Assembly: GCF_016863295.1 (NCBI RefSeq)
Contig: NZ_BOOP01000008.1
Coordinates: 248,001-312,000 of the forward strand
DNA from: Planotetraspora phitsanulokensis
Lineage (GTDB): Bacteria > Actinomycetota > Actinomycetes > Streptosporangiales > Streptosporangiaceae
DNA: 64,000 nucleotides
Direction: 5' to 3'
Position numbers and translations under genes: made by a program. This document shows, in pieces, positions 1 through 64,000 of the stretch (its first letter is position 1; each line of letters begins with the position of its first letter). Below the pieces are notes generated by a model, which had not been told where the DNA came from, did no database searches, and saw only the letters and a list, made by a program, of their open reading frames with translations.

Positions 1-1
1 G

Positions 2-685
2 CAGGCCGTCCTCGCGTCGGTCTCCGGCCGCCCCGGGGTGAGGTCGGCCCAGCTCCGCCGGGATCTTCCGGTGAGCCCTGCGATGACCGGCCTCAAGTCG
101 CGCCTGGTCGCCAAGGGTCTGCTGCTCTCGGACGGGACTGTGGACAAGCGCCGACTGGAGGCCGGCGTGCTGACGGGGTTCATCGTGTTCGAGTGCCTCG
201 TCGTCGCGCTTGCGCTACTGGTGCAGGTCATCGGTCTCGTCTCCTGGAGCGTGCCGTCCGTGGCGGCGGTGATCGTGAATGTCCTGGCGGCCCTGTACGG
301 CATCCGCGTCCGCCGGCGCCACGCGCTCCAGATGACGAGCGTGCTCACCCCGGAAGGACAGCGAGCCGTGCAGGACGCCCGGGCCCGTACGGCGCCCTCC
401 TCCGCGTCGCGCGAGCCGTCGCAGCGGACGGCGGGACGGCGGGCCCGCGCCGACGTGGCGAGACGCCCCGCCGGCGCCGCCCTGGCGGTCGGCGTGGCGA
501 TCTACGGGCTGGGGGCGCTGCCGGATCGGGGGATCGCGCAGCAGATCGCGACCGAGGTCGATCGCGATGACGCGCGGGAGAAGGGGCAGGACACCGGCCC
601 CGCGGCCGGAGGCGGGGGCGCCACGCCGGGGTGCGGCGGCTGCGGCGGCGGGTGCGGGGGAGGCTGCGGCGGATGCGGAGGCTGA
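2..685 (+). CDS. TIGR04222-type membrane protein with Cys/Gly-rich tail (5' end missing)
   Basis: The reading frame is open from base 2, so the gene begins upstream of the window; the GTG at 38 is probably internal, because the residues before it align with the interior of the paralogue at 890-1879. Visible parts are an AMTGLKSRLVAKGLLL segment that matches [16 protein letters not shown] of that paralogue, two hydrophobic stretches (about residues 48-70 and 72-90 counted from base 38), a basic linker, an AIYGLGALPD motif shared with the paralogue, and a C-terminal tail of Gly with five Cys at 2-3 residue spacing. TIGR04222 proteins are known as membrane proteins with low-complexity Gly/Cys ends; their function is not established. 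With a DUF692/MNIO gene downstream, the Cys tail may be a substrate (inference). Confidence 0.8.
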   Translation, partial: QAVLASVSGRPGVRSAQLRRDLPVSPAMTGLKSRLVAKGLLLSDGTVDKRRLEAGVLTGFIVFECLVVALALLVQVIGLVSWSVPSVAAVIVNVLAALYGIRVRRRHALQMTSVLTPEGQRAVQDARARTAPSSASREPSQRTAGRRARADVARRPAGAALAVGVAIYGLGALPDRGIAQQIATEVDRDDAREKGQDTGPAAGGGGATPGCGGCGGGCGGGCGGCGG

Positions 686-889
686 GATCCCGCCACACGG
701 CGATCGGGGGCGGCCCGCCGTCGATCCCGCAGGGCGTGTGCGCCCCGCCGCCGATGCCGTACAGGCGTGCGCCCCGGGGGGAAACTTCCGGCGATTCCCG
801 CGCGTCTAATCAGGTGGACGGGGCGCGAGCCGAACGGCCGGCAGGGCAGTGGTGAAGCGCTTCCTCCTCTCCCCCCAAGGAGGGCGTTC

Positions 890-1879
890 ATGGAGTACGC
901 ACTTCTCGTCGTCGCGATCGTCGTCGCGGTCCTCGCCAGGAACGCGGCGTCGGCCTTCACCCGGGAGCACCGCAGGATCCGGTCGGTCTCCGGCTTCAGC
1001 CGGGACGATCTCACCCACTACGAACTCGCCTATCTCGCGGGCGGCCCGCGTCGTGTGATCAACACGGCGATCGCGCTGCTCGTGGAGCGGGAACTCGTCC
1101 GCGTCGCGCGGGGAGGCCGCGTCACCGTCGTCGCCGGGACCGCTCCGCCCGCGAACGGAGTCGAGCGGGCCGTGCTGGACCTGGCCGCCGTGCCGGGAGG
1201 GCGCTCGGCGTCGGAGATCCGCCACGAGGTCGCCGGCGGCGCGGCGATGACCGACATCAAGCTGCGACTGATCGCCCGAGGGCTTCTCCTCCCGGACGGC
1301 GCGCTCAACGGCCCGAGCGCGATCAACACCAGGTTGGGGTTCCTGGTCGCCCTCGCCTTCGTGGTCACGGCCGTCTCCATCGTGTTTCCGCTCGCGGGCC
1401 TCGTCCCGTGGAACCCGTCCTCCGTCGGTGCGCTGCTCGTGGCAGGCGTCACCGCCGTGTCCGGGCTGCGCGCCCACCGCCGTTACTCGAGGTCGCTGCC
1501 GGGTCTTCTCACCACGAGCGGGCACGAGGCCCTCCAGACCGCGCAGGTGCGGAACGCGCGCACACGGGCCGAGCCGGCCTCCGTCATGGCGGACGGCGCG
1601 CTCTACACCGGCGTGGCGGGCGGCGTCGCCCTCTACGGCCTGGGTGAGATGCCCGATCAGACCGTCGCGACCGAAATCGACCAAGAACGCGATCACGGCG
1701 GAGGAGGTGCCGGCGGCTGCGCGTCGGGGAGTTGCGGAGGCGGCTCCTCGGACTGGGGGACCGGATCCGTCGGGTCCGACCACGGCGGCGGCCATTCGTG
1801 CGGTGGTCATTCCGGCTGCGGGGGCGGTTCGAGTTGCGGCGGAGGAGGGTGCGGCGGTGGCTGCGGAGGCGGAAGCTGA
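890..1879 (+). CDS. TIGR04222-type membrane protein with Cys/Gly/His-rich tail
   Basis: A 329-residue paralogue of the preceding gene. The ATG at 890 is preferred over upstream starts because AAGGAGGG (877-884) sits just before it and the protein then opens with a hydrophobic segment ([15 protein letters not shown]). A conserved cytoplasmic-type block follows (about residues 25-140, with [22 protein letters not shown]), then two hydrophobic segments near 150-200, an [10 protein letters not shown] motif, and a tail of about 55 residues rich in Gly and Ser with seven Cys and several His. Gene order and the overlap with the DUF692 gene suggest co-translation with that enzyme. The tail could bind metal, be modified by the enzyme, or be a low-complexity secreted end; only the first two explain the neighbours. 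Confidence 0.85.
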
Positions 1880-2696
1880 GCGGGCCGAGCTGGGAGTCGG
1901 CATCGGGTGGCGCTCGGAGATCGACCTGACCGTCGAGCGGATGGACGTCGACTTCGTCGAGGTGATCGCGGAGAACGTCGACCCCGCCCGGCTGCCGGAG
2001 TCGCTCGCCCTGCTGCGCGCACGAGGCGTCCCGGTCATCCCGCACGGCGTGGCCCTCGGGATCGGCGGCGCGGACCGGCCCGACCCGGCGCGCCTCGCGC
2101 ACCTGGCCGCCTGCGCGGAGGCGCTGGAGGCGCCGCTCGTGAGCGAGCACCTGGCGTTCGTCCGCGAGGGCGACGTGGAGGCGGGCCACCTGCTGCCCGT
2201 TCCCCGCACCCGTGAAGCCCTGTCCGTCATCGCGGAGAACGTACGGCTCGCGCAGGCCGCCCTCCCCGTGCCTCTCGCGCTGGAGAACGTGGCCGCGCTG
2301 TTCGGCTGGCCGGAGGACGAGCTGACCGAGGCGGAGTTCCTCGGTGAACTGGTCGAGCGGACCGGGGTGAAACTGCTCGTCGACGTGGCGAACCTGTACA
2401 CAAACCAGGTCAACCTCGGGTTGGACGCCAGGGATGCCCTCGACGGGCTTCCGCTCGGCGAGCTGGCCTACGTCCACGTGGCCGGCGGTCACCTCCACGG
2501 CGACGTCTGGCACGACACCCACACCGCCTCCGCCCCGGAGGCGGTGCTCGACATCCTGGCGGACCTGTGCGGCCGGGTGCGGCCCCCCGGAGTCCTGCTC
2601 GAATGGGACGACGACTATCCGAGCGACCGGGCCATCGCGGCAGAGCTGGACCGCATCCGCGCCGCCATGGCGCGTGGCCGGGCCGCGCGTGGCTGA
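1857..2696 (+). CDS. DUF692 family multinuclear non-haem iron oxidative enzyme (MNIO)
   Basis: A 279-residue TIM-barrel protein of the DUF692 family, whose characterised members (MbnB, TglH, bufferin enzymes) use two or three irons to oxidise Cys in peptide substrates. Expected metal-ligand motifs are all present: PHG (His63), SEHL (Glu97, His98), LENVA (Glu143, Asn144), VDVANLYTN (Asp176, Asn179), YVHVAGG (His207), HDTH (His219, Asp220, His222) and LLEWDD (Glu249). The GTG at 1857 is chosen because GGAGGAGGG at 1841-1849 lies at good spacing and the product starts just before the first conserved strand. The start lies inside the Cys/Gly tail of the upstream gene (23-bp overlap), so the two are likely coupled. 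Substrate is unknown; the tails of the two TIGR04222 proteins are the obvious candidates. Confidence 0.9.
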
Positions 2697-3075
2697 GCGG
2701 GGGCCCGTGCCGTACGCGGGGGGTGGGAGCGACCGCGGGTCGGCGGACGCGGCGCGAGAGTCTCTGCGGGCCTCCCAGGCGGCCCTGCTGGCCGCCCTGG
2801 TGGCCGGAGGCGGGGTGCCCGACGGGTTCGACCGCGAGCGCGTCAGGATTCAGGCACACAGCCTCGTCGCCAAACGGCGGGGACTCGTCGCCCGTAGGCG
2901 GCCCGACCTGGTCATGTCACTCGGCCCGGATTTCGCCGGGAAGTTCGCGGCCTACGCCGCCGGCCGTCCCAAGCCCGCCGGAGGCTCGCAGGCCGACGCG
3001 AGGAGCTTCGCCGAGTGGCTGGGAGCACAGGAGGGCCCGTCCCAGGGGGACGGGCATGGCGCGTCTACTCCATGA
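2689..3075 (+). CDS. small protein, probable partner subunit of the MNIO enzyme
   Basis: A 128-residue protein starting at GTG 2689 and overlapping the end of the DUF692 gene by 8 bp, a sign of co-translation. No motif proves a function. Its pattern resembles the DUF2063-type partner proteins found beside many MNIO genes: an N-terminal helix with a Gln and repeated Leu/Ala ([14 protein letters not shown]), then VPxGFDxxR, a basic helix ([16 protein letters not shown]), a LGxDFxxKFxxYA block and a closing [11 protein letters not shown] helix. In characterised MNIO systems such partners bind the precursor and deliver it to the enzyme. Here that role is inferred from position and pattern only; it could also be an actinobacterial domain unrelated to DUF2063. 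No Cys is present. Confidence 0.75.
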
Positions 3076-3129
3076 GTCCCGCGATAATTGCCTCACCGAG
3101 GCTCCCAGGTCGCGAAGGAAGAGGACTTC

Positions 3130-3891
3130 ATGGGCGTGCGCGATCTCGTGTACAAGCTGTACGAGCGCAGGCTCGAGCGCAAGCTCTCCTCGGACCAGAT
3201 TCCCCGGCACGTCGGCGTCATCGTCGACGGCAACCGGCGCTGGGCCCGGGCCATGGGGCTGCGCGACGTCAGCCACGGCCACCAGAAGGGCGCCGACAAG
3301 ATCTCGGAACTTCTGGTGTGGTGCCGGGAGGCCGGTGTCGAATACGTGACACTGTGGTTGCTCTCCACCGACAACCTTTCCAGAGACCAGGCCGAGCTGG
3401 GGCCGTTGCTTCAGGTCATCGAGGGTCTCGTGCAGGACATCGTCGACCAGGGATGGCACGTCTCGCCGATGGGGTCGCTCGACCTGCTGCCCGATCACAC
3501 GGCTCGTGTCCTCAAAGATGCAAAAGAAACCACATCGCATCGTCCCGGGCTGATTGTGAACGTTGCGGTTGGGTATGGAGGAAGGCGTGAGATCGCTGAT
3601 GCGGTGCGCTCCCTCCTCCAGGAGCACGCAAGCAAGGGCGCGAGCATCGAAGACCTCGTCGAGGTCCTCGATGTCGAGCACATCGCGGAGCATCTCTACA
3701 CGCGCGGTCTTCCCGATCCGGACCTCGTCATCCGGACGTCGGGAGAGCAGCGGCTGTCCGGATTCCTGCTCTGGCAGAGCGCCCACTCCGAGTTCTACTT
3801 CTGCGAGGCCTACTGGCCTGACTTCCGCAGAGTCGACTTCCTGCGGGCACTCCGCTCCTACGCCGCGCGTAACCGGCGGTACGGCTCTTAG
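3130..3891 (+). CDS. uppS: short-chain isoprenyl (cis-prenyl) transferase, Rv1086-like
   Basis: A 253-residue cis-prenyltransferase that condenses isopentenyl diphosphate with allylic diphosphates in the cytosol to give Z-type prenyl chains for cell-wall lipid carriers. Family motifs are clear: VIVDGNRRWARAMG (catalytic Asp, about residues 31-44), GHQKGADK, STDNLSR, VAVGYGGRREI, RTSGEQRLSGFLLWQ and SEFYF near the end. The length and order resemble mycobacterial Rv1086, which makes Z,E-farnesyl diphosphate, more than long-chain undecaprenyl synthases, but product length cannot be read reliably from sequence. ATG 3130 follows an AAGGAAGAGGA ribosome site. The PIN-PhoH gene follows on the same strand, the same order as in mycobacteria. 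Confidence 0.93.
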   Translation: MGVRDLVYKLYERRLERKLSSDQIPRHVGVIVDGNRRWARAMGLRDVSHGHQKGADKISELLVWCREAGVEYVTLWLLSTDNLSRDQAELGPLLQVIEGLVQDIVDQGWHVSPMGSLDLLPDHTARVLKDAKETTSHRPGLIVNVAVGYGGRREIADAVRSLLQEHASKGASIEDLVEVLDVEHIAEHLYTRGLPDPDLVIRTSGEQRLSGFLLWQSAHSEFYFCEAYWPDFRRVDFLRALRSYAARNRRYGS

Positions 3892-4154
3892 GCCGCCGAG
3901 ATCATTCCAAACGGTACATGAACTGCCTCTTTCGGACAGCGCCCAAGTATTGGGTCGGGGGGTTTCATTACGTACCGTGGTAGGTGAGCCGCCATCGACC
4001 TGGTCGATGGCTCTTACCTGGGGAGAGGGCCCGTCCTTGCGTCACGACCTTGCGAGGCGGGCTGGAGTCCCGACCCGCTTCGGCAGGTCACGGGCCCGGT
4101 CCGTTCACCACCAGTCAAGGCAGGGCGCCGTCTTCGGTGCCCGGGGGAGAACGC
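3892..4154 (+). promoter_or_regulatory. structured leader of the PIN-PhoH gene
   Basis: A 263-base gap between uppS and phoH. It holds a long imperfect hairpin at 3982-4019 (core GCCATCGA/TCGATGGC at 3991-4011, outer AGGT/ACCT) and a second hairpin at 4123-4142 (GGGCGCCG/CGGTGCCC with a TCTT loop) that ends just before the GGGGGAGA ribosome site. No U-tract follows either, so they are not obvious terminators. No known riboswitch class was recognised. Control of phoH translation is a guess. Confidence 0.4.
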
Positions 4155-5465
4155 GTGGCAGTGTCCTCGAACAACCCGTCCGCATCCCGCACCTACGTTC
4201 TGGACACCTCGGTCCTGCTCGCTGACCCGGCGGCGATGAGCCGCTTCGACGAGCACGAGGTCGTCCTCCCGATCGTTGTCGTCACCGAGCTGGAGGCCAA
4301 GCGGCACCACCCCGAGTTGGGGTACTTCGCCCGCGAGGCCCTCCGCTTCCTCGACGACCTTCGGGTGCGGCACGGGCGGCTGGATGAGCCGATGCCGATC
4401 GGCGTCGGGACCATCCGGGTCGAGCTCAACCATAGTGATCCATCCGTCCTTCCCGCCGGCTTCCGCCTCGGGGACAACGACACCCGCATCCTCACGGTCG
4501 CGCAGAACCTCGCGGCCGAGGGCCGCGACGTCGTCCTCGTGTCGAAGGACCTCCCGATGCGGGTGAAGGCCGCCTCCATCGGGCTGGCCGCCGAGGAGTA
4601 CCGCGCGGGGATGGTGGTCGAGTCGGGCTGGACCGGCATGTCCGAGCTCCAGGTCACGACCGACGAGGTCGAGACCCTCTTCGAGAACGGCACCGCGGAC
4701 CTGGAGGAAGCTCGCGAGATGCCCTGCCACACCGGCCTGCGCCTGCTGTCGAGCCGCGGCTCCGCGCTCGGCCGGGTCCTGCCGGACAAGTCCGTACGGC
4801 TGGTCAGGGGCGACCGGGAGGTCTTCGGCCTGCACGGCCGCTCCGCCGAGCAGCGGATCGCCCTCGACCTGCTCATGGACCCCGAGGTCGGCATCGTCTC
4901 CCTGGGCGGTCGCGCGGGCACCGGCAAGTCGGCGCTCGCCCTGTGCGCGGGTCTGGAGGCCGTGCTCGAACGCCGCCAGCACCGCAAGGTCATCGTCTTC
5001 CGCCCGCTCTACGCCGTGGGCGGCCAGGAACTCGGCTACCTGCCCGGTTCGGAGAACGAGAAGATGGGCCCGTGGGCGCAGGCCGTCTTCGACACCCTCG
5101 GCGCGGTGACGACGCCCGAGGTCATCGAGGAGGTCCTCGACCGCGGCATGCTCGAGGTGCTGCCCCTGACCCACATCCGAGGCCGCTCGCTCCACGACGC
5201 GTTCGTCATCGTGGACGAGGCGCAGTCGCTGGAGCGGGGTGTGCTGCTGACCGTGCTGTCGCGGATCGGCGCCAACTCCCGCGTGGTGCTCACCCACGAC
5301 ATCGCCCAGCGCGACAACCTGCGCGTGGGCCGGCACGACGGCGTCGTGGCGGTCGTGGAGAAGCTCAAGGGACACCCGCTGTTCGCGCACATCACTCTCA
5401 CCAGGTCGGAACGGTCCCCCATCGCCGCGCTGGTGACCGAGATGCTGGAGAACATCGCCGTCTGA
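4155..5465 (+). CDS. phoH2: PIN-PhoH fusion protein (PhoH2-type RNA helicase/ribonuclease)
   Basis: A 436-residue protein combining an N-terminal PIN nuclease domain (about residues 12-150; acidic residues in [18 protein letters not shown] and GDNDTRIL) with a C-terminal PhoH ATPase domain (about 225-430; Walker A in [11 protein letters not shown], Walker B in [10 protein letters not shown], later [14 protein letters not shown]). Mycobacterial PhoH2 of this architecture is an ATP-dependent RNA-unwinding ribonuclease. The start is set at GTG 4155 after GGGGGAGA; GTG 4161 is a close alternative. Longer upstream frames enter the structured leader and are not credible. No antitoxin-like PhoAT gene is visible directly upstream, unlike some mycobacteria, although the leader hairpins occupy that space. 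Confidence 0.92.
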
Positions 5466-5477
5466 CCCCGGCGGACG

Positions 5478-6026
5478 TCACGGGGGGAGATGGCCGTTCC
5501 TCGGGGCCAGATCCCAGTACTCCCGGCACGTGTGGACCTTCAGGTGTCCCGTGTCGCCGGGAGTACCGTGCGCGATCTCCACGGCCCAGACCTCTGAGCG
5601 CAGCCGTGCCGTACAGGTGATCTGGGCCATGGCGATCCTGGATATCCGCCGGCCGCTGACGAACACGCGCATCCGCAGCGTGATGGTGTTGTCGGGATCG
5701 TTGCGGCTGCTCGCGTCGGGCTCGTAACGGACCAGCTGCACCTCCGCGAGGTGGAGCTCGTCCAGTGCCGTGGTCAGCCGTTCCGTGGGTTCGGCGTCCG
5801 CCTTGAACAGGGTGGCCATCAAGTCGCTGACATGCGGGGAGCCCACGGCGACGCTCGTCAGCTGGAGCCGCCCGTCGCGGACGAGATAGATCCTGGTGAG
5901 GCTCGCCCCCCCGCGCGCGATGGGGGCGGGGCCGGTGTCGACGACGCCCGTGGGCGGCACGCCGCACCCCGCGGCGGCGAGCAACGCGACCAGGAGCGCG
6001 AGGCCGCTCCGCCAGACCCGCCTCAT
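5478..6026 (-). CDS. lipoprotein with GerMN-like fold, third gene of a two-component operon
   Basis: A 182-residue lipoprotein. The signal peptide MRRVWRSGLALLVALLAAAG ends in a lipobox (AAAGC, lipidated Cys at residue 21). The mature part contains IYLVRDGRLQLTSVAVGSP and a regular strand-helix pattern similar to GerMN domains, such as those in LpqB beside MtrAB; this similarity is weak and judged by eye. Its ATG overlaps the stop of the kinase gene (ATGA), so the three genes are almost certainly co-translated. By analogy with LpqB and CseA it may act outside the membrane to modulate the sensor kinase. The stop lies 13 bases from the convergent phoH2 gene, with no clear terminator between them. 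Confidence 0.8.
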   Translation of the reverse strand: MRRVWRSGLALLVALLAAAGCGVPPTGVVDTGPAPIARGGASLTRIYLVRDGRLQLTSVAVGSPHVSDLMATLFKADAEPTERLTTALDELHLAEVQLVRYEPDASSRNDPDNTITLRMRVFVSGRRISRIAMAQITCTARLRSEVWAVEIAHGTPGDTGHLKVHTCREYWDLAPRNGHLPP

Positions 6027-7453
6027 GACCGGGGGATCCTGAGACGGAACAGGGTGCCGGGCTCGCGTCGCTCCGCGGTGATGGTGCCGTTGTGCAACTC
6101 CGCGTTGGCCTTGGCGATCGCGAGCCCGAGACCGCTGCCTACGCTTCTGGCCCGGTCGGACCCGGCCTTGAAGAACCTGTCGAACACGTGCGGCAGCGCC
6201 TGCTCGGGAATGCCCTTGCCGTGGTCGCGCACGGTCACCTCCAGTCCTTGCCTGTCGACGCGGGCCTGGACCTGCACGGGCGGTGAGCCGTGCTGGAGCG
6301 CGTTGCCCACGAGGTTGGCCACGATCACGTCGAACCGGCGCGGGTCCAGGGAGAACATCAGGCCGACGGGCATGGTGAGCTTCACCTGGTCGGCCCAGCC
6401 GCGCATCTCCAGGGAGTCGGCCAGGCAGTCGCCCACATCGACGCGTTCCTGCCGCAGCACGGCGGCGCCGGAGTCGAAACGGCTGATCTCGATCAGGTGC
6501 TCCACCAGCACGCGGAGTCTGTCGATCTCGCGGACCACGATGAGCATCGCCTCGCCCGCGTCGTCGGGCAGCCGCGCGGCGTCCTCGGTGAGCATGTCTG
6601 TCACGGCCGTCATGGCGGTCAGCGGGGTGCGGAGCTCGTGGGAGACGTCGGCGACGAAGCGGCGGGACAACGACTCCAGCGTGCGCAGTTCCGAGACCGT
6701 GTGCTCCAGGGCGGCGGCCGTCTCGTTGAACGTCGCGGTGAGCTCCGCGAGCTCGTCCTTGCCCCGTACGGGAAGTCTGACGTGCAGCTCGCCGGCTCCC
6801 AGCGCCCGGGCGGCCACGCCGAGTCTCCGCACGGGCAGCAGCACCCGCCGGGCCGACACCAGCGCGACCGTCAACGCGATCGTCAGCGTGATGCCTCCCG
6901 CCTGCGCCAGGGCGGTGCGGAGGCGGAACAGGACGCCCTCCTCCTCGGCCAGGGAGACGAAGACGTACGCGGTGAGCCCCGTGGCCCGCTGGGCGCCGCT
7001 CTGGTTGACCCGCTGGATCTGGGTCGCCACGAGCAGCCACGGCTGGTTCTCGATGCGCAGGCGCTGGTAGACGAGCCTCCTGCCGGACTGCCACCTGAGC
7101 TGGTCGGGGACGTCGTTCATCGTGAAGCGGCCGCCCGGGCTCGTGTGCTGGAGGTCTCCGTACGTCATGATCACCGAGCGGCCGGGGCCGCTCAGCGCGT
7201 TGACCAGGCCGGCCAGGTCGTCGTCGGTGACGGTGCTGTCGCTCGGCCACACGACGTCGCTGGCGCCGACGGGCAGGGTGATCGTGGAGAGCGTGTCGCG
7301 CACGTCGGCGACGGCGGCCCGCTCGGCGCGGTCCAGCAGTTCCCTCCGGACGAGCTGGTAGCCGAGCCCCGCGACCATGGCGGACGCCGTCACCGCCACC
7401 AGGAGGAAGGTGATCACGAGCCGGGCCCGGAGCCCGGTCGGCACCCAGGTCAC
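6023..7453 (-). CDS. membrane sensor histidine kinase (HAMP-HisKA-HATPase)
   Basis: A 476-residue kinase. One transmembrane segment lies at about residues 12-34 and a second at 185-200, with an external sensing region of about 150 residues between them. A HAMP linker follows (about 203-255), then the phospho-acceptor helix VADVSHELRTPLTAM with His272, and a HATPase domain with N box VANLVGNALQHG, G1 RDHGKGIPE and G2 GSGLGLAIAKA. The GTG at 7453 overlaps the stop of the regulator gene (GTGA), which decides the start; upstream extensions would be translated inside the regulator. It should phosphorylate the adjacent regulator. The ligand cannot be predicted; related actinomycete pairs (CseBC, AfsQ1/Q2, MtrAB) respond to envelope or nutrient stress. 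Confidence 0.92.
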   Translation of the reverse strand: MTWVPTGLRARLVITFLLVAVTASAMVAGLGYQLVRRELLDRAERAAVADVRDTLSTITLPVGASDVVWPSDSTVTDDDLAGLVNALSGPGRSVIMTYGDLQHTSPGGRFTMNDVPDQLRWQSGRRLVYQRLRIENQPWLLVATQIQRVNQSGAQRATGLTAYVFVSLAEEEGVLFRLRTALAQAGGITLTIALTVALVSARRVLLPVRRLGVAARALGAGELHVRLPVRGKDELAELTATFNETAAALEHTVSELRTLESLSRRFVADVSHELRTPLTAMTAVTDMLTEDAARLPDDAGEAMLIVVREIDRLRVLVEHLIEISRFDSGAAVLRQERVDVGDCLADSLEMRGWADQVKLTMPVGLMFSLDPRRFDVIVANLVGNALQHGSPPVQVQARVDRQGLEVTVRDHGKGIPEQALPHVFDRFFKAGSDRARSVGSGLGLAIAKANAELHNGTITAERREPGTLFRLRIPRS

Positions 7454-8124
7454 GGCGGGGAGAAGCGGTACCCGAATCCGCGGACCGTGTGGATGAAGAC
7501 CGGGTCGGCGGGCACCGGCTCGATCTTGGCCCGGATCCGCTGCACGCACGCGTCGACCAGACGCGAGTCCGCGACGTGGGTGTGGTCCCAGACGGCGCGC
7601 AGCAGGTAGCGGCGGTTGAGCACCTGGCCGGGATGGCGGACGAGCTCGAGCAGCAGGCGCAGCTCGGTGGGGGTGAGGTGGATCTCGCGGCCGTCCAGGC
7701 TGATCTTGAGCGCGCCCCGGTCGATCACCAGGTCGCCGAAGCTGACCCGGTCGGCGGACGCGGACTCGAGCCGCCGGAGGATCGCTCGGATGCGGGCGTC
7801 GAGGACGCGCGGCTCGACGGGCTTGACCACGTAGTCGTCGGCGCCCGCCTCCAGTCCCACGACCACGTCGAGGTCGTCCCCCCGCGCGGTCAGCAGGATG
7901 ATGGGCAGCGAGTCGATCTTGCGGATGCGACGGCAGACCTCCACACCGTCGATGCCGGGGAGCATCACGTCGAGGATGACGATCTCGGGCCTGCGCGCCC
8001 GGACGTGGTCGAGAGCCTCCTCACCCGACGCGTACGTCGTCACCGAATGGCCCTGGCGGGTGAGCGCCAGTTCGAGCCCGGTGCGGACGGAGGGGTCGTC
8101 TTCGACGAGGAGGATGCCTGCCAC
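7450..8124 (-). CDS. OmpR/PhoB-family response regulator
   Basis: A 224-residue DNA-binding regulator. The receiver domain (residues 1-115) has the acidic pair Glu8-Asp9-Asp10, phospho-acceptor Asp52 in VILDVMLPGIDG, Thr79 and Lys101 in DDYVVKP. The winged-helix domain (about 130-224) carries LTPTELRLLLELVRHPGQV and the C-terminal HTVRGFGYRF wing. GTG 8124 is preferred because it starts exactly at the receiver and the minus-strand box CATAAT (8131-8136) sits 6 nt upstream, the spacing of a leaderless transcript. It is the first gene of the regulator-kinase-lipoprotein operon and probably autoregulates it. The overall look is CseB/AfsQ1-like. Confidence 0.93.
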   Translation of the reverse strand: MAGILLVEDDPSVRTGLELALTRQGHSVTTYASGEEALDHVRARRPEIVILDVMLPGIDGVEVCRRIRKIDSLPIILLTARGDDLDVVVGLEAGADDYVVKPVEPRVLDARIRAILRRLESASADRVSFGDLVIDRGALKISLDGREIHLTPTELRLLLELVRHPGQVLNRRYLLRAVWDHTHVADSRLVDACVQRIRAKIEPVPADPVFIHTVRGFGYRFSPP

Positions 8125-8130
8125 GCGGTC

Positions 8131-8136
8131 ATTATG
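8131..8136 (-). promoter_or_regulatory. -10 box of the response regulator operon
   Basis: Minus-strand CATAAT ends 6 nt before GTG 8124 and no ribosome site lies between them, so the transcript is probably leaderless. No good -35 element was seen. Confidence 0.4.
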
Positions 8137-8263
8137 GTTCGGTCCGGACGTTCTCCCATCTTCGACATGAAACTGTGACATCGGGCGCACATGATCCACA
8201 AAAAAGGAGGGGAGAGTGGCACGGGCTTCCCGTTGAGTGTGCTGTGGAAGGATTTACGGGTGA

Positions 8264-8279
8264 TGTGACCAAAATCACA
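8264..8279. promoter_or_regulatory. CRP/GlxR-like palindromic operator
   Basis: TGTGACCAAAATCACA is a perfect match to the TGTGA-N6-TCACA consensus of CRP-family regulators, including actinobacterial Crp/GlxR. It lies 68 bp before the annotated start of the lytic protein gene at 8347 and 140 bp before the divergent response regulator, so it could act on either. Mycobacterial Crp controls rpfA through the same kind of site. Confidence 0.65.
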
Positions 8280-8346
8280 TTTCTATGGAAAGTCCATGTA
8301 GCAGGCGGGTTAGGTCAAGAGAACACCAACTGTGTTTCACGATTAG

Positions 8347-9099
8347 GTGCGCAACACCCCCCAAGACAGGGCAAGCTCAGGTGCCGTGAGCTCTGGTCAG
8401 CAGCTGAGGGACCGTCCGCCCGCGCCTCGTTCTCGCTCGAAGCGCCCCGACGTCAAATCCAAGCCTGGCTGGGTGACCCCCAAGCGGGTAGCCATCATCG
8501 GCGTCACGATCGCGGTCCTCGCCGGCGGCACGGCCTACGTGGTCCGCACGGCCATGGAGAACGCCAAGGCGCCGAAGGACGTGCTCACCCTCCAGGACAT
8601 CGCCAACAGCGACCCCTACGCGCCCAACCCGGAGAACGACGCGCTCAAGGCGCACGCCGTACAGGCGCTCAAGCAGGAAAGACTCAAAGAGGTCACCGAC
8701 AGCCGCAAGGCGAACCTCGACCCCGTGAAGATCGTTCCCAAGGCCCCCGGCGGTGGCGGCTTCGCGGCGGCGAACTTCCCGGCCGGCTCCACGCCTGACC
8801 CCGGCAGCAACAAGGCGCTCGGCAAGCAGATGGCCGCCGCCCGCGGCTGGAGCGGCGAGTGGGGATGCCTCGAGAAGTTGTGGGACAAGGAGAGCCACTG
8901 GAACGAGCGGGCGATGAACCGCTACAGCGGCGCGTACGGAATCCCCCAGTCCCTGCCGGGCAGCAAGATGGCCAGCGCGGGATCCGACTGGCAGACCAAC
9001 GCCGCGACCCAGATCAAGTGGGGGCTCGGATACATCGCCGGCCGTTACAAGTCGCCCTGCGGCGCCTGGGCGCACTCTCAGTCCTCCGGCTGGTACTAG
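8347..9099 (+). CDS. membrane-anchored lytic transglycosylase-like protein
   Basis: A 250-residue protein with a Pro/Arg/Ser-rich cytoplasmic start, one transmembrane segment (about residues 48-66, VAIIGVTIAVLAGGTAYVV), an Ala/Lys-rich stalk and a C-terminal domain of about 80 residues. The domain has CLEKLWDKESHWNERA, SGAYGIPQSLPGSKM, TQIKWGLGYIAGRY and a final SSGWY, the pattern of small transglycosylase or aggregation-promoting-factor-type domains; Glu in KESHW is the likely catalytic acid. It would cut peptidoglycan at the cell surface during growth or spore germination. The start is uncertain: GTG 8347 is annotated and GTG 8386 is an equally weak alternative. A CRP-like site lies upstream. 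Confidence 0.85.
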   Translation: MRNTPQDRASSGAVSSGQQLRDRPPAPRSRSKRPDVKSKPGWVTPKRVAIIGVTIAVLAGGTAYVVRTAMENAKAPKDVLTLQDIANSDPYAPNPENDALKAHAVQALKQERLKEVTDSRKANLDPVKIVPKAPGGGGFAAANFPAGSTPDPGSNKALGKQMAAARGWSGEWGCLEKLWDKESHWNERAMNRYSGAYGIPQSLPGSKMASAGSDWQTNAATQIKWGLGYIAGRYKSPCGAWAHSQSSGWY

Positions 9100-9539
9100 G
9101 CCGTATCCGCCCAGCCTCTGGCGAGCGGGAGCACATCGCGGGCGTGCCCGCGGTGCCACGCGGCCCAGCCGAGGAACGCGGCGACGGCGGAGGCGTCCCA
9201 TCGGCCGGGATCACGTGCGACGAGCCTGTCGCGCCGGTCGTCGTCGGCGACGTCGACCAGGCACACGGCGATCCCGTCCAGCAGGGGAGCGGAGGGAACG
9301 GCCAGGACCTCTCCCAGTGGAGACTGGCCGGTGAGCAGGAGGTCGACTCCACGCTCCTGGTAGTCCAGGGCCCTGCGCACCCACAGCTCGGTCATGTGCT
9401 GCCGCCAGCGGCGGTCCGCGCCCTCCGGCACACCGACTTCGTCGAAGTCGTGCACGGCCACTCCACGGAGCCTGCCGGCCACGGAGAGGGCGAGTGCGGA
9501 CTTGCCCGAGCAACTGGACCCGGTCAGCTTGAGCAGCAT
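9096..9539 (-). CDS. small P-loop nucleotide-binding protein
   Basis: A 147-residue protein starting with a Walker A loop, LTGSSCSGKSALA (about residues 5-17), followed by a strand ending in VHDFDEVGVP, an acidic site suited to a kinase substrate or Walker B role, and a segment VCLVDVADDDRRDRLVARDP typical of small adenylate-kinase-like folds. It has no signal peptide or membrane segment. It could be a small-molecule kinase or a nucleoside-phosphate-binding protein; the substrate is not recognisable. ATG 9539 begins directly at the P-loop strand. Its stop overlaps the stop of the convergent lytic protein gene, and the glycosyltransferase gene diverges 153 bp upstream. Confidence 0.75.
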   Translation of the reverse strand: MLLKLTGSSCSGKSALALSVAGRLRGVAVHDFDEVGVPEGADRRWRQHMTELWVRRALDYQERGVDLLLTGQSPLGEVLAVPSAPLLDGIAVCLVDVADDDRRDRLVARDPGRWDASAVAAFLGWAAWHRGHARDVLPLARGWADTA

Positions 9540-9692
9540 CTCGCCAGCCTGGCCGATCGGCGGGGATCTCGTCCAACGGGATTTCGCCCGGCCCGGTTCA
9601 CACCGGCGAGGCGTCCATTCTCTGGTCAGATTTGGTCGACCTTTCGGCAATCCTGAGGGGATGCCGCCGGTCCGCAATGCACCCTTGCCCTC

Positions 9693-11618
9693 ATGGGTGT
9701 GAAGGTCAGCGTGGTTGTGCCCGTGTTCAACCCCGGGCCGGCGGACGACGCCTTCGGCGCGTGCGTGCGTTCGCTCCTCGAGCAGTCGCTCCCGCCGGAA
9801 GAGTACGAAGTGATCTTCGCGGACGACGGGTCGACGGACGGCGCGCCCGGTCGGCTCGACGCGATCGCGGTCAACCGCCCGAACGTCCGCGTGCTGCACC
9901 TGGACCACAGCGGCTCCCTCGCCCGCGCGCGCAACGTGGGACTGTCGGCGGCCCGCGGCGACTACGTCTACCTGATGAACCAGCACGACCGGCTGGAGCC
10001 CGCCGCACTGGAGCACATGTACGGCATGGCGGTGGAGACCGACGCGGACGTGCTGGTCGGCCGGGTGGTGGACGGCGGGCCGCCACTGTCGGCCTTCGCC
10101 GGGAACCAGCCGCGTGCGGACGTCCTGCGCGACCACCTGCTGGCGCTGCCGACGGCGCACAAGCTGTTCAACCGCGAGTTCGTCGAGGCCTGCCAGCTGC
10201 GCTTCCCCGAACGCCCGCTGTCCGAGCCGTCCTTCGTGACCAGGGCGTACCTGGCGGCGAAGGTGGTCGCGATCCTCGCCGAGGAGATCTGTTGCCACCT
10301 CGGTCCCGTCGAGGACGAGTCGCCCGACCCCGGGGCCCTGTACGACGGCCTGCACGCGATCCTCGACGTCGTCGACGCCCACACCGGGCCGGGACGGCAG
10401 CGCGACCGCATCTACGCCCACTGGTACCGGGTGCTGGGGCTGCGGCGCCTCGGCGGGAGCCGGTTCCTGGCGGCCCCCGACGACGAGCGCACGATCCTGT
10501 TCTCGCTGATGTACCGGCTCACCGTCGAGCGGTTCCCTCCCGCCCTCGACGCCTATCTCCCCGTCCATCTGAGGGCTCGGGTGGCCCTGCTCCGGCACGG
10601 CAGGCTGCAGACGCTCGTCGAACTCGCCGCCGCGTCCCAGGGCACGAGGCTGCGCGCCGAGTTGCGCGACGTGCGCTGGGAGCAGAGCGTGCTGGCCCTC
10701 GACCTCGGCGTCGAGATCGTGCGCGCGGACGGCAGCCCGCTGTGGTTCCGCGAAGAGGGAGGGCGGCTGTTCTGGACGCCCACCGTGCCCATGGACGGGC
10801 TGCTGGACCAGGAGACGGCCGATGTCACCGACGCCGCGGCCAAGGCCCGCATGGAGGTCTACATCCGCGACGCGGAGACCGGCGTCATGTACTTCCTCCC
10901 GGTGACCAGCACGGTCGACCGGGACGCCGTGGGGGACCAGGTGCGTGTCCGGGCGAGCGGCGAGGCCCGGCTCGACGTGGGTTCGGCCGCGCTCGGCAGG
11001 CCGCTCCGTACCGGGATATGGGAGGTCCACGTGCGGATGCGCGGCGTGCACCCCTGCCGCACCCGCGTCGCCCGGCCCGACGCGCCGGTGAACTGCGCGG
11101 GGGTGCTTGCGGAGGATCCCCGGCGGCTGGTCGTGCCGTGCTGGTCGGAGCGCGGTGAGCTCGGCGTCTGCGTTGAACCCAAGTCGTTCCCCGAGTCCAT
11201 CGCGCTGGTGTCGTCGAGGGCGTCCGTCGCCCGCCAGGAGCGGCACGTCTTCGTCGTCGTTCCCGTGCCGTACGTGCCGCCCAGTGGCGGGCCGCCGGCC
11301 GAGCTGGTGCTGCGCGAGGGGGACGGACACGGCCGGAGCATGACGGTCCCGGCGCTCGTCGAGCCGGGGATCCCCGGGCGCCTGGCCGGCCAGCTCATCG
11401 CCAAGGTGCCGGTGAGCAGGACGCGCGGGGACGACAGCATCGGGCCGGGATCCTGGCGGCCGAGCCTGCGGATCGACGAGAAGGACGTCGACCTGCTGTT
11501 CGGCCTGGCGGTTGGCCGCGGCGGGCAGGTGAGGGTCCTGCCCGCCGGGACGCGTCCCGCGCCGTCGCTCCTCAGAAGGGTCGCGCGGCGGGTCCTTCGC
11601 TACCGTCCGAGCAGGTGA
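9693..11618 (+). CDS. family 2 glycosyltransferase with large C-terminal region
   Basis: A 641-residue protein. Residues 1-110 form a GT-A nucleotide-sugar domain: VSVVVPVFNPG, EVIFADDGSTDG (nucleotide-binding Asp) and ARNVGLSAARGDYVYLMNQHDRLEP. In most relatives the last block reads DxDD; here it is N-Q-H-D, so the usual metal-binding DxD is altered. Residues of about 330-640 form beta-rich segments like the C-terminal domains of wall polymer glycosyltransferases of TarS type (weak similarity by eye). It has no membrane segment. A role in decorating teichoic-acid-like polymers is possible; activity is uncertain given the motif. It ends 19 bases into the convergent hydrolase gene. Confidence 0.82.
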   Translation: MGVKVSVVVPVFNPGPADDAFGACVRSLLEQSLPPEEYEVIFADDGSTDGAPGRLDAIAVNRPNVRVLHLDHSGSLARARNVGLSAARGDYVYLMNQHDRLEPAALEHMYGMAVETDADVLVGRVVDGGPPLSAFAGNQPRADVLRDHLLALPTAHKLFNREFVEACQLRFPERPLSEPSFVTRAYLAAKVVAILAEEICCHLGPVEDESPDPGALYDGLHAILDVVDAHTGPGRQRDRIYAHWYRVLGLRRLGGSRFLAAPDDERTILFSLMYRLTVERFPPALDAYLPVHLRARVALLRHGRLQTLVELAAASQGTRLRAELRDVRWEQSVLALDLGVEIVRADGSPLWFREEGGRLFWTPTVPMDGLLDQETADVTDAAAKARMEVYIRDAETGVMYFLPVTSTVDRDAVGDQVRVRASGEARLDVGSAALGRPLRTGIWEVHVRMRGVHPCRTRVARPDAPVNCAGVLAEDPRRLVVPCWSERGELGVCVEPKSFPESIALVSSRASVARQERHVFVVVPVPYVPPSGGPPAELVLREGDGHGRSMTVPALVEPGIPGRLAGQLIAKVPVSRTRGDDSIGPGSWRPSLRIDEKDVDLLFGLAVGRGGQVRVLPAGTRPAPSLLRRVARRVLRYRPSR

Positions 11619-12619
11619 GCCAGCAGGGCCTCACGGAACTCGGCGGGCCTGTCGATCTGGGGGCCGTGGCCGGCTCCCTCGATGACCACCTCGCGGTAGG
11701 CGCCGTAGAGGTCGAGAGCGGCCCGCGTCTGGGCGATCATCGGCTGGGCCGGCGTGCCGTCCCAGCCGGGGACCGCGCCGATCGCGCCCAGGTGGGCGAG
11801 GTCGAACAGTGACGTGTCGGAGACGATCACGTCCTGCGCGCCCCTGATCCACAGGATCGGCGGCTTGGGATCGATCGTGTGCAGGTCGTCGATGCGGAAG
11901 TTGGTGGGGGCGAGGGTGTTGAGCACGCCCCGCTTGCCCGGCGCGATGCCCGGCCACGCGTCCGTCGCGGCCATGTCACCCGGGTAGTGGTCCTCGCCGA
12001 TCCGCGTGGACAACATGGACTCGACGAACGCGTCCTCCTCCTCGCCGAGGTCCGTGCCGGGCGCCACGTAGGCGGCCCGGAGCACCGAGCGGGGGGACAC
12101 GGGAGAGTCGGCCGTGAGGTCGCGCGCTTTGATCGCCGCCACGAAGTCGGGGTTCGCGGCGCCACCGCCCGAGCCCGTGCCGTCGGGGTGGTTGAGCGTC
12201 CCCTCGGGGCCCCGCGTCCCGCCGAAGCCGTACGGCGAGCAGGGGTTGACCAGCGTGAGGCTCCTGACGGCCTCAGGGCGGTCGCGCAGAGCCTGCAGGA
12301 CGACGGCGCCGCCCAGACTCCAGCCGACGAGGTGCGCCGGCCCGATCGTGTCGAGGAACGACAGGACGTCGTCGGAGTAGTCCCGCACACCGCGGGAGGC
12401 GTCCACCGGCTCGGGGTCGGAGTCGCCGAATCCGCGGAGGTCGACGGCGAGCGGCCGGACCCGCCCGGCGATCGCCGTCATGGTGGAGTGCCAGAACGTG
12501 CTCGAGGAGACGTTGCCGTGGACGAACACGACGGGCTCGCCCGTCGCCTCGGGCACCGAGACGACGTTGAGGGTCAGGCGCGGCGTGGTGACGCGCTCGG
12601 ACGAGATCGATGAACTCAT
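11600..12619 (-). CDS. alpha/beta-fold hydrolase
   Basis: A 339-residue cytosolic hydrolase. It shows the oxyanion loop VVFVHGNVSSS, the nucleophile elbow VGWSLGGAVV (Ser), a late Asp in LWIRGAQDVIV and the catalytic His in EGAGHGPQIDRP, so the triad is intact. The cap region is long (about residues 130-245). ATG 12619 overlaps the upstream esterase stop as ATGA, giving strong evidence for co-translation and deciding the start. As the last gene of the set with transporter, secreted esterase and 3-hydroxybutyrate dehydrogenase, it probably cleaves an ester or lactone inside the cell; the exact substrate is unknown. Confidence 0.88.
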   Translation of the reverse strand: MSSSISSERVTTPRLTLNVVSVPEATGEPVVFVHGNVSSSTFWHSTMTAIAGRVRPLAVDLRGFGDSDPEPVDASRGVRDYSDDVLSFLDTIGPAHLVGWSLGGAVVLQALRDRPEAVRSLTLVNPCSPYGFGGTRGPEGTLNHPDGTGSGGGAANPDFVAAIKARDLTADSPVSPRSVLRAAYVAPGTDLGEEEDAFVESMLSTRIGEDHYPGDMAATDAWPGIAPGKRGVLNTLAPTNFRIDDLHTIDPKPPILWIRGAQDVIVSDTSLFDLAHLGAIGAVPGWDGTPAQPMIAQTRAALDLYGAYREVVIEGAGHGPQIDRPAEFREALLAHLLGR

Positions 12620-13959
12620 TGCGTGGCTCCGAGAGAGCAGGTGTTTTCCAGGTCGCCCGTGGTCGGGCGGGGAACGGTACGGCTGGCGGGGGGCGGCGCG
12701 CCGGTGCCGATCCACCGCTCGAGAGCGGTGAAGGCGCTGCGGAAGCACGGCAGCAGCGGCCGGAGCTGGTCGGGATAGGCGGGGTACAGGCCGTCGACGT
12801 GGTTGCCGTCCTCGATCCGGTAGTACCGGACCAGGTCGTCACGGTGGCGATCGCGGATCATCTTGGCGTAGACGTCCGAATCCTGGCTGATGGGGAGCAG
12901 GCTGTCCAGAGTGCCGTGCACCATGATCAGCGGGCGCTTGATCTTGCCGGTGAGGGAGACCCTCTCCACGGCCTTGTGCACGCTCTTGGGCCTGGACGCG
13001 TAGTCGTAGTCGGTGTCGCAGGCCGGCGCGCCCGGGGCGCAGTACGGCGTGCCCGCCTGAGTGGCGCCGTCGAAGTCCGGGTCGAACTCCTCACGGAAGA
13101 TCCGCTGAGTGAGGTCCCAGTAGATCTGGTAGTGGAAGGGCCACAGGAACTCCGAGCCGGGCGCGTAGCCCGCGGCGAGCATGCCCGCGGTGTCCCCCGC
13201 GGGGTAGGCCCGCAGGGCGGGAGGCAGGAACGTCAGCAGGTTGGGCCCGTCGGCCGTCCACAGGACGCCCTCCCAGTCGACGCCGCCGTCCCACAGGTCG
13301 GGGCGGTTCTCCAGTTGCCAGCGCACCAGGTACCCGCCGTTGGACTGGCCGGCGACGATGGAGGTCTTCGGCGCCTTGCCGTACCTCTGCTTGACGACCT
13401 TCTTGGCCGCGACGGCGAGCTGGCTGACCCGGTCGTTCCACTCCACGACCGCGTCCCCGGGACGCTTCCCGTCGAGATAGAAGGTGGTGCCGGTGTTGCC
13501 CTTGTCGGTCGCCGCGTAGGCGTAGCCCTTGGCGAGCGCCCAGTCGGAGATCGTGAAGTCGTTGGCGTAGGTCTCCCTGTTGCCCGGCGACCCCGCCACG
13601 ACCAGGCCGCCGTTCCAGTGCTCGGGGAGCCGGACGACGAACTGCGCGTCGTGGTTCCACCCGTGGTTGGTGTCCCCGGTCGAGGTGTCGGGGAAGTACC
13701 CGTCGATCTGCATGCCGGGCACTCCGGTCGGGTTCACCGCCCCGGCCGAGTTGAGCCCCGTCCAGTCGGCCACGTCGGTGTGGCCGGAGGCCACCGTGCC
13801 CGCCGTGGTGAGGTCGTCGAGACACGCGCTGATCTGGTGCTCGGCCCCCGGCACGGTGACCGGACGGCACGAGGACGCCGACGCGGACGCGGGGACGGCG
13901 GACAGGCCGGCGGCGGCGACCACCGCGGCGACGAGCAGTCCGGGAAGACGGCGGGGCAT
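12616..13959 (-). CDS. secreted tannase/oligomer-hydrolase-like esterase
   Basis: A 447-residue exported hydrolase. The signal peptide is [20 protein letters not shown] with a probable cut after ASASA (about residues 26-28). The mature enzyme has the nucleophile elbow VAGQSNGGYLV (Ser), the region MVHGTLDSLLP with a candidate catalytic Asp, and a candidate catalytic His in IEDGNHVDGLYP. Overall it looks like the tannase/feruloyl esterase or hydroxybutyrate oligomer hydrolase group. Paired Cys (SCRP, SACLDD, YCAPGAPACD) suggest disulfides. It sits directly behind the MHS transporter (TGATG junction) and ahead of a cytosolic hydrolase. With 3-hydroxybutyrate dehydrogenase nearby, degradation of extracellular hydroxybutyrate esters is the best guess. 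Confidence 0.85.
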   Translation of the reverse strand: MPRRLPGLLVAAVVAAAGLSAVPASASASSCRPVTVPGAEHQISACLDDLTTAGTVASGHTDVADWTGLNSAGAVNPTGVPGMQIDGYFPDTSTGDTNHGWNHDAQFVVRLPEHWNGGLVVAGSPGNRETYANDFTISDWALAKGYAYAATDKGNTGTTFYLDGKRPGDAVVEWNDRVSQLAVAAKKVVKQRYGKAPKTSIVAGQSNGGYLVRWQLENRPDLWDGGVDWEGVLWTADGPNLLTFLPPALRAYPAGDTAGMLAAGYAPGSEFLWPFHYQIYWDLTQRIFREEFDPDFDGATQAGTPYCAPGAPACDTDYDYASRPKSVHKAVERVSLTGKIKRPLIMVHGTLDSLLPISQDSDVYAKMIRDRHRDDLVRYYRIEDGNHVDGLYPAYPDQLRPLLPCFRSAFTALERWIGTGAPPPASRTVPRPTTGDLENTCSLGATQ

Positions 13960-15311
13960 CAGGCCTCCTTGACGACGTGGACGGGCTGCGGGCCGGGGTT
14001 CGACGACGCCTCGACGGCGGCCAGGTCGCGGTCGCGGGTCTCCTTGGTCACGAAGACCGCGATGAGGGTGAGCACGGCCGCGGCCGCCACGTAGATGGAG
14101 ACGGGCAGGGCCGAGTCGAAAGAGCTGAGCAGCTGGACCGCGATGATCGGGGCGAGCGCGCCGGCCACGATTGAGGCGAGCTGGTAGCCGATCGAGACGC
14201 CCGAGTAGCGCATGCGGGTACCGAACATCTCGGAGAAGAACGCCGCCTGCGGGCCGTACATCGCGCCGTGGAAGAGCAGTCCGACGGTCACGGCCAGCGT
14301 GACGAGGAAGAACGACTTGGTGTCGATCAACGGGAAGAACGCGAACGCCCACAGGCCCATCGCGGCGGCGCCGAACAGGTAGACGGGACGGCGGCCGACC
14401 CGGTCGGAGAGCGCGCCCCACATGGGGATCGTGACGAAGTGGATCGCCGAGGCGATCAGCACCGCGTTGAGCGCCGTCTGCTTGGCCAGCCCGGCCGCCT
14501 CCACCGCGTACACCAGGATGAAGGCGGTGATCACGTAGTAGGAGATGTTCTCGACGAGCCGGGCGCCGATCGCGAGGACGACGTCGCGCCAGTGATAGCG
14601 CAGCACGTCGAGGATGGGCATCGACGGCGTCTTGTCCTCCTCCTGCTTGGCCAGCGCCGCCTGGAAGACGGGGGACTCGGTGACGGTGAGCCGGATCCAC
14701 AGGCCGATCAGCACGAGCACGCCGGAGAGCAGGAACGGGATGCGCCAGCCCCAGGAGAGGAAGGCGTCGTCCGGCTGGACCGCGGTGAGCAGGGCGAGCA
14801 CGCCGGTGGCGATCAGGTTGCCGCCGGGGGCGCCGGCCTGCGGCCACGACGCCCAGAAGCCGCGGTTGCGCGGCTCGCCGTGCTCGGAGACGAGCAGCAC
14901 CGCGCCGCCCCATTCGCCGCCGAGGGCGAAGCCCTGGATCAGCCGCAGCAGGGTCAGCAGGATCGCGGCTCCGGTGCCCAGCGTGGCGTAGGTGGGGAGC
15001 AGGCCGATCAGGAACGTCGCGCCGCCCATCATGAGGAGGCTGATGACGAGCAGCCGCTTGCGGCCGAGCCGGTCGCCGTAGTGCCCGAAGACCAGCCCGC
15101 CGAGCGGACGGGCGGCGAAGCCCACGGCGTAGGTGAGGAACGAGAGCAGCGTGCCGGTGAGCGCGTCCTGTGTCGGGAAGAACAGCTTGTTGAAGACGAG
15201 GGCCGCGGCGGAGCCGTACAGGAAGAAGTCGTACCACTCGATCGTCGTGCCGATCAGGCTGGCGCCGACGATCTTGCCGATTCGGGTGCGGGGTGGGGAT
15301 GTGCTGACCAT
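13959..15311 (-). CDS. MHS-family (metabolite:H+ symporter) MFS transporter
   Basis: A 450-residue, 12-segment transporter of the shikimate/alpha-ketoglutarate/proline symporter group. Diagnostic stretches are TTIEWYDFFLYGSAAALVF near the N-terminus, ARPLGGLVFGHYGDRLGRKR (loop 2-3), LRLIQGFALGGEWGGAVLL and WGWRIPFLLSG. ATG 15311 fits the family start; a GTG 75 bases upstream would only add an unconserved leader. Such proteins import organic acids with protons. Its stop overlaps the esterase start by one base, so the two are co-translated. The set suggests import of an organic acid released by the esterase, perhaps 3-hydroxybutyrate. Confidence 0.9.
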   Translation of the reverse strand: MVSTSPPRTRIGKIVGASLIGTTIEWYDFFLYGSAAALVFNKLFFPTQDALTGTLLSFLTYAVGFAARPLGGLVFGHYGDRLGRKRLLVISLLMMGGATFLIGLLPTYATLGTGAAILLTLLRLIQGFALGGEWGGAVLLVSEHGEPRNRGFWASWPQAGAPGGNLIATGVLALLTAVQPDDAFLSWGWRIPFLLSGVLVLIGLWIRLTVTESPVFQAALAKQEEDKTPSMPILDVLRYHWRDVVLAIGARLVENISYYVITAFILVYAVEAAGLAKQTALNAVLIASAIHFVTIPMWGALSDRVGRRPVYLFGAAAMGLWAFAFFPLIDTKSFFLVTLAVTVGLLFHGAMYGPQAAFFSEMFGTRMRYSGVSIGYQLASIVAGALAPIIAVQLLSSFDSALPVSIYVAAAAVLTLIAVFVTKETRDRDLAAVEASSNPGPQPVHVVKEA

Positions 15312-15389
15312 GTCGAACTCCTCGCATGGGGGGTTCCGGCCAACGTACGCAGTGACCCGGGTCACTCCTATGGGGCCTTCACACACACC

Positions 15390-17243
15390 TCAGGCATCGG
15401 GCATGTGGGTGCGCAGGCGGTGCAGCCTCAGGGCGAGCTGGATCTCCAGTGCCCGCTCGGGCTCCTGCCAGTCGGCGCCGAGGAGCTGTCCCACCCGGTC
15501 GAGCCGCTGGGTCACCGTGTTGACGTGGATGTGCAGCGCGTCCGCCGTGCGGGACAACGAACCCCCGACGCCGAAGTAGGCCGTCAGCGTCTTGACCAGG
15601 GCGGTCCCGCGCCGCGTGTCGTAGTCGAGCACCGGGCCGAGGGCCGAGACGAGGAATCCGGAGACGTCGCGGCCCTCGCCGATCAGCAGGCCGACGAAGC
15701 CGAGCTCCTCCGCGCTCGCCCCGTCGCCCGCGCGCCCGAGTGAGATCAGCGCGTCGGCGCAGCGCTGGGCCTCGCGGTACGCCTCCGCCACCGACGCGGC
15801 GCTGCCCGCCGCCGCTCCCGCCGTCGCCGGACGTCCCAGCGAGGCGCTCAGGTCGGCCGCGGCGCGGCGCGCCATCAGCCCCGGCTTGTCGCCGGGGAGC
15901 AGCAGGACGACCTCGTCGCCGCGCGCGGCGGCGAGCCCGTGCGCGATCGACGCCTGCGACGACGCCCAGAACGCGGCGCGCTCCCGCTGCCCGTCGTGCC
16001 GGGCGACGATCAGCACGTGCGGCGCGCCGAGGTCCACGCCGAGCCTGCGGGCGCGGTCGCGCAGGCCGCCGAGTTCGGGCCGGGAGATGAGGTCGTCGAG
16101 CAGCTCGCCGCGGACCCGGCCCTCGGCCTCGGACACGCTGCGCCTGAACAGCAGCAGCAGCGCGGTCACCAGGGCCGCCCGCTCAAGGATGCGCTGGTCG
16201 GTGTCGGAGACCGGGTTGTCCGTCCGCAACACCAGCGTGCACAGCGGCGCCGCGCCGACGTCGACCGAGGCCACGAACGCGTCGCCCCTCTTGACCGTAC
16301 GGCCGAGCGCGCGCGACGACTGGGCGGCGTCGAAGACTCCGGCGTCCAGGTCGCCGGCCTGCCCGACGAGCGGACGCCCCTCGTCGTCGAGGACGGTCAG
16401 GCTGCCGCCGAGCACCTCGGTCACGACGGCCGCCACGTCCTCAACGCCGCCTCCGCGCAGGACGAGGCCGGTCATCCGGTCGTGGGCGTCCGCCGCGCGC
16501 TCGATGGCCTCACTGTGCGCGCGGATGAGGCCGTTCGCCTGGCTCAGCTCCGCCAGGGCGGCCCTGGTCTCCTGCAGCAACCTGGCGTTGTCGATCGCGA
16601 CGGCGGCGTGCGCGGCCAGCGAGACCAGCAGCGCCACCTCCTCCTGCAGGAACGGCCGGGCGCTGCGGTTGGCGGCGAACAGCACGCCGATCACCTGGGC
16701 GCCGATGCGGAGCGGCACGCCGAGGATGGCCACCAGGCCCTCCTCGTGCACCGCCTCGTCGATCGTGCTCGTGTGCCGGAAGCGGGGGTCGTCGAAGTAG
16801 TCCGCCGTGTTGTACGGCATGCCCGTCTGGGCGACCAGACCGCCGAGTCCCGCGCCCATGGCCAGCCGTACCCGCCGGAAGTGTGCGGATATGGACCCGT
16901 CCGTCACCCGCATGTACGTGTCGCCGTGTTCGGGGTCGTTCAGCGTCATGTAGGCGATGTCGGTGCCGAGCAGGAGCCGGGCACGGTGGACGATCGCCTC
17001 GAGCACGGCGTCGAGGTCGGTCAGCCCGGCGAGGTCGCTCGCCGTGTCGAACAGCGCGGACAGTTCGGCCTCCCGCTTGGCCCTCCTGCGTAACATCGCA
17101 CGGACCTTGAGCGCCGCGACCTTGGCCTGTTCCAGCTCGTCGAGCGTCGCTGAGTCCGCGCCGGCCGCGCGGGCTTGCAGGACCGGCCCCTCGAACTCCA
17201 CGGCCGAAGCCTCCCTGACCAGGAGTTCGAGGTAGACGTTCAC
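15390..17243 (-). CDS. GAF-domain PucR/CdaR-type transcriptional regulator
   Basis: A 617-residue regulator. A short coiled N-terminal region (residues 1-65) precedes a GAF ligand-binding domain (about 66-215, with DYFDDPRF, ILGVPLRIGAQVIGVLFAA). A middle domain of PucR type follows and a C-terminal helix-turn-helix (about 555-610, YFGVGGSLSRTADALHIHVNTVTQRLDRV, described here in part) of the PucR family. Such proteins sense small molecules and activate catabolic genes. It starts at GTG 17243, one base after the stop of the 3-hydroxybutyrate dehydrogenase gene, and precedes the MHS transporter by 78 bp, so it probably controls this set and is encoded within it. Confidence 0.9.
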   Translation of the reverse strand: MNVYLELLVREASAVEFEGPVLQARAAGADSATLDELEQAKVAALKVRAMLRRRAKREAELSALFDTASDLAGLTDLDAVLEAIVHRARLLLGTDIAYMTLNDPEHGDTYMRVTDGSISAHFRRVRLAMGAGLGGLVAQTGMPYNTADYFDDPRFRHTSTIDEAVHEEGLVAILGVPLRIGAQVIGVLFAANRSARPFLQEEVALLVSLAAHAAVAIDNARLLQETRAALAELSQANGLIRAHSEAIERAADAHDRMTGLVLRGGGVEDVAAVVTEVLGGSLTVLDDEGRPLVGQAGDLDAGVFDAAQSSRALGRTVKRGDAFVASVDVGAAPLCTLVLRTDNPVSDTDQRILERAALVTALLLLFRRSVSEAEGRVRGELLDDLISRPELGGLRDRARRLGVDLGAPHVLIVARHDGQRERAAFWASSQASIAHGLAAARGDEVVLLLPGDKPGLMARRAAADLSASLGRPATAGAAAGSAASVAEAYREAQRCADALISLGRAGDGASAEELGFVGLLIGEGRDVSGFLVSALGPVLDYDTRRGTALVKTLTAYFGVGGSLSRTADALHIHVNTVTQRLDRVGQLLGADWQEPERALEIQLALRLHRLRTHMPDA

Positions 17244-17244
17244 G

Positions 17245-18006
17245 TCAGCGCGCGCTCCATCCTCCGTCGAGCGGGATCGACACCCCGGTGATGAACGACC
17301 CCTGCGGGCCGCAGAGGTAGGCCACCATCGCGGCGACCTCGTCGGGCTCGATCAGCCGCTTGACCGCCGCCGGCGCGAGCATGATCTGCTCCACGACCTC
17401 GTCCTCGCTGATGCCGTGGGTCCGCGCCTGGTCGGCGATCTGGTTCTCCACGAGCGGGGTGCGGACGTAGGCGGGGTTCACGCAGTTCGACGTGACGCCG
17501 TGCGGCGCCCCTTCGAGCGCGATCACCTTCGAGAGGCCCTCCAGCGCGTGCTTGGCCGTCACGTAGGCCGACTTGTACGGCGAGGCGCGCAGGCCGTGCA
17601 CCGAGGAGATGTTGACGACGCGTCCCCAGCCTCGCTCGTACATGCCGGGCAACACGGCCCTGGCCAGCAGGAAGGGCGCCTCGACCATGACCCGGAGGAT
17701 CTTCGAGAAGGTCTCGGGAGGGAACTCCTCGATCGGCGCGACGTGCTGGAAACCCGCGTTGTTGACCACGATGTCGGCGGAGACCTCCCCGCCGAGTTGG
17801 TCCTTCCAGGTGGTGAGGAAGGCCGGATCGGACAGGTCGGCGATGAGGGGGACGCCGCCCACCTCCGCCGCCACCTGTTTCGCGGCGTCACGGTTCACGT
17901 CCGCGACGATCACGTGCGCGCCCTCGCCGGCCAGCCGGCGGGCGCAGGCCCGTCCGATGCCGCTGCCCGCGCCCGTCACCAGAGCGGTACGCCCATCAAG
18001 GCTCAT
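17245..18006 (-). CDS. 3-hydroxybutyrate dehydrogenase (SDR family)
   Basis: A 253-residue short-chain dehydrogenase. The NAD site is TGAGSGIGRACA (about residues 11-22), the NNAG strand is NNAGFQHVAPIEEFP, and the catalytic residues lie in ISSVHG (Ser) and YKSAYVTAKHAL (Tyr, Lys). The QHVAPIEEFP segment and the C-terminal SFITGVSIPLDGGW are characteristic of D-3-hydroxybutyrate dehydrogenase, which interconverts 3-hydroxybutyrate and acetoacetate. It is the first gene of the five-gene minus-strand set with a GAF-PucR regulator, MHS transporter and two hydrolases. Substrate assignment rests on family resemblance. Confidence 0.88.
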   Translation of the reverse strand: MSLDGRTALVTGAGSGIGRACARRLAGEGAHVIVADVNRDAAKQVAAEVGGVPLIADLSDPAFLTTWKDQLGGEVSADIVVNNAGFQHVAPIEEFPPETFSKILRVMVEAPFLLARAVLPGMYERGWGRVVNISSVHGLRASPYKSAYVTAKHALEGLSKVIALEGAPHGVTSNCVNPAYVRTPLVENQIADQARTHGISEDEVVEQIMLAPAAVKRLIEPDEVAAMVAYLCGPQGSFITGVSIPLDGGWSAR

Positions 18007-18073
18007 GACGATTCACCCTAGGAATCGCGGCCGGTCCGGCCCATGGGGTCGGCAGACATAGATCGTCGCCCCC

Positions 18074-19465
18074 CTATGTGGGCCGGGTCATGGACAGCAC
18101 GTCGAGGATCTCGTCGAGTTGCGCCTCCGTCACCGTGCCGTCGGCGACGTGGCCGCGCTCGACCACGACCTGCCTGATCGTCTTGCGCTCCGCGAGCGCC
18201 TGCTTGGCGATCTTCGCGGCCTCCTCGTAACCGAGGTACCGGTTCAGGGGGGTGACGATGGACGGGGACGACTCGGCGTACTCCCTGAGCCGGTCGGCGT
18301 TGGCGGTGATCCCGCTGACGCACCGGTCGGCCAGCAGGCGCGAGACGTTCGCCAGCAGCCGGATGGACTCCAGCACGTTGCGCGCCATGACCGGGAGCAT
18401 CACGTTGAGCTCGAACGCGCCGGAGGCCCCGGCCATCGCGATGGTCGCGTCGTTGCCGACGACCTGCGCGGCCACCATCGTGACCGCCTCGGGGATGACC
18501 GGGTTCACCTTGCCCGGCATGATCGAGGAACCCGGCTGGAGATCGGGGAGGTTGATCTCGCCCAGGCCGGCGCGCGGACCCGAGCCCATCCACCTGAGGT
18601 CGTTGGCGATCTTGTTGAGGGAGACCGCGATCACCCGCAGCACGCCAGAAAGCTCCACCAGCCCGTCACGGGCGCCCTGTGCTTCGAAGTGGTTCCTGGC
18701 CTCGATGAACGGCAGGCCGGTCGTGCGGCTCAGCTCCGCGATGACGGTGGCCGCCCAGTCGGGAGCGGGGACGTTGATGCCGGTGCCGACCGCCGTGCCG
18801 CCGAGGGGGAGTTCGGCCAGACGCGGGATCACGCTCTGCAGCCGCTCGATCCCCAGCTCCATCTGGGTGGCGTAGCCGCCGAACTCCTGGCCGAGCGTGA
18901 CGGGCGTGGCGTCCATGAGGTGCGTGCGGCCGGACTTGACCACCCCGGAGAACTCCGACTCCTTCTCCTCCAGCGCCGAGGCGAGGTGCTCCAGCGCCGG
19001 GGTCAGGTCGTGCGCGACCGCCATGGTGGCGGCCACGTGGATCGAGGAGGGGAACACGTCGTTGGACGACTGGGCGGCGTTGACGTGGTCGTTCGGATGG
19101 ACGGCCCGTCCCAGCCGCTCTTCGGCGAGCGTGGCGACGACCTCGTTGGCGTTCATGTTGGAGGAGGTGCCCGAGCCCGTCTGGAAGACGTCCACGGGGA
19201 ACTGGTCGTTCCAGCGCCCCTCCACCACCTCGTTCGCGGCGTCCCGTATCGCCGCGGCCAGGTCCTTGTCGATGACTCCGTACTCGGCGTTGACCGTGGC
19301 GCAGGCGGCCTTGATCCGTCCGAGTGCGGAGATGTGCGCGGGCTCGAGCCCGCGGCCCGAGATGGGGAAGTTCTCCACGGCCCGCTGGGTCTGCGCCCGC
19401 CATTTCGCGTGTGCGGGGACCCGCACCTCGCCCATGGAGTCGTGCTCGATCCGGAAATCGTCCAT
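18074..19465 (-). CDS. fumC: class II fumarate hydratase
   Basis: A 463-residue iron-independent fumarase that interconverts fumarate and malate in the TCA cycle, acting as a cytosolic tetramer. Signature regions are complete: [13 protein letters not shown] (about residues 97-109), Tx[15 protein letters not shown], and [12 protein letters not shown] with the catalytic Ser loop (about 313-324). ATG 19465 fits the family start, and a plausible TAGGAC -10 box lies 7 nt upstream. It lies 3.4 kb from a class I (iron-sulfur) fumarase gene on the same strand, so the organism has both types. In mycobacteria fumC sits in the same neighbourhood beside glpX. Confidence 0.95.
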
Positions 19466-19472
19466 GCGTCCA

Positions 19473-19478
19473 GTCCTA
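19473..19478 (-). promoter_or_regulatory. possible -10 box of fumC
   Basis: Minus-strand TAGGAC ends 7 nt before the fumC ATG, consistent with a leaderless transcript. No clear -35 element was seen, so support is modest. Confidence 0.3.
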
Positions 19479-21017
19479 TCAAGTGCCGCCGGGACCGGCG
19501 GCGAAGGCCGCCACCGCCACGGCGGCGAGCACGATGAAGGCGACGAGAGCGATCGCGAGCACCGTGAGGAGGCGTGTCCTGCCGTCCGTCTGCGGCTGGG
19601 TGGGCTCGCTTCTCATCGCGAACAGGTCGGTGCCGAGCCCGCGGTCACCGGGCGGCGCCGGAGGCACGGGTTCGGACGGCGGACCGGGAACCTGCGGCGG
19701 CCTCGGCACGGCAGGGCCGGCGGCCGGCCCAGGCGCGACGGGGCCCGCTGTCCCCGGCACGGGAGGTCGCGGCGGGACGGGGCGGGAGTCCGGAGGCCGG
19801 GGAGCGGGCCGGCCGCCCTGGGGGAGGCCTGAGCCCTCCCGCGGCAGGGGACGGCCGGGCGGCACCCTGCCGGGGACCGTCGTCTCGTGTTCGGACGGGC
19901 CGGCCGAGCCGCCTCGGGCGGGCGCGGGGCCAGGCACGGGGGACGGCGGGGCGGCCGGCGGCGGGGATGCCGGAGGAACCGGCGGGGCGGCCGACGGCGG
20001 GGACGCCGGGGCGAGCGGTGGCGAGGAGGCGGACGCGGGGCCGGGAGCACCGGTCGGAGGCCGCTTGATCACCATCGTCCCCTCGTCGTCCCCGCGCCGC
20101 GGCGCGGGCCGCTGGGCGGAGGGCGGCGCGGGGCGCGCGGGCGAAGCCGTACGGGGAGCCCCTGAGGGCGCCGCAGAGGGCCGAGCCCGGCCTGACGGGG
20201 TCTCGGCCACCGTCCGCAACATCGAGGCCGCCCTGTCGGGCGACAGCCGTGTGGTGTGGTCCTTGTCGAGCAGGCCGTCGAGCACGGGACGCAGCGGGCC
20301 GGCCTGGGTGGGCGGGTCGGCGGTCTCCGTCATGAGGGCGGCCAGCGTCTCCTGGACCGTCCCCCGTTCGTAGGCGGGCCGTCCCTCGACGGCGAAGTAC
20401 AACGTCGCCCCGAGCGACCACAGGTCCGACTCCGGGCCGGTGTGGTCGCCTCTGGCCCGCTCCGGCGCGGTGTAACCCGGCGAGCCGATCACCATGCCGG
20501 TCCGTGTCAGGGGGCTGTCGCCGGGCGCCTTGGCGATGCCGAAGTCGGTCAGGACGACCCGGCCCGCGTCGGTCAGCAGCACGTTGGCGGGCTTCACGTC
20601 GCGGTGGAGGATGTTCTGGGCGTGCGCGGCCCGCAGCGCCCCCAGCAGGTCGTAGCCGATCTGGGCGACGAGCCGCGGCGGCAGCGGCCCCTCCTCGTCG
20701 ATCACCTGCTCGAGCGAGCGCCCCTCGATCAGCTCCATGACGATCCACGGACTGCCGCCCACCTCGATGGCGTCGTGGATCGTGGCGACCGACGGGTGGC
20801 GCACCCGGGCCGCGATGCGGCCCTCGCGGATCATGCGCTCCCGCAACTCCTCTTGCTGGGCGCGGCCGAGCCCAGGGTCCTGGCGGATCTGCTTGACCGC
20901 CACGACGCGTGCGAGCGAGTGGTCGTAGGCGCGCCAGACGGTGCCCATCGTGCCCCGGCCGATCGGCGTGATCAGCTCGTACCGACCGGCGATCAGCCGC
21001 GGTTGCTGTTCCGGCAT
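19479..21017 (-). CDS. membrane Ser/Thr protein kinase with Pro-rich linker
   Basis: A 512-residue Hanks-type kinase. The kinase domain spans about residues 10-270: GRGTMGTVW glycine loop, AVKQ lysine, [11 protein letters not shown] catalytic loop, DFGIAK metal site and [11 protein letters not shown] activation segment with likely Thr/Ser autophosphorylation. A Pro/Ala/Gly-rich linker of about 200 residues leads to one transmembrane helix near the end ([20 protein letters not shown]), leaving almost nothing outside, so it lacks a PASTA-type sensor. The ATG at 21017 begins just ahead of the [11 protein letters not shown] strand. It lies between fumC and a second kinase gene, same strand. Confidence 0.93.
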
Positions 21018-21059
21018 ATTAAGAAAGATAGCGATTCTCGGTTGAGGCGCGCTTTCCGG

Positions 21060-22238
21060 TCACTTGAGTTTCTTCGGCCGGTACCGACGCGGCAGCACCA
21101 TGGCGATGACCTGCACCAGCCGCTGGATCACCGGGACGCCGACGGCGTTGTGCCGGGCGGGCCCGCTGGGCTTGCGGTGCACTCCCTCGGCCGGGCGGCG
21201 CGGATTCTGGGGATAGCTCCTGGTCTGGTGCGGGCCCGAGTCCTGCGGGTCGCGTGGATAGCTCCGCGGAGCGACGCGTGGCGCGGGCCGTGGCTCGGCC
21301 CGGTGCTGTCCGCGGTGCTGGGGCTTGCGCGAAGCCGTCGGCACCGAGGTCGGGGCCGAGGTCGGGGCCGCGGGACGGACCGGCCGGTGCTGCTGCGGCA
21401 GGCTCAGTTCGTCGCCTCTCCCGCCGGCGGCGATCCTGGACAGGAGCACCGCGGCGCGGACCGCGTCGAGCCGCCTGGCCGGGTCGATCTGGAGCAGCCC
21501 GCGAAGGACGGGCGCGAGCGGGCCCGCCCGCTCCATGGGGATCGGGGCGCCGCTGGTGAGGGCCGCCAGGGCGGCGGCGGCCGAACGGCGGCCGTGCAGG
21601 CCGCGGCCTTCGACCGCGGTGTAGAGCGTCGCCCCGAGCGACCACAGGTCGGCCGCAGGGCTGGCCTTGTCGCCCAGCACCCGCTCGGGGGCGATGTAAC
21701 CGGCCGAGCCGAGCACGATGCCCGCCTGGGTGAGGGAGACGTCACCCTCCAGGGCGGCCAGCCCGAAGTCGGTCAGCACGGCCCTGTCCTCGGTCACGAG
21801 CACGTTGCTGGGCTTCACGTCACGGTGGAGGATGCCCTTGGCGTGGACGGCGCGCAGCGCGCCCAGCACCTGCCTGCCGATGTCGGCCACCCGTCGCGGG
21901 TCGAGCGGGCCCTCCTGCTTGATGATCTCCTCGAGGGACTGGGCCTTGAGGAGCTCCATGACGATCCACGGGCGCTCGTCCTCGGTGACGACGTCGAACA
22001 CCGTGATGACGGAGGGATGGGCCACCATGGCGGTGGCCCGGCCCTCACGCTCGGTGCGTGCGCACAACTCGGCCCGCAGGTCCTCGTCGAGGACCATGGG
22101 CAGCCGGACTTCCTTGACAGCCACGTCGCGGTCGAGAAGCTCGTCGCGCGCACGCCAAACCGTGCCCATGCCGCCGCGGCCGACCGGCTCCACGAGCCGG
22201 TAGCGCGCGGCTAACTGGTATCCGGACGGCGCACGCAT
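21060..22238 (-). CDS. Ser/Thr protein kinase with basic amphipathic tail
   Basis: A 392-residue kinase, a close relative of its downstream neighbour. It has GRGGMGTVWRA, AVKEV, HRDVKPSNVLV, DFGLAALEG and GSAGYIAPERV in order (residues 15-275). The linker is rich in Pro, Arg and Gln. The C-terminus (VIQRLVQVIAMVLPRRYRPK) is a short hydrophobic stretch ending in basic residues; it may associate with the membrane but looks too short and charged for a normal span. ATG 22238 is favoured because it begins just before SGYQLAARYRLVEPVGRG; an upstream ATG would add 15 unconserved residues. The two kinase genes are 42 bp apart and probably arose by duplication. Confidence 0.92.
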   Translation of the reverse strand: MRAPSGYQLAARYRLVEPVGRGGMGTVWRARDELLDRDVAVKEVRLPMVLDEDLRAELCARTEREGRATAMVAHPSVITVFDVVTEDERPWIVMELLKAQSLEEIIKQEGPLDPRRVADIGRQVLGALRAVHAKGILHRDVKPSNVLVTEDRAVLTDFGLAALEGDVSLTQAGIVLGSAGYIAPERVLGDKASPAADLWSLGATLYTAVEGRGLHGRRSAAAALAALTSGAPIPMERAGPLAPVLRGLLQIDPARRLDAVRAAVLLSRIAAGGRGDELSLPQQHRPVRPAAPTSAPTSVPTASRKPQHRGQHRAEPRPAPRVAPRSYPRDPQDSGPHQTRSYPQNPRRPAEGVHRKPSGPARHNAVGVPVIQRLVQVIAMVLPRRYRPKKLK

Positions 22239-22336
22239 GGGTGGCAGCTTACCGATTCGTGCCACATGACCTGTAGAGACCATGCCGGGAAATTGTTGAG
22301 ATCTTCTGTCAAATGTTCTGACTTGCCGAACGCAGG

Positions 22337-23989
22337 TCAGCGCCGGCCGATGGTAAGGACGGGCCCGGTGGTGTCGGTGAAGAAGTCCTCACCCTTGTCG
22401 TCGACCACGATGAACGCCGGGAAGTCGACCACTTCGATCTTCCAGACGGCCTCCATGCCGAGCTCCGGGTATTCCAGGACCTCCACCTTCGTGATGCAGT
22501 CCTGGGCCAGCCGGGCCGCGGGGCCGCCGATCGAGCCGAGGTAGAAGCCGCCGTGCTCCCGGCACGCGTCGGTGACCTGCTTGGACCGGTTGCCCTTGGC
22601 CAGCATCACCATGGACCCGCCCGCGGCCTGGAAGCGCTCGACGTAGGAGTCCATGCGCCCGGCCGTGGTCGGCCCGAACGACCCGGAGGCGTACCCCTCG
22701 GGCGTCTTGGCCGGGCCGGCGTAGTAGACGGCGTGGTCCTTGAGGTACTGCGGCATCTCGCCGCCCTGGTCGAGCAGCTCGGCGATCTTCGCGTGGGCGA
22801 TGTCGCGGGCCACGACGAGCGGCCCGGTGAGGGACAGCCGCGTCTTCACCGGATACTTCGTGAGCTCGGCGAGGACCTCGGACATCGGCCGGTTGAGGTC
22901 GATCTTCACCACGTCGTCGGACAGGTGCTCGTCGGTCGTGTCGGGGAGGAACCTCGCCGGGTCGGTCTCCAGCTGCTCGAGGAACACGCCCTCCGGGGTG
23001 ATCTTGGCGAGGGCCTGGCGGTCGGCGCTGCAGCTGACCGCGATCGCGACGGGGCAGGACGCGCCGTGCCGGGGCAGTCGGATCACCCGGACGTCGTGGC
23101 AGAAGTACTTGCCGCCGAACTGGGCGCCGATGCCGAGCTTCTGGGTGAGCTCGAAGACCTTCTTCTCCATCTCGAGGTCGCGGAAGCCGTGGCCGCTCGG
23201 GGAGCCCTCCGTCGGGATGGAGTCCAGATACCGCGCGGAGGCGTACTTGGCGGTCTTGAGCGCGAACTCGGCGCTGGTGCCGCCCACCACGATCGCCAGA
23301 TGGTACGGCGGGCAGGCGGCGGTGCCGAGGGACCGGATCTTCTCCTCGAGGAACTGGAGCATCCGCTTCTCGTTGAGGACGGCCTTGGTCTCCTGGTAGA
23401 GGAACGACTTGTTGGCCGAGCCGCCGCCCTTGGCCATGAACAGCAGCTTGTACTCGTCCGGATGACCCGCCGGGTCCTCGGCGTACAGCTCGATCTGGGC
23501 GGGCAGGTTGTCGCCCGTGTTCTTCTCGTCCCACATGGTCAGCGGGGCCATCTGGGAGTAGCGCAGGTTCAGCCTGGTGTAGGCGTCGTACACGCCGCGG
23601 CTGATGTGCTCGGCGTCGTTCCCGTCGGTGAGGACGTGCCTGCCGCGCTTGCCCATCACGATCGCCGTGCCGGTGTCCTGGCACATCGGCAGGACGCCTC
23701 CGGCCGAGATGCTCGCGTTCTTCAGCAGGTCGAGCGCCACGAAGCGGTCGTTACCGCTCGACTCGGGGTCATCGACGATCTTCCGCAGCTGGGCGAGGTG
23801 GGAGGAGCGGAGGTAGTGCGAGATGTCGTGGACCGCGGTCTCGGTGAGCAGGCGCAGGGCCTCCGGATCGACCTCGAGGAACCTCCGTCCCGCCGCCTCG
23901 GTGACGCGCACCCCCTCGGTCGTGATCAGGCGGTATTCCGTCTCGTCGGGGCCCAGCGGCAGCAGGTCGGTGTAGTCGAACTCGGGCAT
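22337..23989 (-). CDS. fumB: class I (4Fe-4S) fumarate hydratase
   Basis: A 550-residue iron-sulfur fumarase. The three cluster cysteines are visible at about Cys103 (PMCQDTGT), Cys226 (TAACPPYH) and Cys320 (SCSADR); their spacing matches characterised class I fumarases. Other family blocks are [46 protein letters not shown], and [13 protein letters not shown] with [13 protein letters not shown] in the C-terminal domain. It performs the same fumarate/malate reaction as the fumC product but is oxygen and iron sensitive. ATG 23989 follows GGGACCGAGG. It is transcribed toward the two kinase genes, 98 bp apart. Confidence 0.94.
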
Positions 23990-24134
23990 CCTCGGTCCCT
24001 TGCGTCATCGCGTTTTCCCCACAGCGTACGGCTCTGCAGTCGCGGTTCCGCTTCGCCCTTGTTTTGATCGAATTTATAGGTGAATAAGGGCGCAAAACGG
24101 AATAATTGGTACTAAGTGCACGAGGGGGGAGGCC

Positions 24135-24281
24135 ATGGGGACCGAGGTCATGATGATGATCTTCTTCGGTGCGGGGATCATGGTCGCGCTGGCGTTCTCG
24201 CTGCTCGCGATCGTGCTGCACGAGATCCGCGACGAGCGTTCGAACCGGTCGTCCGAAGCCCGAGCGAAATCCCGGCGATGA
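24135..24281 (+). CDS. small single-span membrane protein
   Basis: A 48-residue open frame with ATG 24135 after a GGGGGGAGG ribosome site (24124-24132). It has nearly all G or C third positions and an AT-rich promoter-like stretch at 24060-24120 upstream. The product has a short acidic start, one hydrophobic helix (MMMIFFGAGIMVALAFSLLA) and a charged C-terminus (HEIRDERSNRSSEARAKSRR), so it would span the membrane with the tail in the cytosol. No family is recognised. Its last 104 bases overlap, on the opposite strand, the 3' end of the EamA transporter gene, whose codons there have poor third-position bias. This favours coding on the plus strand. Confidence 0.55.
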   Translation: MGTEVMMMIFFGAGIMVALAFSLLAIVLHEIRDERSNRSSEARAKSRR

Positions 24282-25143
24282 CGACGGCCGCGCCGGCGAG
24301 GTCCGCCGCCGACGGCAGGCCGAGGCCGAGGATCATCGAGGTGCTGATCGCGCCGACCGGGATCATCCCGGCGAACAGGCCGGCGCGGTCGGCGCCGAGC
24401 CGGGGCAGCGCGCCGTACCAGAGAAGGAACGGAACCGTCGTCACGATCAGTCCGAGGTAACCCAGTCCGGCGACCTCCGGGAGCGTGGGCGTCCTGAACA
24501 TCGCCTGTCCGTCCACCACGAGCCCGATGGCCAGCAGGAGCGGAACCGCCAGAGCGGTCGAGTAGGCCGAGGTCCTCACCGGTCCCAGGACGGGCAGCAG
24601 CGGCAGGGCGAGCAGTGAGAAGCACAACTCGCAGGTGACGGCGCCGAGCGACCACAGCAGGCCCGCCAGGTTCCCGCTGCCGAACCCCACGGCTAGTAGG
24701 GCACCCGCGACCACGATGAGCGCCGCGACCACCACGCGAAGCGAAGGGCGGGCGGGGCCCGACCCCTCGGCGAGCGGGCCGAGGAGGGCCAGCGCCAGGG
24801 GGACCGTCGCCAGCACCGTCCCGACCAGAGCCGGTCCCGACGAGCGGGTCGCCTCGATCACGCACACGTTGAAGACGACCAAGCCGGTCAGCGACAGGGC
24901 GCACAACAGCCCCCACACGGCCGGCCCCAGTCGCGCCGGCCGTGCGGGCCTCCTGATCCGGACGATGACGAAGAAGATCACAGCGGCGAGCGCGTACCGC
25001 AGGGCCTGGCCGCCGTAGAGGGGGTAGCCGGAGATGATCCCGGAGACGCCGGCCAGCGTGCCCACCATGAACATGGCCGCGGTCGCGCCCGCCACGGCCG
25101 ATCTGGTCGTGCGACGGGGAGCGGACTCGATGAGTGAGGTCAC
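24178..25143 (-). CDS. EamA/DMT-family transporter
   Basis: A 321-residue membrane protein with about ten hydrophobic segments in two EamA repeats. Typical patches include GGQALRYALAAVIFF, RSSGPALVGTVLATVPLALALL, GLGYLGLIVTTVPFLLWYGALPRLGADRAGLFAGMIPV and the closing AGAAVVIAGISLGLR. Members export amino acids, metabolites or drugs. The last 25 residues (Arg/Ala-rich) use codons unlike the rest and may be an accidental extension across a plus-strand small gene. GTG 25143 is the start. It is divergent from the MocR-type regulator at 25211, a pairing that usually means the regulator controls the transporter. Confidence 0.88.
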   Translation of the reverse strand: MTSLIESAPRRTTRSAVAGATAAMFMVGTLAGVSGIISGYPLYGGQALRYALAAVIFFVIVRIRRPARPARLGPAVWGLLCALSLTGLVVFNVCVIEATRSSGPALVGTVLATVPLALALLGPLAEGSGPARPSLRVVVAALIVVAGALLAVGFGSGNLAGLLWSLGAVTCELCFSLLALPLLPVLGPVRTSAYSTALAVPLLLAIGLVVDGQAMFRTPTLPEVAGLGYLGLIVTTVPFLLWYGALPRLGADRAGLFAGMIPVGAISTSMILGLGLPSAADLAGAAVVIAGISLGLRTTGSNARRGSRAARSRAARTPARP

Positions 25144-25162
25144 GTGTGGAGATGTTAGGAAG

Positions 25163-25214
25163 CCAATGGTTCACTGAACGGGTCCAATCGGGCAGCGGAA
25201 TCGAGTACCAATGG
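25163..25214. promoter_or_regulatory. three direct CCAATSG repeats between EamA and MocR genes
   Basis: CCAATGG at 25163-25169, CCAATCG at 25184-25190 and CCAATGG at 25208-25214 lie in the 67-bp divergent intergenic region, with repeat starts 21 and 24 bp apart; the last covers the regulator start codon. MocR proteins commonly bind directly repeated half-sites between divergent genes, so these are candidate operators for the adjacent regulator. Confidence 0.45.
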
Positions 25215-26578
25215 CCGACCTGCATCTCACCCTCGACCGGAGCGCGGGCGGGCTCGCCGGGCAGGTCGCCCGCGAGCTGAGAGAGTCGATCCGCTCGGGG
25301 CGCCTGGCCCAGGGCACCCGCCTTCCGGCGAGCAGGGACCTCGCGCGGGACCTCGGGCTGTCGCGCGGTGTCGTGGTCGAGGCGTACGAGCAGCTGGTCG
25401 CGGAAGGCTTCCTCGAGGCGAGGGTCGGGGCGGGCACCCGGGTGGCGGCCGCGCCCAGCCAGGCCTCAGCGGCCGCGGGTGACAGGCCCGAGTCCGCCGC
25501 GCCGTACTACGGGCACCGGCCGACCTCTCCCGACCTGGCGGCGTTCCCCCGGCGGGCGTGGCTCGCGGCGATCAGGCATGTGCTGAACACGATGCCCAAC
25601 GACGCGTTCGACTACGGCGACCCCGGCGGCGTCCCCGAGTTGCGCGAGCAGCTGGCGCCCTATCTGCGCCGCGTGCGCGCCGCGGACGCGACCCCGGAGA
25701 ACCTGGTGGTCGTCACCGGCATGGCGCAGGGGCTCAGCCTGGTCGTCCGCGTCCTGTCGGAGAGGGCGGGCCGCAGGGTGGCCCTCGCCGTCGAGGACCC
25801 GACGAGCCCGCGTCAGCTTCCGCTGCTGGCACGTGCGGGGGCCGACCTGATCCCGGTGCCCGTCGACGAGGAGGGCATGGTCGCCGAGGACCTGGCGAGG
25901 ACGAGGGCCGAGGCCGTCCTCCTCACCCCCGCGCATCAGTACCCGACGGGAGTCGTCCTGTCACCCCGCCGCAGGGCCGAGCTGATCGCCTGGGCGTCGC
26001 GGACCGGGGCGCTGATCCTGGAGGACGACTACGACGCCGACTTCCGGTTCGACCGGGAACCCGTGGGCTGCCTGCAGGGACTCGCCCCCGACCGGGTCGT
26101 CCTGGCGGGCAGCGTCAGCAAGTCGCTCGCCCCCGGGCTGCGGCTCGGCTGGATGGTGGCGCCGCCGCAGATCGCCGGTTCGGTACGGCGGGCCAGGGGC
26201 GAGCTCGACCTCGGCTCTCCCGTGATCGACCAGCACGTGCTCGCCCACCTCGTCGCGTCGGGCGGCTACGACAGGCACCTGCGCCGCATGCGCAGGGAGT
26301 ACCGGGTGCGCAGGGACGCGCTGGTGGACGCCCTCGCCGAGCATCTTCCGGAAGTCACGGTGCACGGCATCTCCGCCGGGCTCCACCTCTACGCCGAACT
26401 GCCGGACGGCCGGCTGGAGGCCGTCGCCGAGGCGGCGAGGGCCGCGGGGCTGAGCGTCGAGCCGGTGACGGGGGAGGGCGCTCGGAGGCGGCCCCCGGCG
26501 CTCGTCATCGGATTCGCGCGGCTGCCCGCCCACCGCATCCTGCGGGCGGTCGAGGAGGTCGCCGAGCGCGTCGGGTGA
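25211..26578 (+). CDS. MocR-family (GntR-aminotransferase fusion) transcriptional regulator
   Basis: A 455-residue regulator. Residues 1-75 form a GntR winged helix (QVARELRESIRSGRLAQGTRLPASRDLARDLG, seen in part, then SRGVVVEAYEQLVAEGFL). Residues of about 100-455 form a class I aminotransferase-like domain with DYGDPGGVPELREQLA, TPAHQYPTG, LILEDDYDADFRF and the PLP lysine in GSVSKSLAPGLRLGW. Such proteins sense PLP or an amino compound and rarely catalyse transamination. It diverges from the EamA transporter gene, its likely target, and three CCAATSG repeats lie between them. The length and all key motifs are normal for the family. Confidence 0.92.
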   Translation: MADLHLTLDRSAGGLAGQVARELRESIRSGRLAQGTRLPASRDLARDLGLSRGVVVEAYEQLVAEGFLEARVGAGTRVAAAPSQASAAAGDRPESAAPYYGHRPTSPDLAAFPRRAWLAAIRHVLNTMPNDAFDYGDPGGVPELREQLAPYLRRVRAADATPENLVVVTGMAQGLSLVVRVLSERAGRRVALAVEDPTSPRQLPLLARAGADLIPVPVDEEGMVAEDLARTRAEAVLLTPAHQYPTGVVLSPRRRAELIAWASRTGALILEDDYDADFRFDREPVGCLQGLAPDRVVLAGSVSKSLAPGLRLGWMVAPPQIAGSVRRARGELDLGSPVIDQHVLAHLVASGGYDRHLRRMRREYRVRRDALVDALAEHLPEVTVHGISAGLHLYAELPDGRLEAVAEAARAAGLSVEPVTGEGARRRPPALVIGFARLPAHRILRAVEEVAERVG

Positions 26579-26679
26579 CCCGTGGAGGCGGCCGGCGCGC
26601 CCCCTCTCACGCGGCTCGCCTCAGGGCCGACTCAGGCTCTGCCTCAGGAGGGCCGCGTCAGGGGTGGCTGGGGGCTGTC
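26579..26679. repeat. degenerate TCAGG-rich convergent intergenic region
   Basis: The 101 bases between convergent stops contain TCAGG in at least five places at irregular spacing, the last one touching the stop of the minus-strand MFS gene. No hairpin terminator was seen. It looks like a decayed array of copies of the gene-end sequence. Confidence 0.35.
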
Positions 26680-27879
26680 TCAGGGGGCTGCGGGCGCCGT
26701 CACCGCGGGAGCCGTACGAGGTTGGAATCCCCGGGCGAGCAGGATGATCACGGCGGCGAGCACGAGCGGCGCGGTGAACGCGATCCGGTAGTCGGAGGCG
26801 TCCGCGATGCCGCCGACCAGGGCCGCACCGACGATGAAGCCCACGTAGTTGAACATGTTGACCCGCGCGATCGCCACGCCGGTCCCCGCCGGGTCCAGGC
26901 GGCCGGCGGCCGAGAACGACTGGGGGGCGACGACGGACAGGCCGATCCCGGTGAGCGCGAATCCGGCGATGGCCAGCGGCTCGGAGGGTGCGAGGACGAT
27001 CGCGACGAAGCCGAGCGTGGCCACCGCGCCGCCGATCCGGACGATCATGGCGGGTCCCCACTTGCGTACGGCGAGGTCGCCGCCGATCCGCACGACGAAC
27101 GTGGTCGCCTGGTAGGCGCCCAGCGCCAGGGGCACCACCGCCGCCGTCGCGTGCATGACCTTGTCCATGAAGACGGAGCCGAAGTTGGAGATCGACGCGT
27201 CGCCCACGTAGAGGAAGGCCATCGCGAGGCACAGCGGGATGATCGCCTTCCACGGGACCCCGGGCCCGGCGTCGGCGGCCGCCACCTCCACGTGCTCCTC
27301 CTCCGGCGTGCACAGCCAGGTGGAGGCGATCAGGGAGATGACCACGGCGGGCGCCAGGGCGATCGCGAACGTGACCGGCAGGGAGAGATCCATGCCGCCG
27401 GCGGCGGAGGCCCAAAGGGCTCCGATGACGGCCGCCGCGCTCCACAGGGCGTGGAAGCCCGTCAAGATGGGCCGGCCGTACCGGCGCTCGACGGTGACGC
27501 CCTGCATGTTCATCCCCGCGTCGACCCCGCCGAGGCTGAGCCCGAACAGGACGTTGGCCGCCACGAGCGACGGGACGTTGGGGGCGGCGCCGGCCAGGAC
27601 GACGGCCACGCACGCGAGCGGCTGGACGAACCTGAGAATCCAGCGGCTGCCGAACCGCGTCGCGAGACTTCCCGCCACCACGCTGCCGATTCCCGCGATG
27701 ACCGGGACCACGAGCAGCAGGATCGACAGTTCGCCGTCCGTCAGCCCGTGTTTGTTCTGGAGCGCGGAGACCTGGGTGAGCAGGGTGGCGAACGTGAGGC
27801 CCTGGACGAAGAAGACGGCGAAGGTGGCGAGACGCGCCCGCCGGTCGCGAGATTGGGGCACCGAGGCCTCCGCGAACAT
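26680..27879 (-). CDS. MFS transporter
   Basis: A 399-residue, 12-segment major facilitator protein. Loop 2-3 reads GSLATRFGSRWILRF, and the N-terminal half has NVLFGLSLGGVDAGMNMQGV, typical of the small sugar or drug efflux MFS group related to YbjJ. Loop 8-9 has GGDLAVRKWGP, and there is a SVVAPQSFSAAGRLDPAGTGVAIA block. The substrate cannot be assigned. ATG 27879 lies close to the plus-strand DUF1707 gene, from which it diverges by 92 bp. No regulatory gene is obviously linked. Confidence 0.88.
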   Translation of the reverse strand: MFAEASVPQSRDRRARLATFAVFFVQGLTFATLLTQVSALQNKHGLTDGELSILLLVVPVIAGIGSVVAGSLATRFGSRWILRFVQPLACVAVVLAGAAPNVPSLVAANVLFGLSLGGVDAGMNMQGVTVERRYGRPILTGFHALWSAAAVIGALWASAAGGMDLSLPVTFAIALAPAVVISLIASTWLCTPEEEHVEVAAADAGPGVPWKAIIPLCLAMAFLYVGDASISNFGSVFMDKVMHATAAVVPLALGAYQATTFVVRIGGDLAVRKWGPAMIVRIGGAVATLGFVAIVLAPSEPLAIAGFALTGIGLSVVAPQSFSAAGRLDPAGTGVAIARVNMFNYVGFIVGAALVGGIADASDYRIAFTAPLVLAAVIILLARGFQPRTAPAVTAPAAP

Positions 27880-27958
27880 GAGGGGGGTTCAAGTTCCGTC
27901 AGACTAGGAGTCGTGGACCACGCGGTCAATGGCCGGTGATCGACCCGTTGAATCGGTT

Positions 27959-27964
27959 TAGTCT
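27959..27964 (+). promoter_or_regulatory. -10 box of the DUF1707 gene
   Basis: TAGTCT ends 7 nt before GTG 27972 with no ribosome site between them, pointing to a leaderless transcript starting at the GTG. Confidence 0.4.
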
Positions 27965-27971
27965 CGAAGAT

Positions 27972-28628
27972 GTGAGCAGCGAGTCCCGCGAATCCCGGCT
28001 GAACAACCTCCTGTCCGCCCTCATCGCCTCGCGGAGCCCACAGACGGCTCCCACCGAGGAGCTGCGGGCGTCCGACGCGGACCGAGAGCGGGTGATCGCG
28101 GTCCTGACGGACGCGGTCACCGACGGCCGGCTGAGCCATCCCGAGCACGAGGAGCGCGTCGCGCAGGCCTACGCCGCCCGGACGCTCGGCGACCTCGCCG
28201 CGCTGACCGCGGACCTGCTCCCTCCGGAGGAGCAGCCGCTCCGGATGGACGGCCGCCCGTTGACGGCCTTCTTCCGCAGCGAAACCCGTGGAGGCCGCTG
28301 GGTCGTCCCCTCGCACGTCCCCGTGACGTCCCTGGGCGGCCGGGTCACGATGGACCTGTGCGAGGCCCTGCTGCAGTCACGCCGGGTGGTGGTCCAGCTC
28401 GCGGTGATGGCCGGAACGGTCACGCTGATCGTCCCCGAGGGGGTGCGCATCGTGACCGCCCCGTCGGCGCGGGTCGGCTCCGTGCGCGACGAGGTACGGC
28501 TGCCGCCGGGCGCGACCGGCCACGCGCCGGACGCGCCCGTCATCGAGCTGGCGGGATTCGTGCTGGGCGGCAAGGTCGTGGCCAAGTCGCCGCGGCGCCC
28601 CAGGAAGGGGCTCTTCCGCCGGACCTGA
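27972..28628 (+). CDS. DUF1707 (SHOCT-like) domain protein
   Basis: A 218-residue soluble protein. The DUF1707 motif is at about residues 32-84: ELRASDADRERVIAVLTDAVTDGRLSHPE (seen here in part) then EERVAQAYAARTLGDLAALTADL. A following domain of about 100 residues has beta-rich segments (VTSLGGRVTMDLCEALLQSRRV, VTLIVPEGVRIV) like the cell-wall-active-antibiotic-response (LiaF-type) C-terminal domain, and a basic end. It has no transmembrane segment. GTG 27972 is chosen over an in-frame GTG at 27936 because a -10 box (TAGTCT) lies between the two. Function unknown; related proteins regulate envelope stress responses. Confidence 0.85.
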   Translation: MSSESRESRLNNLLSALIASRSPQTAPTEELRASDADRERVIAVLTDAVTDGRLSHPEHEERVAQAYAARTLGDLAALTADLLPPEEQPLRMDGRPLTAFFRSETRGGRWVVPSHVPVTSLGGRVTMDLCEALLQSRRVVVQLAVMAGTVTLIVPEGVRIVTAPSARVGSVRDEVRLPPGATGHAPDAPVIELAGFVLGGKVVAKSPRRPRKGLFRRT

Positions 28629-28635
28629 CGCCCAT

Positions 28636-28703
28636 CCCTCAAGCTGCGCCGTCCCTCAAGCTGCGCCGTCCCTCAAGCTGCGCCGTCCCTCAAGCTGCGC
28701 CGT
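28636..28703. repeat. four-copy 17-bp tandem repeat at the glpX stop codon
   Basis: CCCTCAAGCTGCGCCGT occurs four times head to tail without mismatch, followed by a partial fifth CCCTCAG that contains the glpX stop codon. Read on the minus strand each unit starts with TGA, so the copies place stops in all three frames behind glpX. It fills the gap between the convergent DUF1707 and glpX genes and looks like a variable-number tandem repeat. Confidence 0.9.
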
Positions 28704-28706
28704 CCC

Positions 28707-29735
28707 TCAGACCGCGGTGTCGAAGTTGATCGCGCTGTAGGCCCCGAGCTTCCACAGCCGGTGCTCGCTCTCGATCTTGCGGATCGTGCCGGACCGGCCC
28801 CGCATGACCAGCGAGTTCGTCACGGCGGCCCCGCCCTTGAACCGCACGCCGTACATCAGCTCGCCGTCGGTGATCCCGCTCGCCGCGAAGAACACGTCGT
28901 CGGAACGGACCAGGTCGTCGGTGGTCAGCACCTGACCGAGGTCGAGCCCGGCGTCGAGGGCCTTGGCGCGCTCGTTGTCGTCGCGGGGCCACAGCTTGCC
29001 CTGGATGACCCCGCCCAGGCACTTCAGCGCGCAGGCCGCCACGATGCCCTCCGGGGTGCCGCCGACGCCGAGCATCAGGTCGACGCCGGTCCCGGCGCGG
29101 GCCGCCATGATCGCGCCCGCCACGTCGCCGTCGGTGATGAACCGGATCCGCGCCCCGGTCTCCCTGATCTCCTTGACGATGCCCTCGTGCCGGGGGCGGT
29201 CGAGGATGACGACCGTCACGTCGGACGGCTTGCCGCCCTTGGCCTTGGCCACCGCCTTGATGTTGGCCGCGACCGGCGCCTCGATGTCGACCTTGTCGGC
29301 GGCCTCCGGGCCTGTGACCAGCTTCTCCATGTAGAAGACCGCGGACGGGTCGTACATCGAGCCGCGCTCTCCCACGGCGATGACGGAGATCGCGTTGTTC
29401 ATGCCGAGTGCGCACAGCCGGGTGCCGTCGATGGGGTCGACTGCCACGTCGCACTCGGGGCCGGTGCCGTCGCCCACCTCCTCGCCGTTGAACAACATGG
29501 GCGCGTTGTCCTTCTCGCCCTCGCCGATCACCACGACGCCTCGCATGGAGACCGTGTTGATCAGTTGGCGCATCGCGTTGACGGCGGCGCCGTCGGCGCC
29601 GTTCTTGTCACCGCGGCCCACCCAGCGGGCGGCGGCCATCGCGGCGGCCTCGGTCACCCGTACGAGTTCGAGGGCCAGGTTTCGGTCAGGTGCGTGCTCG
29701 CCCGTAGCCAGGGCGGCCGGTACGTGGTCGGACAT
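28707..29735 (-). CDS. glpX: class II fructose-1,6-bisphosphatase
   Basis: A 342-residue metal-dependent phosphatase of gluconeogenesis that removes the 1-phosphate of fructose 1,6-bisphosphate. GlpX motifs are present: [41 protein letters not shown] (metal-binding Asp residues), DRPRHEGIV, and [32 protein letters not shown] near the active site. ATG 29735 follows AAGGGG on the minus strand; an in-frame ATG 21 bases upstream lacks this. In mycobacteria this is the main bisphosphatase and its gene neighbours fumarase and a DUF4245 gene, the same surroundings as here. Confidence 0.95.
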
Positions 29736-29861
29736 CGATCCCCTTCCCGTCTTCAAGAGATCGTAGTTCCCTCAACCCCCCTTTGTCCGATTGGTCTGGA
29801 CCTGTCGTCGCAGGTGAAGGGCCATTTGGTCCGGGAGTGCCCCAGGGAAGGCGGGGCGGGA

Positions 29862-29867
29862 TACAGT
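29862..29867 (+). promoter_or_regulatory. -10 box of the TetR gene
   Basis: TACAGT ends 7 nt before ATG 29875, and no ribosome site is present, consistent with a leaderless transcript. Confidence 0.4.
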
Positions 29868-29874
29868 CGCCGTC

Positions 29875-30465
29875 ATGAGCAGCGACACCGAGCGAGCGGT
29901 AACAGTACGCACGTCAGAGCGTGGAGCCGCCACGCGGGGTGCGCTTCTCGACGCCGCCAGGGAGATATTCGTCACAAGCGGTTTCGCCGAGGCCGGTGTA
30001 ACCGAGGTGGTTGCACGTGCGGGGGCGAGCGTGGGCAGCCTCTACCACCACTTCTCCGGCAAGGCCGACCTCTATCTGACGCTCTTCGAGGAGTTCCAGC
30101 ACCGGCAGACGCAGCGGACCCGGCAGGCGGTGCAGGACGCCCGGGCGGCGGGGGAGAACGAGCCGATGCCCCTGTTCCTCGCCGGAGCGCGGGCCTACCT
30201 CGACGGATGCCTGGCGGAGCGCGACCTCGCCGCGCTCTTCCTGCGGGGCGACGCCCCTCCCGGGTTCGAGGTCATCATGCGTGATCGGCTCCGCCAGTGG
30301 GCCCGGCGTACGGCGGCGCTGTTCGAACACGAGGACACCCTGGTCATCGTGGTCACCGGCGCCCTGTCGGCCGTCGTCCAGGAGGTCACTCTCTCCGAGG
30401 ATCCCGAGGCCGCCCGCAAGCTGGCCGAGGACGCTCTTCTCATCATCGCCCGCACGACCGGGTAA
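29875..30465 (+). CDS. TetR-family transcriptional regulator
   Basis: A 196-residue repressor-type regulator. The DNA-binding domain spans about residues 18-64: ATRGALLDAAREIFVTSGF, the helix-turn-helix VTEVVARAGASVGSLYHHFSG, then KADLYLTLFEEF. The C-terminal ligand domain is helical without recognisable specificity. ATG 29875 follows a -10-like TACAGT by 7 nt, so translation probably starts at the 5' end of the mRNA. It diverges from glpX (139 bp) and precedes the DUF4245 gene, whose own promoter overlaps this stop codon. The target genes are unknown; glpX is the nearest candidate. Confidence 0.92.
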   Translation: MSSDTERAVTVRTSERGAATRGALLDAAREIFVTSGFAEAGVTEVVARAGASVGSLYHHFSGKADLYLTLFEEFQHRQTQRTRQAVQDARAAGENEPMPLFLAGARAYLDGCLAERDLAALFLRGDAPPGFEVIMRDRLRQWARRTAALFEHEDTLVIVVTGALSAVVQEVTLSEDPEAARKLAEDALLIIARTTG

Positions 30466-30468
30466 TCT
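30463..30468 (+). promoter_or_regulatory. -10 box of the DUF4245 gene, overlapping the TetR stop
   Basis: TAATCT includes the TAA stop of the TetR gene and ends 8 nt before GTG 30477, the spacing expected for a leaderless transcript. Confidence 0.4.
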
Positions 30469-30476
30469 GCGGTTAC

Positions 30477-31016
30477 GTGGGACGATTCACCCAGGGTTTC
30501 TACGGCTACGCGTTCGCCTTGTTCGTGTGCCTCGCCGCGGTCGGGCTGTTTCTGCTCGTCACGCCGCAGAGCGGGACGCAGCACGTGCCCAAGGTCGACT
30601 ACTCGATCGACCAGGCCAACGCCGTCCGCGCCGCCTCGTATCCGATCGAGGCGCCCCGGCAGGTTCCGCAGAACTGGGTGCCCAACAGTTCGTCGCTCAC
30701 CCAGAACGGGTCCACCGTCACCTGGCGGCTGGGCTTCGCCACCGGCAAGCAGATGCACGCCCTGGTCGCCCAGAGCAACGAGCAGCCCGCGGCCGAGTTC
30801 GCCAACCGGATGGCCAACACCGACAAGGTCACCGGAAGCCGTGAGATCAACGGCACGGCCTGGCAGGAGCGGTTCCGCTCGGACAAGAACCAGCGATCTC
30901 TCGTCCAGATCCAGCCGACCCACGCGGTGGTCGTCACCGGCTCCGCCGACTGGCAGGAGCTGACGGATCTGGCCGCCTCGCTCACGCCCCAGACTCAGCC
31001 GGCCGCGGCCGGCTGA
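30477..31016 (+). CDS. DUF4245 membrane-anchored protein
   Basis: A 179-residue protein with a signal anchor (about residues 9-28, GYAFALFVCLAAVGLFLLVT) and an exported domain of about 150 residues. It has the DUF4245 pattern: YPIEAPRQVPQNWVPNSSSL, STVTWRLGFATGKQMHALVAQ, NGTAWQERF and VVVTGSADWQELTDLAASL. It is the counterpart of mycobacterial Rv1100 next to glpX. The function is unknown; the protein lies outside the membrane as a monotopic domain. GTG 30477 is supported by an upstream TAATCT box. The region behind its stop holds copies of its own 3' end. Confidence 0.88.
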   Translation: MGRFTQGFYGYAFALFVCLAAVGLFLLVTPQSGTQHVPKVDYSIDQANAVRAASYPIEAPRQVPQNWVPNSSSLTQNGSTVTWRLGFATGKQMHALVAQSNEQPAAEFANRMANTDKVTGSREINGTAWQERFRSDKNQRSLVQIQPTHAVVVTGSADWQELTDLAASLTPQTQPAAAG

Positions 31017-31163
31017 GAAGCCGCACCTCATCGCGCATCGCGCATCGCGCATCGCGCCTCAGACCCGGCCCGCTGCGGCCGGCTGAGGAGCCGTACCTCG
31101 CTCAGGCTCCAGACTCGGCCCGCTGCGGAGCCCGCCTCAAGTCGGCAGGCTGGGGGCCGCCCC
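31017..31163. repeat. gene-end duplications and CATCGCG array behind DUF4245
   Basis: A segment CAGACTCAGCC...GGCTGAGAAGCCGCACCTCA (30990-31030), which contains the DUF4245 stop, recurs with changes at 31060-31100 and in shortened form from 31110. A perfect four-copy CATCGCG repeat (31029-31056) lies between the first two. No terminator hairpin was identified before the convergent xseB stop. Confidence 0.7.
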
Positions 31164-31403
31164 TCAGAAGGGCGCCTCGTCGGGCCCGTTCGCCTGGGGC
31201 TCTTGGCGCTGGGCCATCGCGGCCGCCAGCTTCACGCGGGCGCCCTGCAGCCACTCCTCGCAGAGCGCGGCCAGCTTCTCGCCCCGCTCCCAGAGCTCGA
31301 TCGACTGCTCCAGCGTGAGCCCGCCCGTCTCCAGCCGGCGCACGACCTCGGTCAGCTCTTCCCGGGCCTGCTCGTACGACGGCGTCTGCTTGTCCTCAGC
31401 CAC
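31164..31403 (-). CDS. xseB: exodeoxyribonuclease VII small subunit
   Basis: A 79-residue all-helical protein, the normal length of XseB. Family motifs are SYEQAREELTEVVRRLETGGLTLEQSI and ELWERGEKLAALCEEWL, both seen here in part. Several small subunits bind one XseA chain to form the single-strand-specific nuclease that trims DNA ends in repair. GTG 31403 is chosen because it gives the standard length and follows a G-rich site; a GTG at 31412 is possible. The usual xseA-xseB operon is interrupted here by the asnB gene on the opposite strand, so this gene must have its own promoter or rely on antisense-crossing transcription. Confidence 0.9.
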   Translation of the reverse strand: MAEDKQTPSYEQAREELTEVVRRLETGGLTLEQSIELWERGEKLAALCEEWLQGARVKLAAAMAQRQEPQANGPDEAPF

Positions 31404-31485
31404 GTCCCCCACCCTAGAGGTCATCTGACTTCGGAATGATGAGTGTCCGGTATGGGCATAAAACTCCATATTTGAACGTTTTTCA

Positions 31486-31500
31486 GTTAGCACGGCTAAC
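31486..31500. promoter_or_regulatory. perfect 15-bp dyad in the asnB promoter
   Basis: GTTAGC-ACG-GCTAAC is a perfect 6-bp inverted repeat with a 3-nt centre. It overlaps the likely -10 region of asnB: TTGAAC at 31472-31477 could be the -35 element, with 17 bp to GCTAAC at 31495-31500. It is a strong candidate operator for a dimeric regulator controlling asnB. Confidence 0.5.
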
Positions 31501-31528
31501 CACTACGACGAAGTCGGGGGACTCGACG

Positions 31529-33373
31529 ATGTGTGGAATCAGCGGCTGGGTCGACTATGAGCGAGATCTCCAGCGGGAACGAGGGACGTCGCAGGCCATG
31601 GTGGACACGATGGCCTGCCGAGGGCCGGACGCCGAAGGACTGTGGCTCTCCCCGCACGCCGCCCTCGGACACCGCAGGCTCGCGATCATCGACATCGAGG
31701 GCGGCCGCCAGCCCATGATCGCCGAGCAGGACGGCCGGCCGATCGCCGTCCTGACCTACAGCGGTGAGGCGTACAACTTCCACGAGCTGCGCGACGAGCT
31801 CAAGCAGCGGGGCCACCGATTCCGCACCGCCAGCGACACCGAGGTCGTCCTCGAGGCGTACCTGGAGTGGGGCGAGGACTTCGTCTCCCGCCTGAACGGC
31901 ATGTACGCCTTCGCCATCTGGGACACCAGGCGCGAGGAACTGCTGCTGGTCCGCGACCGGATGGGCATCAAGCCCCTGTACTACTACCCGACTCCCACCG
32001 GCGTGCTCTTCGGGTCGGAGCCCAAGGCGATCCTGGCCAACCCGCTGGTGCGGCCGGTCGTCGACGCCGACGGGCTGCGCGAGCTGCTCGCCTTCGTCAA
32101 GACACCGGAGAACGCCGTCTTCCGCGGCATGTACGAGGTGCGCCCGGGCCAGATCGTCCGGATCCGCCGAGGGGGACTGAGCAAGCGCCGCTACTGGCAG
32201 CTGGAGTCCCGCGAGCACACCGACGACCTGGAGACCACGGTCAGGACCGTCCGCGAACTCCTGGACGACATCATCACCCGCCAGCTCATCTCCGACGTGC
32301 CGCTGTGCACGCTCCTGTCCGGAGGGCTCGACTCCAGCGCCGTGACCGCGCTCGCCGCACGGGCGCTGGAAGGCGACGGCAAGGTCCGGTCCTTCTCGGT
32401 CGACTTCACCGGATACGCCGAGAACTTCAAGCCCGACGAGATGCGTGACACGCCGGACACCCCCTACGTGCACGACCTCGTGCGGCACGTCGGCTCACAA
32501 CACGCGGACATCATCCTCGACTCGGCCGATCTCATGGATCCGGCCGTGCGGGACGCCGTGCTGCGGGCGCGTGACCTGCCCATCGGCATCGGGGACATGG
32601 ACACCTCGCTCTACCTGCTCTTCAAGGCGATCCGCGGCCACTCGACGGTCGCCCTGTCCGGTGAGTCGGCCGACGAGGTGTTCGGCGGGTACAGGTGGTT
32701 CCACGACCCCGAGGCCGTCAACGCCGGCACGTTCCCGTGGCTGGCGGGCGTGGGCCTCGCCGGGCACACCAGTAGGGGGCACTTCCTCGAGGAGCAACTG
32801 CTGCGCAAGCTCGACATCCCCGCCTACCGTGCCGACAGCTACCAGCAGGCGATGGCCGAGGTGCCCCTGCTTGCCGGCGAGACGGGCCTGGAAAAGCGCA
32901 TGCGGGAGGTCAGTTACCTGCACCTCACCCGGTTCGTCCAGATCCTGCTCGACCGCAAGGACCGCATGAGCATGGCCGTCGGACTCGAGGTCCGGGTGCC
33001 CTTCTGCGATCACCGGCTGGTCGACTACGTCTTCAACGCCCCGTGGAGCATGAAGACCTTCGACGGCCGGGAGAAGAGCCTCCTGCGGGCGGCCACGGGG
33101 GACGTCCTGCCGGTGTCGGTCCGCGACCGCGTCAAGAGTCCTTACCCGTCCACGCAGGATCCCACCTACGAACTGGCCCTGCGCGAGGAGACCGCCCGGC
33201 TGCTCGACGGCGGAGGGTTCGCCGCCGAGCCTCTGGTCGACACCGCCAGGGTGCGGGCCATCCTCGCCGAGCCGATGGCCGCCACCAGCCTCCAGGGCCC
33301 CAGGGCCGCACTGGAGGGGCTGCTCCAGTTCAACAGCTGGCTGGAGGACTACGGGACGCGGATCATCGTCTGA
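31529..33373 (+). CDS. asnB: glutamine-hydrolysing asparagine synthetase
   Basis: A 614-residue enzyme making asparagine from aspartate, ATP and glutamine in the cytosol. The class II glutaminase domain (residues 1-200) starts MCGISGW, with Cys2 as nucleophile after Met removal, and has CRGPDAEG and SYSGEAYNF-like regions (here TYSGEAYNFHELRDEL). The synthetase domain (about 230-600) has the ATP loop LLSGGLDSSA and ALSGESADEVFGGYRW. ATG 31529 is fixed by the essential MCG start. The gene lies between xseB and xseA on the opposite strand and ends 4 bases before the convergent xseA stop. A perfect dyad overlaps its promoter. Confidence 0.95.
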   Translation: MCGISGWVDYERDLQRERGTSQAMVDTMACRGPDAEGLWLSPHAALGHRRLAIIDIEGGRQPMIAEQDGRPIAVLTYSGEAYNFHELRDELKQRGHRFRTASDTEVVLEAYLEWGEDFVSRLNGMYAFAIWDTRREELLLVRDRMGIKPLYYYPTPTGVLFGSEPKAILANPLVRPVVDADGLRELLAFVKTPENAVFRGMYEVRPGQIVRIRRGGLSKRRYWQLESREHTDDLETTVRTVRELLDDIITRQLISDVPLCTLLSGGLDSSAVTALAARALEGDGKVRSFSVDFTGYAENFKPDEMRDTPDTPYVHDLVRHVGSQHADIILDSADLMDPAVRDAVLRARDLPIGIGDMDTSLYLLFKAIRGHSTVALSGESADEVFGGYRWFHDPEAVNAGTFPWLAGVGLAGHTSRGHFLEEQLLRKLDIPAYRADSYQQAMAEVPLLAGETGLEKRMREVSYLHLTRFVQILLDRKDRMSMAVGLEVRVPFCDHRLVDYVFNAPWSMKTFDGREKSLLRAATGDVLPVSVRDRVKSPYPSTQDPTYELALREETARLLDGGGFAAEPLVDTARVRAILAEPMAATSLQGPRAALEGLLQFNSWLEDYGTRIIV

Positions 33374-33377
33374 GGCG

Positions 33378-34580
33378 TCAGTCTCGGGCGACGACGGTCA
33401 CCCGGTCGTCGGAGAAGCGGACCGTCAGCTCGTCGCCGGGCTTCACGTCGCGGGCCAGCCGTACCACCTCGCCGGAGGCGCGCTGCGCGATGGCGTAGCC
33501 ACGCTCCAGCGTGGCGGCGGGCGACAGCGCGACCAGCCGGGCACGCAGGTGCTCGAGCGAGTCGGCTGAGCGGTCCAGGGACGAGGTGAGGCAGCGCCGG
33601 GACCGCTCGCGCAGGGCGTCCACCTGCTCGGCCCGGCGGTCCAGCTCCCGGACCGGGTCGGCCAGGGAGGGCCGGGAGCGCACCGAGGCCAGCCACGACA
33701 GCTCCCGCTCGACCCAGCCGCCGACGACGCGGCGGCCGCGGTCCCTGAGCTGGCGGACGAGCGTCAGCTGCTCGCCGACGTCGGGGACGACCTTCTTCGC
33801 CGCGTCGGTCGGGGTCGAGGCCCGCACATCGGCCACGAGGTCCAGCAGGGGGCTGTCCTGCTCGTGGCCGATGGCGCTGACGACAGGAGTACGGCATGCG
33901 GCGACCGCGCGCACCAGCGACTCGTCGGAGAAGGGCAACAGGTCCTCGAGCGAGCCGCCGCCGCGGGCCACGATGATGACGTCGACCTCCCGGTCGGAGT
34001 CGAGCCTGCTCAGCGCGTCCGTGACCTCGCCGACGGCGTACGGCCCCTGGACGGCCACCGCCTCGACCTTGAACCGGACGGCCGGCCAGCGGCGGCGTGC
34101 GTTCTCCAGGACGTCGCGCTCGGCGGCGGAGTCCCGCCCGCAGATCAGGCCGATCGTGGACGGCAGGAACGGCAGCCGTCTCTTGCGGTCCACGTTGAAC
34201 AGGCCCTCACCGGCCAGGACCTGGCGGAGCCGTTCCAGCCGGGCCAGCAGCTCCCCGATGCCGACCGGCCGTATCTCCGTCGCGGTGAACGAGAACGAGC
34301 CCTTGTTGACCCAGAAGTCCGGCTTCACGTGCATGACCACCCGTGCCCCGTCCACCGGCCGGGGCACGCTCGCCTCGTACACGTTCCGCGTGCACGTGAC
34401 CCGCGCGGAGACGTTGGCCACCGGGTCGCGCAGGGTCAGGAACACCGTGCCGCCGCGGGCGGTCAGTTCGGTGATCTGCCCCTCGACCCAGATGGTGCCC
34501 AGCTTGCCGATCCACTGGGCGACCATCTGCAGCACCGACCTGATCGGGAGCGGCGCCTCCGGTGACGTCTTCGCGGTCAC
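33378..34580 (-). CDS. xseA: exodeoxyribonuclease VII large subunit
   Basis: A 400-residue catalytic subunit. The N-terminal OB fold (about residues 10-105) has [22 protein letters not shown]; the catalytic domain has [43 protein letters not shown] and [18 protein letters not shown]; the coiled-coil arms (about 270-345) end in SLEHLRARL; and the C-terminal domain has LERGYAIAQ. With XseB it degrades single-stranded DNA. ATG 34580 opens directly at the conserved domain. Gene order xseA, Rv1109c-like, ispH is as in mycobacteria, but asnB separates xseA from xseB. Confidence 0.95.
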
Positions 34581-34588
34581 ATGTGCTC

Positions 34589-35464
34589 CTAGGGCTGGGC
34601 TTCGAGCTTGGCCAGGCGGTTCTCGTACAGACGGACGACGTCGGCGCGGGCCGCGTTGGCCTTCTCGTAGGCGAGCAGGTTCCGGATCTGGTCGATCGAC
34701 TGGCCCCGGAGCCTCGCGCGAAGTGACGCGATCGTCAGTTCACCGTAGCCGGGCAGCGGCTCCGCCGTGGTGTCCACTCCGGTGTCCGTCGCGGTCTTCT
34801 CCACGGTCTTCGCGGCGCTCTTCGCCGTGGTCTTGGCCGCGGCCCCGGTCTTCGCGGCCGTCTTGGTGGCGGTCCTGGTCCCCGCTGCGGCGCCGGTCCT
34901 GGGGGCCCGCTTGGCCGTCGTCTTGGGGGCGGCCTCGGCCTTCACCGGGGTCTCGGCCTTCGCCGGTGCCTCGGCGGGAGCCTCGGGCTTGGCCTCCGCC
35001 ACGGCGGGCTCGGCCTCGGCTACGGCCGGCTCGGCCTTCGCCGCGGCCTCCGGCTCGGTCTCGGCCACGGTCGGGGCGGCCTCGGCCACCGGTGCCGCGG
35101 GCTCGGCCGCCGCCGGCTTCTGGGCCTCGGTGGACGGAGTCTCGGCCTTCTCCTGCCGCGGCGCGTAGATCACCGGCTCGCGGCGAGCGGGCCTGGGCTC
35201 CTCGGCCTGGGCGGCGGCTTCCTCGCGCGCGGCCGAGGGCTCGGCGGTCGCGGTGCTCGGGGTCTCGGCCGTCTCCTTCTCCTCGGACGTCGTCATCCGC
35301 TTGAGCGTCGACCTGAGGCGATCACTGAGGAGCAGCGCGTGCCCGACGCTGCTCAGAGCGCTCTGGAGAACGTTTACGGGCAGGTCCTTGGCCTTGTCGC
35401 GGAGCTGGTCGCGGCGATGTAGAGCGTCGCGCAGTGGTTTCGTGATGGTTCTAAGGACGGACAT
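34589..35464 (-). CDS. Rv1109c-like Ala/Lys-rich protein (lipid-droplet-associated family)
   Basis: A 291-residue protein with two conserved ends and a long low-complexity middle. The N-terminus (residues 1-60) has [20 protein letters not shown], an amphipathic helix region. The middle, about residues 60-225, is built of Ala, Glu, Lys, Pro and Thr repeats ([15 protein letters not shown]-type acidic repeats, then basic [15 protein letters not shown]-type repeats resembling histone-like tails). The C-terminus has [20 protein letters not shown] and [25 protein letters not shown]. By gene order it matches mycobacterial Rv1109c between xseA and ispH, a family annotated as lipid-droplet associated; its molecular role is not known. 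It ends 8 bases before xseA begins. Confidence 0.85.
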
Positions 35465-35540
35465 CGCTGCTCCTGGGGAGATATTTCAGTGGACGTCCAG
35501 TCTCGCAAGACCGGAGTCAAGAGGTGGCTGGCGTTCCACA

Positions 35541-35546
35541 TAGCAT
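35541..35546 (+). promoter_or_regulatory. -10 box of ispH
   Basis: TAGCAT ends 6 nt before ATG 35553; AGGA between them is too close to serve as a normal ribosome site, so a leaderless or near-leaderless transcript is likely. Confidence 0.35.
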
Positions 35547-35552
35547 AGGAAC

Positions 35553-36518
35553 ATGGATTCAGAGACCCCTCGGGCCCGCCGTGTCCTGCTCGCCAAACCG
35601 CGCGGTTACTGCGCGGGAGTGGACCGCGCCGTCGAGGCGGTCGAGCGGGCGCTCGACCAGTACGGTGCCCCCGTCTACGTCCGCAAGCAGATCGTGCACA
35701 ACACCCACGTGGTGAAGCGGCTCGAGGCCAGAGGCGCGGTGTTCGTCGAGGACACCGAGCAGGTGCCCGAGGGCGCGATCGTGGTGTTCTCGGCCCACGG
35801 CGTCGCGCCCAGCGTCCACGACGAGGCCGCCGCACGCGGCCTCAAGACGATCGACGCGACCTGCCCGCTGGTGACCAAGGTCCACAACGAGGCGAAGCGG
35901 TTCGCCGCCAAGGACTACGACATCCTGCTCATCGGCCACGAGGGCCACGAGGAGGTCGAGGGGACCGCGGGAGAGGCGCCGCAGCACATCCAACTCGTCG
36001 ACGGGCTCGACGGCGTGGAGAGCGTCCAGGTCCGCGACCCGGAGAAGGTGGTCTGGCTCTCCCAGACGACCTTGTCGGTCGACGAGACCGAGGAGACCGT
36101 CTCCCGGCTGCGCGGTCGCTTCCCCAACCTGATCGACCCGCCGAGCGACGACATCTGCTACGCCACGTCGAACCGGCAGACGGCCGTCAAGGAGATCGCG
36201 GCCGAGTCCGAGCTGGTCATCGTGGTCGGCTCCACCAACTCCTCCAACTCCAAGCGCCTGGTCGAGGTGGCCAAGGACTACGGCGCCGGCGCCTCCTACC
36301 TCGTGGACGACGCCTCGTTCGTCAAGGAGGAGTGGCTCGACGGCGTGACCACCGTCGGCGTCACGAGCGGTGCGTCCGTCCCCGAGGAGCTGGTGGACGG
36401 CGTGCTGGCGCGGCTCGCGGAGTCCGGCTACATCGACGTGCAGGAGGTCGAGTCGGTCAAGGAGAGCATGCGGTTCGCCCTGCCGCACGAGCTGCGGCGC
36501 GATCTGCGCTCCGCCTGA
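35553..36518 (+). CDS. ispH: 4-hydroxy-3-methylbut-2-enyl diphosphate reductase
   Basis: A 321-residue iron-sulfur enzyme, the last step of the MEP isoprenoid pathway, producing IPP and DMAPP. The three cluster cysteines are at Cys20 (PRGYCAGV), Cys104 (DATCPLV) and Cys202 (DDICYATSN). Other motifs are [25 protein letters not shown] (catalytic Glu), [13 protein letters not shown] and [11 protein letters not shown]. It supplies the substrates used by the prenyl transferase at 3130. It diverges from the Rv1109c-like gene and is convergent with the DUF6542-like gene. The gene order is the same as at Rv1110. Confidence 0.96.
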
Positions 36519-36542
36519 TCCCGGGCCCTGTCCTGGGCCGGC

Positions 36543-37040
36543 TCAGTCGTCGCTCGCCTTGCCGTACACGCGGGGCTCGAAGTAGCCCTCCGGCTCGGGC
36601 GCGTAGGTCCCCTCGCTGCTCTCCCGCTGCTTGGGGATGCCGGGGGTCTTGGCGGCGAGGTCGTGCCGGAGATCGCGGACGTTGTCGGGCAGGCCCCGTG
36701 GCCATGCGATGCCCAGCGCCAGGGCCGAGCCGCCGAACAGCCAGGGCGCTCCCGACGAGAACGCGGTGAACAGGCCGAGGCCGAGCGTCTGCAGCATCGA
36801 GTCGGCCCCGATCGACCGGATGATCTCGATGAACGTCGTGGCCGCGAAGAAGACCAGCGGCGGGGTGACGACCATCGGCAGCAGGTCGCGGGGCTGGACG
36901 AGGAGGGCGGCCCCTATGCAGCCGGCGACGAACGCCGGTCCGGGGAGGGAGACGATCTGCCCCAGGAGCGTGACGATGAAGAGCAGAGCGACGGCGCCAC
37001 GCGCCGTGAGCTTGAGCCTTGCCTGATCGGTGCCTGTCAT
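36543..37040 (-). CDS. DUF6542-like membrane protein (Rv1111c-like)
   Basis: A 165-residue protein with three to four hydrophobic segments (ALLFIVTLLGQIVSLPGPAF, CIGAALLVQPRDLLPMVVTPPLVFFAATTF, and TLGLGLFTAFSSGAPWLFGGSALALG, each described in part) followed by a hydrophilic tail of about 45 residues ending YFEPRVYGKASDD. The ARGAVALLF start and YxxRxYGK end resemble proteins found between ispH and ychF in other actinobacteria, here called DUF6542-like on synteny and pattern. The function is unknown. It lies 10 bp downstream of rmuC and is probably co-transcribed with it. Confidence 0.8.
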   Translation of the reverse strand: MTGTDQARLKLTARGAVALLFIVTLLGQIVSLPGPAFVAGCIGAALLVQPRDLLPMVVTPPLVFFAATTFIEIIRSIGADSMLQTLGLGLFTAFSSGAPWLFGGSALALGIAWPRGLPDNVRDLRHDLAAKTPGIPKQRESSEGTYAPEPEGYFEPRVYGKASDD

Positions 37041-37049
37041 GAGCCCCCC

Positions 37050-38363
37050 TTACGACAAGTCTCGCGTCAATTTACCGTTCTGGCGCGGGAATGGAGGGTG
37101 GCTTACCTGCTCTTCACCATCCACTTCCGGTATCCCGACGAGCCGGGGGACCTCCTCGACGAGTTCGGGCGAATTGAGTGGAGTGCTCACGAGGCCGAGG
37201 TCGTTCATCTTGCGCGCGCTGACGAGTACGCGGTTCTCCAGCGACCCCACGGTCTGGTTGTAGGCGACGACCGCCCTCGACAGGGCCTTGCCCATGCCGT
37301 CGACGTGCCGGCCGAGGTTGCCCAGTCGCTCGTACAGCTCCTTGCCGAGGTCGAAGACCGCCCGGGCGTTGTCGCTCAGCGCCGCCTGCTGCCAGGCGTA
37401 CTGGGCGGTGCGCAGCATCGTGATCAGCGTCGTGGGGGTCGCGATGTGCACGCGCCGTTTCATCGCGTACTCGAGCAGCGCGGGGTCGCGCTCCAGCGCG
37501 GGCGCGAGGAAGGCCTCTCCGGGGATGAACAGCACCATGAACTCGGGTGAAGGGCTGAACGCCTGCCAGTAGGTCTTGGCGGCCAGCCGGTCCACGTGCT
37601 CGCGCAGGTGGCGGGCGTGCGCGTCGAGCCGTGCCGAGACCAGATCGGGGTCGATCGCCTCGGCGGCCTCCAGATAGGCCGCCAGGGACACCTTGGAGTC
37701 GACGATGATGTTCTTGCCGCCGCTGAGCCGTACGACCATGTCGGGGCGGACGAGCCCGTCCCGGGTCGCGGCGCTCACCTGCTCGTCGAAGTCGCAGAAC
37801 CGGGCCATGCCGGCGATCTCGGCGACGCGGCGCAGCTGAAGCTCTCCCCAGCGGCCGCGAGCCTCGGGCCGCTGAAGAGCCCGCACGAGGGCCGTGGTCT
37901 GCGTCTTGAGCTGCTCCGAGCTCGATCTGACGAACTCCATCTGCTTGCTCAGCTCGGCGCGGGCGGCCCGCGATCCCGACTCGGTCTCCCTGAGCTGTTC
38001 CTCGACCCTCGCCAGCGTCTCCCTGAGCGGCGCGACGAGGCCCTCTACGGCCTGGCGCCGCTGATCGAGGTCGCCGGCGGCCTCGGCCCGGGTGGTGTTG
38101 AGCCGGTTCTCCGCGAGCTCGAGGAAGCGGAGGTTGGCGACGTCGAGCGCCCGTGCCGACAGGGCCTGGAACTTCTCGGGAAGCTGGGCCTCGACGTAGG
38201 CGATCCGCTCCTCGGCCGCCTGCGCCCGGGCCTGGGCCTCGGCCAGCCTGACGGCGGATTCGGCGGTCTCACGCGCCGTCCGGCTCCGCCCGAGCGTGAA
38301 ACCGACCACGAGTCCGGCGAGGAGCCCCACGGCCAGCCAGAGTGCGAGAGCCACGACATCCAC
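37050..38363 (-). CDS. rmuC: RmuC family DNA recombination protein
   Basis: A 437-residue protein with an N-terminal membrane anchor (about residues 5-24, ALALWLAVGLLAGLVVGFTL), a coiled-coil stretch (about 28-160, rich in Ala, Glu, Arg) and the RmuC nuclease-like domain (about 165-400): RGRWGELQLRRVAEIAGM, VRLSGGKNIIVDSKVSLAAY, PEFMVLFIPGEAFLAPAL and TLITMLRTAQYAW. RmuC limits inversion at short inverted repeats in E. coli, by an unclear mechanism. The start at 38363 keeps the anchor. It diverges from ychF by 122 bp. Confidence 0.92.
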   Translation of the reverse strand: MDVVALALWLAVGLLAGLVVGFTLGRSRTARETAESAVRLAEAQARAQAAEERIAYVEAQLPEKFQALSARALDVANLRFLELAENRLNTTRAEAAGDLDQRRQAVEGLVAPLRETLARVEEQLRETESGSRAARAELSKQMEFVRSSSEQLKTQTTALVRALQRPEARGRWGELQLRRVAEIAGMARFCDFDEQVSAATRDGLVRPDMVVRLSGGKNIIVDSKVSLAAYLEAAEAIDPDLVSARLDAHARHLREHVDRLAAKTYWQAFSPSPEFMVLFIPGEAFLAPALERDPALLEYAMKRRVHIATPTTLITMLRTAQYAWQQAALSDNARAVFDLGKELYERLGNLGRHVDGMGKALSRAVVAYNQTVGSLENRVLVSARKMNDLGLVSTPLNSPELVEEVPRLVGIPEVDGEEQVSHPPFPRQNGKLTRDLS

Positions 38364-38471
38364 GGTCTGGATGATCCCAGGTTGTCCCTTCCATGACGTG
38401 GAGGCGCGCGCATCCGGGCGCGCCCGCGGGCGCGCTGAAGCGCTGATGTCCTGCTCACCGGCGGAGGCCCG

Positions 38472-38477
38472 TAAACT
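38472..38477 (+). promoter_or_regulatory. -10 box of ychF
   Basis: TAAACT ends 8 nt before GTG 38486 with no ribosome site between them, consistent with a leaderless transcript. Confidence 0.4.
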
Positions 38478-38485
38478 CGGCGAAC

Positions 38486-39574
<1,089 letters not shown>

Positions 39575-39948
39575 AACGGCCCCGTCCGCACAGGTCAGAC
39601 GTTCGGGTTGTCGTCCTGGGGCACATCGCCCCCAGGCGAGCCCAGCAGCCCACCTCGTCCGCCGCAAGCCCGGCTGTGACCGTTGGCGTCCCCTCACCGT
39701 GGAAGGTTCACAGGCGAAGGGACACGTCGAGCCGGGCTTGTACGTCCGTCACCGGCCCGCTGCCGCCTCGCGGTCCGGGTCGATGGCGGACGGGACGGAC
39801 AGTCGGGCGTACGCGAGCTTGCGAGCCCCACGCACCCAGACAATCACTCCGTGAAGAAGAAGATGGCTGCCCGTTGCAGGCCCGTACGGTCGCCGGCTTC
39901 CGCCGCAGCAGGCTCGTGCCGTTCGGTCGGCGATAAGCCGGTGGGGCC
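39575..39948. other. 374-base convergent intergenic region without a recognised gene
   Basis: This stretch lies between the ychF stop and the minus-strand lepB stop. It has open frames on the plus strand (for example 39683-39976, containing VKKKMAARCRP) but no ribosome site, domain or even codon bias. A short dyad near 39641-39660 was not convincing as a terminator. It may be a decayed insert; no inverted ends or target duplication were found. Confidence 0.35.
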
Positions 39949-40668
39949 TCAGGATTTGGCGTGCAGGGCCGGCTGAGCGAACGTGGCGGGAATCGGGAGC
40001 ACCGTTGCACGATCAAATGGCCAGACAATGGCGAAGGCACGTCCGATCACCTTCTCGATGGGGATCGTGCCGCCGCCCGGGTCCTCCGTGTGACGCCTGG
40101 AGTCGTATGAATCGGATCGGTGGTCGCCCATGACCCACAGGCGGTCCTTCGGCACGGTGATCTCGAAGGTCTGATCGGAGGGGACATCGCCGGGATGCAC
40201 GTAGGGTTCGTCGATCGCGGTGCCGTTGACAGTGACCCGCCCCTTGGAGTCGCAGCACTTCACTGTGTCGCCCGGTATGCCGATGACGCGTTTGATGTAG
40301 TCCGTGTCACCGGGAACGATGCCGAATTGAACGCCCATCCAGTGGAATGCACGACCGATCGGGTTGCCGGGGTCCTCGTACTCGATCTCGGGGTCCCAGG
40401 AGTCGACACCGGAGAAGACGATGATGTCGCCGCGTTCGATGTCCCGGACGCGGTAGACAAGCTTGTTCACCAGGACGCGATCGTTGACGAGGAGAGTGTT
40501 CTCCATCGACCCCGATGGGATGTAGAACGCCTGGACCACGAACGACTTGATCAGCAACGCCAGAACCAGGGCGATGACGACGAGGCCGGGAAGTTCCAAG
40601 AAGAACGAACCCTTCTTGCCCCTGCGCCCCGTGTCGGTCTGCTGGGTGTCTTCCGCGATCACGTTCAC
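39949..40668 (-). CDS. lepB: signal peptidase I
   Basis: A 239-residue membrane protease that removes signal peptides outside the cytoplasmic membrane. One N-terminal transmembrane segment (about residues 27-48, ELPGLVVIALVLALLIKSFVVQAF, described in part) is followed by box B FYIPSGSMENTL with the catalytic Ser, box C LVNDRVLVNKLVY, box D DYIKRVIGIPGDTV with the catalytic Lys, and box E VMGDHRSDSYDSRRH. All are complete. Two adjacent Cys (VKCCDSKG) sit in the external domain. The GTG start at 40668 gives a short charged cytosolic head. The gene stands alone; its other family copies, common in actinomycetes, are not in this window. Confidence 0.95.
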   Translation of the reverse strand: MNVIAEDTQQTDTGRRGKKGSFFLELPGLVVIALVLALLIKSFVVQAFYIPSGSMENTLLVNDRVLVNKLVYRVRDIERGDIIVFSGVDSWDPEIEYEDPGNPIGRAFHWMGVQFGIVPGDTDYIKRVIGIPGDTVKCCDSKGRVTVNGTAIDEPYVHPGDVPSDQTFEITVPKDRLWVMGDHRSDSYDSRRHTEDPGGGTIPIEKVIGRAFAIVWPFDRATVLPIPATFAQPALHAKS

Positions 40669-40890
40669 CTCGTCCCGTTAGGGGCGCTAAGCACCGAGTT
40701 GTGATCTTACTTACCTCTCCCTGCTCGCTACCAGCAGCCCGCTGGGGTGCGTACGGGGCACAGGTCACCGCTGACCGCCCAAGCTCTGCGCGGACCGCCC
40801 GTCATGTCGCCCTGCCCGCTCGTGCCGATGACAGCGCCGTCTCAGCAAACCAGTGGCGCGGCGATGGGCTTGATCGTCAGGATCGCGTCC

Positions 40891-41532
40891 ATGCTTGCTG
40901 ATCTATGGCCCCAGTACGGTCTGACCATTTTCACCCCTCGACTCGAGCTTCGTCTGCCTCGTGAAGAGGAACTGGCTGAGCTTGCTCACCTCGCCGGCAG
41001 GGGCGTGCACCGCGCGGACGAGCGTCCGTTCCTGACGCCTTGGCCCGACGGCAGCCCCGAGGATCGGGCCCGGTTCGTTCTGCAGGCACATTGGGGCCGG
41101 CTTGGAGACTGGAGCGTGGCAGCGTGGCGGCTCGGGCTGGGGGTCTTTCATCAGGGACACCCGCTTGGCATGGTCACGCTTCGAGCGCGTGACTTCCCGG
41201 TCGTTCGGGAGGTCACGACATCCGCATGGCTGGGAATCGAACACCAGGGCAAGGGCTACGGAACCGAGGCTCGGATCGGCCTGCTGACACTGGCCTTCGA
41301 CCACCTCGGCGCACGTGCCGCACGCTCCGAGGCGTTCCAGGACAACCACGCCTCTCAGGGCGTGTCCCGCAAGCTCGGCTATGAGCACGACGGCATCTCC
41401 GTTGATGCCCGCGGCGACGAAGCCGTCGTCTCGGACCGCCTACGGCTTACCCGGGAAAAGTGGACTCAGGAGAAGCGGGCCGCGGTGAGGGTGGACGGGA
41501 TGGCGGCTTGTCGGCCGATGTTCGGCCTCTGA
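40891..41532 (+). CDS. GNAT-family N-acetyltransferase (RimJ/RimL type)
   Basis: A 213-residue acetyltransferase. The start MLADLWPQYGLTIFTPRLELRLP is typical of this group, so ATG 40891 is chosen; upstream in-frame ATGs (40864 and earlier) add an unconserved head and have no better ribosome site. The acetyl-CoA site is around residues 118-135: TTSAWLGIEHQGKGYGTEAR, then LTLAFDHLGARAARSEAFQDNHASQGVSRKLGYEHDG, the C-terminal half of the fold (described in part). The substrate is unknown; the group acetylates protein N-termini or small amines. Confidence 0.85.
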   Translation: MLADLWPQYGLTIFTPRLELRLPREEELAELAHLAGRGVHRADERPFLTPWPDGSPEDRARFVLQAHWGRLGDWSVAAWRLGLGVFHQGHPLGMVTLRARDFPVVREVTTSAWLGIEHQGKGYGTEARIGLLTLAFDHLGARAARSEAFQDNHASQGVSRKLGYEHDGISVDARGDEAVVSDRLRLTREKWTQEKRAAVRVDGMAACRPMFGL

Positions 41533-41793
41533 CAGTGAACCGCTCACGCGGGGAGTCGCACTCGGGCATCACTGTCCGGCCTCCCGCTTGGGCCTGTCCC
41601 CGCCTGTCCCGGCTGCGCAGCCGACTCCGTAGTGGTCGGTGCAGTCGCGGTCGTGGCGTATCCCCAGCCCGCGTGGCGCGATCTTTTTCGGCCTGTGTCG
41701 TCGTGAGATAAAGGGCCTGAGACGCTCGGCACCGGTCGCACTGCGCGAACGGGTGCGGGAAGGGTCGAGGATCGTGTGCCGGATGGAGGGTGA

Positions 41794-42510
41794 ATGGAGA
41801 CGAGCCCGCCCGGCGAGGAGTACCTGCTGATCACCGGCAAGGACCGGCCGTTCCCGAGCGTCGTGATCCTCAGTCTGACCGTGGCTGTCCTCGCCAGCGG
41901 GTGCCTGGCGCTCTGGTGGGTCTCACGGCATCTTCACGGATTCGCCCTCGGCTTGGCCTACTCGGTGGGAGGTCTGCTTCTCCTGCTGGTGTTGTGGGTG
42001 GTAGTCGGCCACGTGGAGCTCCTCATGAATTGGGCATATTGGCGGCGGCGGGGGGTGCCGGCGATGCGGCTGACTCCTGCGGGCCTGGACTACAGCAGCG
42101 CCTTCACCGGCACGTTTCCGCTCAACGTTCCGTGGGGCCTGGTTGAGGGTTGCGGCTACCGGCCGGATGGCGACGGACATCTTTTCTGGTGCGTCGACCT
42201 TCACCCTGCCGCCGTCATGGAGGCGGTGCCCGCCTCGATCTACGTGAGGCCTGTCTCCCCGGACCGCGCCCGGGAGGTCGCTGAGAAACTGGCCCGGGCC
42301 GCCGCTGCGGATGGTGAGCACGTCGATGTCGACATGCTTTCGCACGAGTTGGCGTTCGGTACGCCGGTGGCCATCAACCTCCACCGGGTCCATGGCGTAT
42401 CACTGGCGGAAGTCGACGAAAAGCTCCGGGAATGGACGCGCGGGCGGTGCTCGTTCCGGGGCACACCCGACGACCAGGCTTCTTCTGATCCGTCGGCCGA
42501 GGGGCGGTAG
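41794..42510 (+). CDS. unknown two-segment membrane protein
   Basis: A 238-residue protein not matched to a family. It has two hydrophobic segments near the N-terminus (about residues 22-43, SVVILSLTVAVLASGCLALWW, and 50-71, ALGLAYSVGGLLLLLVLWVVV, each described in part), then a cytosolic domain of about 160 residues with LTPAGLDYSSAFTGTFPLNVPWGLVEGCGY, resembling PH-like bacterial domains that follow two membrane helices, and an Asp/Ser-rich end. ATG 41794 follows GGAGGGTGA. Neighbours (acetyltransferase, methyltransferase) suggest no common pathway. Confidence 0.75.
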   Translation: METSPPGEEYLLITGKDRPFPSVVILSLTVAVLASGCLALWWVSRHLHGFALGLAYSVGGLLLLLVLWVVVGHVELLMNWAYWRRRGVPAMRLTPAGLDYSSAFTGTFPLNVPWGLVEGCGYRPDGDGHLFWCVDLHPAAVMEAVPASIYVRPVSPDRAREVAEKLARAAAADGEHVDVDMLSHELAFGTPVAINLHRVHGVSLAEVDEKLREWTRGRCSFRGTPDDQASSDPSAEGR

Positions 42511-42563
42511 TTACACGCCGGCGCTGCGAGCTCCACGCCGAGGTCGGCTGAGCCGCTGATGGT

Positions 42564-43220
42564 TCAGCGCCGGCGCCAGACCAGGGTGTAGCGCCAGAAC
42601 AGCCGTCGGCGCAGCCGTGCACCAGGTAGCACGCTGCGGGCCTCGCGAACGATGTCGGGGAAGCTCATGGTCGCCGGTCGGGTCGGGGCGGTCATCGAGT
42701 CCGGCCGCGGTGCGCTGCGGCCCTTGTTCTTGATCCAGGCCATGGCGACATTCGACGGAATGGCGGCGGCGCCGAGCAGGTGATCGCCGGGAGTCTGTGC
42801 CTGGGCGAGACCGACGACGACCAGGGTCCCGCCGGGCGCTAGGTGCCGGCGGAAGACGGTGAGAGCATCGCTGAACGGCATGTGGTGGATGGTGGCGACA
42901 CAGGTGATGACGTCGTGGGGGCCGGGCGGCATCTCGCGCAGCGCGTCTGCGACGGTGAAGGTCACCGGGACGGCCGGCGGCGTGAGCTCCCGCGCCCGGG
43001 TGACGATCGCGGGGTCCACGTCCACACCGTGCACCGTCCTGGCTCGCGAGGTCAGGAGCCTGGCCAGGTCACCGCTGCCGCATCCGACGTCCAGAGCGCT
43101 GTCGAGGCTTCTTGGGAGCTGCCGCAGGATCCATCGGTGGTAGTGGGCGTTGTGGTCCCAGGGGTGAGCCGCATGGAACCGGTCGAGTGCCCGAAGGATG
43201 CGAGGCGGCAGTGTCGTCAT
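42564..43220 (-). CDS. class I SAM-dependent methyltransferase
   Basis: A 218-residue methyltransferase. Motif I is SALDVGCGSGDLARLL (about residues 41-56), followed by VHGVDVDPAIVTRA (motif II acidic end), FTVADALREMP, ITCVATIHHMPF and LAPGGTLVVVGL. The C-terminal part is basic (RRRLFWRYTLVWRRR). ATG 43220 is preferred over an upstream ATG at 43256 because it gives a normal head MTTLPPRILRALDRFHAAHP. The N-terminal DHNAHYHRWILRQLP pattern occurs in small-molecule methyltransferases of actinomycetes; the substrate is unknown. Confidence 0.88.
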   Translation of the reverse strand: MTTLPPRILRALDRFHAAHPWDHNAHYHRWILRQLPRSLDSALDVGCGSGDLARLLTSRARTVHGVDVDPAIVTRARELTPPAVPVTFTVADALREMPPGPHDVITCVATIHHMPFSDALTVFRRHLAPGGTLVVVGLAQAQTPGDHLLGAAAIPSNVAMAWIKNKGRSAPRPDSMTAPTRPATMSFPDIVREARSVLPGARLRRRLFWRYTLVWRRR

Positions 43221-43319
43221 GGCGCGAGTCCACCCTTCTGTCGTCCGTGACATCACCGTCGGGGAACCGGATCCGGATGGGGAGATCGGTGCTCCGGCCT
43301 CGGTTCGACGGGGCCGCGG

Positions 43320-43799
43320 TCACCCTCGGGTGTGCTGCAACCGGCCGACGAACGCGGCGAACTCCTCCCGCTGCTCCTCGGTCATCGGGCCCTTCGGGAT
43401 CGTGACGGCCTGGTACTTGCCGAACATGATGTACCAGACCTCGGGGGTCTCGACGACGCGACCGAGGCCGGCCCACCGGAACCGCGACTCGGCGAGCGGG
43501 TAGGTCACGATGGCCCACTCGTCGTCCAGAGTCACGTGAAATCCGTGCTTGAGGACGTCGGGCACCCCCCGCATCGACCGGGCCACCGCGATCGGTGCGA
43601 CCGCGACCACGAACAGCAGTCCGAGGATCATGGCCAGGTGGGCGATCGGGTCCGAGGGATCCATTGCCACCAGGACGAGGCCGAGGACGACCAGTACTCC
43701 ACCCATGATGCGGATGAATTTCAGCTGCGGACGGAGGAGGAACTTGACTGTCCGACGCAGCAGTTTCTCGTCGTGGGGGACCGACACGGAAATTCGCAC
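43320..43799 (-). CDS. YcxB-like membrane protein
   Basis: A 159-residue protein with two central hydrophobic segments (about residues 31-46, IMGGVLVVLGLVLVAM, and 53-72, HLAMILGLLFVVAVAPIAVA) and a C-terminal PH-like domain: LKHGFHVTLDDEWAIVTYPLAESRFRWAGLGRVVETPEVWYI (described in part) then KYQAVTIPKGPMTEEQREEFAAFV. This is the layout of the YcxB family, whose function is unknown. GTG 43799 is the start. A perfect dyad (43842-43860) lies 42 bp upstream. It is 99 bp upstream of the methyltransferase gene on the same strand. Confidence 0.82.
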   Translation of the reverse strand: MRISVSVPHDEKLLRRTVKFLLRPQLKFIRIMGGVLVVLGLVLVAMDPSDPIAHLAMILGLLFVVAVAPIAVARSMRGVPDVLKHGFHVTLDDEWAIVTYPLAESRFRWAGLGRVVETPEVWYIMFGKYQAVTIPKGPMTEEQREEFAAFVGRLQHTRG

Positions 43800-44405
43800 C
43801 GTCGCATCCTAGGTCGACCGCGGGCGGGGAAATGTCCCGACCCAGGTCGGTGTGACCTGGTCGAGCGCGTGTCGGCCGCCTGGCGGACCCGGAATGTCGC
43901 GAAGGACGCCCTGGGGGCCGCAACCGAGGGAGAGCTCCCTGTGCCAGGCCGCCCGCGCTCACGGCCGTGCCCACACCGTCGGGGCGCGGGCGGGCACAAG
44001 ACACCGTGAACTTTGGGCAACGAACGGCCACCGGACATACGGCCGGAGGGCCGCGCGTCCCCGGGACGCGCTCATGCCCGGGCCGGCCGGACGGCGGTGG
44101 GAGTCCGGGTGCAACGTCTGCGTCGATACGTCTCTGAGCTGCGAAGACAGCAATACGTGGCGGTTAGGTAATCGATGTCCGCGCTGGCCAGGCGTAACGT
44201 GCTTTCCCGCGGAGCGGTCAGGCGTGGGGTCGTCTCATCGGAAAGTAGACCTGGTTTGCTCGGTCACGGCGATGCTTGCACCATGGGCGTGGCTTTCCTG
44301 GAAGAATTGGCGAGACCGCTAGGGTGAATACTTCAATGCGGCTAACCAGATCGAGAGTAAGACGACACCGCGCCAGCCGGGGGGATCGGCGCGAGCGGAG
44401 GCGTG
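43800..44405. other. 606-base intergenic region upstream of the secretion operon
   Basis: No convincing gene was seen. An open frame at 43852-44322 on the plus strand lacks codon bias and a domain. The region holds the dyad CCAGGTC-GGTGT-GACCTGG (43842-43860) nearest the YcxB-like gene, and becomes less GC-rich near 44130-44360. TAGGGT at 44320-44325 could be a -10 element for the operon, but no good -35 was found. GGAGG at 44397-44401 is the ribosome site of the first secretion gene. Confidence 0.5.
43842..43860. promoter_or_regulatory. 7-bp inverted repeat upstream of the YcxB-like gene
   Basis: CCAGGTC and GACCTGG are perfect arms around GGTGT. The position 42 bp before the GTG of the minus-strand YcxB-like gene suits an operator, but no regulator is linked. 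Confidence 0.3.
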
Positions 44406-45425
44406 ATGGCTCGCAGGTCAACCGTCCAGCAGGATCCGCGGATCGCTGGCGACCCCGAGTCGTACCCTCTGGAGGGCCCTGATCGGGTGACGGCATCGCG
44501 TGGGACCTCCTCCCGGCGCGGAGGCTGGGGCGGCGGCGGGGGCCGCTGGCTCGTGTGGGCGGGACGCGTAGTCCTCTGGGCGCTCATCATCGTGATCGTC
44601 GTCAACGGCGTCCGCGCGCCATTCGAGCGGCTGACTCAGAACGGCGCCGCGCCGCAGTCGCAGGCGAACTCGACGTCGAATGATTTCAATTTCCCCGTGA
44701 CCCAGGCCGCCGCATTCGCCAATCAGTTCGCCGCCGTCTATTTGAATTACGACGCCACCAACGCGCAACAAAGAGCGGAACGGCTGAAGGCTTTTCTGCC
44801 CGATGGGGCGGACGAGCAGTTCGGCTGGAACGGTTATGGGCGTATGACGGCCGGCGCGTTTCAGTTCTCTGGCATTCAGGTGAACGACGAGCACGACGCC
44901 GTCGTCACGGTCGCCTATCAGACCAGCGGATACCGCGGGCTGCTGTCGGTTCCGATCTACAACGAGGACGGTCGTTTCGTCGTGTCGGGCCAGCCCGGAC
45001 TGTTGCCCGCTCCCGCCCTGCCGGGGTTCCCCCAGGTCTCCGGCCCGTCGCGGGACTCGGCGACGGAAGCGGAACTCCGTCCGCAGGTCGAGGGCTTCTT
45101 CAAGGCGTTCGCGGCGGGCAACCAGGTCGATCTGCAGCGGTATGTCGCGAGCGGCGATTCGATCGAGGGCTTCAACGGGGAGTTCACCCTGGCTCAGCTC
45201 AAGGACCTCGTCGTGCCGGAAGGTGAGGCGAACACCAGGGTGGTCACCGCTGTGGTCGTGTGGGCCGTCTCGTCGAACGGGACGGACGCCGTCTCGACCT
45301 CCGGGCAGAACGACCCGGCCGTCCAGCCCGGCGGCCTCGAGCAGGCCTACCGACTGACCATGGAGAAGCAGGGCGGCAAGTGGTTCGTCCAGCAGGTCCA
45401 GGGCGCGGGCCGGTCCGTGGGGTAG
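44406..45425 (+). CDS. TcpC-like conjugal transfer protein (VirB8/NTF2 fold)
   Basis: A 339-residue protein with a Gly/Arg-rich cytosolic head, one transmembrane helix (about residues 48-66, WLVWAGRVVLWALIIVIVV) and two exported NTF2-like domains (about 90-200 and 205-335), the layout of TcpC/VirB8 proteins that scaffold conjugation channels. Recognisable blocks are AAAFANQFAAVYLNYDATN at the first domain start, YRGLLSVPIYNEDGRFVV, and VEGFFKAFAAGNQVDLQRYV at the second. ATG 44406 after GGAGG is preferred to GTG 44403. It is the first gene of the seven-gene operon. Confidence 0.85.
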   Translation: MARRSTVQQDPRIAGDPESYPLEGPDRVTASRGTSSRRGGWGGGGGRWLVWAGRVVLWALIIVIVVNGVRAPFERLTQNGAAPQSQANSTSNDFNFPVTQAAAFANQFAAVYLNYDATNAQQRAERLKAFLPDGADEQFGWNGYGRMTAGAFQFSGIQVNDEHDAVVTVAYQTSGYRGLLSVPIYNEDGRFVVSGQPGLLPAPALPGFPQVSGPSRDSATEAELRPQVEGFFKAFAAGNQVDLQRYVASGDSIEGFNGEFTLAQLKDLVVPEGEANTRVVTAVVVWAVSSNGTDAVSTSGQNDPAVQPGGLEQAYRLTMEKQGGKWFVQQVQGAGRSVG

Positions 45426-45475
45426 CGCATGCCCGGCCGTGACATCGCTGATCCATACCCCCGGGAGGGCGAGAA

Positions 45476-45763
45476 TTGATTCTGAAGACCATCGTGGACA
45501 GTTCGTTGGAACTGGCCGCGCCCTCGCAGCCCCCGGCAGGGGGAATCAACACCGAAGGCCTGGCGGACTTCCTCCGCACCTTCTTCGCGCCGCTGTTCCT
45601 CGTGGTCGTCTCGATCGTGGCGCTTTTCTTCCTCTTCACCCGTGAGATCACCAGGTTCGTGCAGTTCATCATTCTGGCGATCGCGATCGGTGTGATCTTC
45701 TATGTGCCCAACATCATCGAGGTGACGGCGAAGGCGATCGCGGGCGCACTCGGGATCAAGTGA
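45476..45763 (+). CDS. small membrane protein of the Tcp-type secretion operon
   Basis: A 95-residue protein starting at TTG 45476 with a strong GGGAGGGC site (45463-45470). Two hydrophobic helices follow a Pro/Gly region: FFAPLFLVVVSIVALFFLF (about residues 36-54) and FVQFIILAIAIGVIFYVP (about 61-78), with a charged TREITR turn between. It occupies the position of TcpD-like proteins between TcpC and TcpE genes in Gram-positive conjugation loci. The size and two helices also recall VirB2/VirB3-type components. Exact role unproved. Confidence 0.78.
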   Translation: MILKTIVDSSLELAAPSQPPAGGINTEGLADFLRTFFAPLFLVVVSIVALFFLFTREITRFVQFIILAIAIGVIFYVPNIIEVTAKAIAGALGIK

Positions 45764-45784
45764 TCCGGCGGAGAGGAGGATCGG

Positions 45785-48655
45785 GTGGATCTCCCCACAT
45801 ACACGAATATCTGGCGAATTGAGAAGCGGCTTTACAAGCTGTACGACCTGCGGCTGCCCATGCCTCTTCCGATCGTCTGGATCGGTGTGTTCGTGGGAGT
45901 CCTGGTCCCCTGGTGGCTCTTCCTCTGGCTCGTCGGAGTGCCGTTCGCGGCGCCCTGGCACGTGGTCTACCTGGTGCCGCCGGGAGTCATCACCTGGTTG
46001 TCCACCCGTCCGGTCATCGAGGGCAAGCGCCTCACCGAGGTGCTTCAGTCGCAGCTGCGCTACGTGGCGGAGCCGCGCATCTGGTGCCGGATGGCACCGG
46101 CCGCGGAGCCGGAGACGATCACATTGACCGCTCGCGTCTGGCGGACCGCTCCGTCGAGCGCGCCGGTCCGCGTCAAGGCGGCGCGCAAAGCCGTGGTGAC
46201 GGAGCCCGCGACCCAGGACGCGACGACCAAGAAGCGGAGCGCCGCGGCGAAGGGCGGCGGCGCCGAGACGAAGGCACGCGGCAGAGACAAGGTGCGTGGC
46301 ACCGCACCCAGGACGAGGACGCCCGAGACCGCGGCGAGAGGAGCCCGGGCCGGAGCCGGGGGGAACAGGGGCAGAGGCAAGTCCGTCGAGCCGTGGACCC
46401 CTGACCGCGTGATCCCGCCCCGCACGCTGCCGCCGGGCTCCGGCGGCCAACCCGCCTCCACGGGACGGTCCGCCACCGTGCATCCGGCGGTGGCGGCCGC
46501 CGCGGCCGCCGCGTCGCCGGTCAGCGACTCGCCGTCCGACGCGTGGAGCAGGCCCGCCGTGAAGCCGGCCACGACGGGTGAGCCCGTGAAGGGCGTTGCT
46601 GCGGACGAGCCGGTCTTCTACATGCCCAAGCCGCCCGCCTCCACGGGCGAGAAGCAACCCCCACCGATCCGCGTCGCGCTGCCGGAGCGGGCCACGCCGC
46701 CCGCGCTGCCTCCTGCGCCGCCGTCGGCGTCACCTGCGACCCCGTCCGGCCCGGCCGCCGAGGAGCCTGCCGCCCCCGTGCCGCCCATCGGCACCGAGGC
46801 GCTGCGGCGGCTGCGCAGGCTCGCGGCCAGCGCCGAGTCCGCACCCGAATCAGCGCCGGAACCCGATCCCCGGCCGACGCGTCACGCGAGTCCGGAGCCC
46901 GCGCGGGAGCTCGGCCCGGATGAGGTTCACAACCCGCCCCGCCATGCCGCCGCGGAGCCGGATCCCGTACAGGACGCCTCTCCTGAGGCGACGCGCGAAC
47001 CGGCGCTGCCCGAACCTGCGGCGGAGTCTGCCCAGGAGTCGCCGGCCCGGGAGTCACAGACCCAGAGCTCAACCGAGACTTCCGTCCAGGGCCCGGAGCA
47101 AGGAGCGGCACAGACGCCCGCACAGGCACCCGCGCAGGTCTCGGCACAGGCGCCCGTACAGGTCTCGGCTCAGGAGCCGGCACAGGACGCCTCGGAGAAC
47201 GTCTTCGGGGAGCCGGTGTCGGAAACCGAACTCGCCGGGCAAGCCGTTCAACCCGGGCAGGCCGTCCGACCCGAGGCGGACAGGGAGAGCCGGCCGGGCC
47301 CGAGCACCTCCGATCGGCAGCGGGAGGCATGGGAGCAGCACAGGAAGGGCCAGCCGCCGCGGCTGGTCCGTTCGGCCCAGCCCCCTGCCCCCACCGCCCC
47401 GGCGCCTACTCCCGCCACCTCGGCTGTTCCGCCCGTCCTGCCTCTCGCCGGTCGGACGCAGGCCGCCGAGGCGCCCGCCGCGCAGTCGCCTGCTGAGGCG
47501 CCCGCCGTCCAGCCCCAGGCTGAGGCACCCGCCGCACGGTCGGCTCCGCAGCCGGTCGCCGAGACGCCCGCCGTCCAGCCGGCCGCCGAGCGTTCCACGG
47601 GATCTCCCCAGGCGCCCGCGAACCCGTCGCCTGGCGCGGGCAGAGGCGTGTCGATCCGGAGGGTCCCCACCCTTCCCCAGGCGAGCGGCCCCGCCACTCC
47701 GGTGCTTCCTCCCGCCGCCCTGCCGTCCTCACCGGTGAACGAGCCCAGAGTCCGCCGCGTGGAGTCCGTCGTCGGGCGCGGCTCCTCCGGTGGGTGGCGC
47801 AGGATCGCCCAGGTGGTCGTCGGCGGAAGCCGTACCGACGGCATGGAGGTCGACGAGGCACGGACCCGCACGCCGCTCACCACGAGCCGGCGGATCATGG
47901 TGCTGGGGTGCACCGGCGGCGCCGGGCAGACGACCACGGCGCTCATGCTCGGCCACACGCTCGCCCGCTACCGGGAAGACCGGGTGTTGGCCCTCGACGC
48001 GAACACCGGGGACAACACGCTGACGACCCGGATCCAGGCCGAGTCGCCCGAGACGCTGAGCTCGCTGCTCGAAGGCTCGCACGCGCTGTCCGGCTATCTC
48101 GGGATGCGCGCCTACACCACGCGCTGCGAGTCGGGACTCGAGGTGGTCGGCGCAGACACCGACGCGGGGGCCGAGCAGCGCCTGTCCGACCGTGCTCTGC
48201 TGAACGACTGGCGCCGGACGCTCACCGCGCTGGACCAGCACTACCGTCTGGTCGTCGTCGACCCGGCCGCCGCGCTCGCCGCGCGGCTCCTGCCGTACAC
48301 CGATCAGCTGGTGCTGGTCGCGCCGGCGAGTGCGGACGCGTCGGACGCCATCGCCATGACGTACGAGTGGCTCGACGGCCACGGCGTCGCCGACCTCCGG
48401 CGCAGAGCCGTCATGGTGATCAACGGTGTGAGCAGGCGGAGCATGCCGGACGTCGAGCAGGCCGAGGCCGTGGCCAGTGGCCGCTGCCGGGCCATCGTCC
48501 GCGTGCCCTGGGAGGACGAGCTGGCTCCGGGGCGTCCTGGACCAGTTGACGTCAACCACCTCCGGATCGGAGGCCGCAGGGCGTACGTTGCACTTGCCGG
48601 AGTGATCGTGAGCGGCTTGGCGACGATCCAGGCGAAGCAGGAGGTGGCCAGATGA
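45785..48655 (+). CDS. TcpE-like membrane protein fused to a MinD/ParA-like ATPase domain
   Basis: A 956-residue fusion. Residues 1-120 match TcpE-type proteins: YTNIWRIEKRLYKLYDLRLP, two membrane segments (IVWIGVFVGVLVPWWLFLWL and an adjacent VVYLVPPGVITWL) and WLSTRPVIEGKRLTEVL. A linker of roughly 580 residues is built of Pro, Ala, Glu, Gln and Ser repeats. Residues of about 690-956 form a MinD/ParA-like domain: IMVLGCTGGAGQTTTALMLG, VLALDANTGDNTLTTRI, and LVVVDPAAALAARLLPYTDQLVLV. The usual Walker A lysine is Gln here. GTG 45785 follows GAGAGGAGG. ESX-linked proteins of EspI type share the idea of a Pro-rich region plus MinD domain; ATP use here is uncertain. Confidence 0.85.
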   Translation: MDLPTYTNIWRIEKRLYKLYDLRLPMPLPIVWIGVFVGVLVPWWLFLWLVGVPFAAPWHVVYLVPPGVITWLSTRPVIEGKRLTEVLQSQLRYVAEPRIWCRMAPAAEPETITLTARVWRTAPSSAPVRVKAARKAVVTEPATQDATTKKRSAAAKGGGAETKARGRDKVRGTAPRTRTPETAARGARAGAGGNRGRGKSVEPWTPDRVIPPRTLPPGSGGQPASTGRSATVHPAVAAAAAAASPVSDSPSDAWSRPAVKPATTGEPVKGVAADEPVFYMPKPPASTGEKQPPPIRVALPERATPPALPPAPPSASPATPSGPAAEEPAAPVPPIGTEALRRLRRLAASAESAPESAPEPDPRPTRHASPEPARELGPDEVHNPPRHAAAEPDPVQDASPEATREPALPEPAAESAQESPARESQTQSSTETSVQGPEQGAAQTPAQAPAQVSAQAPVQVSAQEPAQDASENVFGEPVSETELAGQAVQPGQAVRPEADRESRPGPSTSDRQREAWEQHRKGQPPRLVRSAQPPAPTAPAPTPATSAVPPVLPLAGRTQAAEAPAAQSPAEAPAVQPQAEAPAARSAPQPVAETPAVQPAAERSTGSPQAPANPSPGAGRGVSIRRVPTLPQASGPATPVLPPAALPSSPVNEPRVRRVESVVGRGSSGGWRRIAQVVVGGSRTDGMEVDEARTRTPLTTSRRIMVLGCTGGAGQTTTALMLGHTLARYREDRVLALDANTGDNTLTTRIQAESPETLSSLLEGSHALSGYLGMRAYTTRCESGLEVVGADTDAGAEQRLSDRALLNDWRRTLTALDQHYRLVVVDPAAALAARLLPYTDQLVLVAPASADASDAIAMTYEWLDGHGVADLRRRAVMVINGVSRRSMPDVEQAEAVASGRCRAIVRVPWEDELAPGRPGPVDVNHLRIGGRRAYVALAGVIVSGLATIQAKQEVAR

Positions 48656-48672
48656 GCGCCCGGTGCGGGCGG

Positions 48673-48756
48673 GGAAGCCGGTGAGCGACCGATGAGCGCG
48701 GGAGCGAACCCGACGAGCGGGCGGCGCGTGAGGAAGCCGGTGAGCGACCGATGAGC
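48673..48756 (+). repeat. 25-bp direct repeat carrying ribosome site and start of the VirB4-like gene
   Basis: GGAAGCCGGTGAGCGACCGA plus TGAGC occurs at 48673-48697 and again at 48732-48756, 59 bp apart and identical. The second copy supplies the start codon of the VirB4-like gene. The first starts a 20-codon mini-frame (48692-48754) whose TGA overlaps the VirB4-like ATG (ATGA). A 10-codon frame (48652-48684) similarly overlaps the end of the preceding gene. Confidence 0.85.
48692..48754 (+). CDS. 20-codon leader frame before the VirB4-like gene
   Basis: ATG 48692 opens a frame encoding MSAGANPTSGRRVRKPVSDR and stops at TGA 48752-48754, overlapping the next gene's ATG. It was produced by duplication of the VirB4-like start region. 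It probably matters only for translational coupling; a functional peptide is not supported. Confidence 0.3.
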   Translation: MSAGANPTSGRRVRKPVSDR

Positions 48757-51231
48757 AAGCAGGCACGCAGCCGTCTCGCGGTGCGGTACTTCGACGACCG
48801 GGTCCTTCTCACCGACTCGGCGGCGTGGGCCTACTTCCGGTTGCCGACGGTGAGCTACGAGTTCCTCACCCCCGAGGAGCGGGAGGCCCTCGCCACCAAC
48901 ATCACGATCGCCCTGGCCGCGATCAGGATGCCCGACGCCGAGGTGCATCTGCGCATCGCGCATCGGGCGTATCCGGCGGCCGAATGGGCGATGGCGCTCA
49001 ACGCCACCTCCGACGAGGGCCCGGGCTGGCGGGACTACCTGGAGGAGATGTACCGCCACGTCTGGGCGAAGGACTTCTGGAGCAAGGAGGTCTACCTCGG
49101 CGTACGGCTCGGCCCGCGCGGCGCCCAGATCGGCGGCGGGGTGCTGTCCCAGCTGTTCGGCTTCTACCAGCGCAGCGAGCGTGCGCTCGGGATCGAGGAC
49201 GACCACGTCCCCGACCGCGAGATCGAGCGGTGGACGGGCCAGGCGGAACGGCTCGGCCGGGCCCTGACCTCCAGCGCCCTCTACGCGCGGCACGCCACGT
49301 CCACGGAGATCGCCTGGTTGTTCCAGCACGCCGCCTCGGGAGCGCTCGGCGAGCCCTCCGCTTCGGCTTCGCCGCGCCGCAGGTGGGGCAAGGGCGAGAT
49401 CGAGGCCCTGGTCGAGGGACAGATCCACAACGGCAGGTCGTTGTTGCGGCTCGAGCAGACGTCGGGGGAGGCGTTCACCGCCCACCTGTCCTTCGCCCGG
49501 TTCCCCGACCTGATGGCCTTCCCCGACGGCGAGCCGTGGCTGCACTTCGCCGACCAGCTGCCGTTCCCGGTGGAGATCTCCAGCAGGATGCGGCTGATCT
49601 CGCCGGTGCGCGCGAGCAAGGACGTGGCCAGGAAGCTGGCGCACGCGCGCGACATGGACATCCACATCCGCGAGGCGGGGGCGGAGGCGCCCCTCGCGCT
49701 GGCGGAGCAGATCGACGCCGCGCGGATGCTGGAACACGGCATCACCAAGGAGCGGCTCCCGTTCGTGTACGGCTGGCACCGGCTGAGCGTCAGCGCGCCC
49801 ACGGAGGAGATCTGCATTCAGCGGGTCGAGGCGGTCGTCGAGCACTACCGCGACATCGGCATCGACGTCGTCAACTCCACCGGCGACCAGTTCTCGCTGT
49901 TCTGTGAGGCGCTGCCGGGTGAGAAGGTGCGGGTCAACGCCTACGCCCAGCGTCAGCCCCTCCGGACGATCGCGGGCGGCATGTCGACGGCGACCGTGGA
50001 GCTGGGCGACCGGGTGGAGGAGTCGAACGCCGGCTGGGTCGGGCCGTACATCGGGGAGACCCTGGGTCGGGCCCGCAGCATCGTCCACTTCGACCCGCTG
50101 GTCGCGGCCACCAGGAACCGCCCGACCGCCATCGCGATCACGGGCGAGCCCGGGGGCGGCAAGACGACGCTCGCGCTCCTGCTGATCTACCAGATGGCCC
50201 TGCGCGGCGTGACCGTCGCCGTCATCGACCCGAAGGGCGACGCGGAGTCGCTGGTCCAGCTTCTCCAGCGGCGCGGCCGCAAGGCGCGGATCATTCCGCT
50301 GGGGTCGGCCGCGCCCGGCCTGCTCGACCCGTTCTCGTTCGGTGACGACATCGCGGCGAAGAAGACGATGGCCTCCGAGACGTTGCGGCTCCTGCTGCCC
50401 CGCATGTCGGAGGAGCGCGAGTCGGCGATGATCCAGGCGGTGGCCGCGGTCTCCAACGAGCCGGACCCGTCGCTCGGCAAGGTGGTCGACCATCTGGAGC
50501 AGTCCGCGGACCCGGCGTCGAAGAACCTCGGGGCCGTGCTGCGGTCGATGTCCGAGATGCATCTCGCCCGGCTCTGCTTCGACACGTTCGGCGGCGACCA
50601 GATCGACACCGAGGGATGGACCACGGTGTTCACGCTGGGCGGTCTCACGCTGCCCGACGTGACGACCACGCGGGACGACTACTCCTACGAGCAGCGGCTG
50701 TCGGTGGCCCTGCTGTATCTGGTGTCCCAGTTCGCCCGGCGGCTGATGAACGGGCTCGACCGGCGCACGCCCAAGGCGATCTTCCTCGACGAGGCGTGGG
50801 CGATCACGTCCACGCCCGAGGGCGCCAAGCTGGTGCCGGAGGTCTCCCGGATGGGCCGCTCGCGCAACACGGCCCTGGTCCTGGTGTCCCAGAACGCGGG
50901 CGACCTCCTCAACGAGCAGGTCACCAACTGCCTCTCCTCGGTCTTCGCGTTCCGCTCCTCCGAGCGGGTCGAGGTCGGGCACGTGATGGAACTGCTCGGG
51001 GTCGACTCGTCCGAGGAGCACAAGGCCGTCCTGCGGTCGCTCGGCAACGGCGAATGCATCTTCCGGGACCTGGACGGCAGGGCGGGCCGTATCGGGGTGG
51101 ACCTCGTCTCGGAGGAACTCCTTCAGTGGCTCGATACCAATCCGACGCACGACAAACCAGGCGAAAGCGTGCATGATCGTCTTAGCGGGGGCGCAGACCG
51201 GTCGGGGGTCGCTCAGGAGGTGCGGTCTTGA
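48751..51231 (+). CDS. VirB4-like conjugation/secretion ATPase
   Basis: An 826-residue ATPase, the motor class of type IV secretion. The N-terminal half (residues 1-420) has few motifs (YFDDRVLLTDSAAWAYFRLP at the start). The ATPase half has Walker A AITGEPGGGKTTLALLL (about residues 468-484), VIDPKGDAESLVQLL, and Walker B KAIFLDEAWAITS (about 674-686), with VSQNAGDLLN and FAFRSSERVEVG after it. These are VirB4/TraU-type features, without a membrane anchor that would suggest a VirD4 coupling protein. It starts at ATG 48751 within a duplicated leader and ends in TTGA overlap with the next gene. Confidence 0.92.
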   Translation: MSKQARSRLAVRYFDDRVLLTDSAAWAYFRLPTVSYEFLTPEEREALATNITIALAAIRMPDAEVHLRIAHRAYPAAEWAMALNATSDEGPGWRDYLEEMYRHVWAKDFWSKEVYLGVRLGPRGAQIGGGVLSQLFGFYQRSERALGIEDDHVPDREIERWTGQAERLGRALTSSALYARHATSTEIAWLFQHAASGALGEPSASASPRRRWGKGEIEALVEGQIHNGRSLLRLEQTSGEAFTAHLSFARFPDLMAFPDGEPWLHFADQLPFPVEISSRMRLISPVRASKDVARKLAHARDMDIHIREAGAEAPLALAEQIDAARMLEHGITKERLPFVYGWHRLSVSAPTEEICIQRVEAVVEHYRDIGIDVVNSTGDQFSLFCEALPGEKVRVNAYAQRQPLRTIAGGMSTATVELGDRVEESNAGWVGPYIGETLGRARSIVHFDPLVAATRNRPTAIAITGEPGGGKTTLALLLIYQMALRGVTVAVIDPKGDAESLVQLLQRRGRKARIIPLGSAAPGLLDPFSFGDDIAAKKTMASETLRLLLPRMSEERESAMIQAVAAVSNEPDPSLGKVVDHLEQSADPASKNLGAVLRSMSEMHLARLCFDTFGGDQIDTEGWTTVFTLGGLTLPDVTTTRDDYSYEQRLSVALLYLVSQFARRLMNGLDRRTPKAIFLDEAWAITSTPEGAKLVPEVSRMGRSRNTALVLVSQNAGDLLNEQVTNCLSSVFAFRSSERVEVGHVMELLGVDSSEEHKAVLRSLGNGECIFRDLDGRAGRIGVDLVSEELLQWLDTNPTHDKPGESVHDRLSGGADRSGVAQEVRS

Positions 51232-53522
51232 GATTGCGCAGGAACGGTCGCGTCCGATTCGGAGTACGGCGCAAACTCGCCCTGCTCCTCGTCGCCTTCG
51301 CGGCGTTCGTGATGATGCCGTTCGCGTTTCCCGCCGACACGGCGAGCGCGGCCGGGCCGTGTGACCTCTCGTCCGAACTCGCCCCCGAGATCGTGGGCGG
51401 CGGCGTCGACGGCCTGGTGCAGCCTCCGCCGCCGGACGCGGCCGGCACGGCGGGAGCGGTGGCGCCGCAGGCGCCCCGGGAGCCGCTCACCAACTACGAC
51501 CGGTACGGCATGGCCGGTCAGTATTGGCACACCTACGGCCTCGGCTGCTCGGACGTCACGGCCGTCCTCGGCAACGCCTGGGCCAACACGGTCTTCTCCT
51601 GGGCCAAGGCGGTCGACCGGCTGACGATCAGCACCTACCAGGCCGCGGCCACCGAAGGACCGCTCCAGCCGATCAAGAACGTGGCCGACGAGATCGTCAC
51701 CAACCTGGCCGACGCGATGTACTGGCCCTACCTGCGGCCGATCGTCATCCTCGGCGCCATCTGGCTCATGTGGTACGGCCTGATCCGCAAACGGGCGACC
51801 ACCACGACCGAGGGCGTCGTCTGGATGGTCATCGCGGTCACCGCGGCCGTGTGGTTCTTCAGCCGCCCGGGCGACTTCACCTCACTCGGCAAGACCGTGA
51901 CCGACAAGACCGGAGAGATCGTCAACTCGGCCTTCTCGGGGCTGCCCGGAGCGGGCGGCGCGTCCTGCCTGCCGGCCAAGGGCGACACCACCGCGCAGGC
52001 CCAGCCCGGCGGGTACGGCCAGCAGGGGACGCCGGGCGTCGACCAGAACGCCGACGCGCTGTGGTCCACGCTCGTGTGCAAGCCCTGGCTGATGGGCGAG
52101 TTCGGCACCGCCGACGCGAACGCCCCGATCATCAAGGCCTTCGGCGCCAAGCTGCTCGACATCCAGGCGATCGACGCCTCCGAACAGGCCGCCAAACAGA
52201 TGCCGAGCGGCGACGCCCATCAGAAGCGGTTCGAGGAGGAGGTCGCCAAGCCGCTGGAGAACAACCCCACGTTCTTCCTCCTCCAGGGCAAGGACTGGAC
52301 CAGCCGCCTCGGCATCGCCATCGGCGCCTTCCTCGCCGCGATGGTCGCGGGCCTGCTCATCTTCCTGGTGGCGGTGTCGCTGCTGGTGCTCAAGGTGGGC
52401 TTCCTGCTGTTGCTGATGCTCGGGCCGGTGTTCCTGCTCATCGGCGTGCACCCGGGCTCCGGGCGCATCATCGCGATGCGCTGGGTCGAGATGCTGGTCG
52501 GCACGTTGTTGCGCCAGGCCGTGCTGGCCCTCGTCCTGGGCGTCCTGGTGTACGGCTACGCGCTGATCATCTCGACCAACCTGCCGTGGGGGATGCAGAT
52601 CCTGTTCATGGCGTTGCTGACGATCGCCGTCTTCTTCTACAGACGGCCGTTCCAGCATCTGTTCGCCTCGATGGACGGTCACACGCTCACGACCAGGATG
52701 CTCGGGGACGCCGCGACCGCACCCACGCTGTCGCGCGCGGCCAACGCCCTGCCGCCGGTGGCGGCCACGCGCGCCGCCCGGTGGGGCCTGCGCAAGGCCG
52801 AGCCCGTCATGGGCGCGGCCGCGATGGCGACCGGAGCGGGCACCGCCGCCGCGGCGGCGACGTCCGTCGCGCAGGGACGCGTCCGCGGTGAGGAAGGGGC
52901 GGCCACGGCGCAGGGTCAGGCCCGTGCCAGGGCCGGCGCCCAGCCGGAGCCGCTGGAGACCGACCCGCAGGCCGCCGGGCGCCGTAAGGCCGGGGGAACG
53001 GTTCCCCGCACCGGTTCGGCGCCGCCGCTCAACCTCACGGGCGTCCGGCCCGCCGACGCTCCCCGGTCGTCCCGGCCCGCGCGTCCGGGGCGTCCCCCGG
53101 CGAGCACGCCCTCACGCGGCGGCGGAAGCAGCGGTGGCGGCGGCGGATCGGTCCCGAGCTCCGGATCCGGGTCGGGATCGAGATCGGGCTCCGGTGGGGG
53201 CGGCGGCTGGTTCAGCGGCCGTTCGGGCGGTTGGGCCTCCCGGCCCGCCGCACCCAGCGGCTCACGCGGTTTAGGCGGTGGTCGATCGTCCGGCGGTGGT
53301 GGCGGCGGCTCCTCCTCGTCGTCACGCCGATCCGACTCGTCCGGAGGCTCGGGAGGCCGCTCCCGCCCGGCGCCTCCGCGTGACAACGGGTCCTCCAGCA
53401 GGTCGAGGTCCTCCGACGCGCCGCCGTTGTGGCTGCAGAGCAGGGGCGACACCAGGCGGGGATCCGGCGACGCCGCTCCGTTCTGGGCGCGTCCCACCGA
53501 CAGAGACTCTCGAGACAGCTGA
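51228..53522 (+). CDS. TrbL/VirB6-like polytopic membrane protein with Gly/Ser tail
   Basis: A 764-residue protein starting at TTG 51228, which overlaps the upstream stop (TTGA) and follows AGGAGGTG at 51215-51222. The signal peptide is about residues 15-42 (LALLLVAFAAFVMMPFAFP then ADTASAA). There are about six or seven membrane helices between residues 165 and 475 (for example YLRPIVILGAIWLMWYGLI, AGLLIFLVAVSLLVLKVGFL, VLALVLGVLVYGYALIIST), with the GPVFLLIG block of TrbL/VirB6 proteins. After residue 520 the protein is Ala/Pro then Gly/Ser/Arg-rich for 240 residues. It should form the membrane channel core with the VirB4-like ATPase. Confidence 0.88.
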   Translation: MRLRRNGRVRFGVRRKLALLLVAFAAFVMMPFAFPADTASAAGPCDLSSELAPEIVGGGVDGLVQPPPPDAAGTAGAVAPQAPREPLTNYDRYGMAGQYWHTYGLGCSDVTAVLGNAWANTVFSWAKAVDRLTISTYQAAATEGPLQPIKNVADEIVTNLADAMYWPYLRPIVILGAIWLMWYGLIRKRATTTTEGVVWMVIAVTAAVWFFSRPGDFTSLGKTVTDKTGEIVNSAFSGLPGAGGASCLPAKGDTTAQAQPGGYGQQGTPGVDQNADALWSTLVCKPWLMGEFGTADANAPIIKAFGAKLLDIQAIDASEQAAKQMPSGDAHQKRFEEEVAKPLENNPTFFLLQGKDWTSRLGIAIGAFLAAMVAGLLIFLVAVSLLVLKVGFLLLLMLGPVFLLIGVHPGSGRIIAMRWVEMLVGTLLRQAVLALVLGVLVYGYALIISTNLPWGMQILFMALLTIAVFFYRRPFQHLFASMDGHTLTTRMLGDAATAPTLSRAANALPPVAATRAARWGLRKAEPVMGAAAMATGAGTAAAAATSVAQGRVRGEEGAATAQGQARARAGAQPEPLETDPQAAGRRKAGGTVPRTGSAPPLNLTGVRPADAPRSSRPARPGRPPASTPSRGGGSSGGGGGSVPSSGSGSGSRSGSGGGGGWFSGRSGGWASRPAAPSGSRGLGGGRSSGGGGGGSSSSSRRSDSSGGSGGRSRPAPPRDNGSSSRSRSSDAPPLWLQSRGDTRRGSGDAAPFWARPTDRDSRDS

Positions 53523-53532
53523 CGCAGGCTTC

Positions 53533-54186
53533 ATGACCACCCAGGGAACCGACCGCAGAAAAGGGCTCGCGTTCGCGGGCGCCGTCGCCGTGCTCGCGGC
53601 CGTCGGCGTGTATCTGACGATGAGCCCGTCGACCGGAGGCGGCGACCGCGACCGCACGGAGACGGTGGCGGGGACCGCCCCGGCCACCGTCGTGTCCAGC
53701 CCGCCTCCGGCCGCCGCGCCGAGCCAGGTGGCCGTCACTCCCGGGACGTTCGACGTCTACCGCTACCTGCCGCTGTCGCGGAGCGAGCTGGGCGCGGCGG
53801 CCGACCTCGCCCAGCGGTTCACCGCCTCCTACGGGACGTTCGAGTACTCCGAGGATCCGGCGGCCTTCGCGTCGCGGCTGAACGCGTTCTCGACGAACGA
53901 GTTCGGCGAGCAGCTCACCCGGGCCATGACCGATCCGGCGGTGGTCGAGCAGAACAAGGCCGACCGTGTCGTCTCCAAGGGGTCGGCGCAGGTGGAGTCC
54001 ATCCGCGACATGACGCCCAACATGGTGGTGTTCGTCGTCGGCTCCGTCCGCCATGTGATCGCCCAGAGCGGTGAGAAGGACCAGAACGACCAGTACGCCG
54101 TGACCGTGGTCAAGGCGGCCGCCGACTGGCGGGTCTACGACATGCAGCCCGCCGGCGCCGGCCAGGACGGGGACACCTCGCCGTGA
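53533..54186 (+). CDS. membrane-anchored NTF2-like component of the secretion operon
   Basis: A 217-residue protein with one N-terminal anchor (about residues 11-29, GLAFAGAVAVLAAVGVYLTM), a Thr/Pro/Ala linker, and an exported domain of about 140 residues (LSRSELGAAADLAQRFTASYGTFEYSEDPAAF, described in part, then MVVFVVGSVRHVIAQSGEKDQNDQYAVTVVKAAADWRVYDMQPAG). The pattern of helix followed by strands is like NTF2/VirB8 domains, so it may pair with the TcpC-like protein. ATG 53533 lies 10 bases after the TrbL-like stop; its own stop overlaps the next GTG (GTGA). Confidence 0.78.
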   Translation: MTTQGTDRRKGLAFAGAVAVLAAVGVYLTMSPSTGGGDRDRTETVAGTAPATVVSSPPPAAAPSQVAVTPGTFDVYRYLPLSRSELGAAADLAQRFTASYGTFEYSEDPAAFASRLNAFSTNEFGEQLTRAMTDPAVVEQNKADRVVSKGSAQVESIRDMTPNMVVFVVGSVRHVIAQSGEKDQNDQYAVTVVKAAADWRVYDMQPAGAGQDGDTSP

Positions 54187-55325
54187 CGACACCTCCGCGC
54201 ACAGGTATGGGCATGCGGGGGCTGCGAAGCCTGCGGGTGATCAGGGCCGGGGGACGTTCGTGGCGGGGCCTCGCCGTGGCGCTCGCGCTGATCGTCCCGC
54301 TGACGTTGTTCGGCTCGATCATCCTGATGTCGCCGTCCCCGTCGATCTTCGTCGGCGGAAGTTTCGGCGAGGATTGCGCGTCGGCGGCCTCGGCGGCCGA
54401 CACGTCGCAGGCCGCCGCCTCCGACATCCCGCAGGACTATCTCCGGATCTACAAGAAGGTCGGCCAGGAGATCGGCGTCCAGTGGAACGTCCTGGCCGCC
54501 ATCGGCAAGCGGGAGACCGACCACGGCCGGTCACAGCTGCCCGGCGTCCGGAGCGGGACCAACTACGCGGGCGCGGCCGGCCCGATGCAGTTCCTGATCA
54601 GCACCTGGGGCGGCAAGGCCAAGATCAAGATCGTTCCAGGGATCAACGGGTACGCGTCGGACGGCGACGGCGACGGGTACGGCGACGTCTACGACCCCGC
54701 CGACGCCATCCTGGGCGCGGCCAAGATGCTCAAGCGCAACGGCGCCCCCGACGACCTGCCGAGGGCGATCTTCGTCTACAACCGGGCGACCTGGTACGTC
54801 GAGCAGGTCCTGGAGATCGCCAAGCGCTACGCCGCCTCAGGGGAGATCGGCATCCCGGCCGACGCGGATCCCGCGTGTGACGGCGGTTACGTGGACAGCG
54901 CGTCCAGCGAGGTCGTGCAGAAGATCCTCGAGTACGCGCTGGCCCAGCGGGGCAAGCCGTACCGCTGGGGCGGGACGGGTCCCGACGCCTTCGACTGCTC
55001 GGGGATCATCTACATGGCCTACCGGAACGCCGGGTTGTCGATCCCGCGCACGACGTTCGGCCAGTGGCCCTTCGGCGTGAAGGTGCGCGCCGGTGACGAG
55101 CAGCCGGGCGACCTGGTGTTCTTCAACTCCGGGCCGGGCACGAGGGCGAACCGCCCGGGTCATGTCGGCATGGTCGTCTCGAAGGGGAAGATGATCGAGG
55201 CCCGGTGCACCCTGTGCGGGCCCATCAAGGTCACCGGATACACCGACCGGCCCAACATCGTGGGCTTCACGCGCCCGCTGGAGAACTCCGATGTGCTCGA
55301 GCAGCTGAGGCGCGCCGTAACCTGA
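54183..55325 (+). CDS. lytic transglycosylase-NlpC/P60 endopeptidase of the secretion operon
   Basis: A 380-residue exported enzyme with two wall-cutting domains. A transmembrane or signal segment lies at about residues 28-52 (GLAVALALIVPLTLFGSIIL). The transglycosylase domain (about 90-230) has VLAAIGKRETDHGRS (catalytic Glu), NYAGAAGPMQFLISTWG and a Ca-binding-like SDGDGDGYGDVYDPADAI. The NlpC/P60 domain (about 245-365) has GKPYRWGGTGPDAFDCSG with the nucleophile Cys, PGDLVFFNS and GHVGMVVS with the catalytic His. This is the TcpG-like layout needed to open peptidoglycan for a secretion channel. GTG 54183 overlaps the preceding stop. Confidence 0.92.
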   Translation: MTTPPRTGMGMRGLRSLRVIRAGGRSWRGLAVALALIVPLTLFGSIILMSPSPSIFVGGSFGEDCASAASAADTSQAAASDIPQDYLRIYKKVGQEIGVQWNVLAAIGKRETDHGRSQLPGVRSGTNYAGAAGPMQFLISTWGGKAKIKIVPGINGYASDGDGDGYGDVYDPADAILGAAKMLKRNGAPDDLPRAIFVYNRATWYVEQVLEIAKRYAASGEIGIPADADPACDGGYVDSASSEVVQKILEYALAQRGKPYRWGGTGPDAFDCSGIIYMAYRNAGLSIPRTTFGQWPFGVKVRAGDEQPGDLVFFNSGPGTRANRPGHVGMVVSKGKMIEARCTLCGPIKVTGYTDRPNIVGFTRPLENSDVLEQLRRAVT

Positions 55326-55331
55326 TCGACC

Positions 55332-55727
55332 ATGGACGCCTTCGGAAAGCTCGTCGTCGGGGCCGCGATCGTGCAGGACGGCCGGCTTCTCGCCGCGCAG
55401 CGGGCGGAGCCGGAGGCGCTCAGGGGAGGCTGGGAGTTCCCGGGCGGCAAGGTGGACCCCGGTGAGAGCGACCTGGACGCGCTGGTCCGCGAGTGCGTGG
55501 AGGAACTGGGCGTCGAGATCGTCCCAGGCGAGCGGGTCGCGGGGGAATGGCCGCTGCCGAACGGCTACGTGATGCGGGTCTGGCTGGCGGGCATCCGGCG
55601 GGGCGTGCCCTCCGCCCACGAGCATCTCGCCCTGCGCTGGCTGACGCACCAGGAGTTGTACGACGTCGCGTGGCTGTCCGCCGACCTTCCGGCCGTGGCC
55701 GCCGTCGAGAAGCTCGTCTGGGGGTAG
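55332..55727 (+). CDS. mutT: Nudix hydrolase (MutT/CTP pyrophosphohydrolase-like)
   Basis: A 131-residue enzyme. The Nudix box is complete: GGKVDPGESDLDALVRECVE plus ELGVEI (about residues 36-61), giving GX5EX7REXXEELGV with the catalytic Glu residues. The start MDAFGKLVVGAAIVQDGRLLAAQR and the WEFPGGK block fit the MutT group that hydrolyses oxidised or unwanted nucleoside triphosphates. ATG 55332 lies 6 bases after the stop of the secretion operon, so it is probably read through with that operon, though a functional link is not implied. Confidence 0.92.
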   Translation: MDAFGKLVVGAAIVQDGRLLAAQRAEPEALRGGWEFPGGKVDPGESDLDALVRECVEELGVEIVPGERVAGEWPLPNGYVMRVWLAGIRRGVPSAHEHLALRWLTHQELYDVAWLSADLPAVAAVEKLVWG

Positions 55728-55839
55728 GCGGTTTCTCCTGTGGGCCGGCCCGGAAATGGCGTTCGCCCACAGACTTTGCCATGATTTGAGCGTAGCTAGA
55801 CTGTTCCACGACCCAGGCCGAAAGGGTGGAGGCCTAGCA

Positions 55840-56862
55840 GTGGTACGACGTGCACAGCTGAGGGCCGTGTCCTCGGTGGCGGCTTCGTTGGGAGTCGCCG
55901 CCGCGGCGGTGTTTGCGGCGGGCCCCGTGTTCGGGGTGACCGCCGAGGACCCGACGGATCCCGCCGCTGACCCAGGTGGGACCACGCCGCCGGTCACGGT
56001 GACGGCAACCGTCACCGAGACGAAGACCGCTACGGCGACGGCGACCGCCACAAAGACCGTGACCGCCACAAAGACCGTGACCGCGGGTCCGGAACCCGTG
56101 GTCACGGTGACGATAACCAAGACCCCCACGCCGACTCCGAAGTCGACCCCGGTCGTCACGGTCACGGTGACCGCGACCGCGACACGGACGTCGCCGCCGG
56201 TCACGCAGACGGCGACGGTTCCGGCGCAGGGGTTGCCCGTCCTTCCGACGAACGTGGCTGCGGCTCCGCCGCTGACCACGCCGACGCCGGACCCGGGTGT
56301 CACGCTGGCTCCCGCTCAGCCGACACCCCAGCCGACGCCGGCGCCCACGTTCGAGGATCCGACGCCCGAGTCGGTGCCGATCGAGATTCGCAACGCGACT
56401 CCCGAGTACGACCAGGTGACGGTCAGCCGCAAGTTGTCGATCCTCGCCGCGGTGCTGGTGTTGCTGGCACTGCTGGCCTGGCTCGTCTTCGAAGGCAGGC
56501 TGCGGCGGATGGCGCACGCGGCGGCCATACGGAAGGCGGGGCCGCGGGCGTGGCGGACCTCCGCGACGCCGCCCACCGCTCCTGATGGGGCGACGCCCGG
56601 CGGGCAGGGCCAGCAGCAGCTGGTCGGGTACGTGCCGGTGCAGGGCTATACGACGGGCCAGCAGCCGTACGGATATCCGATCTACGGATATCCGCAGGTC
56701 TATGCCCACCCGTATCCGTACCCAGAGGCGGCCGTGCAGGCCGACCAGCCAGGTCGGTCTGAGCAGCTCGGAACGGCCGACTCGGCCGACAAGGGCGGCG
56801 AAGGCGACAAGGCTGCCGAAGGCGGCAAGCCCGACAAGGGTGACAAGCCCGACAAGGGCTGA
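55840..56862 (+). CDS. Thr/Val-repeat exported membrane protein
   Basis: A 340-residue protein without a recognised family. GTG 55840 is chosen because GGAGG (55828-55832) precedes it; longer frames upstream lack this. A signal segment (about residues 9-38, VSSVAASLGVAAAAVFAAG) precedes an exported region of alternating Thr and Val/Ala (TVTATVTETKTATATATATK, then more), rich also in Pro, to about residue 190. A transmembrane helix follows (about 200-222, LSILAAVLVLLALLAWLVF). The cytosolic tail is Gly/Gln/Tyr/Pro-rich (YGYPIYGYPQVYAHPYPYPE) and ends in Lys-Asp-Gly repeats. It resembles surface stalk proteins in composition. Confidence 0.78.
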   Translation: MVRRAQLRAVSSVAASLGVAAAAVFAAGPVFGVTAEDPTDPAADPGGTTPPVTVTATVTETKTATATATATKTVTATKTVTAGPEPVVTVTITKTPTPTPKSTPVVTVTVTATATRTSPPVTQTATVPAQGLPVLPTNVAAAPPLTTPTPDPGVTLAPAQPTPQPTPAPTFEDPTPESVPIEIRNATPEYDQVTVSRKLSILAAVLVLLALLAWLVFEGRLRRMAHAAAIRKAGPRAWRTSATPPTAPDGATPGGQGQQQLVGYVPVQGYTTGQQPYGYPIYGYPQVYAHPYPYPEAAVQADQPGRSEQLGTADSADKGGEGDKAAEGGKPDKGDKPDKG

Positions 56863-56875
56863 GCTGAGAACACGA

Positions 56876-56912
56876 AAGCGCCGGCCGGAGGATTCCGGCC
56901 GGCGCTTCTCTT
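56876..56912. terminator. bidirectional intrinsic terminator
   Basis: A perfect 14-bp stem, AAGCGCCGGCCGGA and its complement TCCGGCCGGCGCTT, encloses GGAT (56876-56907) and is followed by TCTCTT. It lies between the convergent Thr/Val-repeat gene and sdhB and can stop transcription in both directions. Confidence 0.9.
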
Positions 56913-56919
56913 ATGGCCC

Positions 56920-57675
56920 TCAGACGCTGGAGCGCTTGAAGATCTTCGAGCCCAGCCACACGAGCGGGTCGTACTTCCGGTCGACCACGCGCTCCTTCAT
57001 CGGGATCAGCGCGTTGTCGGTGATCTTGATGTGCTCGGGGCACACCTCCGTGCAGCACTTGGTGATGTTGCAGTAGCCGAGGCCGTGCTCCTCCTGGGCC
57101 GCGTCCTTGCGGTCGACCTCGTCATAGGGGTGCATGTCGAGCTCGGCGATGCGCATGAGGAAACGCGGCCCCGCGAAGGCGGGCTTGTTCTCGTCGTGGT
57201 CGCGGATCACGTGGCAGACGTTGTTGCACATGAAGCATTCGATGCACTTGCGGAACTCCTGGGACCGCTCGACGTCGATCTGCTGCATGCGGTACTCGCC
57301 CGGCTTGACGTCCTTCGGCGGGGTGAACGACGGGATCTCCCGCGCCTTCTGGTAGTTGAAGGAGACGTCGCAGACCAGGTCCTTGATGACCGGGAACGTC
57401 CGCATCGGCGTGACCGTGATGGTCTCGGACTCCTCGAACGTGGACATCCGGGTCATGCAGCCCAGCCGGGGCCTGCCGTTGATCTCCATCGAGCAGGACC
57501 CGCACTTGCCGGCCTTGCAGTTCCACCGGACCGCGAGGTCGGGGGCCTGGGTGGCCTGCAACCGGTGGATGACGTCGAGGACGACCTCGCCCTCGTTCAC
57601 CTCGACGGTGAAGTCCTCGAGCTGACCCTCGCCGCCCTCGCCGCGCCAGACGCGGAACTTCGCCTTGTAACCCAT
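56920..57675 (-). CDS. sdhB: succinate dehydrogenase iron-sulfur subunit
   Basis: A 251-residue electron-transfer subunit. The N-terminal plant-ferredoxin domain has the 2Fe-2S cysteines in RWNCKAGKCGSCSMEING and RLGCMT (about residues 53-75). The C-terminal domain carries ECFMCNNVCHV and ITKCCTEVCPEHI for the 4Fe-4S and 3Fe-4S clusters. ATG 57675 overlaps the sdhA stop (TGATG). It passes electrons from the flavin in SdhA to the quinone site in the membrane anchor. The length and sequence resemble mycobacterial Sdh1 (Rv0247c). Confidence 0.95.
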   Translation of the reverse strand: MGYKAKFRVWRGEGGEGQLEDFTVEVNEGEVVLDVIHRLQATQAPDLAVRWNCKAGKCGSCSMEINGRPRLGCMTRMSTFEESETITVTPMRTFPVIKDLVCDVSFNYQKAREIPSFTPPKDVKPGEYRMQQIDVERSQEFRKCIECFMCNNVCHVIRDHDENKPAFAGPRFLMRIAELDMHPYDEVDRKDAAQEEHGLGYCNITKCCTEVCPEHIKITDNALIPMKERVVDRKYDPLVWLGSKIFKRSSV

Positions 57676-59561
57676 CACGACTCCTTGACCGCGGCGTCGT
57701 ACTCCGCCAGCTCGTCTTCGGTGAGGTACTTCTCAAGCTCGGACCGCTCGAAGAGGCTGATCAGGTCGCCACGCATGGACGGCTGGACCTTCTCTTCGAC
57801 GGTAACGCCGGAAGCGTCCGGCTCGGCGGCGCAGACGAGCAGCTTCTGCCGCCATTCGGGGGACATGCCGGGAAAGTCGTCGCGGGTGTGCCCGCCGCGG
57901 CTCTCCTCCCGCAGCAGCGCGGCGCGGGCGACGCACTCGCTCACGAGCAGCATGTTGCGCAGGTCGATCGCCAGATGCCAGCCGGGGTTGTAGATGCGGC
58001 TGCCGGACGAGCCCGTGTTCTTCGACCGCTCCTTGAGCTTCTCGACGACCTGCAGCGCCTCGGCGACCTCTCCGGCCTTCCGGATGATCCCGACGAGGTC
58101 GTTCATCGTGCGCTGAAGCTCGTGGTGCACCTCGTAGGGGTTCTCCCCGCCGGTCCGCTCCAGCGGGGCGACGGCCTCCGCCATGGCGTCCGCCACCTCG
58201 GCCACCGCGGGCCGTGCGGACAGGCCGTCGATGTACGCCGCCGCGCCGAGGCCGGCCCTGCGGCCGAAGACCAGGAGGTCGGACAGGGAGTTGCCGCCCA
58301 GGCGGTTGGAGCCGTGCATGCCGCCCGAGACCTCTCCGGCGGCGAACAGGCCGGGCACGGACGCGGCGCCGGTGTCGGCGTCCACCTCCACGCCGCCCAT
58401 GATGTAGTGGCAGGTCGGGCCGACCTGCATGGGCTCCTGGGTGATGTCCACGTCCGCCAGTTCCTTGAACTGGTGGTGCATGGACGGCAGGCGCTTGATG
58501 ATCTCGGCCGCCGGGAGGCGGCTGGAGACGTCGAGGAACACGCCGCCCTGCGGCGATCCGCGCCCGGCCTTCACCTCGGCGTTGATGGCCCTGGCCACCT
58601 CGTCACGGGGCAGCAGCTCCGGAGGACGGCGGTTGTTGGCCTGGTCGGTGTACCAGCGGTCGCCCTCCTCCTCGGTCGTCGCGTACTTGTCCTTGAAGAC
58701 GTCCGGCACGTAGTCGAACATGAACCGGCGGCCCTCGGAGTTGCGCAGCACGCCGCCGTCGCCGCGGACCGACTCGGTGACGAGGATCCCGCGCACCGAC
58801 GGAGGCCAGACCATCCCGGTCGGGTGGAACTGGATGAACTCCATGTTGATCAGCTTGGCGCCCGCGAGCAGGGCCAGCGCGTGGCCGTCGCCCGTGTACT
58901 CCCAGGAGTTCGAGGTGACGACGTAGGACTTGCCGATGCCTCCGGTCGCCAGCACCACGGCGGGGGCGTCGAAGACGATGAAGTCGCCCGTCTCACGCCA
59001 GTAGCCGAACGCGCCGGAGATGGCGTCGCCGTCCTTGAGGAGGCGGGTGACCGTGCACTCGGCGAACACCTTGATGAACGCCTCGGGGTCGCCGTGCTCG
59101 CGCTCGTCCTCCTGCTGGAGGGCGACGACCCGCTGCTGCAGGGTGCGGATCAGCTCCAGGCCCGTACGGTCGCCGACATGGGCGAGACGCGGGTACTCGT
59201 GGCCGCCGAAGTTCCGCTGGCTGATCTTGCCGTCCTTGGTGCGGTCGAACAGCGCGCCCCACGCCTCGAGCTCCCAGACGCGGTCCGGGGCCTCCTTGGC
59301 GTGCAGTTCGGCCATTCGCCAGTTGTTGAGGAACTTGCCTCCGCGCATGGTGTCGCGGAAGTGCACCATCCAGTTGTCGTCGGGGTTGACGTTGCCCATC
59401 GCCGCGGCGGCGCCGCCCTCGGCCATGACCGTGTGGGCCTTGCCGAACAGCGACTTGCAGATGATGGCGGTCCGCTTGCCCTGCTGCCGTGCCTCGATCG
59501 CCGCACGAAGCCCTGCCCCACCGGCTCCGATGACGACGACGTCGTATTCGTGACGCTCCAC
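57675..59561 (-). CDS. sdhA: succinate dehydrogenase flavoprotein subunit
   Basis: A 628-residue FAD-containing catalytic subunit that oxidises succinate to fumarate. The FAD fold opens with VVVIGAGGAGLRAAIEA (about residues 8-24); the covalent-FAD His is in KAHTVMAEGGAAAAMG; substrate residues are in FIQFHPTG and MHGSNRLGGNSLSDLL; and HLAIDLRNML is near the C-terminal domain. Sequence features match the Sdh1 branch (Rv0248c), which pairs with a single unusual anchor protein. Its gene ends one base into sdhB and starts 11 bases after the anchor gene stop. Confidence 0.95.
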   Translation of the reverse strand: MERHEYDVVVIGAGGAGLRAAIEARQQGKRTAIICKSLFGKAHTVMAEGGAAAAMGNVNPDDNWMVHFRDTMRGGKFLNNWRMAELHAKEAPDRVWELEAWGALFDRTKDGKISQRNFGGHEYPRLAHVGDRTGLELIRTLQQRVVALQQEDEREHGDPEAFIKVFAECTVTRLLKDGDAISGAFGYWRETGDFIVFDAPAVVLATGGIGKSYVVTSNSWEYTGDGHALALLAGAKLINMEFIQFHPTGMVWPPSVRGILVTESVRGDGGVLRNSEGRRFMFDYVPDVFKDKYATTEEEGDRWYTDQANNRRPPELLPRDEVARAINAEVKAGRGSPQGGVFLDVSSRLPAAEIIKRLPSMHHQFKELADVDITQEPMQVGPTCHYIMGGVEVDADTGAASVPGLFAAGEVSGGMHGSNRLGGNSLSDLLVFGRRAGLGAAAYIDGLSARPAVAEVADAMAEAVAPLERTGGENPYEVHHELQRTMNDLVGIIRKAGEVAEALQVVEKLKERSKNTGSSGSRIYNPGWHLAIDLRNMLLVSECVARAALLREESRGGHTRDDFPGMSPEWRQKLLVCAAEPDASGVTVEEKVQPSMRGDLISLFERSELEKYLTEDELAEYDAAVKES

Positions 59562-59572
59562 GTTGAGAATCC

Positions 59573-60373
59573 TTAAGCGAACGGGAAGTTGATGACGCCC
59601 TTGGCGACCAGCCGCACATAGAGGTCAGCGATCATGACCGAGTACATCGAGGCCCAGGCGAACTGCTGGTGCCTGGCGTTGAGCTTCGAGACGAAGGTCC
59701 ACGCCTTGTACCGGATCGGGTGCCTGGAGAAGTGGTTCAGGCGGCCGGCGGTGATGTGCCGGCAGGAGTGGCAGCCGAGGGTGTAGCAGAAGATCAGGAT
59801 GGCGTTGGCCAGCAGGATGATCGTGCCGAGACCCACGTGGCCCCAGTTGCCGTGCTCGTCGCGGAACGCGAGGATCGCGTCGTAGGCCAGGATCGCGCCG
59901 ATGACCACGGCAAGGTAGAAGAAGTAGCGGTGCACGTTCTGGATGATCAGCGGGAGCCTGGTCTCGCCCGAGTACTTCTTGTGCGGCTCGGACACCGCGC
60001 AGGCGGGCGGCGACAGCCAGAACGACCGGTAGTACGACTTGCGGTAGTAGTAGCACGTGAGCCGGAAGCCACCCGGCAGGCCGAGGATGAGCAGGCCGGG
60101 CGGAAGGCCGTACCAGTCGCCGAACGGGGCGAGCCCGAGGAAGCGTGCTCCCTCCGGGCAGGAGGTCGCCAGGCAGGGCGACGAGAACGGCGCGATGTAC
60201 GGCTCGGCGAAGTAGCTCTTGTCGAAGATCGCCCAGAATCCGTAGATCAGGAATGACATGAGTCCGGCGAACGTCAGCGCCGGGACCAGCCACCACCTGT
60301 CGGTGCGTAGCGTGCGCACCTTGAGTTGCGCTCGCTGTTTGCTTATCGGGCTCTCGGCCGTTGTCTGGGTCAT
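59573..60373 (-). CDS. sdhC: Sdh1-type succinate dehydrogenase membrane anchor (Rv0249c-like)
   Basis: A 266-residue protein with about five hydrophobic segments, for example WWLVPALTFAGLMSFLIYGF (residues 31-50), YRYFFYLAVVIGAILAYDAIL-like (HRYFFYLAVVIGAILAYDAI) and LGTIILLANAILIFCYTLG. A CHSCRH motif follows the last one, and conserved His in HRYFF and CHSCRHITAGRLNHFSRHPI may bind haem. This single anchor of about 270 residues is the Sdh1 type seen in mycobacteria, unlike the separate small SdhC and SdhD of Sdh2. ATG 60373 follows a GAGGGTGGAAAG site; a GTG at 60397 is less likely. It is the first gene of the sdhC-sdhA-sdhB operon. Confidence 0.88.
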   Translation of the reverse strand: MTQTTAESPISKQRAQLKVRTLRTDRWWLVPALTFAGLMSFLIYGFWAIFDKSYFAEPYIAPFSSPCLATSCPEGARFLGLAPFGDWYGLPPGLLILGLPGGFRLTCYYYRKSYYRSFWLSPPACAVSEPHKKYSGETRLPLIIQNVHRYFFYLAVVIGAILAYDAILAFRDEHGNWGHVGLGTIILLANAILIFCYTLGCHSCRHITAGRLNHFSRHPIRYKAWTFVSKLNARHQQFAWASMYSVMIADLYVRLVAKGVINFPFA

Positions 60374-60475
60374 CGGAGACTTTCCACCCTCTGGCACGCT
60401 TATGGTGGGGGAAACATTACGACGGCCACATCCTCAAATGTGAGGAGGGTCACTCCCAACCGTCTGTGATTCCCG

Positions 60476-60913
60476 TCACTTCCCCGGCAGTTTGACCACA
60501 GTCACGAAGAAATCGTCGATCTGTCGCACCACGCGAATGAACTGGTCGAAGTCCACCGGTTTTGTCACGTACGCGTTTGCATGCAGGTTGTAACCCTTGA
60601 GGATATCCTGCTCCGCTTCCGATGTGGTGAGGATCACCACCGGGATGCTCCGCAACTCGGGGTCGTTCTTGATCTCCTGCAGAACCTCGAAGCCGTCGAC
60701 GCGGGGCAGGTTGAGATCGAGCAGGATCAGGTCGGGCCGCGGCGTGGAGGAGTAGGCGCCCTCGCCTCGCAGGAACATCAGGGCCTGTTCGCCGTCGTGC
60801 ACCACGTGCAGCCGGTTGCCGACCTTGTTGTAGGAGAACGCCTCCTTGGTCAGGAGCACGTCACCGGGATCGTCCTCGACGAGGAGCACCTCGATGGGGT
60901 GGTAGTCAGGCAT
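60476..60913 (-). CDS. CheY/Rcp1-like single-domain response regulator
   Basis: A 145-residue receiver protein without an output domain. The acidic pair is in [10 protein letters not shown] (Glu13-Asp15), the phosphorylation site is Asp66 in [13 protein letters not shown], the switch Thr is in [10 protein letters not shown] and the Lys in [12 protein letters not shown]. It looks like the Rcp1-type regulators paired with phytochrome-like or CHASE3 kinases. ATG 60913 overlaps the kinase stop by 8 bp, so they are co-translated. As it cannot bind DNA alone, it likely relays phosphate or controls a protein partner, perhaps the PP2C phosphatase two genes upstream. Confidence 0.93.
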
Positions 60914-62480
60914 CGGGTTCTCCCACGGCCGGTAGCGTCCAGCGGAACGTGGCCCCTGGACCCTCCCCGGAGTCGAGCCAGATCCGGCCGCCATGATATT
61001 CGACGATCTTGCGGCAGAGGGCGAGTCCGATGCCGCTTCCCGGATAGACGTCGCGCGGGTGCAGGCGCTGGAAGATCAGGAAGATCCGGTCGGCGTACCG
61101 GGGGTGGACCCCGATGCCGTTGTCCGCGCAGCTGAACTCCCACATCGCGCCGTCCCGCCGTACGCCGATGTGGACGCGGGGCGGATCGGCGGAGCGGAAC
61201 TTGACGGCGTTGGCGACCAGGTTCTGGAACAACTGGGTCAGCAGCGGCCCGTTGCCGAGGACCTCGGGCAGGTCGTCGTGCGTGACGGCTGCGCCTCCGT
61301 CCGACAGGAGGGCGTCGAGGTTGTGCAGGGCCGCCTCCAGCGCGTCGGCGGCGCGCACCGGGTGGAGGTCGCCGCCGACCCGGCCGACCCGCGAGAAGTC
61401 GAGCAGGTCGTTGATGAGCAGTTGCATCCGCTTGGCGCCGTCGACCGCGAAGGCGATGTACTGGCGGGCGCGGTCGTCGAGCTGGTCGCCGTAGCGCTGC
61501 TCGAGCAGCTGCGTGAAGCTCGCCACCTTCCGCAGGGGCTCCTGCAGGTCGTGGCTGGCCACGTAGGCGAACTGCTCCAGCTCGCCGTTGGACCGGGTGA
61601 GCTCCCGGGTCTGGTCGGACAACTGCCGCCGCGTCTCCACCGCCGCCCGCCATTCGGCGACGATGCGCCTGCGCATCCCGTCGACGTGCCCGGACAGCTC
61701 CCGCAGCTCGTACGGCCGGTCCACGCCGAGCTTGTGGTCGAAGTCGCCGGCCGCCACCGTCCGCACCTGCCCGGCCAGCCGTTCCACCGGGCCGACCACG
61801 ACCCTGCGCACGATGAGCGCGCAGCCGATCACCGCTGCCACCACGGCGGCCACGAGCGCGCCGACCGCCGCATAGATGGTGTTCCAGCCGTTGTACAGAC
61901 GGTCTCTGCCGATGTCGTGGAGCCGGTTCAGCTGGTGTTGCTGCGCGTCCAGCGCCGCGCGGACACGGGCGAAGCGCTCGACGTTGACCTTCGCCGTGTC
62001 GCGGTTCAACGCCCGGGTCCCGGTCGCGGGGACGGCTTCCACGATCTGGTCCGCGTAGTCCCGCCGCCATTCGGTCGACGCGGCGGTCAGCCGGTCCAGC
62101 CCGGCTCGTACGGCGGGAGCCTCGGGGAGGCGGGGGATCAGCGCGGTCAGGGCGGCGGTGGCGGTCTGCTCGGCGGAGACGCCCTGGCGGTAGGCCGTGA
62201 GGTACTGCTGGTCGGTCGTCAGGCCGTATGCCCTGATGGCGCCCTCCTGGGCCTGGAGGGCCGTCGAGATCTCCAGCGTGTGCAGGGTGGCGGGGTCGAT
62301 CACGTCGACCAGCGTCTCCCTGGCCTCGCGCGTCGTGCTGAGCGTCAGCAGGATCGCGGTCACCCCCAGCACGAAGACGAACGCTGAGCCCGTGCCGGCG
62401 AGCGCGAACCAGCGGGCCAGGCGGAGCCCTCGCCTGCCGGCCGGAGGTGCCAGCGGCGCGAGAGGCTCCGGTTTCATCAT
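60906..62480 (-). CDS. CHASE3-type sensor histidine kinase
   Basis: A 524-residue membrane kinase. Transmembrane segments lie at about residues 25-46 and 202-224; the external part between them (50-200, with [22 protein letters not shown]-like repeats of helices, described in part) has the CHASE3 look. HAMP follows (about 226-275), then the phospho-acceptor [17 protein letters not shown] with His310 and the HATPase domain with [26 protein letters not shown] and [13 protein letters not shown]. The Gln-Glu-Pro after the His-Asp is typical of phytochrome-like kinases. ATG 62480 overlaps the phosphatase stop (ATGA). Its regulator is encoded directly downstream. Confidence 0.93.
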
Positions 62481-63748
62481 GGCGTCCCGGCGTTCCCTTC
62501 GTTCCCGGAGAGGCGGCCTCCGGAGAGGCCGTTCCCGACGATGTCGTTCCGTGGGCCGTCGTTCCGTGGGCCGTCGTTCCCTGAGGCGTCGTCTCCGGGG
62601 ACGTCGTTTCTGGAGACCAGCACGGCGGCCACGTCGTCGTTGAGCGCGTCGCCCACCTGGGCGATGATCCGGTCGAGGTCGACGCCGCCGTGGTCGCGGA
62701 CGATGCCGGCCAGGCCGTCCGTGCCGAGCATGTCACGGCCCGTACCGACCGTCGCCTCGATGAGCCCGTCGGTGTAGAGCAGGAGCGACCACCGGTCGCC
62801 CAACGGGATGTCGACGGGATTCCAGTCGACGTCGTCGAAGATGCCGAGCGGCGGTCCGGACGGGATGTCGGTGACGACGTCAACGACGCCGTCGCGGATC
62901 ACGAGCGGAGACGGGTGGCCGACCACGTGCATGCGGGCGTTGCGGAGATCCGGGTCGATGGTGGCGGTGCACAGGGTCGTGAAGATCTCCGGTGACTTCC
63001 GCTCGTTCCTGAGCAGCGTGTCGAGGGTTCCCAGCAGTTCGTCCCCCGTGTGGCCGGCGAGCACGAGGGTGCGCCAGCCGATGCGCAGCGCGGTGCCGAG
63101 TGCGGCCTCGTCGGGCCCGTGGCCGCAGACGTCGCCGATCAGGACGTGCACCGCGCCGTCGGCGGTCTGCACAGTGTCCCAGAAGTCGCCGGCCAGCAGG
63201 CCGCGCACCCGCCCGGGCAGGTATCTCGTCTGGTGGTGCAGCAGGGAGGCCGGGGGGAGCAGCGGGACGGGGAGCAGGCCGCGCTCCAGGCGGGCGTTCT
63301 CCTGCCCGACGATCCGTTCCGCGACCAGCTCGCGCATGGCGACGTCGGCGCGCTTGCGCTCGATGGCGTAGCGGACGGCCCGCGTGAGCAGCCGGTCGTC
63401 CACGTCCTGTTTGACCAGGAAGTCCTGCGCCCCGGCGGCCACCGCCTCGATCCCGACGTGGGCGTCGTTGAGGCCGGTGAGCACCAGCACGGCGGTGTCC
63501 GAGGCCATCGACAGCACCTGCTCGAGGGCTTCCAGGCCGGTCGCGTCCGGCAGCGACAGGTCGACCAGGACGCACTGGACGTCATCGGTCAGCCGCTCGC
63601 GCCCCTCGGCCAGAGTGCGGGCCCAAGTGATCTTCGGCGGTCTCTCGGCGTCCGCGAGCAGTTCCTCGACGAGGAACGCGTCGGCCGAATCATCCTCGAT
63701 CAGCAGGAGGGTGAGCGGGTCGGGCAGATCGGGCGAGGGCGTGATCAC
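62477..63748 (-). CDS. receiver-domain PP2C (SpoIIE-type) phosphatase
   Basis: A 423-residue signalling protein. Residues 12-130 form a receiver domain (LLLIEDDSADAFLV, phospho-acceptor Asp63 in VLVDLSLPDAT, VLVLTGLNDAH and DFLVKQDVDD). Residues of about 185-395 form a PP2C/SpoIIE phosphatase: GDFWDTV, VLIGDVCGHGPDEAAL (metal Asp residues), LLYTDGLIEA and DDVAAVLVSRND. The tail has short Asn-Asp-Gly-Pro-Arg repeats. GTG 63748 after GAGAGG is preferred; a TTG at 63784 would lengthen it by 12 residues. Such proteins free anti-anti-sigma factors from kinases. It heads the phosphatase-kinase-regulator operon. Confidence 0.9.
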   Translation of the reverse strand: MITPSPDLPDPLTLLLIEDDSADAFLVEELLADAERPPKITWARTLAEGRERLTDDVQCVLVDLSLPDATGLEALEQVLSMASDTAVLVLTGLNDAHVGIEAVAAGAQDFLVKQDVDDRLLTRAVRYAIERKRADVAMRELVAERIVGQENARLERGLLPVPLLPPASLLHHQTRYLPGRVRGLLAGDFWDTVQTADGAVHVLIGDVCGHGPDEAALGTALRIGWRTLVLAGHTGDELLGTLDTLLRNERKSPEIFTTLCTATIDPDLRNARMHVVGHPSPLVIRDGVVDVVTDIPSGPPLGIFDDVDWNPVDIPLGDRWSLLLYTDGLIEATVGTGRDMLGTDGLAGIVRDHGGVDLDRIIAQVGDALNDDVAAVLVSRNDVPGDDASGNDGPRNDGPRNDIVGNGLSGGRLSGNEGNAGTP

Positions 63749-63798
63749 TGACGCCTCTCGGAACGTCGGGGACACGGTCGCCAAATCTTATCGTCAAT

Positions 63799-64000
63799 CT
63801 ACGAAGTCTCGATGGGCCGTTGGGGGGTGAGCGCCTCGATGCCGGGGGACAGGGTTCCCCCGGCGGCCGCCTCCACCAGGAACGACAGAAGCTCGGAGCG
63901 GAAGGCCTGAGCCGCACGCGTCGGTTCGACGTCCTTCCTGTGGGCGAGCGCGACGGTCCTGCGGAGCCCCGGGAGAAGCGGCGTTCCCACCAGCCCCGGC
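63799..64000 (-). CDS. LysR-type regulator, C-terminal end (start beyond window)
   Basis: The minus-strand frame is open from the window edge to the stop at 63799, giving about 66 C-terminal residues. VGTPLLPGLRRTVALAHRKD, then PTRAAQAFRSELLSFLVEAA is the closing strand and helix of LysR substrate-binding domains, where a variable region ends the effector domain. The DNA-binding part is outside the window. It precedes the phosphatase gene by 50 bp on the same strand; no functional link is clear. The alternative of another periplasmic-binding-like fold is possible but less likely. Confidence 0.65.
   Translation of the reverse strand, partial: PGLVGTPLLPGLRRTVALAHRKDVEPTRAAQAFRSELLSFLVEAAAGGTLSPGIEALTPQRPIETS

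Follow-up and report, generated by a model that had tools for sequence, protein, structure and literature searches.

TIGR04222 membrane proteins with Cys/Gly tails as putative substrates of a neighbouring MNIO in Planotetraspora phitsanulokensis

The four genes and their products

The window, the whole stretch of 64,000 nucleotides analysed here, opens within a set of four genes on the forward strand, with the following features.

2..685, +: TIGR04222 protein A, 3' part, putative MNIO substrate (genome match 106.6 bits; open reading frame in L002)
602..682, +: Cys/Gly tail of A with 5 Cys (Cys count)
890..1879, +: TIGR04222 protein B, putative MNIO substrate (116.5 bits; AF2 mean pLDDT 82.1)
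893..982, +: TM helix 1 of B, residues 2-31 (AF2 helix, hydropathy)
1016..1276, +: winged-helix-like region of B spanning residues 43-129, interpreted as two winged helices (AF2 helices and strands)
1307..1495, +: TM helices 2 (residues 140-168) and 3 (residues 176-202) of B (hydropathy, AF2)
1592..1636, +: segment 4 of B, residues 235-249, a short, weakly hydrophobic helix (hydropathy, AF2)
1700..1876, +: disordered Cys/Gly tail of B with 7 Cys, residues 271-329 (AF2, Cys count)
1857..2696, +: MNIO (DUF692, PF05114) with intact metal-ligand positions (profile, alignment, tree)
2689..3075, +: small four-helix partner, possibly DUF2063-like (AF2 pLDDT 88.7; MNIO fusion elsewhere)

Gene A is truncated by the window edge, and its likely Met lies 278 bases 5' of the window; the part within the window scores 40.4 bits against TIGR04222 and the whole gene 106.6 bits, while protein B reaches 116.5 bits (family cut-off 43). 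These scores and the Cys counts confirm the two TIGR04222 proteins with Gly-rich tails of 5 and 7 Cys described in an earlier note on this DNA. The same note had all the genes overlapping, which holds for B and the MNIO (23 bases) and for the MNIO and the partner (8 bases), but 204 bases separate A from B. Gene B has its own AAGGAGGG 5' of its start codon, and the GTG start of the MNIO (1857) sits within the tail codons of gene B. The TIGR04222/MNIO/partner arrangement is found again in dozens of genomes and is therefore not due to chance. The immediate neighbours are pckG, uppS and phoH2, and they give no pointer to copper. A role in anti-phage defence was considered and rejected, with no PADLOC match for protein B, the MNIO or the partner.

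The winged-helix region of B matches DUF2207_C (hhalign Prob 96.9, E 1.8e-10) and, weakly, HTH domains as well. Foldseek returns 106 matches for the TIGR04222 body, none of them significant (best E 0.36); several TolQ/ExbB chains are among them and are not counted as evidence. In the tail, pLDDT is below 50 over residues 271-322. An alignment of 70 members shows C325 invariant and C316 conserved in at least 90%, although such low-complexity tails align loosely, and the residue after a tail Cys is Gly in 257 of 302 cases and Ala in 26 of 302 (61 tails upstream of an MNIO). Segment 4 was dropped as an MNIO recognition motif because tail-less TIGR04222 proteins have similar letters there.

The MNIO matches PF05114 at 9e-78 over residues 16-274, the whole barrel. 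H63, H98, E143, D176, N179, H207, D220, H222, E249 and D251 are invariant among 11 aligned MNIOs, plasmid bufferin-type enzymes included, and align with 8hci (TglH), 3bww and MbnB, in agreement with the expected iron ligands that the earlier note ascribed to this DUF692 enzyme. We take the ten residues to be the metal ligands and the catalytic Asp. A catalytic Asp is named for FonB in the available part of PMC13097082. The enzyme scores 186 bits against the BufB model (cut-off 310) and has low similarity to 7dz9 on the MbnB side (E 1e-6). In a tree of 59 hand-picked rows, the tail-linked and fused MNIOs fall on one side of a 99/98 branch and the bufferin MNIOs apart, so that the TIGR04222-linked MNIOs appear as a single clade separate from bufferin MNIOs, which is new here.

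The partner has 128 residues and a four-helix AF2 model (pLDDT 88.7) without an RRE domain, and it has no Pfam match. Compared with eight Pfam-confirmed DUF2063 proteins, it aligns co-linearly in hhalign with an E of 0.004 but a Prob of 8.5% (control 0.47). Its four Foldseek matches are all non-significant, MbnC among them (E 6.0), and its profile finds one match among PDB sequences, a designed protein (E 1.9). The profile is present in 73 of 76 loci of the genome-contig search and in 48 of 50 order-sample genomes, and in the five loci that lack it the sequence stops inside the MNIO or within about 200 bases of it. In one genus (g3), the partner is fused to the MNIO in all seven loci examined. 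Its position, the fusion and the weak DUF2063 similarity all suggest an MNIO partner, in line with its earlier description as partner-like. The weak resemblance to DUF2063 and the fusion are also new here.

Cys/Gly tails and the presence of an MNIO

We surveyed an order sample of 150 genomes and a class sample of 296 genomes, which share at least 28 genomes and contain related genomes that are not independent. A Cys tail was defined by at least three [GS]C[GS] motifs, a criterion chosen after the order-set tails had been seen, and a gene was called MNIO-adjacent when the midpoints lay within 6 kb. The order sample provided 147 matches, nine of which score under the family cut-off, with three further G371 fragments left out. 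Among these listed matches, 66 are MNIO-adjacent, all on the same strand as the MNIO, and 60 of the 66 (50 genomes) carry a Cys tail. Only 6 of the 81 non-adjacent matches listed do so, all in four MNIO-bearing genomes, compared with 0 of the 58 listed from MNIO-free genomes (52 of them over the cut-off). The Cys pattern is likewise found in 0 of the 22 Gly/Ser-rich tails listed from MNIO-free genomes.

Outside the order, the class sample provided 70 matches, two of them below the cut-off. Five over-cut-off matches, all from MNIO genomes (G647 C215, G246 C27, G182 327663, G543 4159414 and G161 C8), were left out, as were three second fragments and other below-cut-off matches. Cys tails occur in 34 of the 70 matches and in 28 of the 45 MNIO-adjacent genes; 33 of the 34 are in MNIO genomes, and in the remaining case (G507) the MNIO is cut by a contig end, its N-terminus lying directly 3' of the tail. 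Over both samples, none of 71 genes of MNIO-free genomes has a Cys tail among the matches examined. With the G507 contig end resolved, no Cys/Gly-tailed TIGR04222 gene is left in an MNIO-free genome among the matches examined in either sample, which is the outcome favourable to the idea in the co-occurrence check that the earlier note had set beforehand. The association between TIGR04222 and the MNIO is thus tight once the proteins are split by tail type, and this is new here.

The 17 tail-less matches among the 45 consist of 15 from genus g3, one from G540, where it is a second paralogue, and one from G586, whose adjacent Gly/Ser tail has zero Cys. In g3, 15 of 24 MNIO-adjacent TIGR04222 genes are without a Cys tail, and 11 of the 15 have no Cys-tailed match beside them; two g3 genomes (L114 and L115) have a fused MNIO and no TIGR04222 match among the 9 candidates scored in each. 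In such cases the MNIO must either be degenerate or act on a different substrate. The same MNIO type occurs in L042 and L065, where there is room upstream but no TIGR04222 gene in the locus. Ten loci, seven of which are from g3, were passed through a filter for Cys in Gly/Ser/Asn-rich stretches. It picked out the TIGR04222 tail in L113, a 97-residue ORF in both L114 and L115, and a further ORF in L119. The L114 and L115 ORFs lie upstream of the MNIO, and we took them as spurious because of their low third-position GC (0.51/0.95/0.78 by codon position) and the long ORFs opposite, and so rejected a separate Cys-rich peptide as a replacement for the tail in g3.

Relation to known MNIO systems

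The earlier note called this a candidate new system, which is not supported: the available part of Antoine et al. 2025 (PMC12452194) describes clusters of TIGR04222 and MNIO genes, a number of which include a PME-type 2 partner, and proposes the Cys tails as MNIO substrates. The present locus belongs with them, having TIGR04222 genes with a C-proximal Cys-rich Gly/Ser segment beside an MNIO, and it also shares the short helical partner and the occurrence in Actinomycetota; PME-type 2 partners are described there as lacking the DUF2063 signature while having a DUF2063-like structure. As far as that text goes, the association is called loose and the tail is read as periplasmic, whereas here Cys/Gly tails are tightly associated with an MNIO and cytoplasmic winged helices are favoured.

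Bufferins, oxazolin and fontiphorin (captophorins) likewise combine an MNIO and a helper acting on repeated Cys, followed by Gly in oxazolin and fontiphorin, and FonBC, in the available part of PMC13097082, is a 5-thiooxazole MNIO that prefers small residues after Cys. In contrast to the small captophorin precursors with Sec signal peptides, the putative substrates here are membrane proteins of about 330 residues with three predicted TM helices. Captophorin partners are DUF2063 proteins, often DUF2063-RRE, unlike the RRE-free model here; their gene sets often include DoxX, where uppS, not DoxX, comes after the present set; and their MNIOs lie across the 99/98 branch. Membership in the bufferins was rejected on the absence of a small Sec precursor, the separate MNIO clade and the NCBIfam score below cut-off. 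Methanobactin MbnBC also pairs an MNIO with a partner to oxidise Cys, with MbnC a non-significant match of the small protein, but its precursor is a small peptide and its MNIO is of low similarity.

Membrane side, proposed modification and alternatives

We consider it quite probable that the four genes constitute a unit for post-translational modification, in which the MNIO, aided by the small partner, would oxidise several Cys of both TIGR04222 proteins in their flexible, Gly/Ser-rich C-terminal tails. By analogy with the captophorin/bufferin enzymes, the likeliest product would be 5-thiooxazole, and the modified tails would bind a soft metal, for instance Cu(I), as a chelator tethered to the membrane. 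We infer that the tails are modified, and likewise the chemistry, the metal and the membrane side. The tails appear well supported as MNIO substrates by the genome survey, in which Cys tails are confined to MNIO genomes among the matches examined; this part of the earlier note stands, and its novelty does not, the idea being that of PMC12452194.

An improbable alternative is that the MNIO acts on another target, a small peptide or other gene product, and that the Cys tails accompany it as metal ligands with unmodified thiols. The g3 loci, which keep the MNIO-partner fusion beside tail-less or absent TIGR04222 genes, are consistent with it, as are the ligand positions still conserved in the g3 MNIO of L110, but the seven g3 loci contain no convincing alternative substrate, and Cys/Gly tails are confined to MNIO genomes even when non-adjacent. 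Tails could also be functionless, drifting low-complexity sequence in which Gly codons of high-GC DNA turned into Cys codons; GGC to TGC takes a single substitution, and Gly-rich tails are found in many TIGR04222 and DUF2207 proteins. Drift was rejected on the MNIO-free control in the same order, with no Cys pattern among the 22 Gly/Ser-rich tails listed, and together with the conserved C325 and C316 this control leaves the explanation hardly any weight.

The more serious alternative accepts modification by the MNIO and keeps the tails and winged helices in the cytoplasm, as a resident membrane-anchored winged-helix protein whose intracellular tail binds metal, a sensor or buffer and not an exported chelator; we regard it as possible, though not the favoured reading. 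Segment 4 decides which membrane side carries the tail. In 68 of 77 proteins (of 83, six with just two hydrophobic peaks being dropped), there are more K/R after TM1 plus after TM3 than before TM1 plus in the loop between TM2 and TM3, a positive-inside pattern that argues for this cytoplasmic reading, as does segment 4 being only a 15-residue helix in the AF2 model. However, among the listed matches of the order sample (147 of 242 proteins, four g3 proteins lying outside them), the median hydrophobicity of segment 4 is about 1.4 in Cys-tailed members (54) and 0.25-0.35 in the others (23; p 1e-7, kinship ignored), and it is at least 1.6 in 17 of the 77 proteins scored for K/R, so that the segment may cross the membrane. 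Five contig-search proteins below the tail threshold have a value of 1.42. Antoine et al., in the available part of PMC12452194, also predict an extracytoplasmic tail.

In DUF2207 proteins the homologous winged-helix region likewise precedes a TM pair and a Gly-rich tail; they differ from the proteins here in their exported N-terminal domain and in a Gly tail that contains no Cys in the six aligned. The hydropathy of five Pfam-confirmed DUF2207 proteins is compatible with a layout of signal-like N-terminus, exported domain, single TM, winged helices and TM pair, with K/R after the pair and then the Gly tail without further TM. Given the relation to DUF2207_C, the winged helices should be cytoplasmic, against the published periplasmic reading of the tail, and the tail is perhaps cytoplasmic too; this winged-helix relation is new here as well. 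It is a rather unlikely prospect that the MNIO acts on a finished winged-helix protein resident in the membrane and modifies its cytoplasmic tail, which would place several thiooxazole-type metal ligands inside the cell as a metal-responsive sensor or metal store and not as an exported RiPP.

The substrate idea is a published hypothesis, which the present survey makes considerably stronger, and the winged-helix core raises a question of topology and function beyond the available published account. The tail/MNIO split, the single MNIO clade and the natural fusions make this a compact, testable system. In the literature surveyed, MNIO chemistry has been demonstrated on small precursors; modification of these tails would extend it to whole membrane proteins and provide actinobacteria with a membrane-tethered metal-binding material.

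Gene layout and co-occurrence of TIGR04222 with MNIO

The two TIGR04222 membrane proteins, A and B, precede an MNIO (DUF692/PF05114) enzyme and a small 128-residue helical partner protein, and the genes are arranged as follows:

about 278 bases before the window to 685: gene A, TIGR04222, five tail Cys
890-1879: gene B, TIGR04222, seven tail Cys
1857-2696: MNIO, GTG start, overlapping the upstream gene B by 23 bases
2689-3075: partner, GTG start, overlapping the upstream MNIO by 8 bases

Genes A and B are separated by 204 bases, and the immediate flanks are pckG upstream and uppS and phoH2 downstream. The window MNIO matches PF05114 at 9e-78, shows 95% identity (best segment) with the MNIO of P. 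kaengkrachanensis, and is the single PF05114 match in the source genome. A third TIGR04222 gene of this genome lies elsewhere (G000:C21:51508-52170, locus L003) and has no Cys tail.

The TIGR04222-MNIO association is real and unusually tight. In the phylum sample (296 genomes), TIGR04222 was found over the cut-off in 11 genomes, and MNIO in 10 of these 11; in the eleventh (G028), MNIO-less in the search, the TIGR04222 match lies on an 8.6-kb contig. In the order sample (150 genomes), MNIO is present in 59 genomes and TIGR04222 over the cut-off in 101, and 66/147 TIGR04222 matches lie within 6 kb of MNIO, all on the same strand, with 61 before MNIO and 5 after it. An adjacent TIGR04222 match is found in 53 of the 59 MNIO genomes. 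Twelve MNIO genes of the order lack such a match; among the 11 inspected, nine are a different MNIO type without the partner, L269 begins at a contig end, and L266 carries an MNIO of the window type. In the genome of L266, two TIGR04222 genes with Cys tails lie on a different contig (L154), apart from the MNIO-partner pair, which may be an instance of modification in trans.

Among the 76 loci selected by MNIO (the genome_contigs set), a TIGR04222 core is present in 70, and in 65 of these it has a Cys/Gly tail; four of the six others (L063, L069, L073 and L074) start at MNIO. In Nonomuraea soli (L078:5125-6820), two more ORFs around and after MNIO hit the TIGR04222 core profile over its first half, one of them with a Cys/Gly tail, and they are possibly an expansion of substrates.

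Cys/Gly tails as putative MNIO substrates

We defined a Cys/Gly tail as at least three [GS]C[GS] motifs in the tail, a threshold chosen after the order data were seen. The results show such tails in 60/66 adjacent versus 6/81 non-adjacent matches of the order (Fisher p 7e-27, uncorrected for kinship), and all 66 such tails sit in MNIO genomes. In the MNIO-free genomes of the order, none of 58 matches (52 over the cut-off, 49 genomes) has a Cys/Gly tail, and considering Gly/Ser-rich tails alone, 0/22 qualify. With the rule unchanged, 34/70 matches qualify in a replicate, the class sample outside the order: 28/45 adjacent, 5/11 non-adjacent in MNIO genomes, and 1/14 in MNIO-free genomes. The lone MNIO-free qualifier (G507) lies at a contig end, with the first residues of a window-type MNIO directly after its tail. 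With G507 resolved in this way, the co-occurrence that the earlier note proposed to survey holds across the order and class samples, where Cys/Gly tails occur in 0/71 matches from MNIO-free genomes (58 + 13). Antoine et al. (PMC12452194) reported MNIO to be absent from 490/1372 TIGR04222 genomes and termed the link looser; when the genes of the present samples are grouped by tail, this looseness disappears.

Across the 61 order tails that lie upstream of MNIO, the residue after Cys is Gly in 257/302 cases and Ala in 26/302. For FonBC, double-repeat variants at this position were reported to be blocked, Ala excepted, while charged residues after Cys gave no processing and a single Cys-Tyr context was modified once (PMC13097082).

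Several observations argue against the tails as substrates. In one genus of the class sample (g3, probably Streptomyces), the Cys tail is absent from 15/24 MNIO-adjacent TIGR04222 matches, 11 of which have no Cys-tailed match beside them; a Cys-tailed match is present in nine g3 genomes. Two genomes, G023 and G193 (loci L114 and L115), carry a fused MNIO and show no TIGR04222 match among the nine candidates scored per genome. In L111, a DUF4142 protein (4372-5211) separates the TIGR04222 gene from the fused MNIO, and proteins of similar appearance occur in L109 and L114. The tail gene may have been lost in this genus, with MNIO keeping another substrate. Outside these cases, an MNIO-adjacent tail in G586 is Gly/Ser-rich without Cys, and two genome_contigs loci that do not start at MNIO, L042 and L065, show no TIGR04222 core within about 10.8 kb. 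The tails are likely to be MNIO substrates, although this putative role, which the earlier note had presented as a new system, had already been published by Antoine et al. Among the titles and abstract openings listed, from searches covering few subscription journals, none reported experiments on a TIGR04222-MNIO pair.

The MNIO clade and the partner protein

The presumed metal ligands and catalytic Asp do not vary among 11 aligned MNIOs, plasmid ones included, and align with those of the solved TglH, 3bww and MbnB. In a tree of 59 hand-chosen rows, with the root placed for drawing only, one side of a 99/98 branch holds 27 TIGR04222-linked MNIOs, 7 fused g3 MNIOs and 3 MNIOs of this type that lack an adjacent TIGR04222 gene, and the other side holds 10 plasmid MNIOs and 12 other MNIOs from the phylum. 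A DUF2282 gene is annotated near 7 of the plasmid MNIOs and absent from 1; the other 2 are in unannotated records.

The partner profile is present in 73/76 genome_contigs loci and 48/50 order genomes, samples that overlap in genomes. All five misses are at locus ends: L027, L036 and L056 stop within about 200 bases past MNIO, and L138 and L142 stop at or within it. AlphaFold2 folds the partner into four helices with a mean pLDDT of 88.7; the model lacks an RRE domain. The partner has no match in Pfam, and Foldseek returned four matches, MbnC among them, none significant. Profile-profile comparison with eight Pfam-confirmed DUF2063 proteins aligned 89 co-linear columns at E 0.004, but with a program probability of only 8.5%; a control comparison with the TIGR04222 alignment gave 0.47. 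These features are compatible with the PME-type 2 proteins described by Antoine et al. (PMC12452194). In all seven g3 loci examined (L109-L115), MNIO and partner form one open frame, a natural fusion; an HvfB-HvfC fusion has been engineered (PMC13419390).

Winged helices and membrane topology

In the AF2 model, B (mean pLDDT 82.1) runs through TM1, a winged-helix-like region, TM2 and TM3 to three shorter helices, and ends in a tail disordered from residue 271. We interpret the helices and hairpins of the winged-helix-like region as a pair of winged helices. A profile comparison relates residues 39-139 to DUF2207_C (Prob 96.9, E 1.8e-10); individually, 16/70 TIGR04222 members match DUF2207_C weakly, and some others match HTH families. 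By hydropathy and charge, five Pfam-confirmed DUF2207 proteins are compatible with a signal-like N-terminus, an exported domain, one TM and cytoplasmic winged helices, followed by a TM pair with K/R behind it and a Gly tail that has no additional TM. The DUF2207 winged-helix region, TM pair and Gly-rich tail in L091, L095-L097, L100 and L103 are common to TIGR04222. This suggests that DUF2207 and TIGR04222 form one superfamily.

The K/R distribution favours N-out, winged helices in and C-in for 68/77 Cys-tailed proteins. Together with the DUF2207-type topology, this is at odds with the 'large periplasmic domain' of Antoine et al. (PMC12452194), and also with their periplasmic tail unless segment 4 (residues 235-249 of B, a 15-residue helix in the AF2 model) spans the membrane. 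Segment 4 is more hydrophobic in Cys-tailed proteins (54) than in other order proteins (23; p 1e-7, uncorrected for kinship), and no difference was seen in five genome_contigs proteins under the tail threshold. We lean slightly towards a tail on the cytoplasmic side. The novelty of this analysis lies in how strong the association is, and in the MNIO clade, the MNIO-partner fusion and the winged-helix and topology argument.
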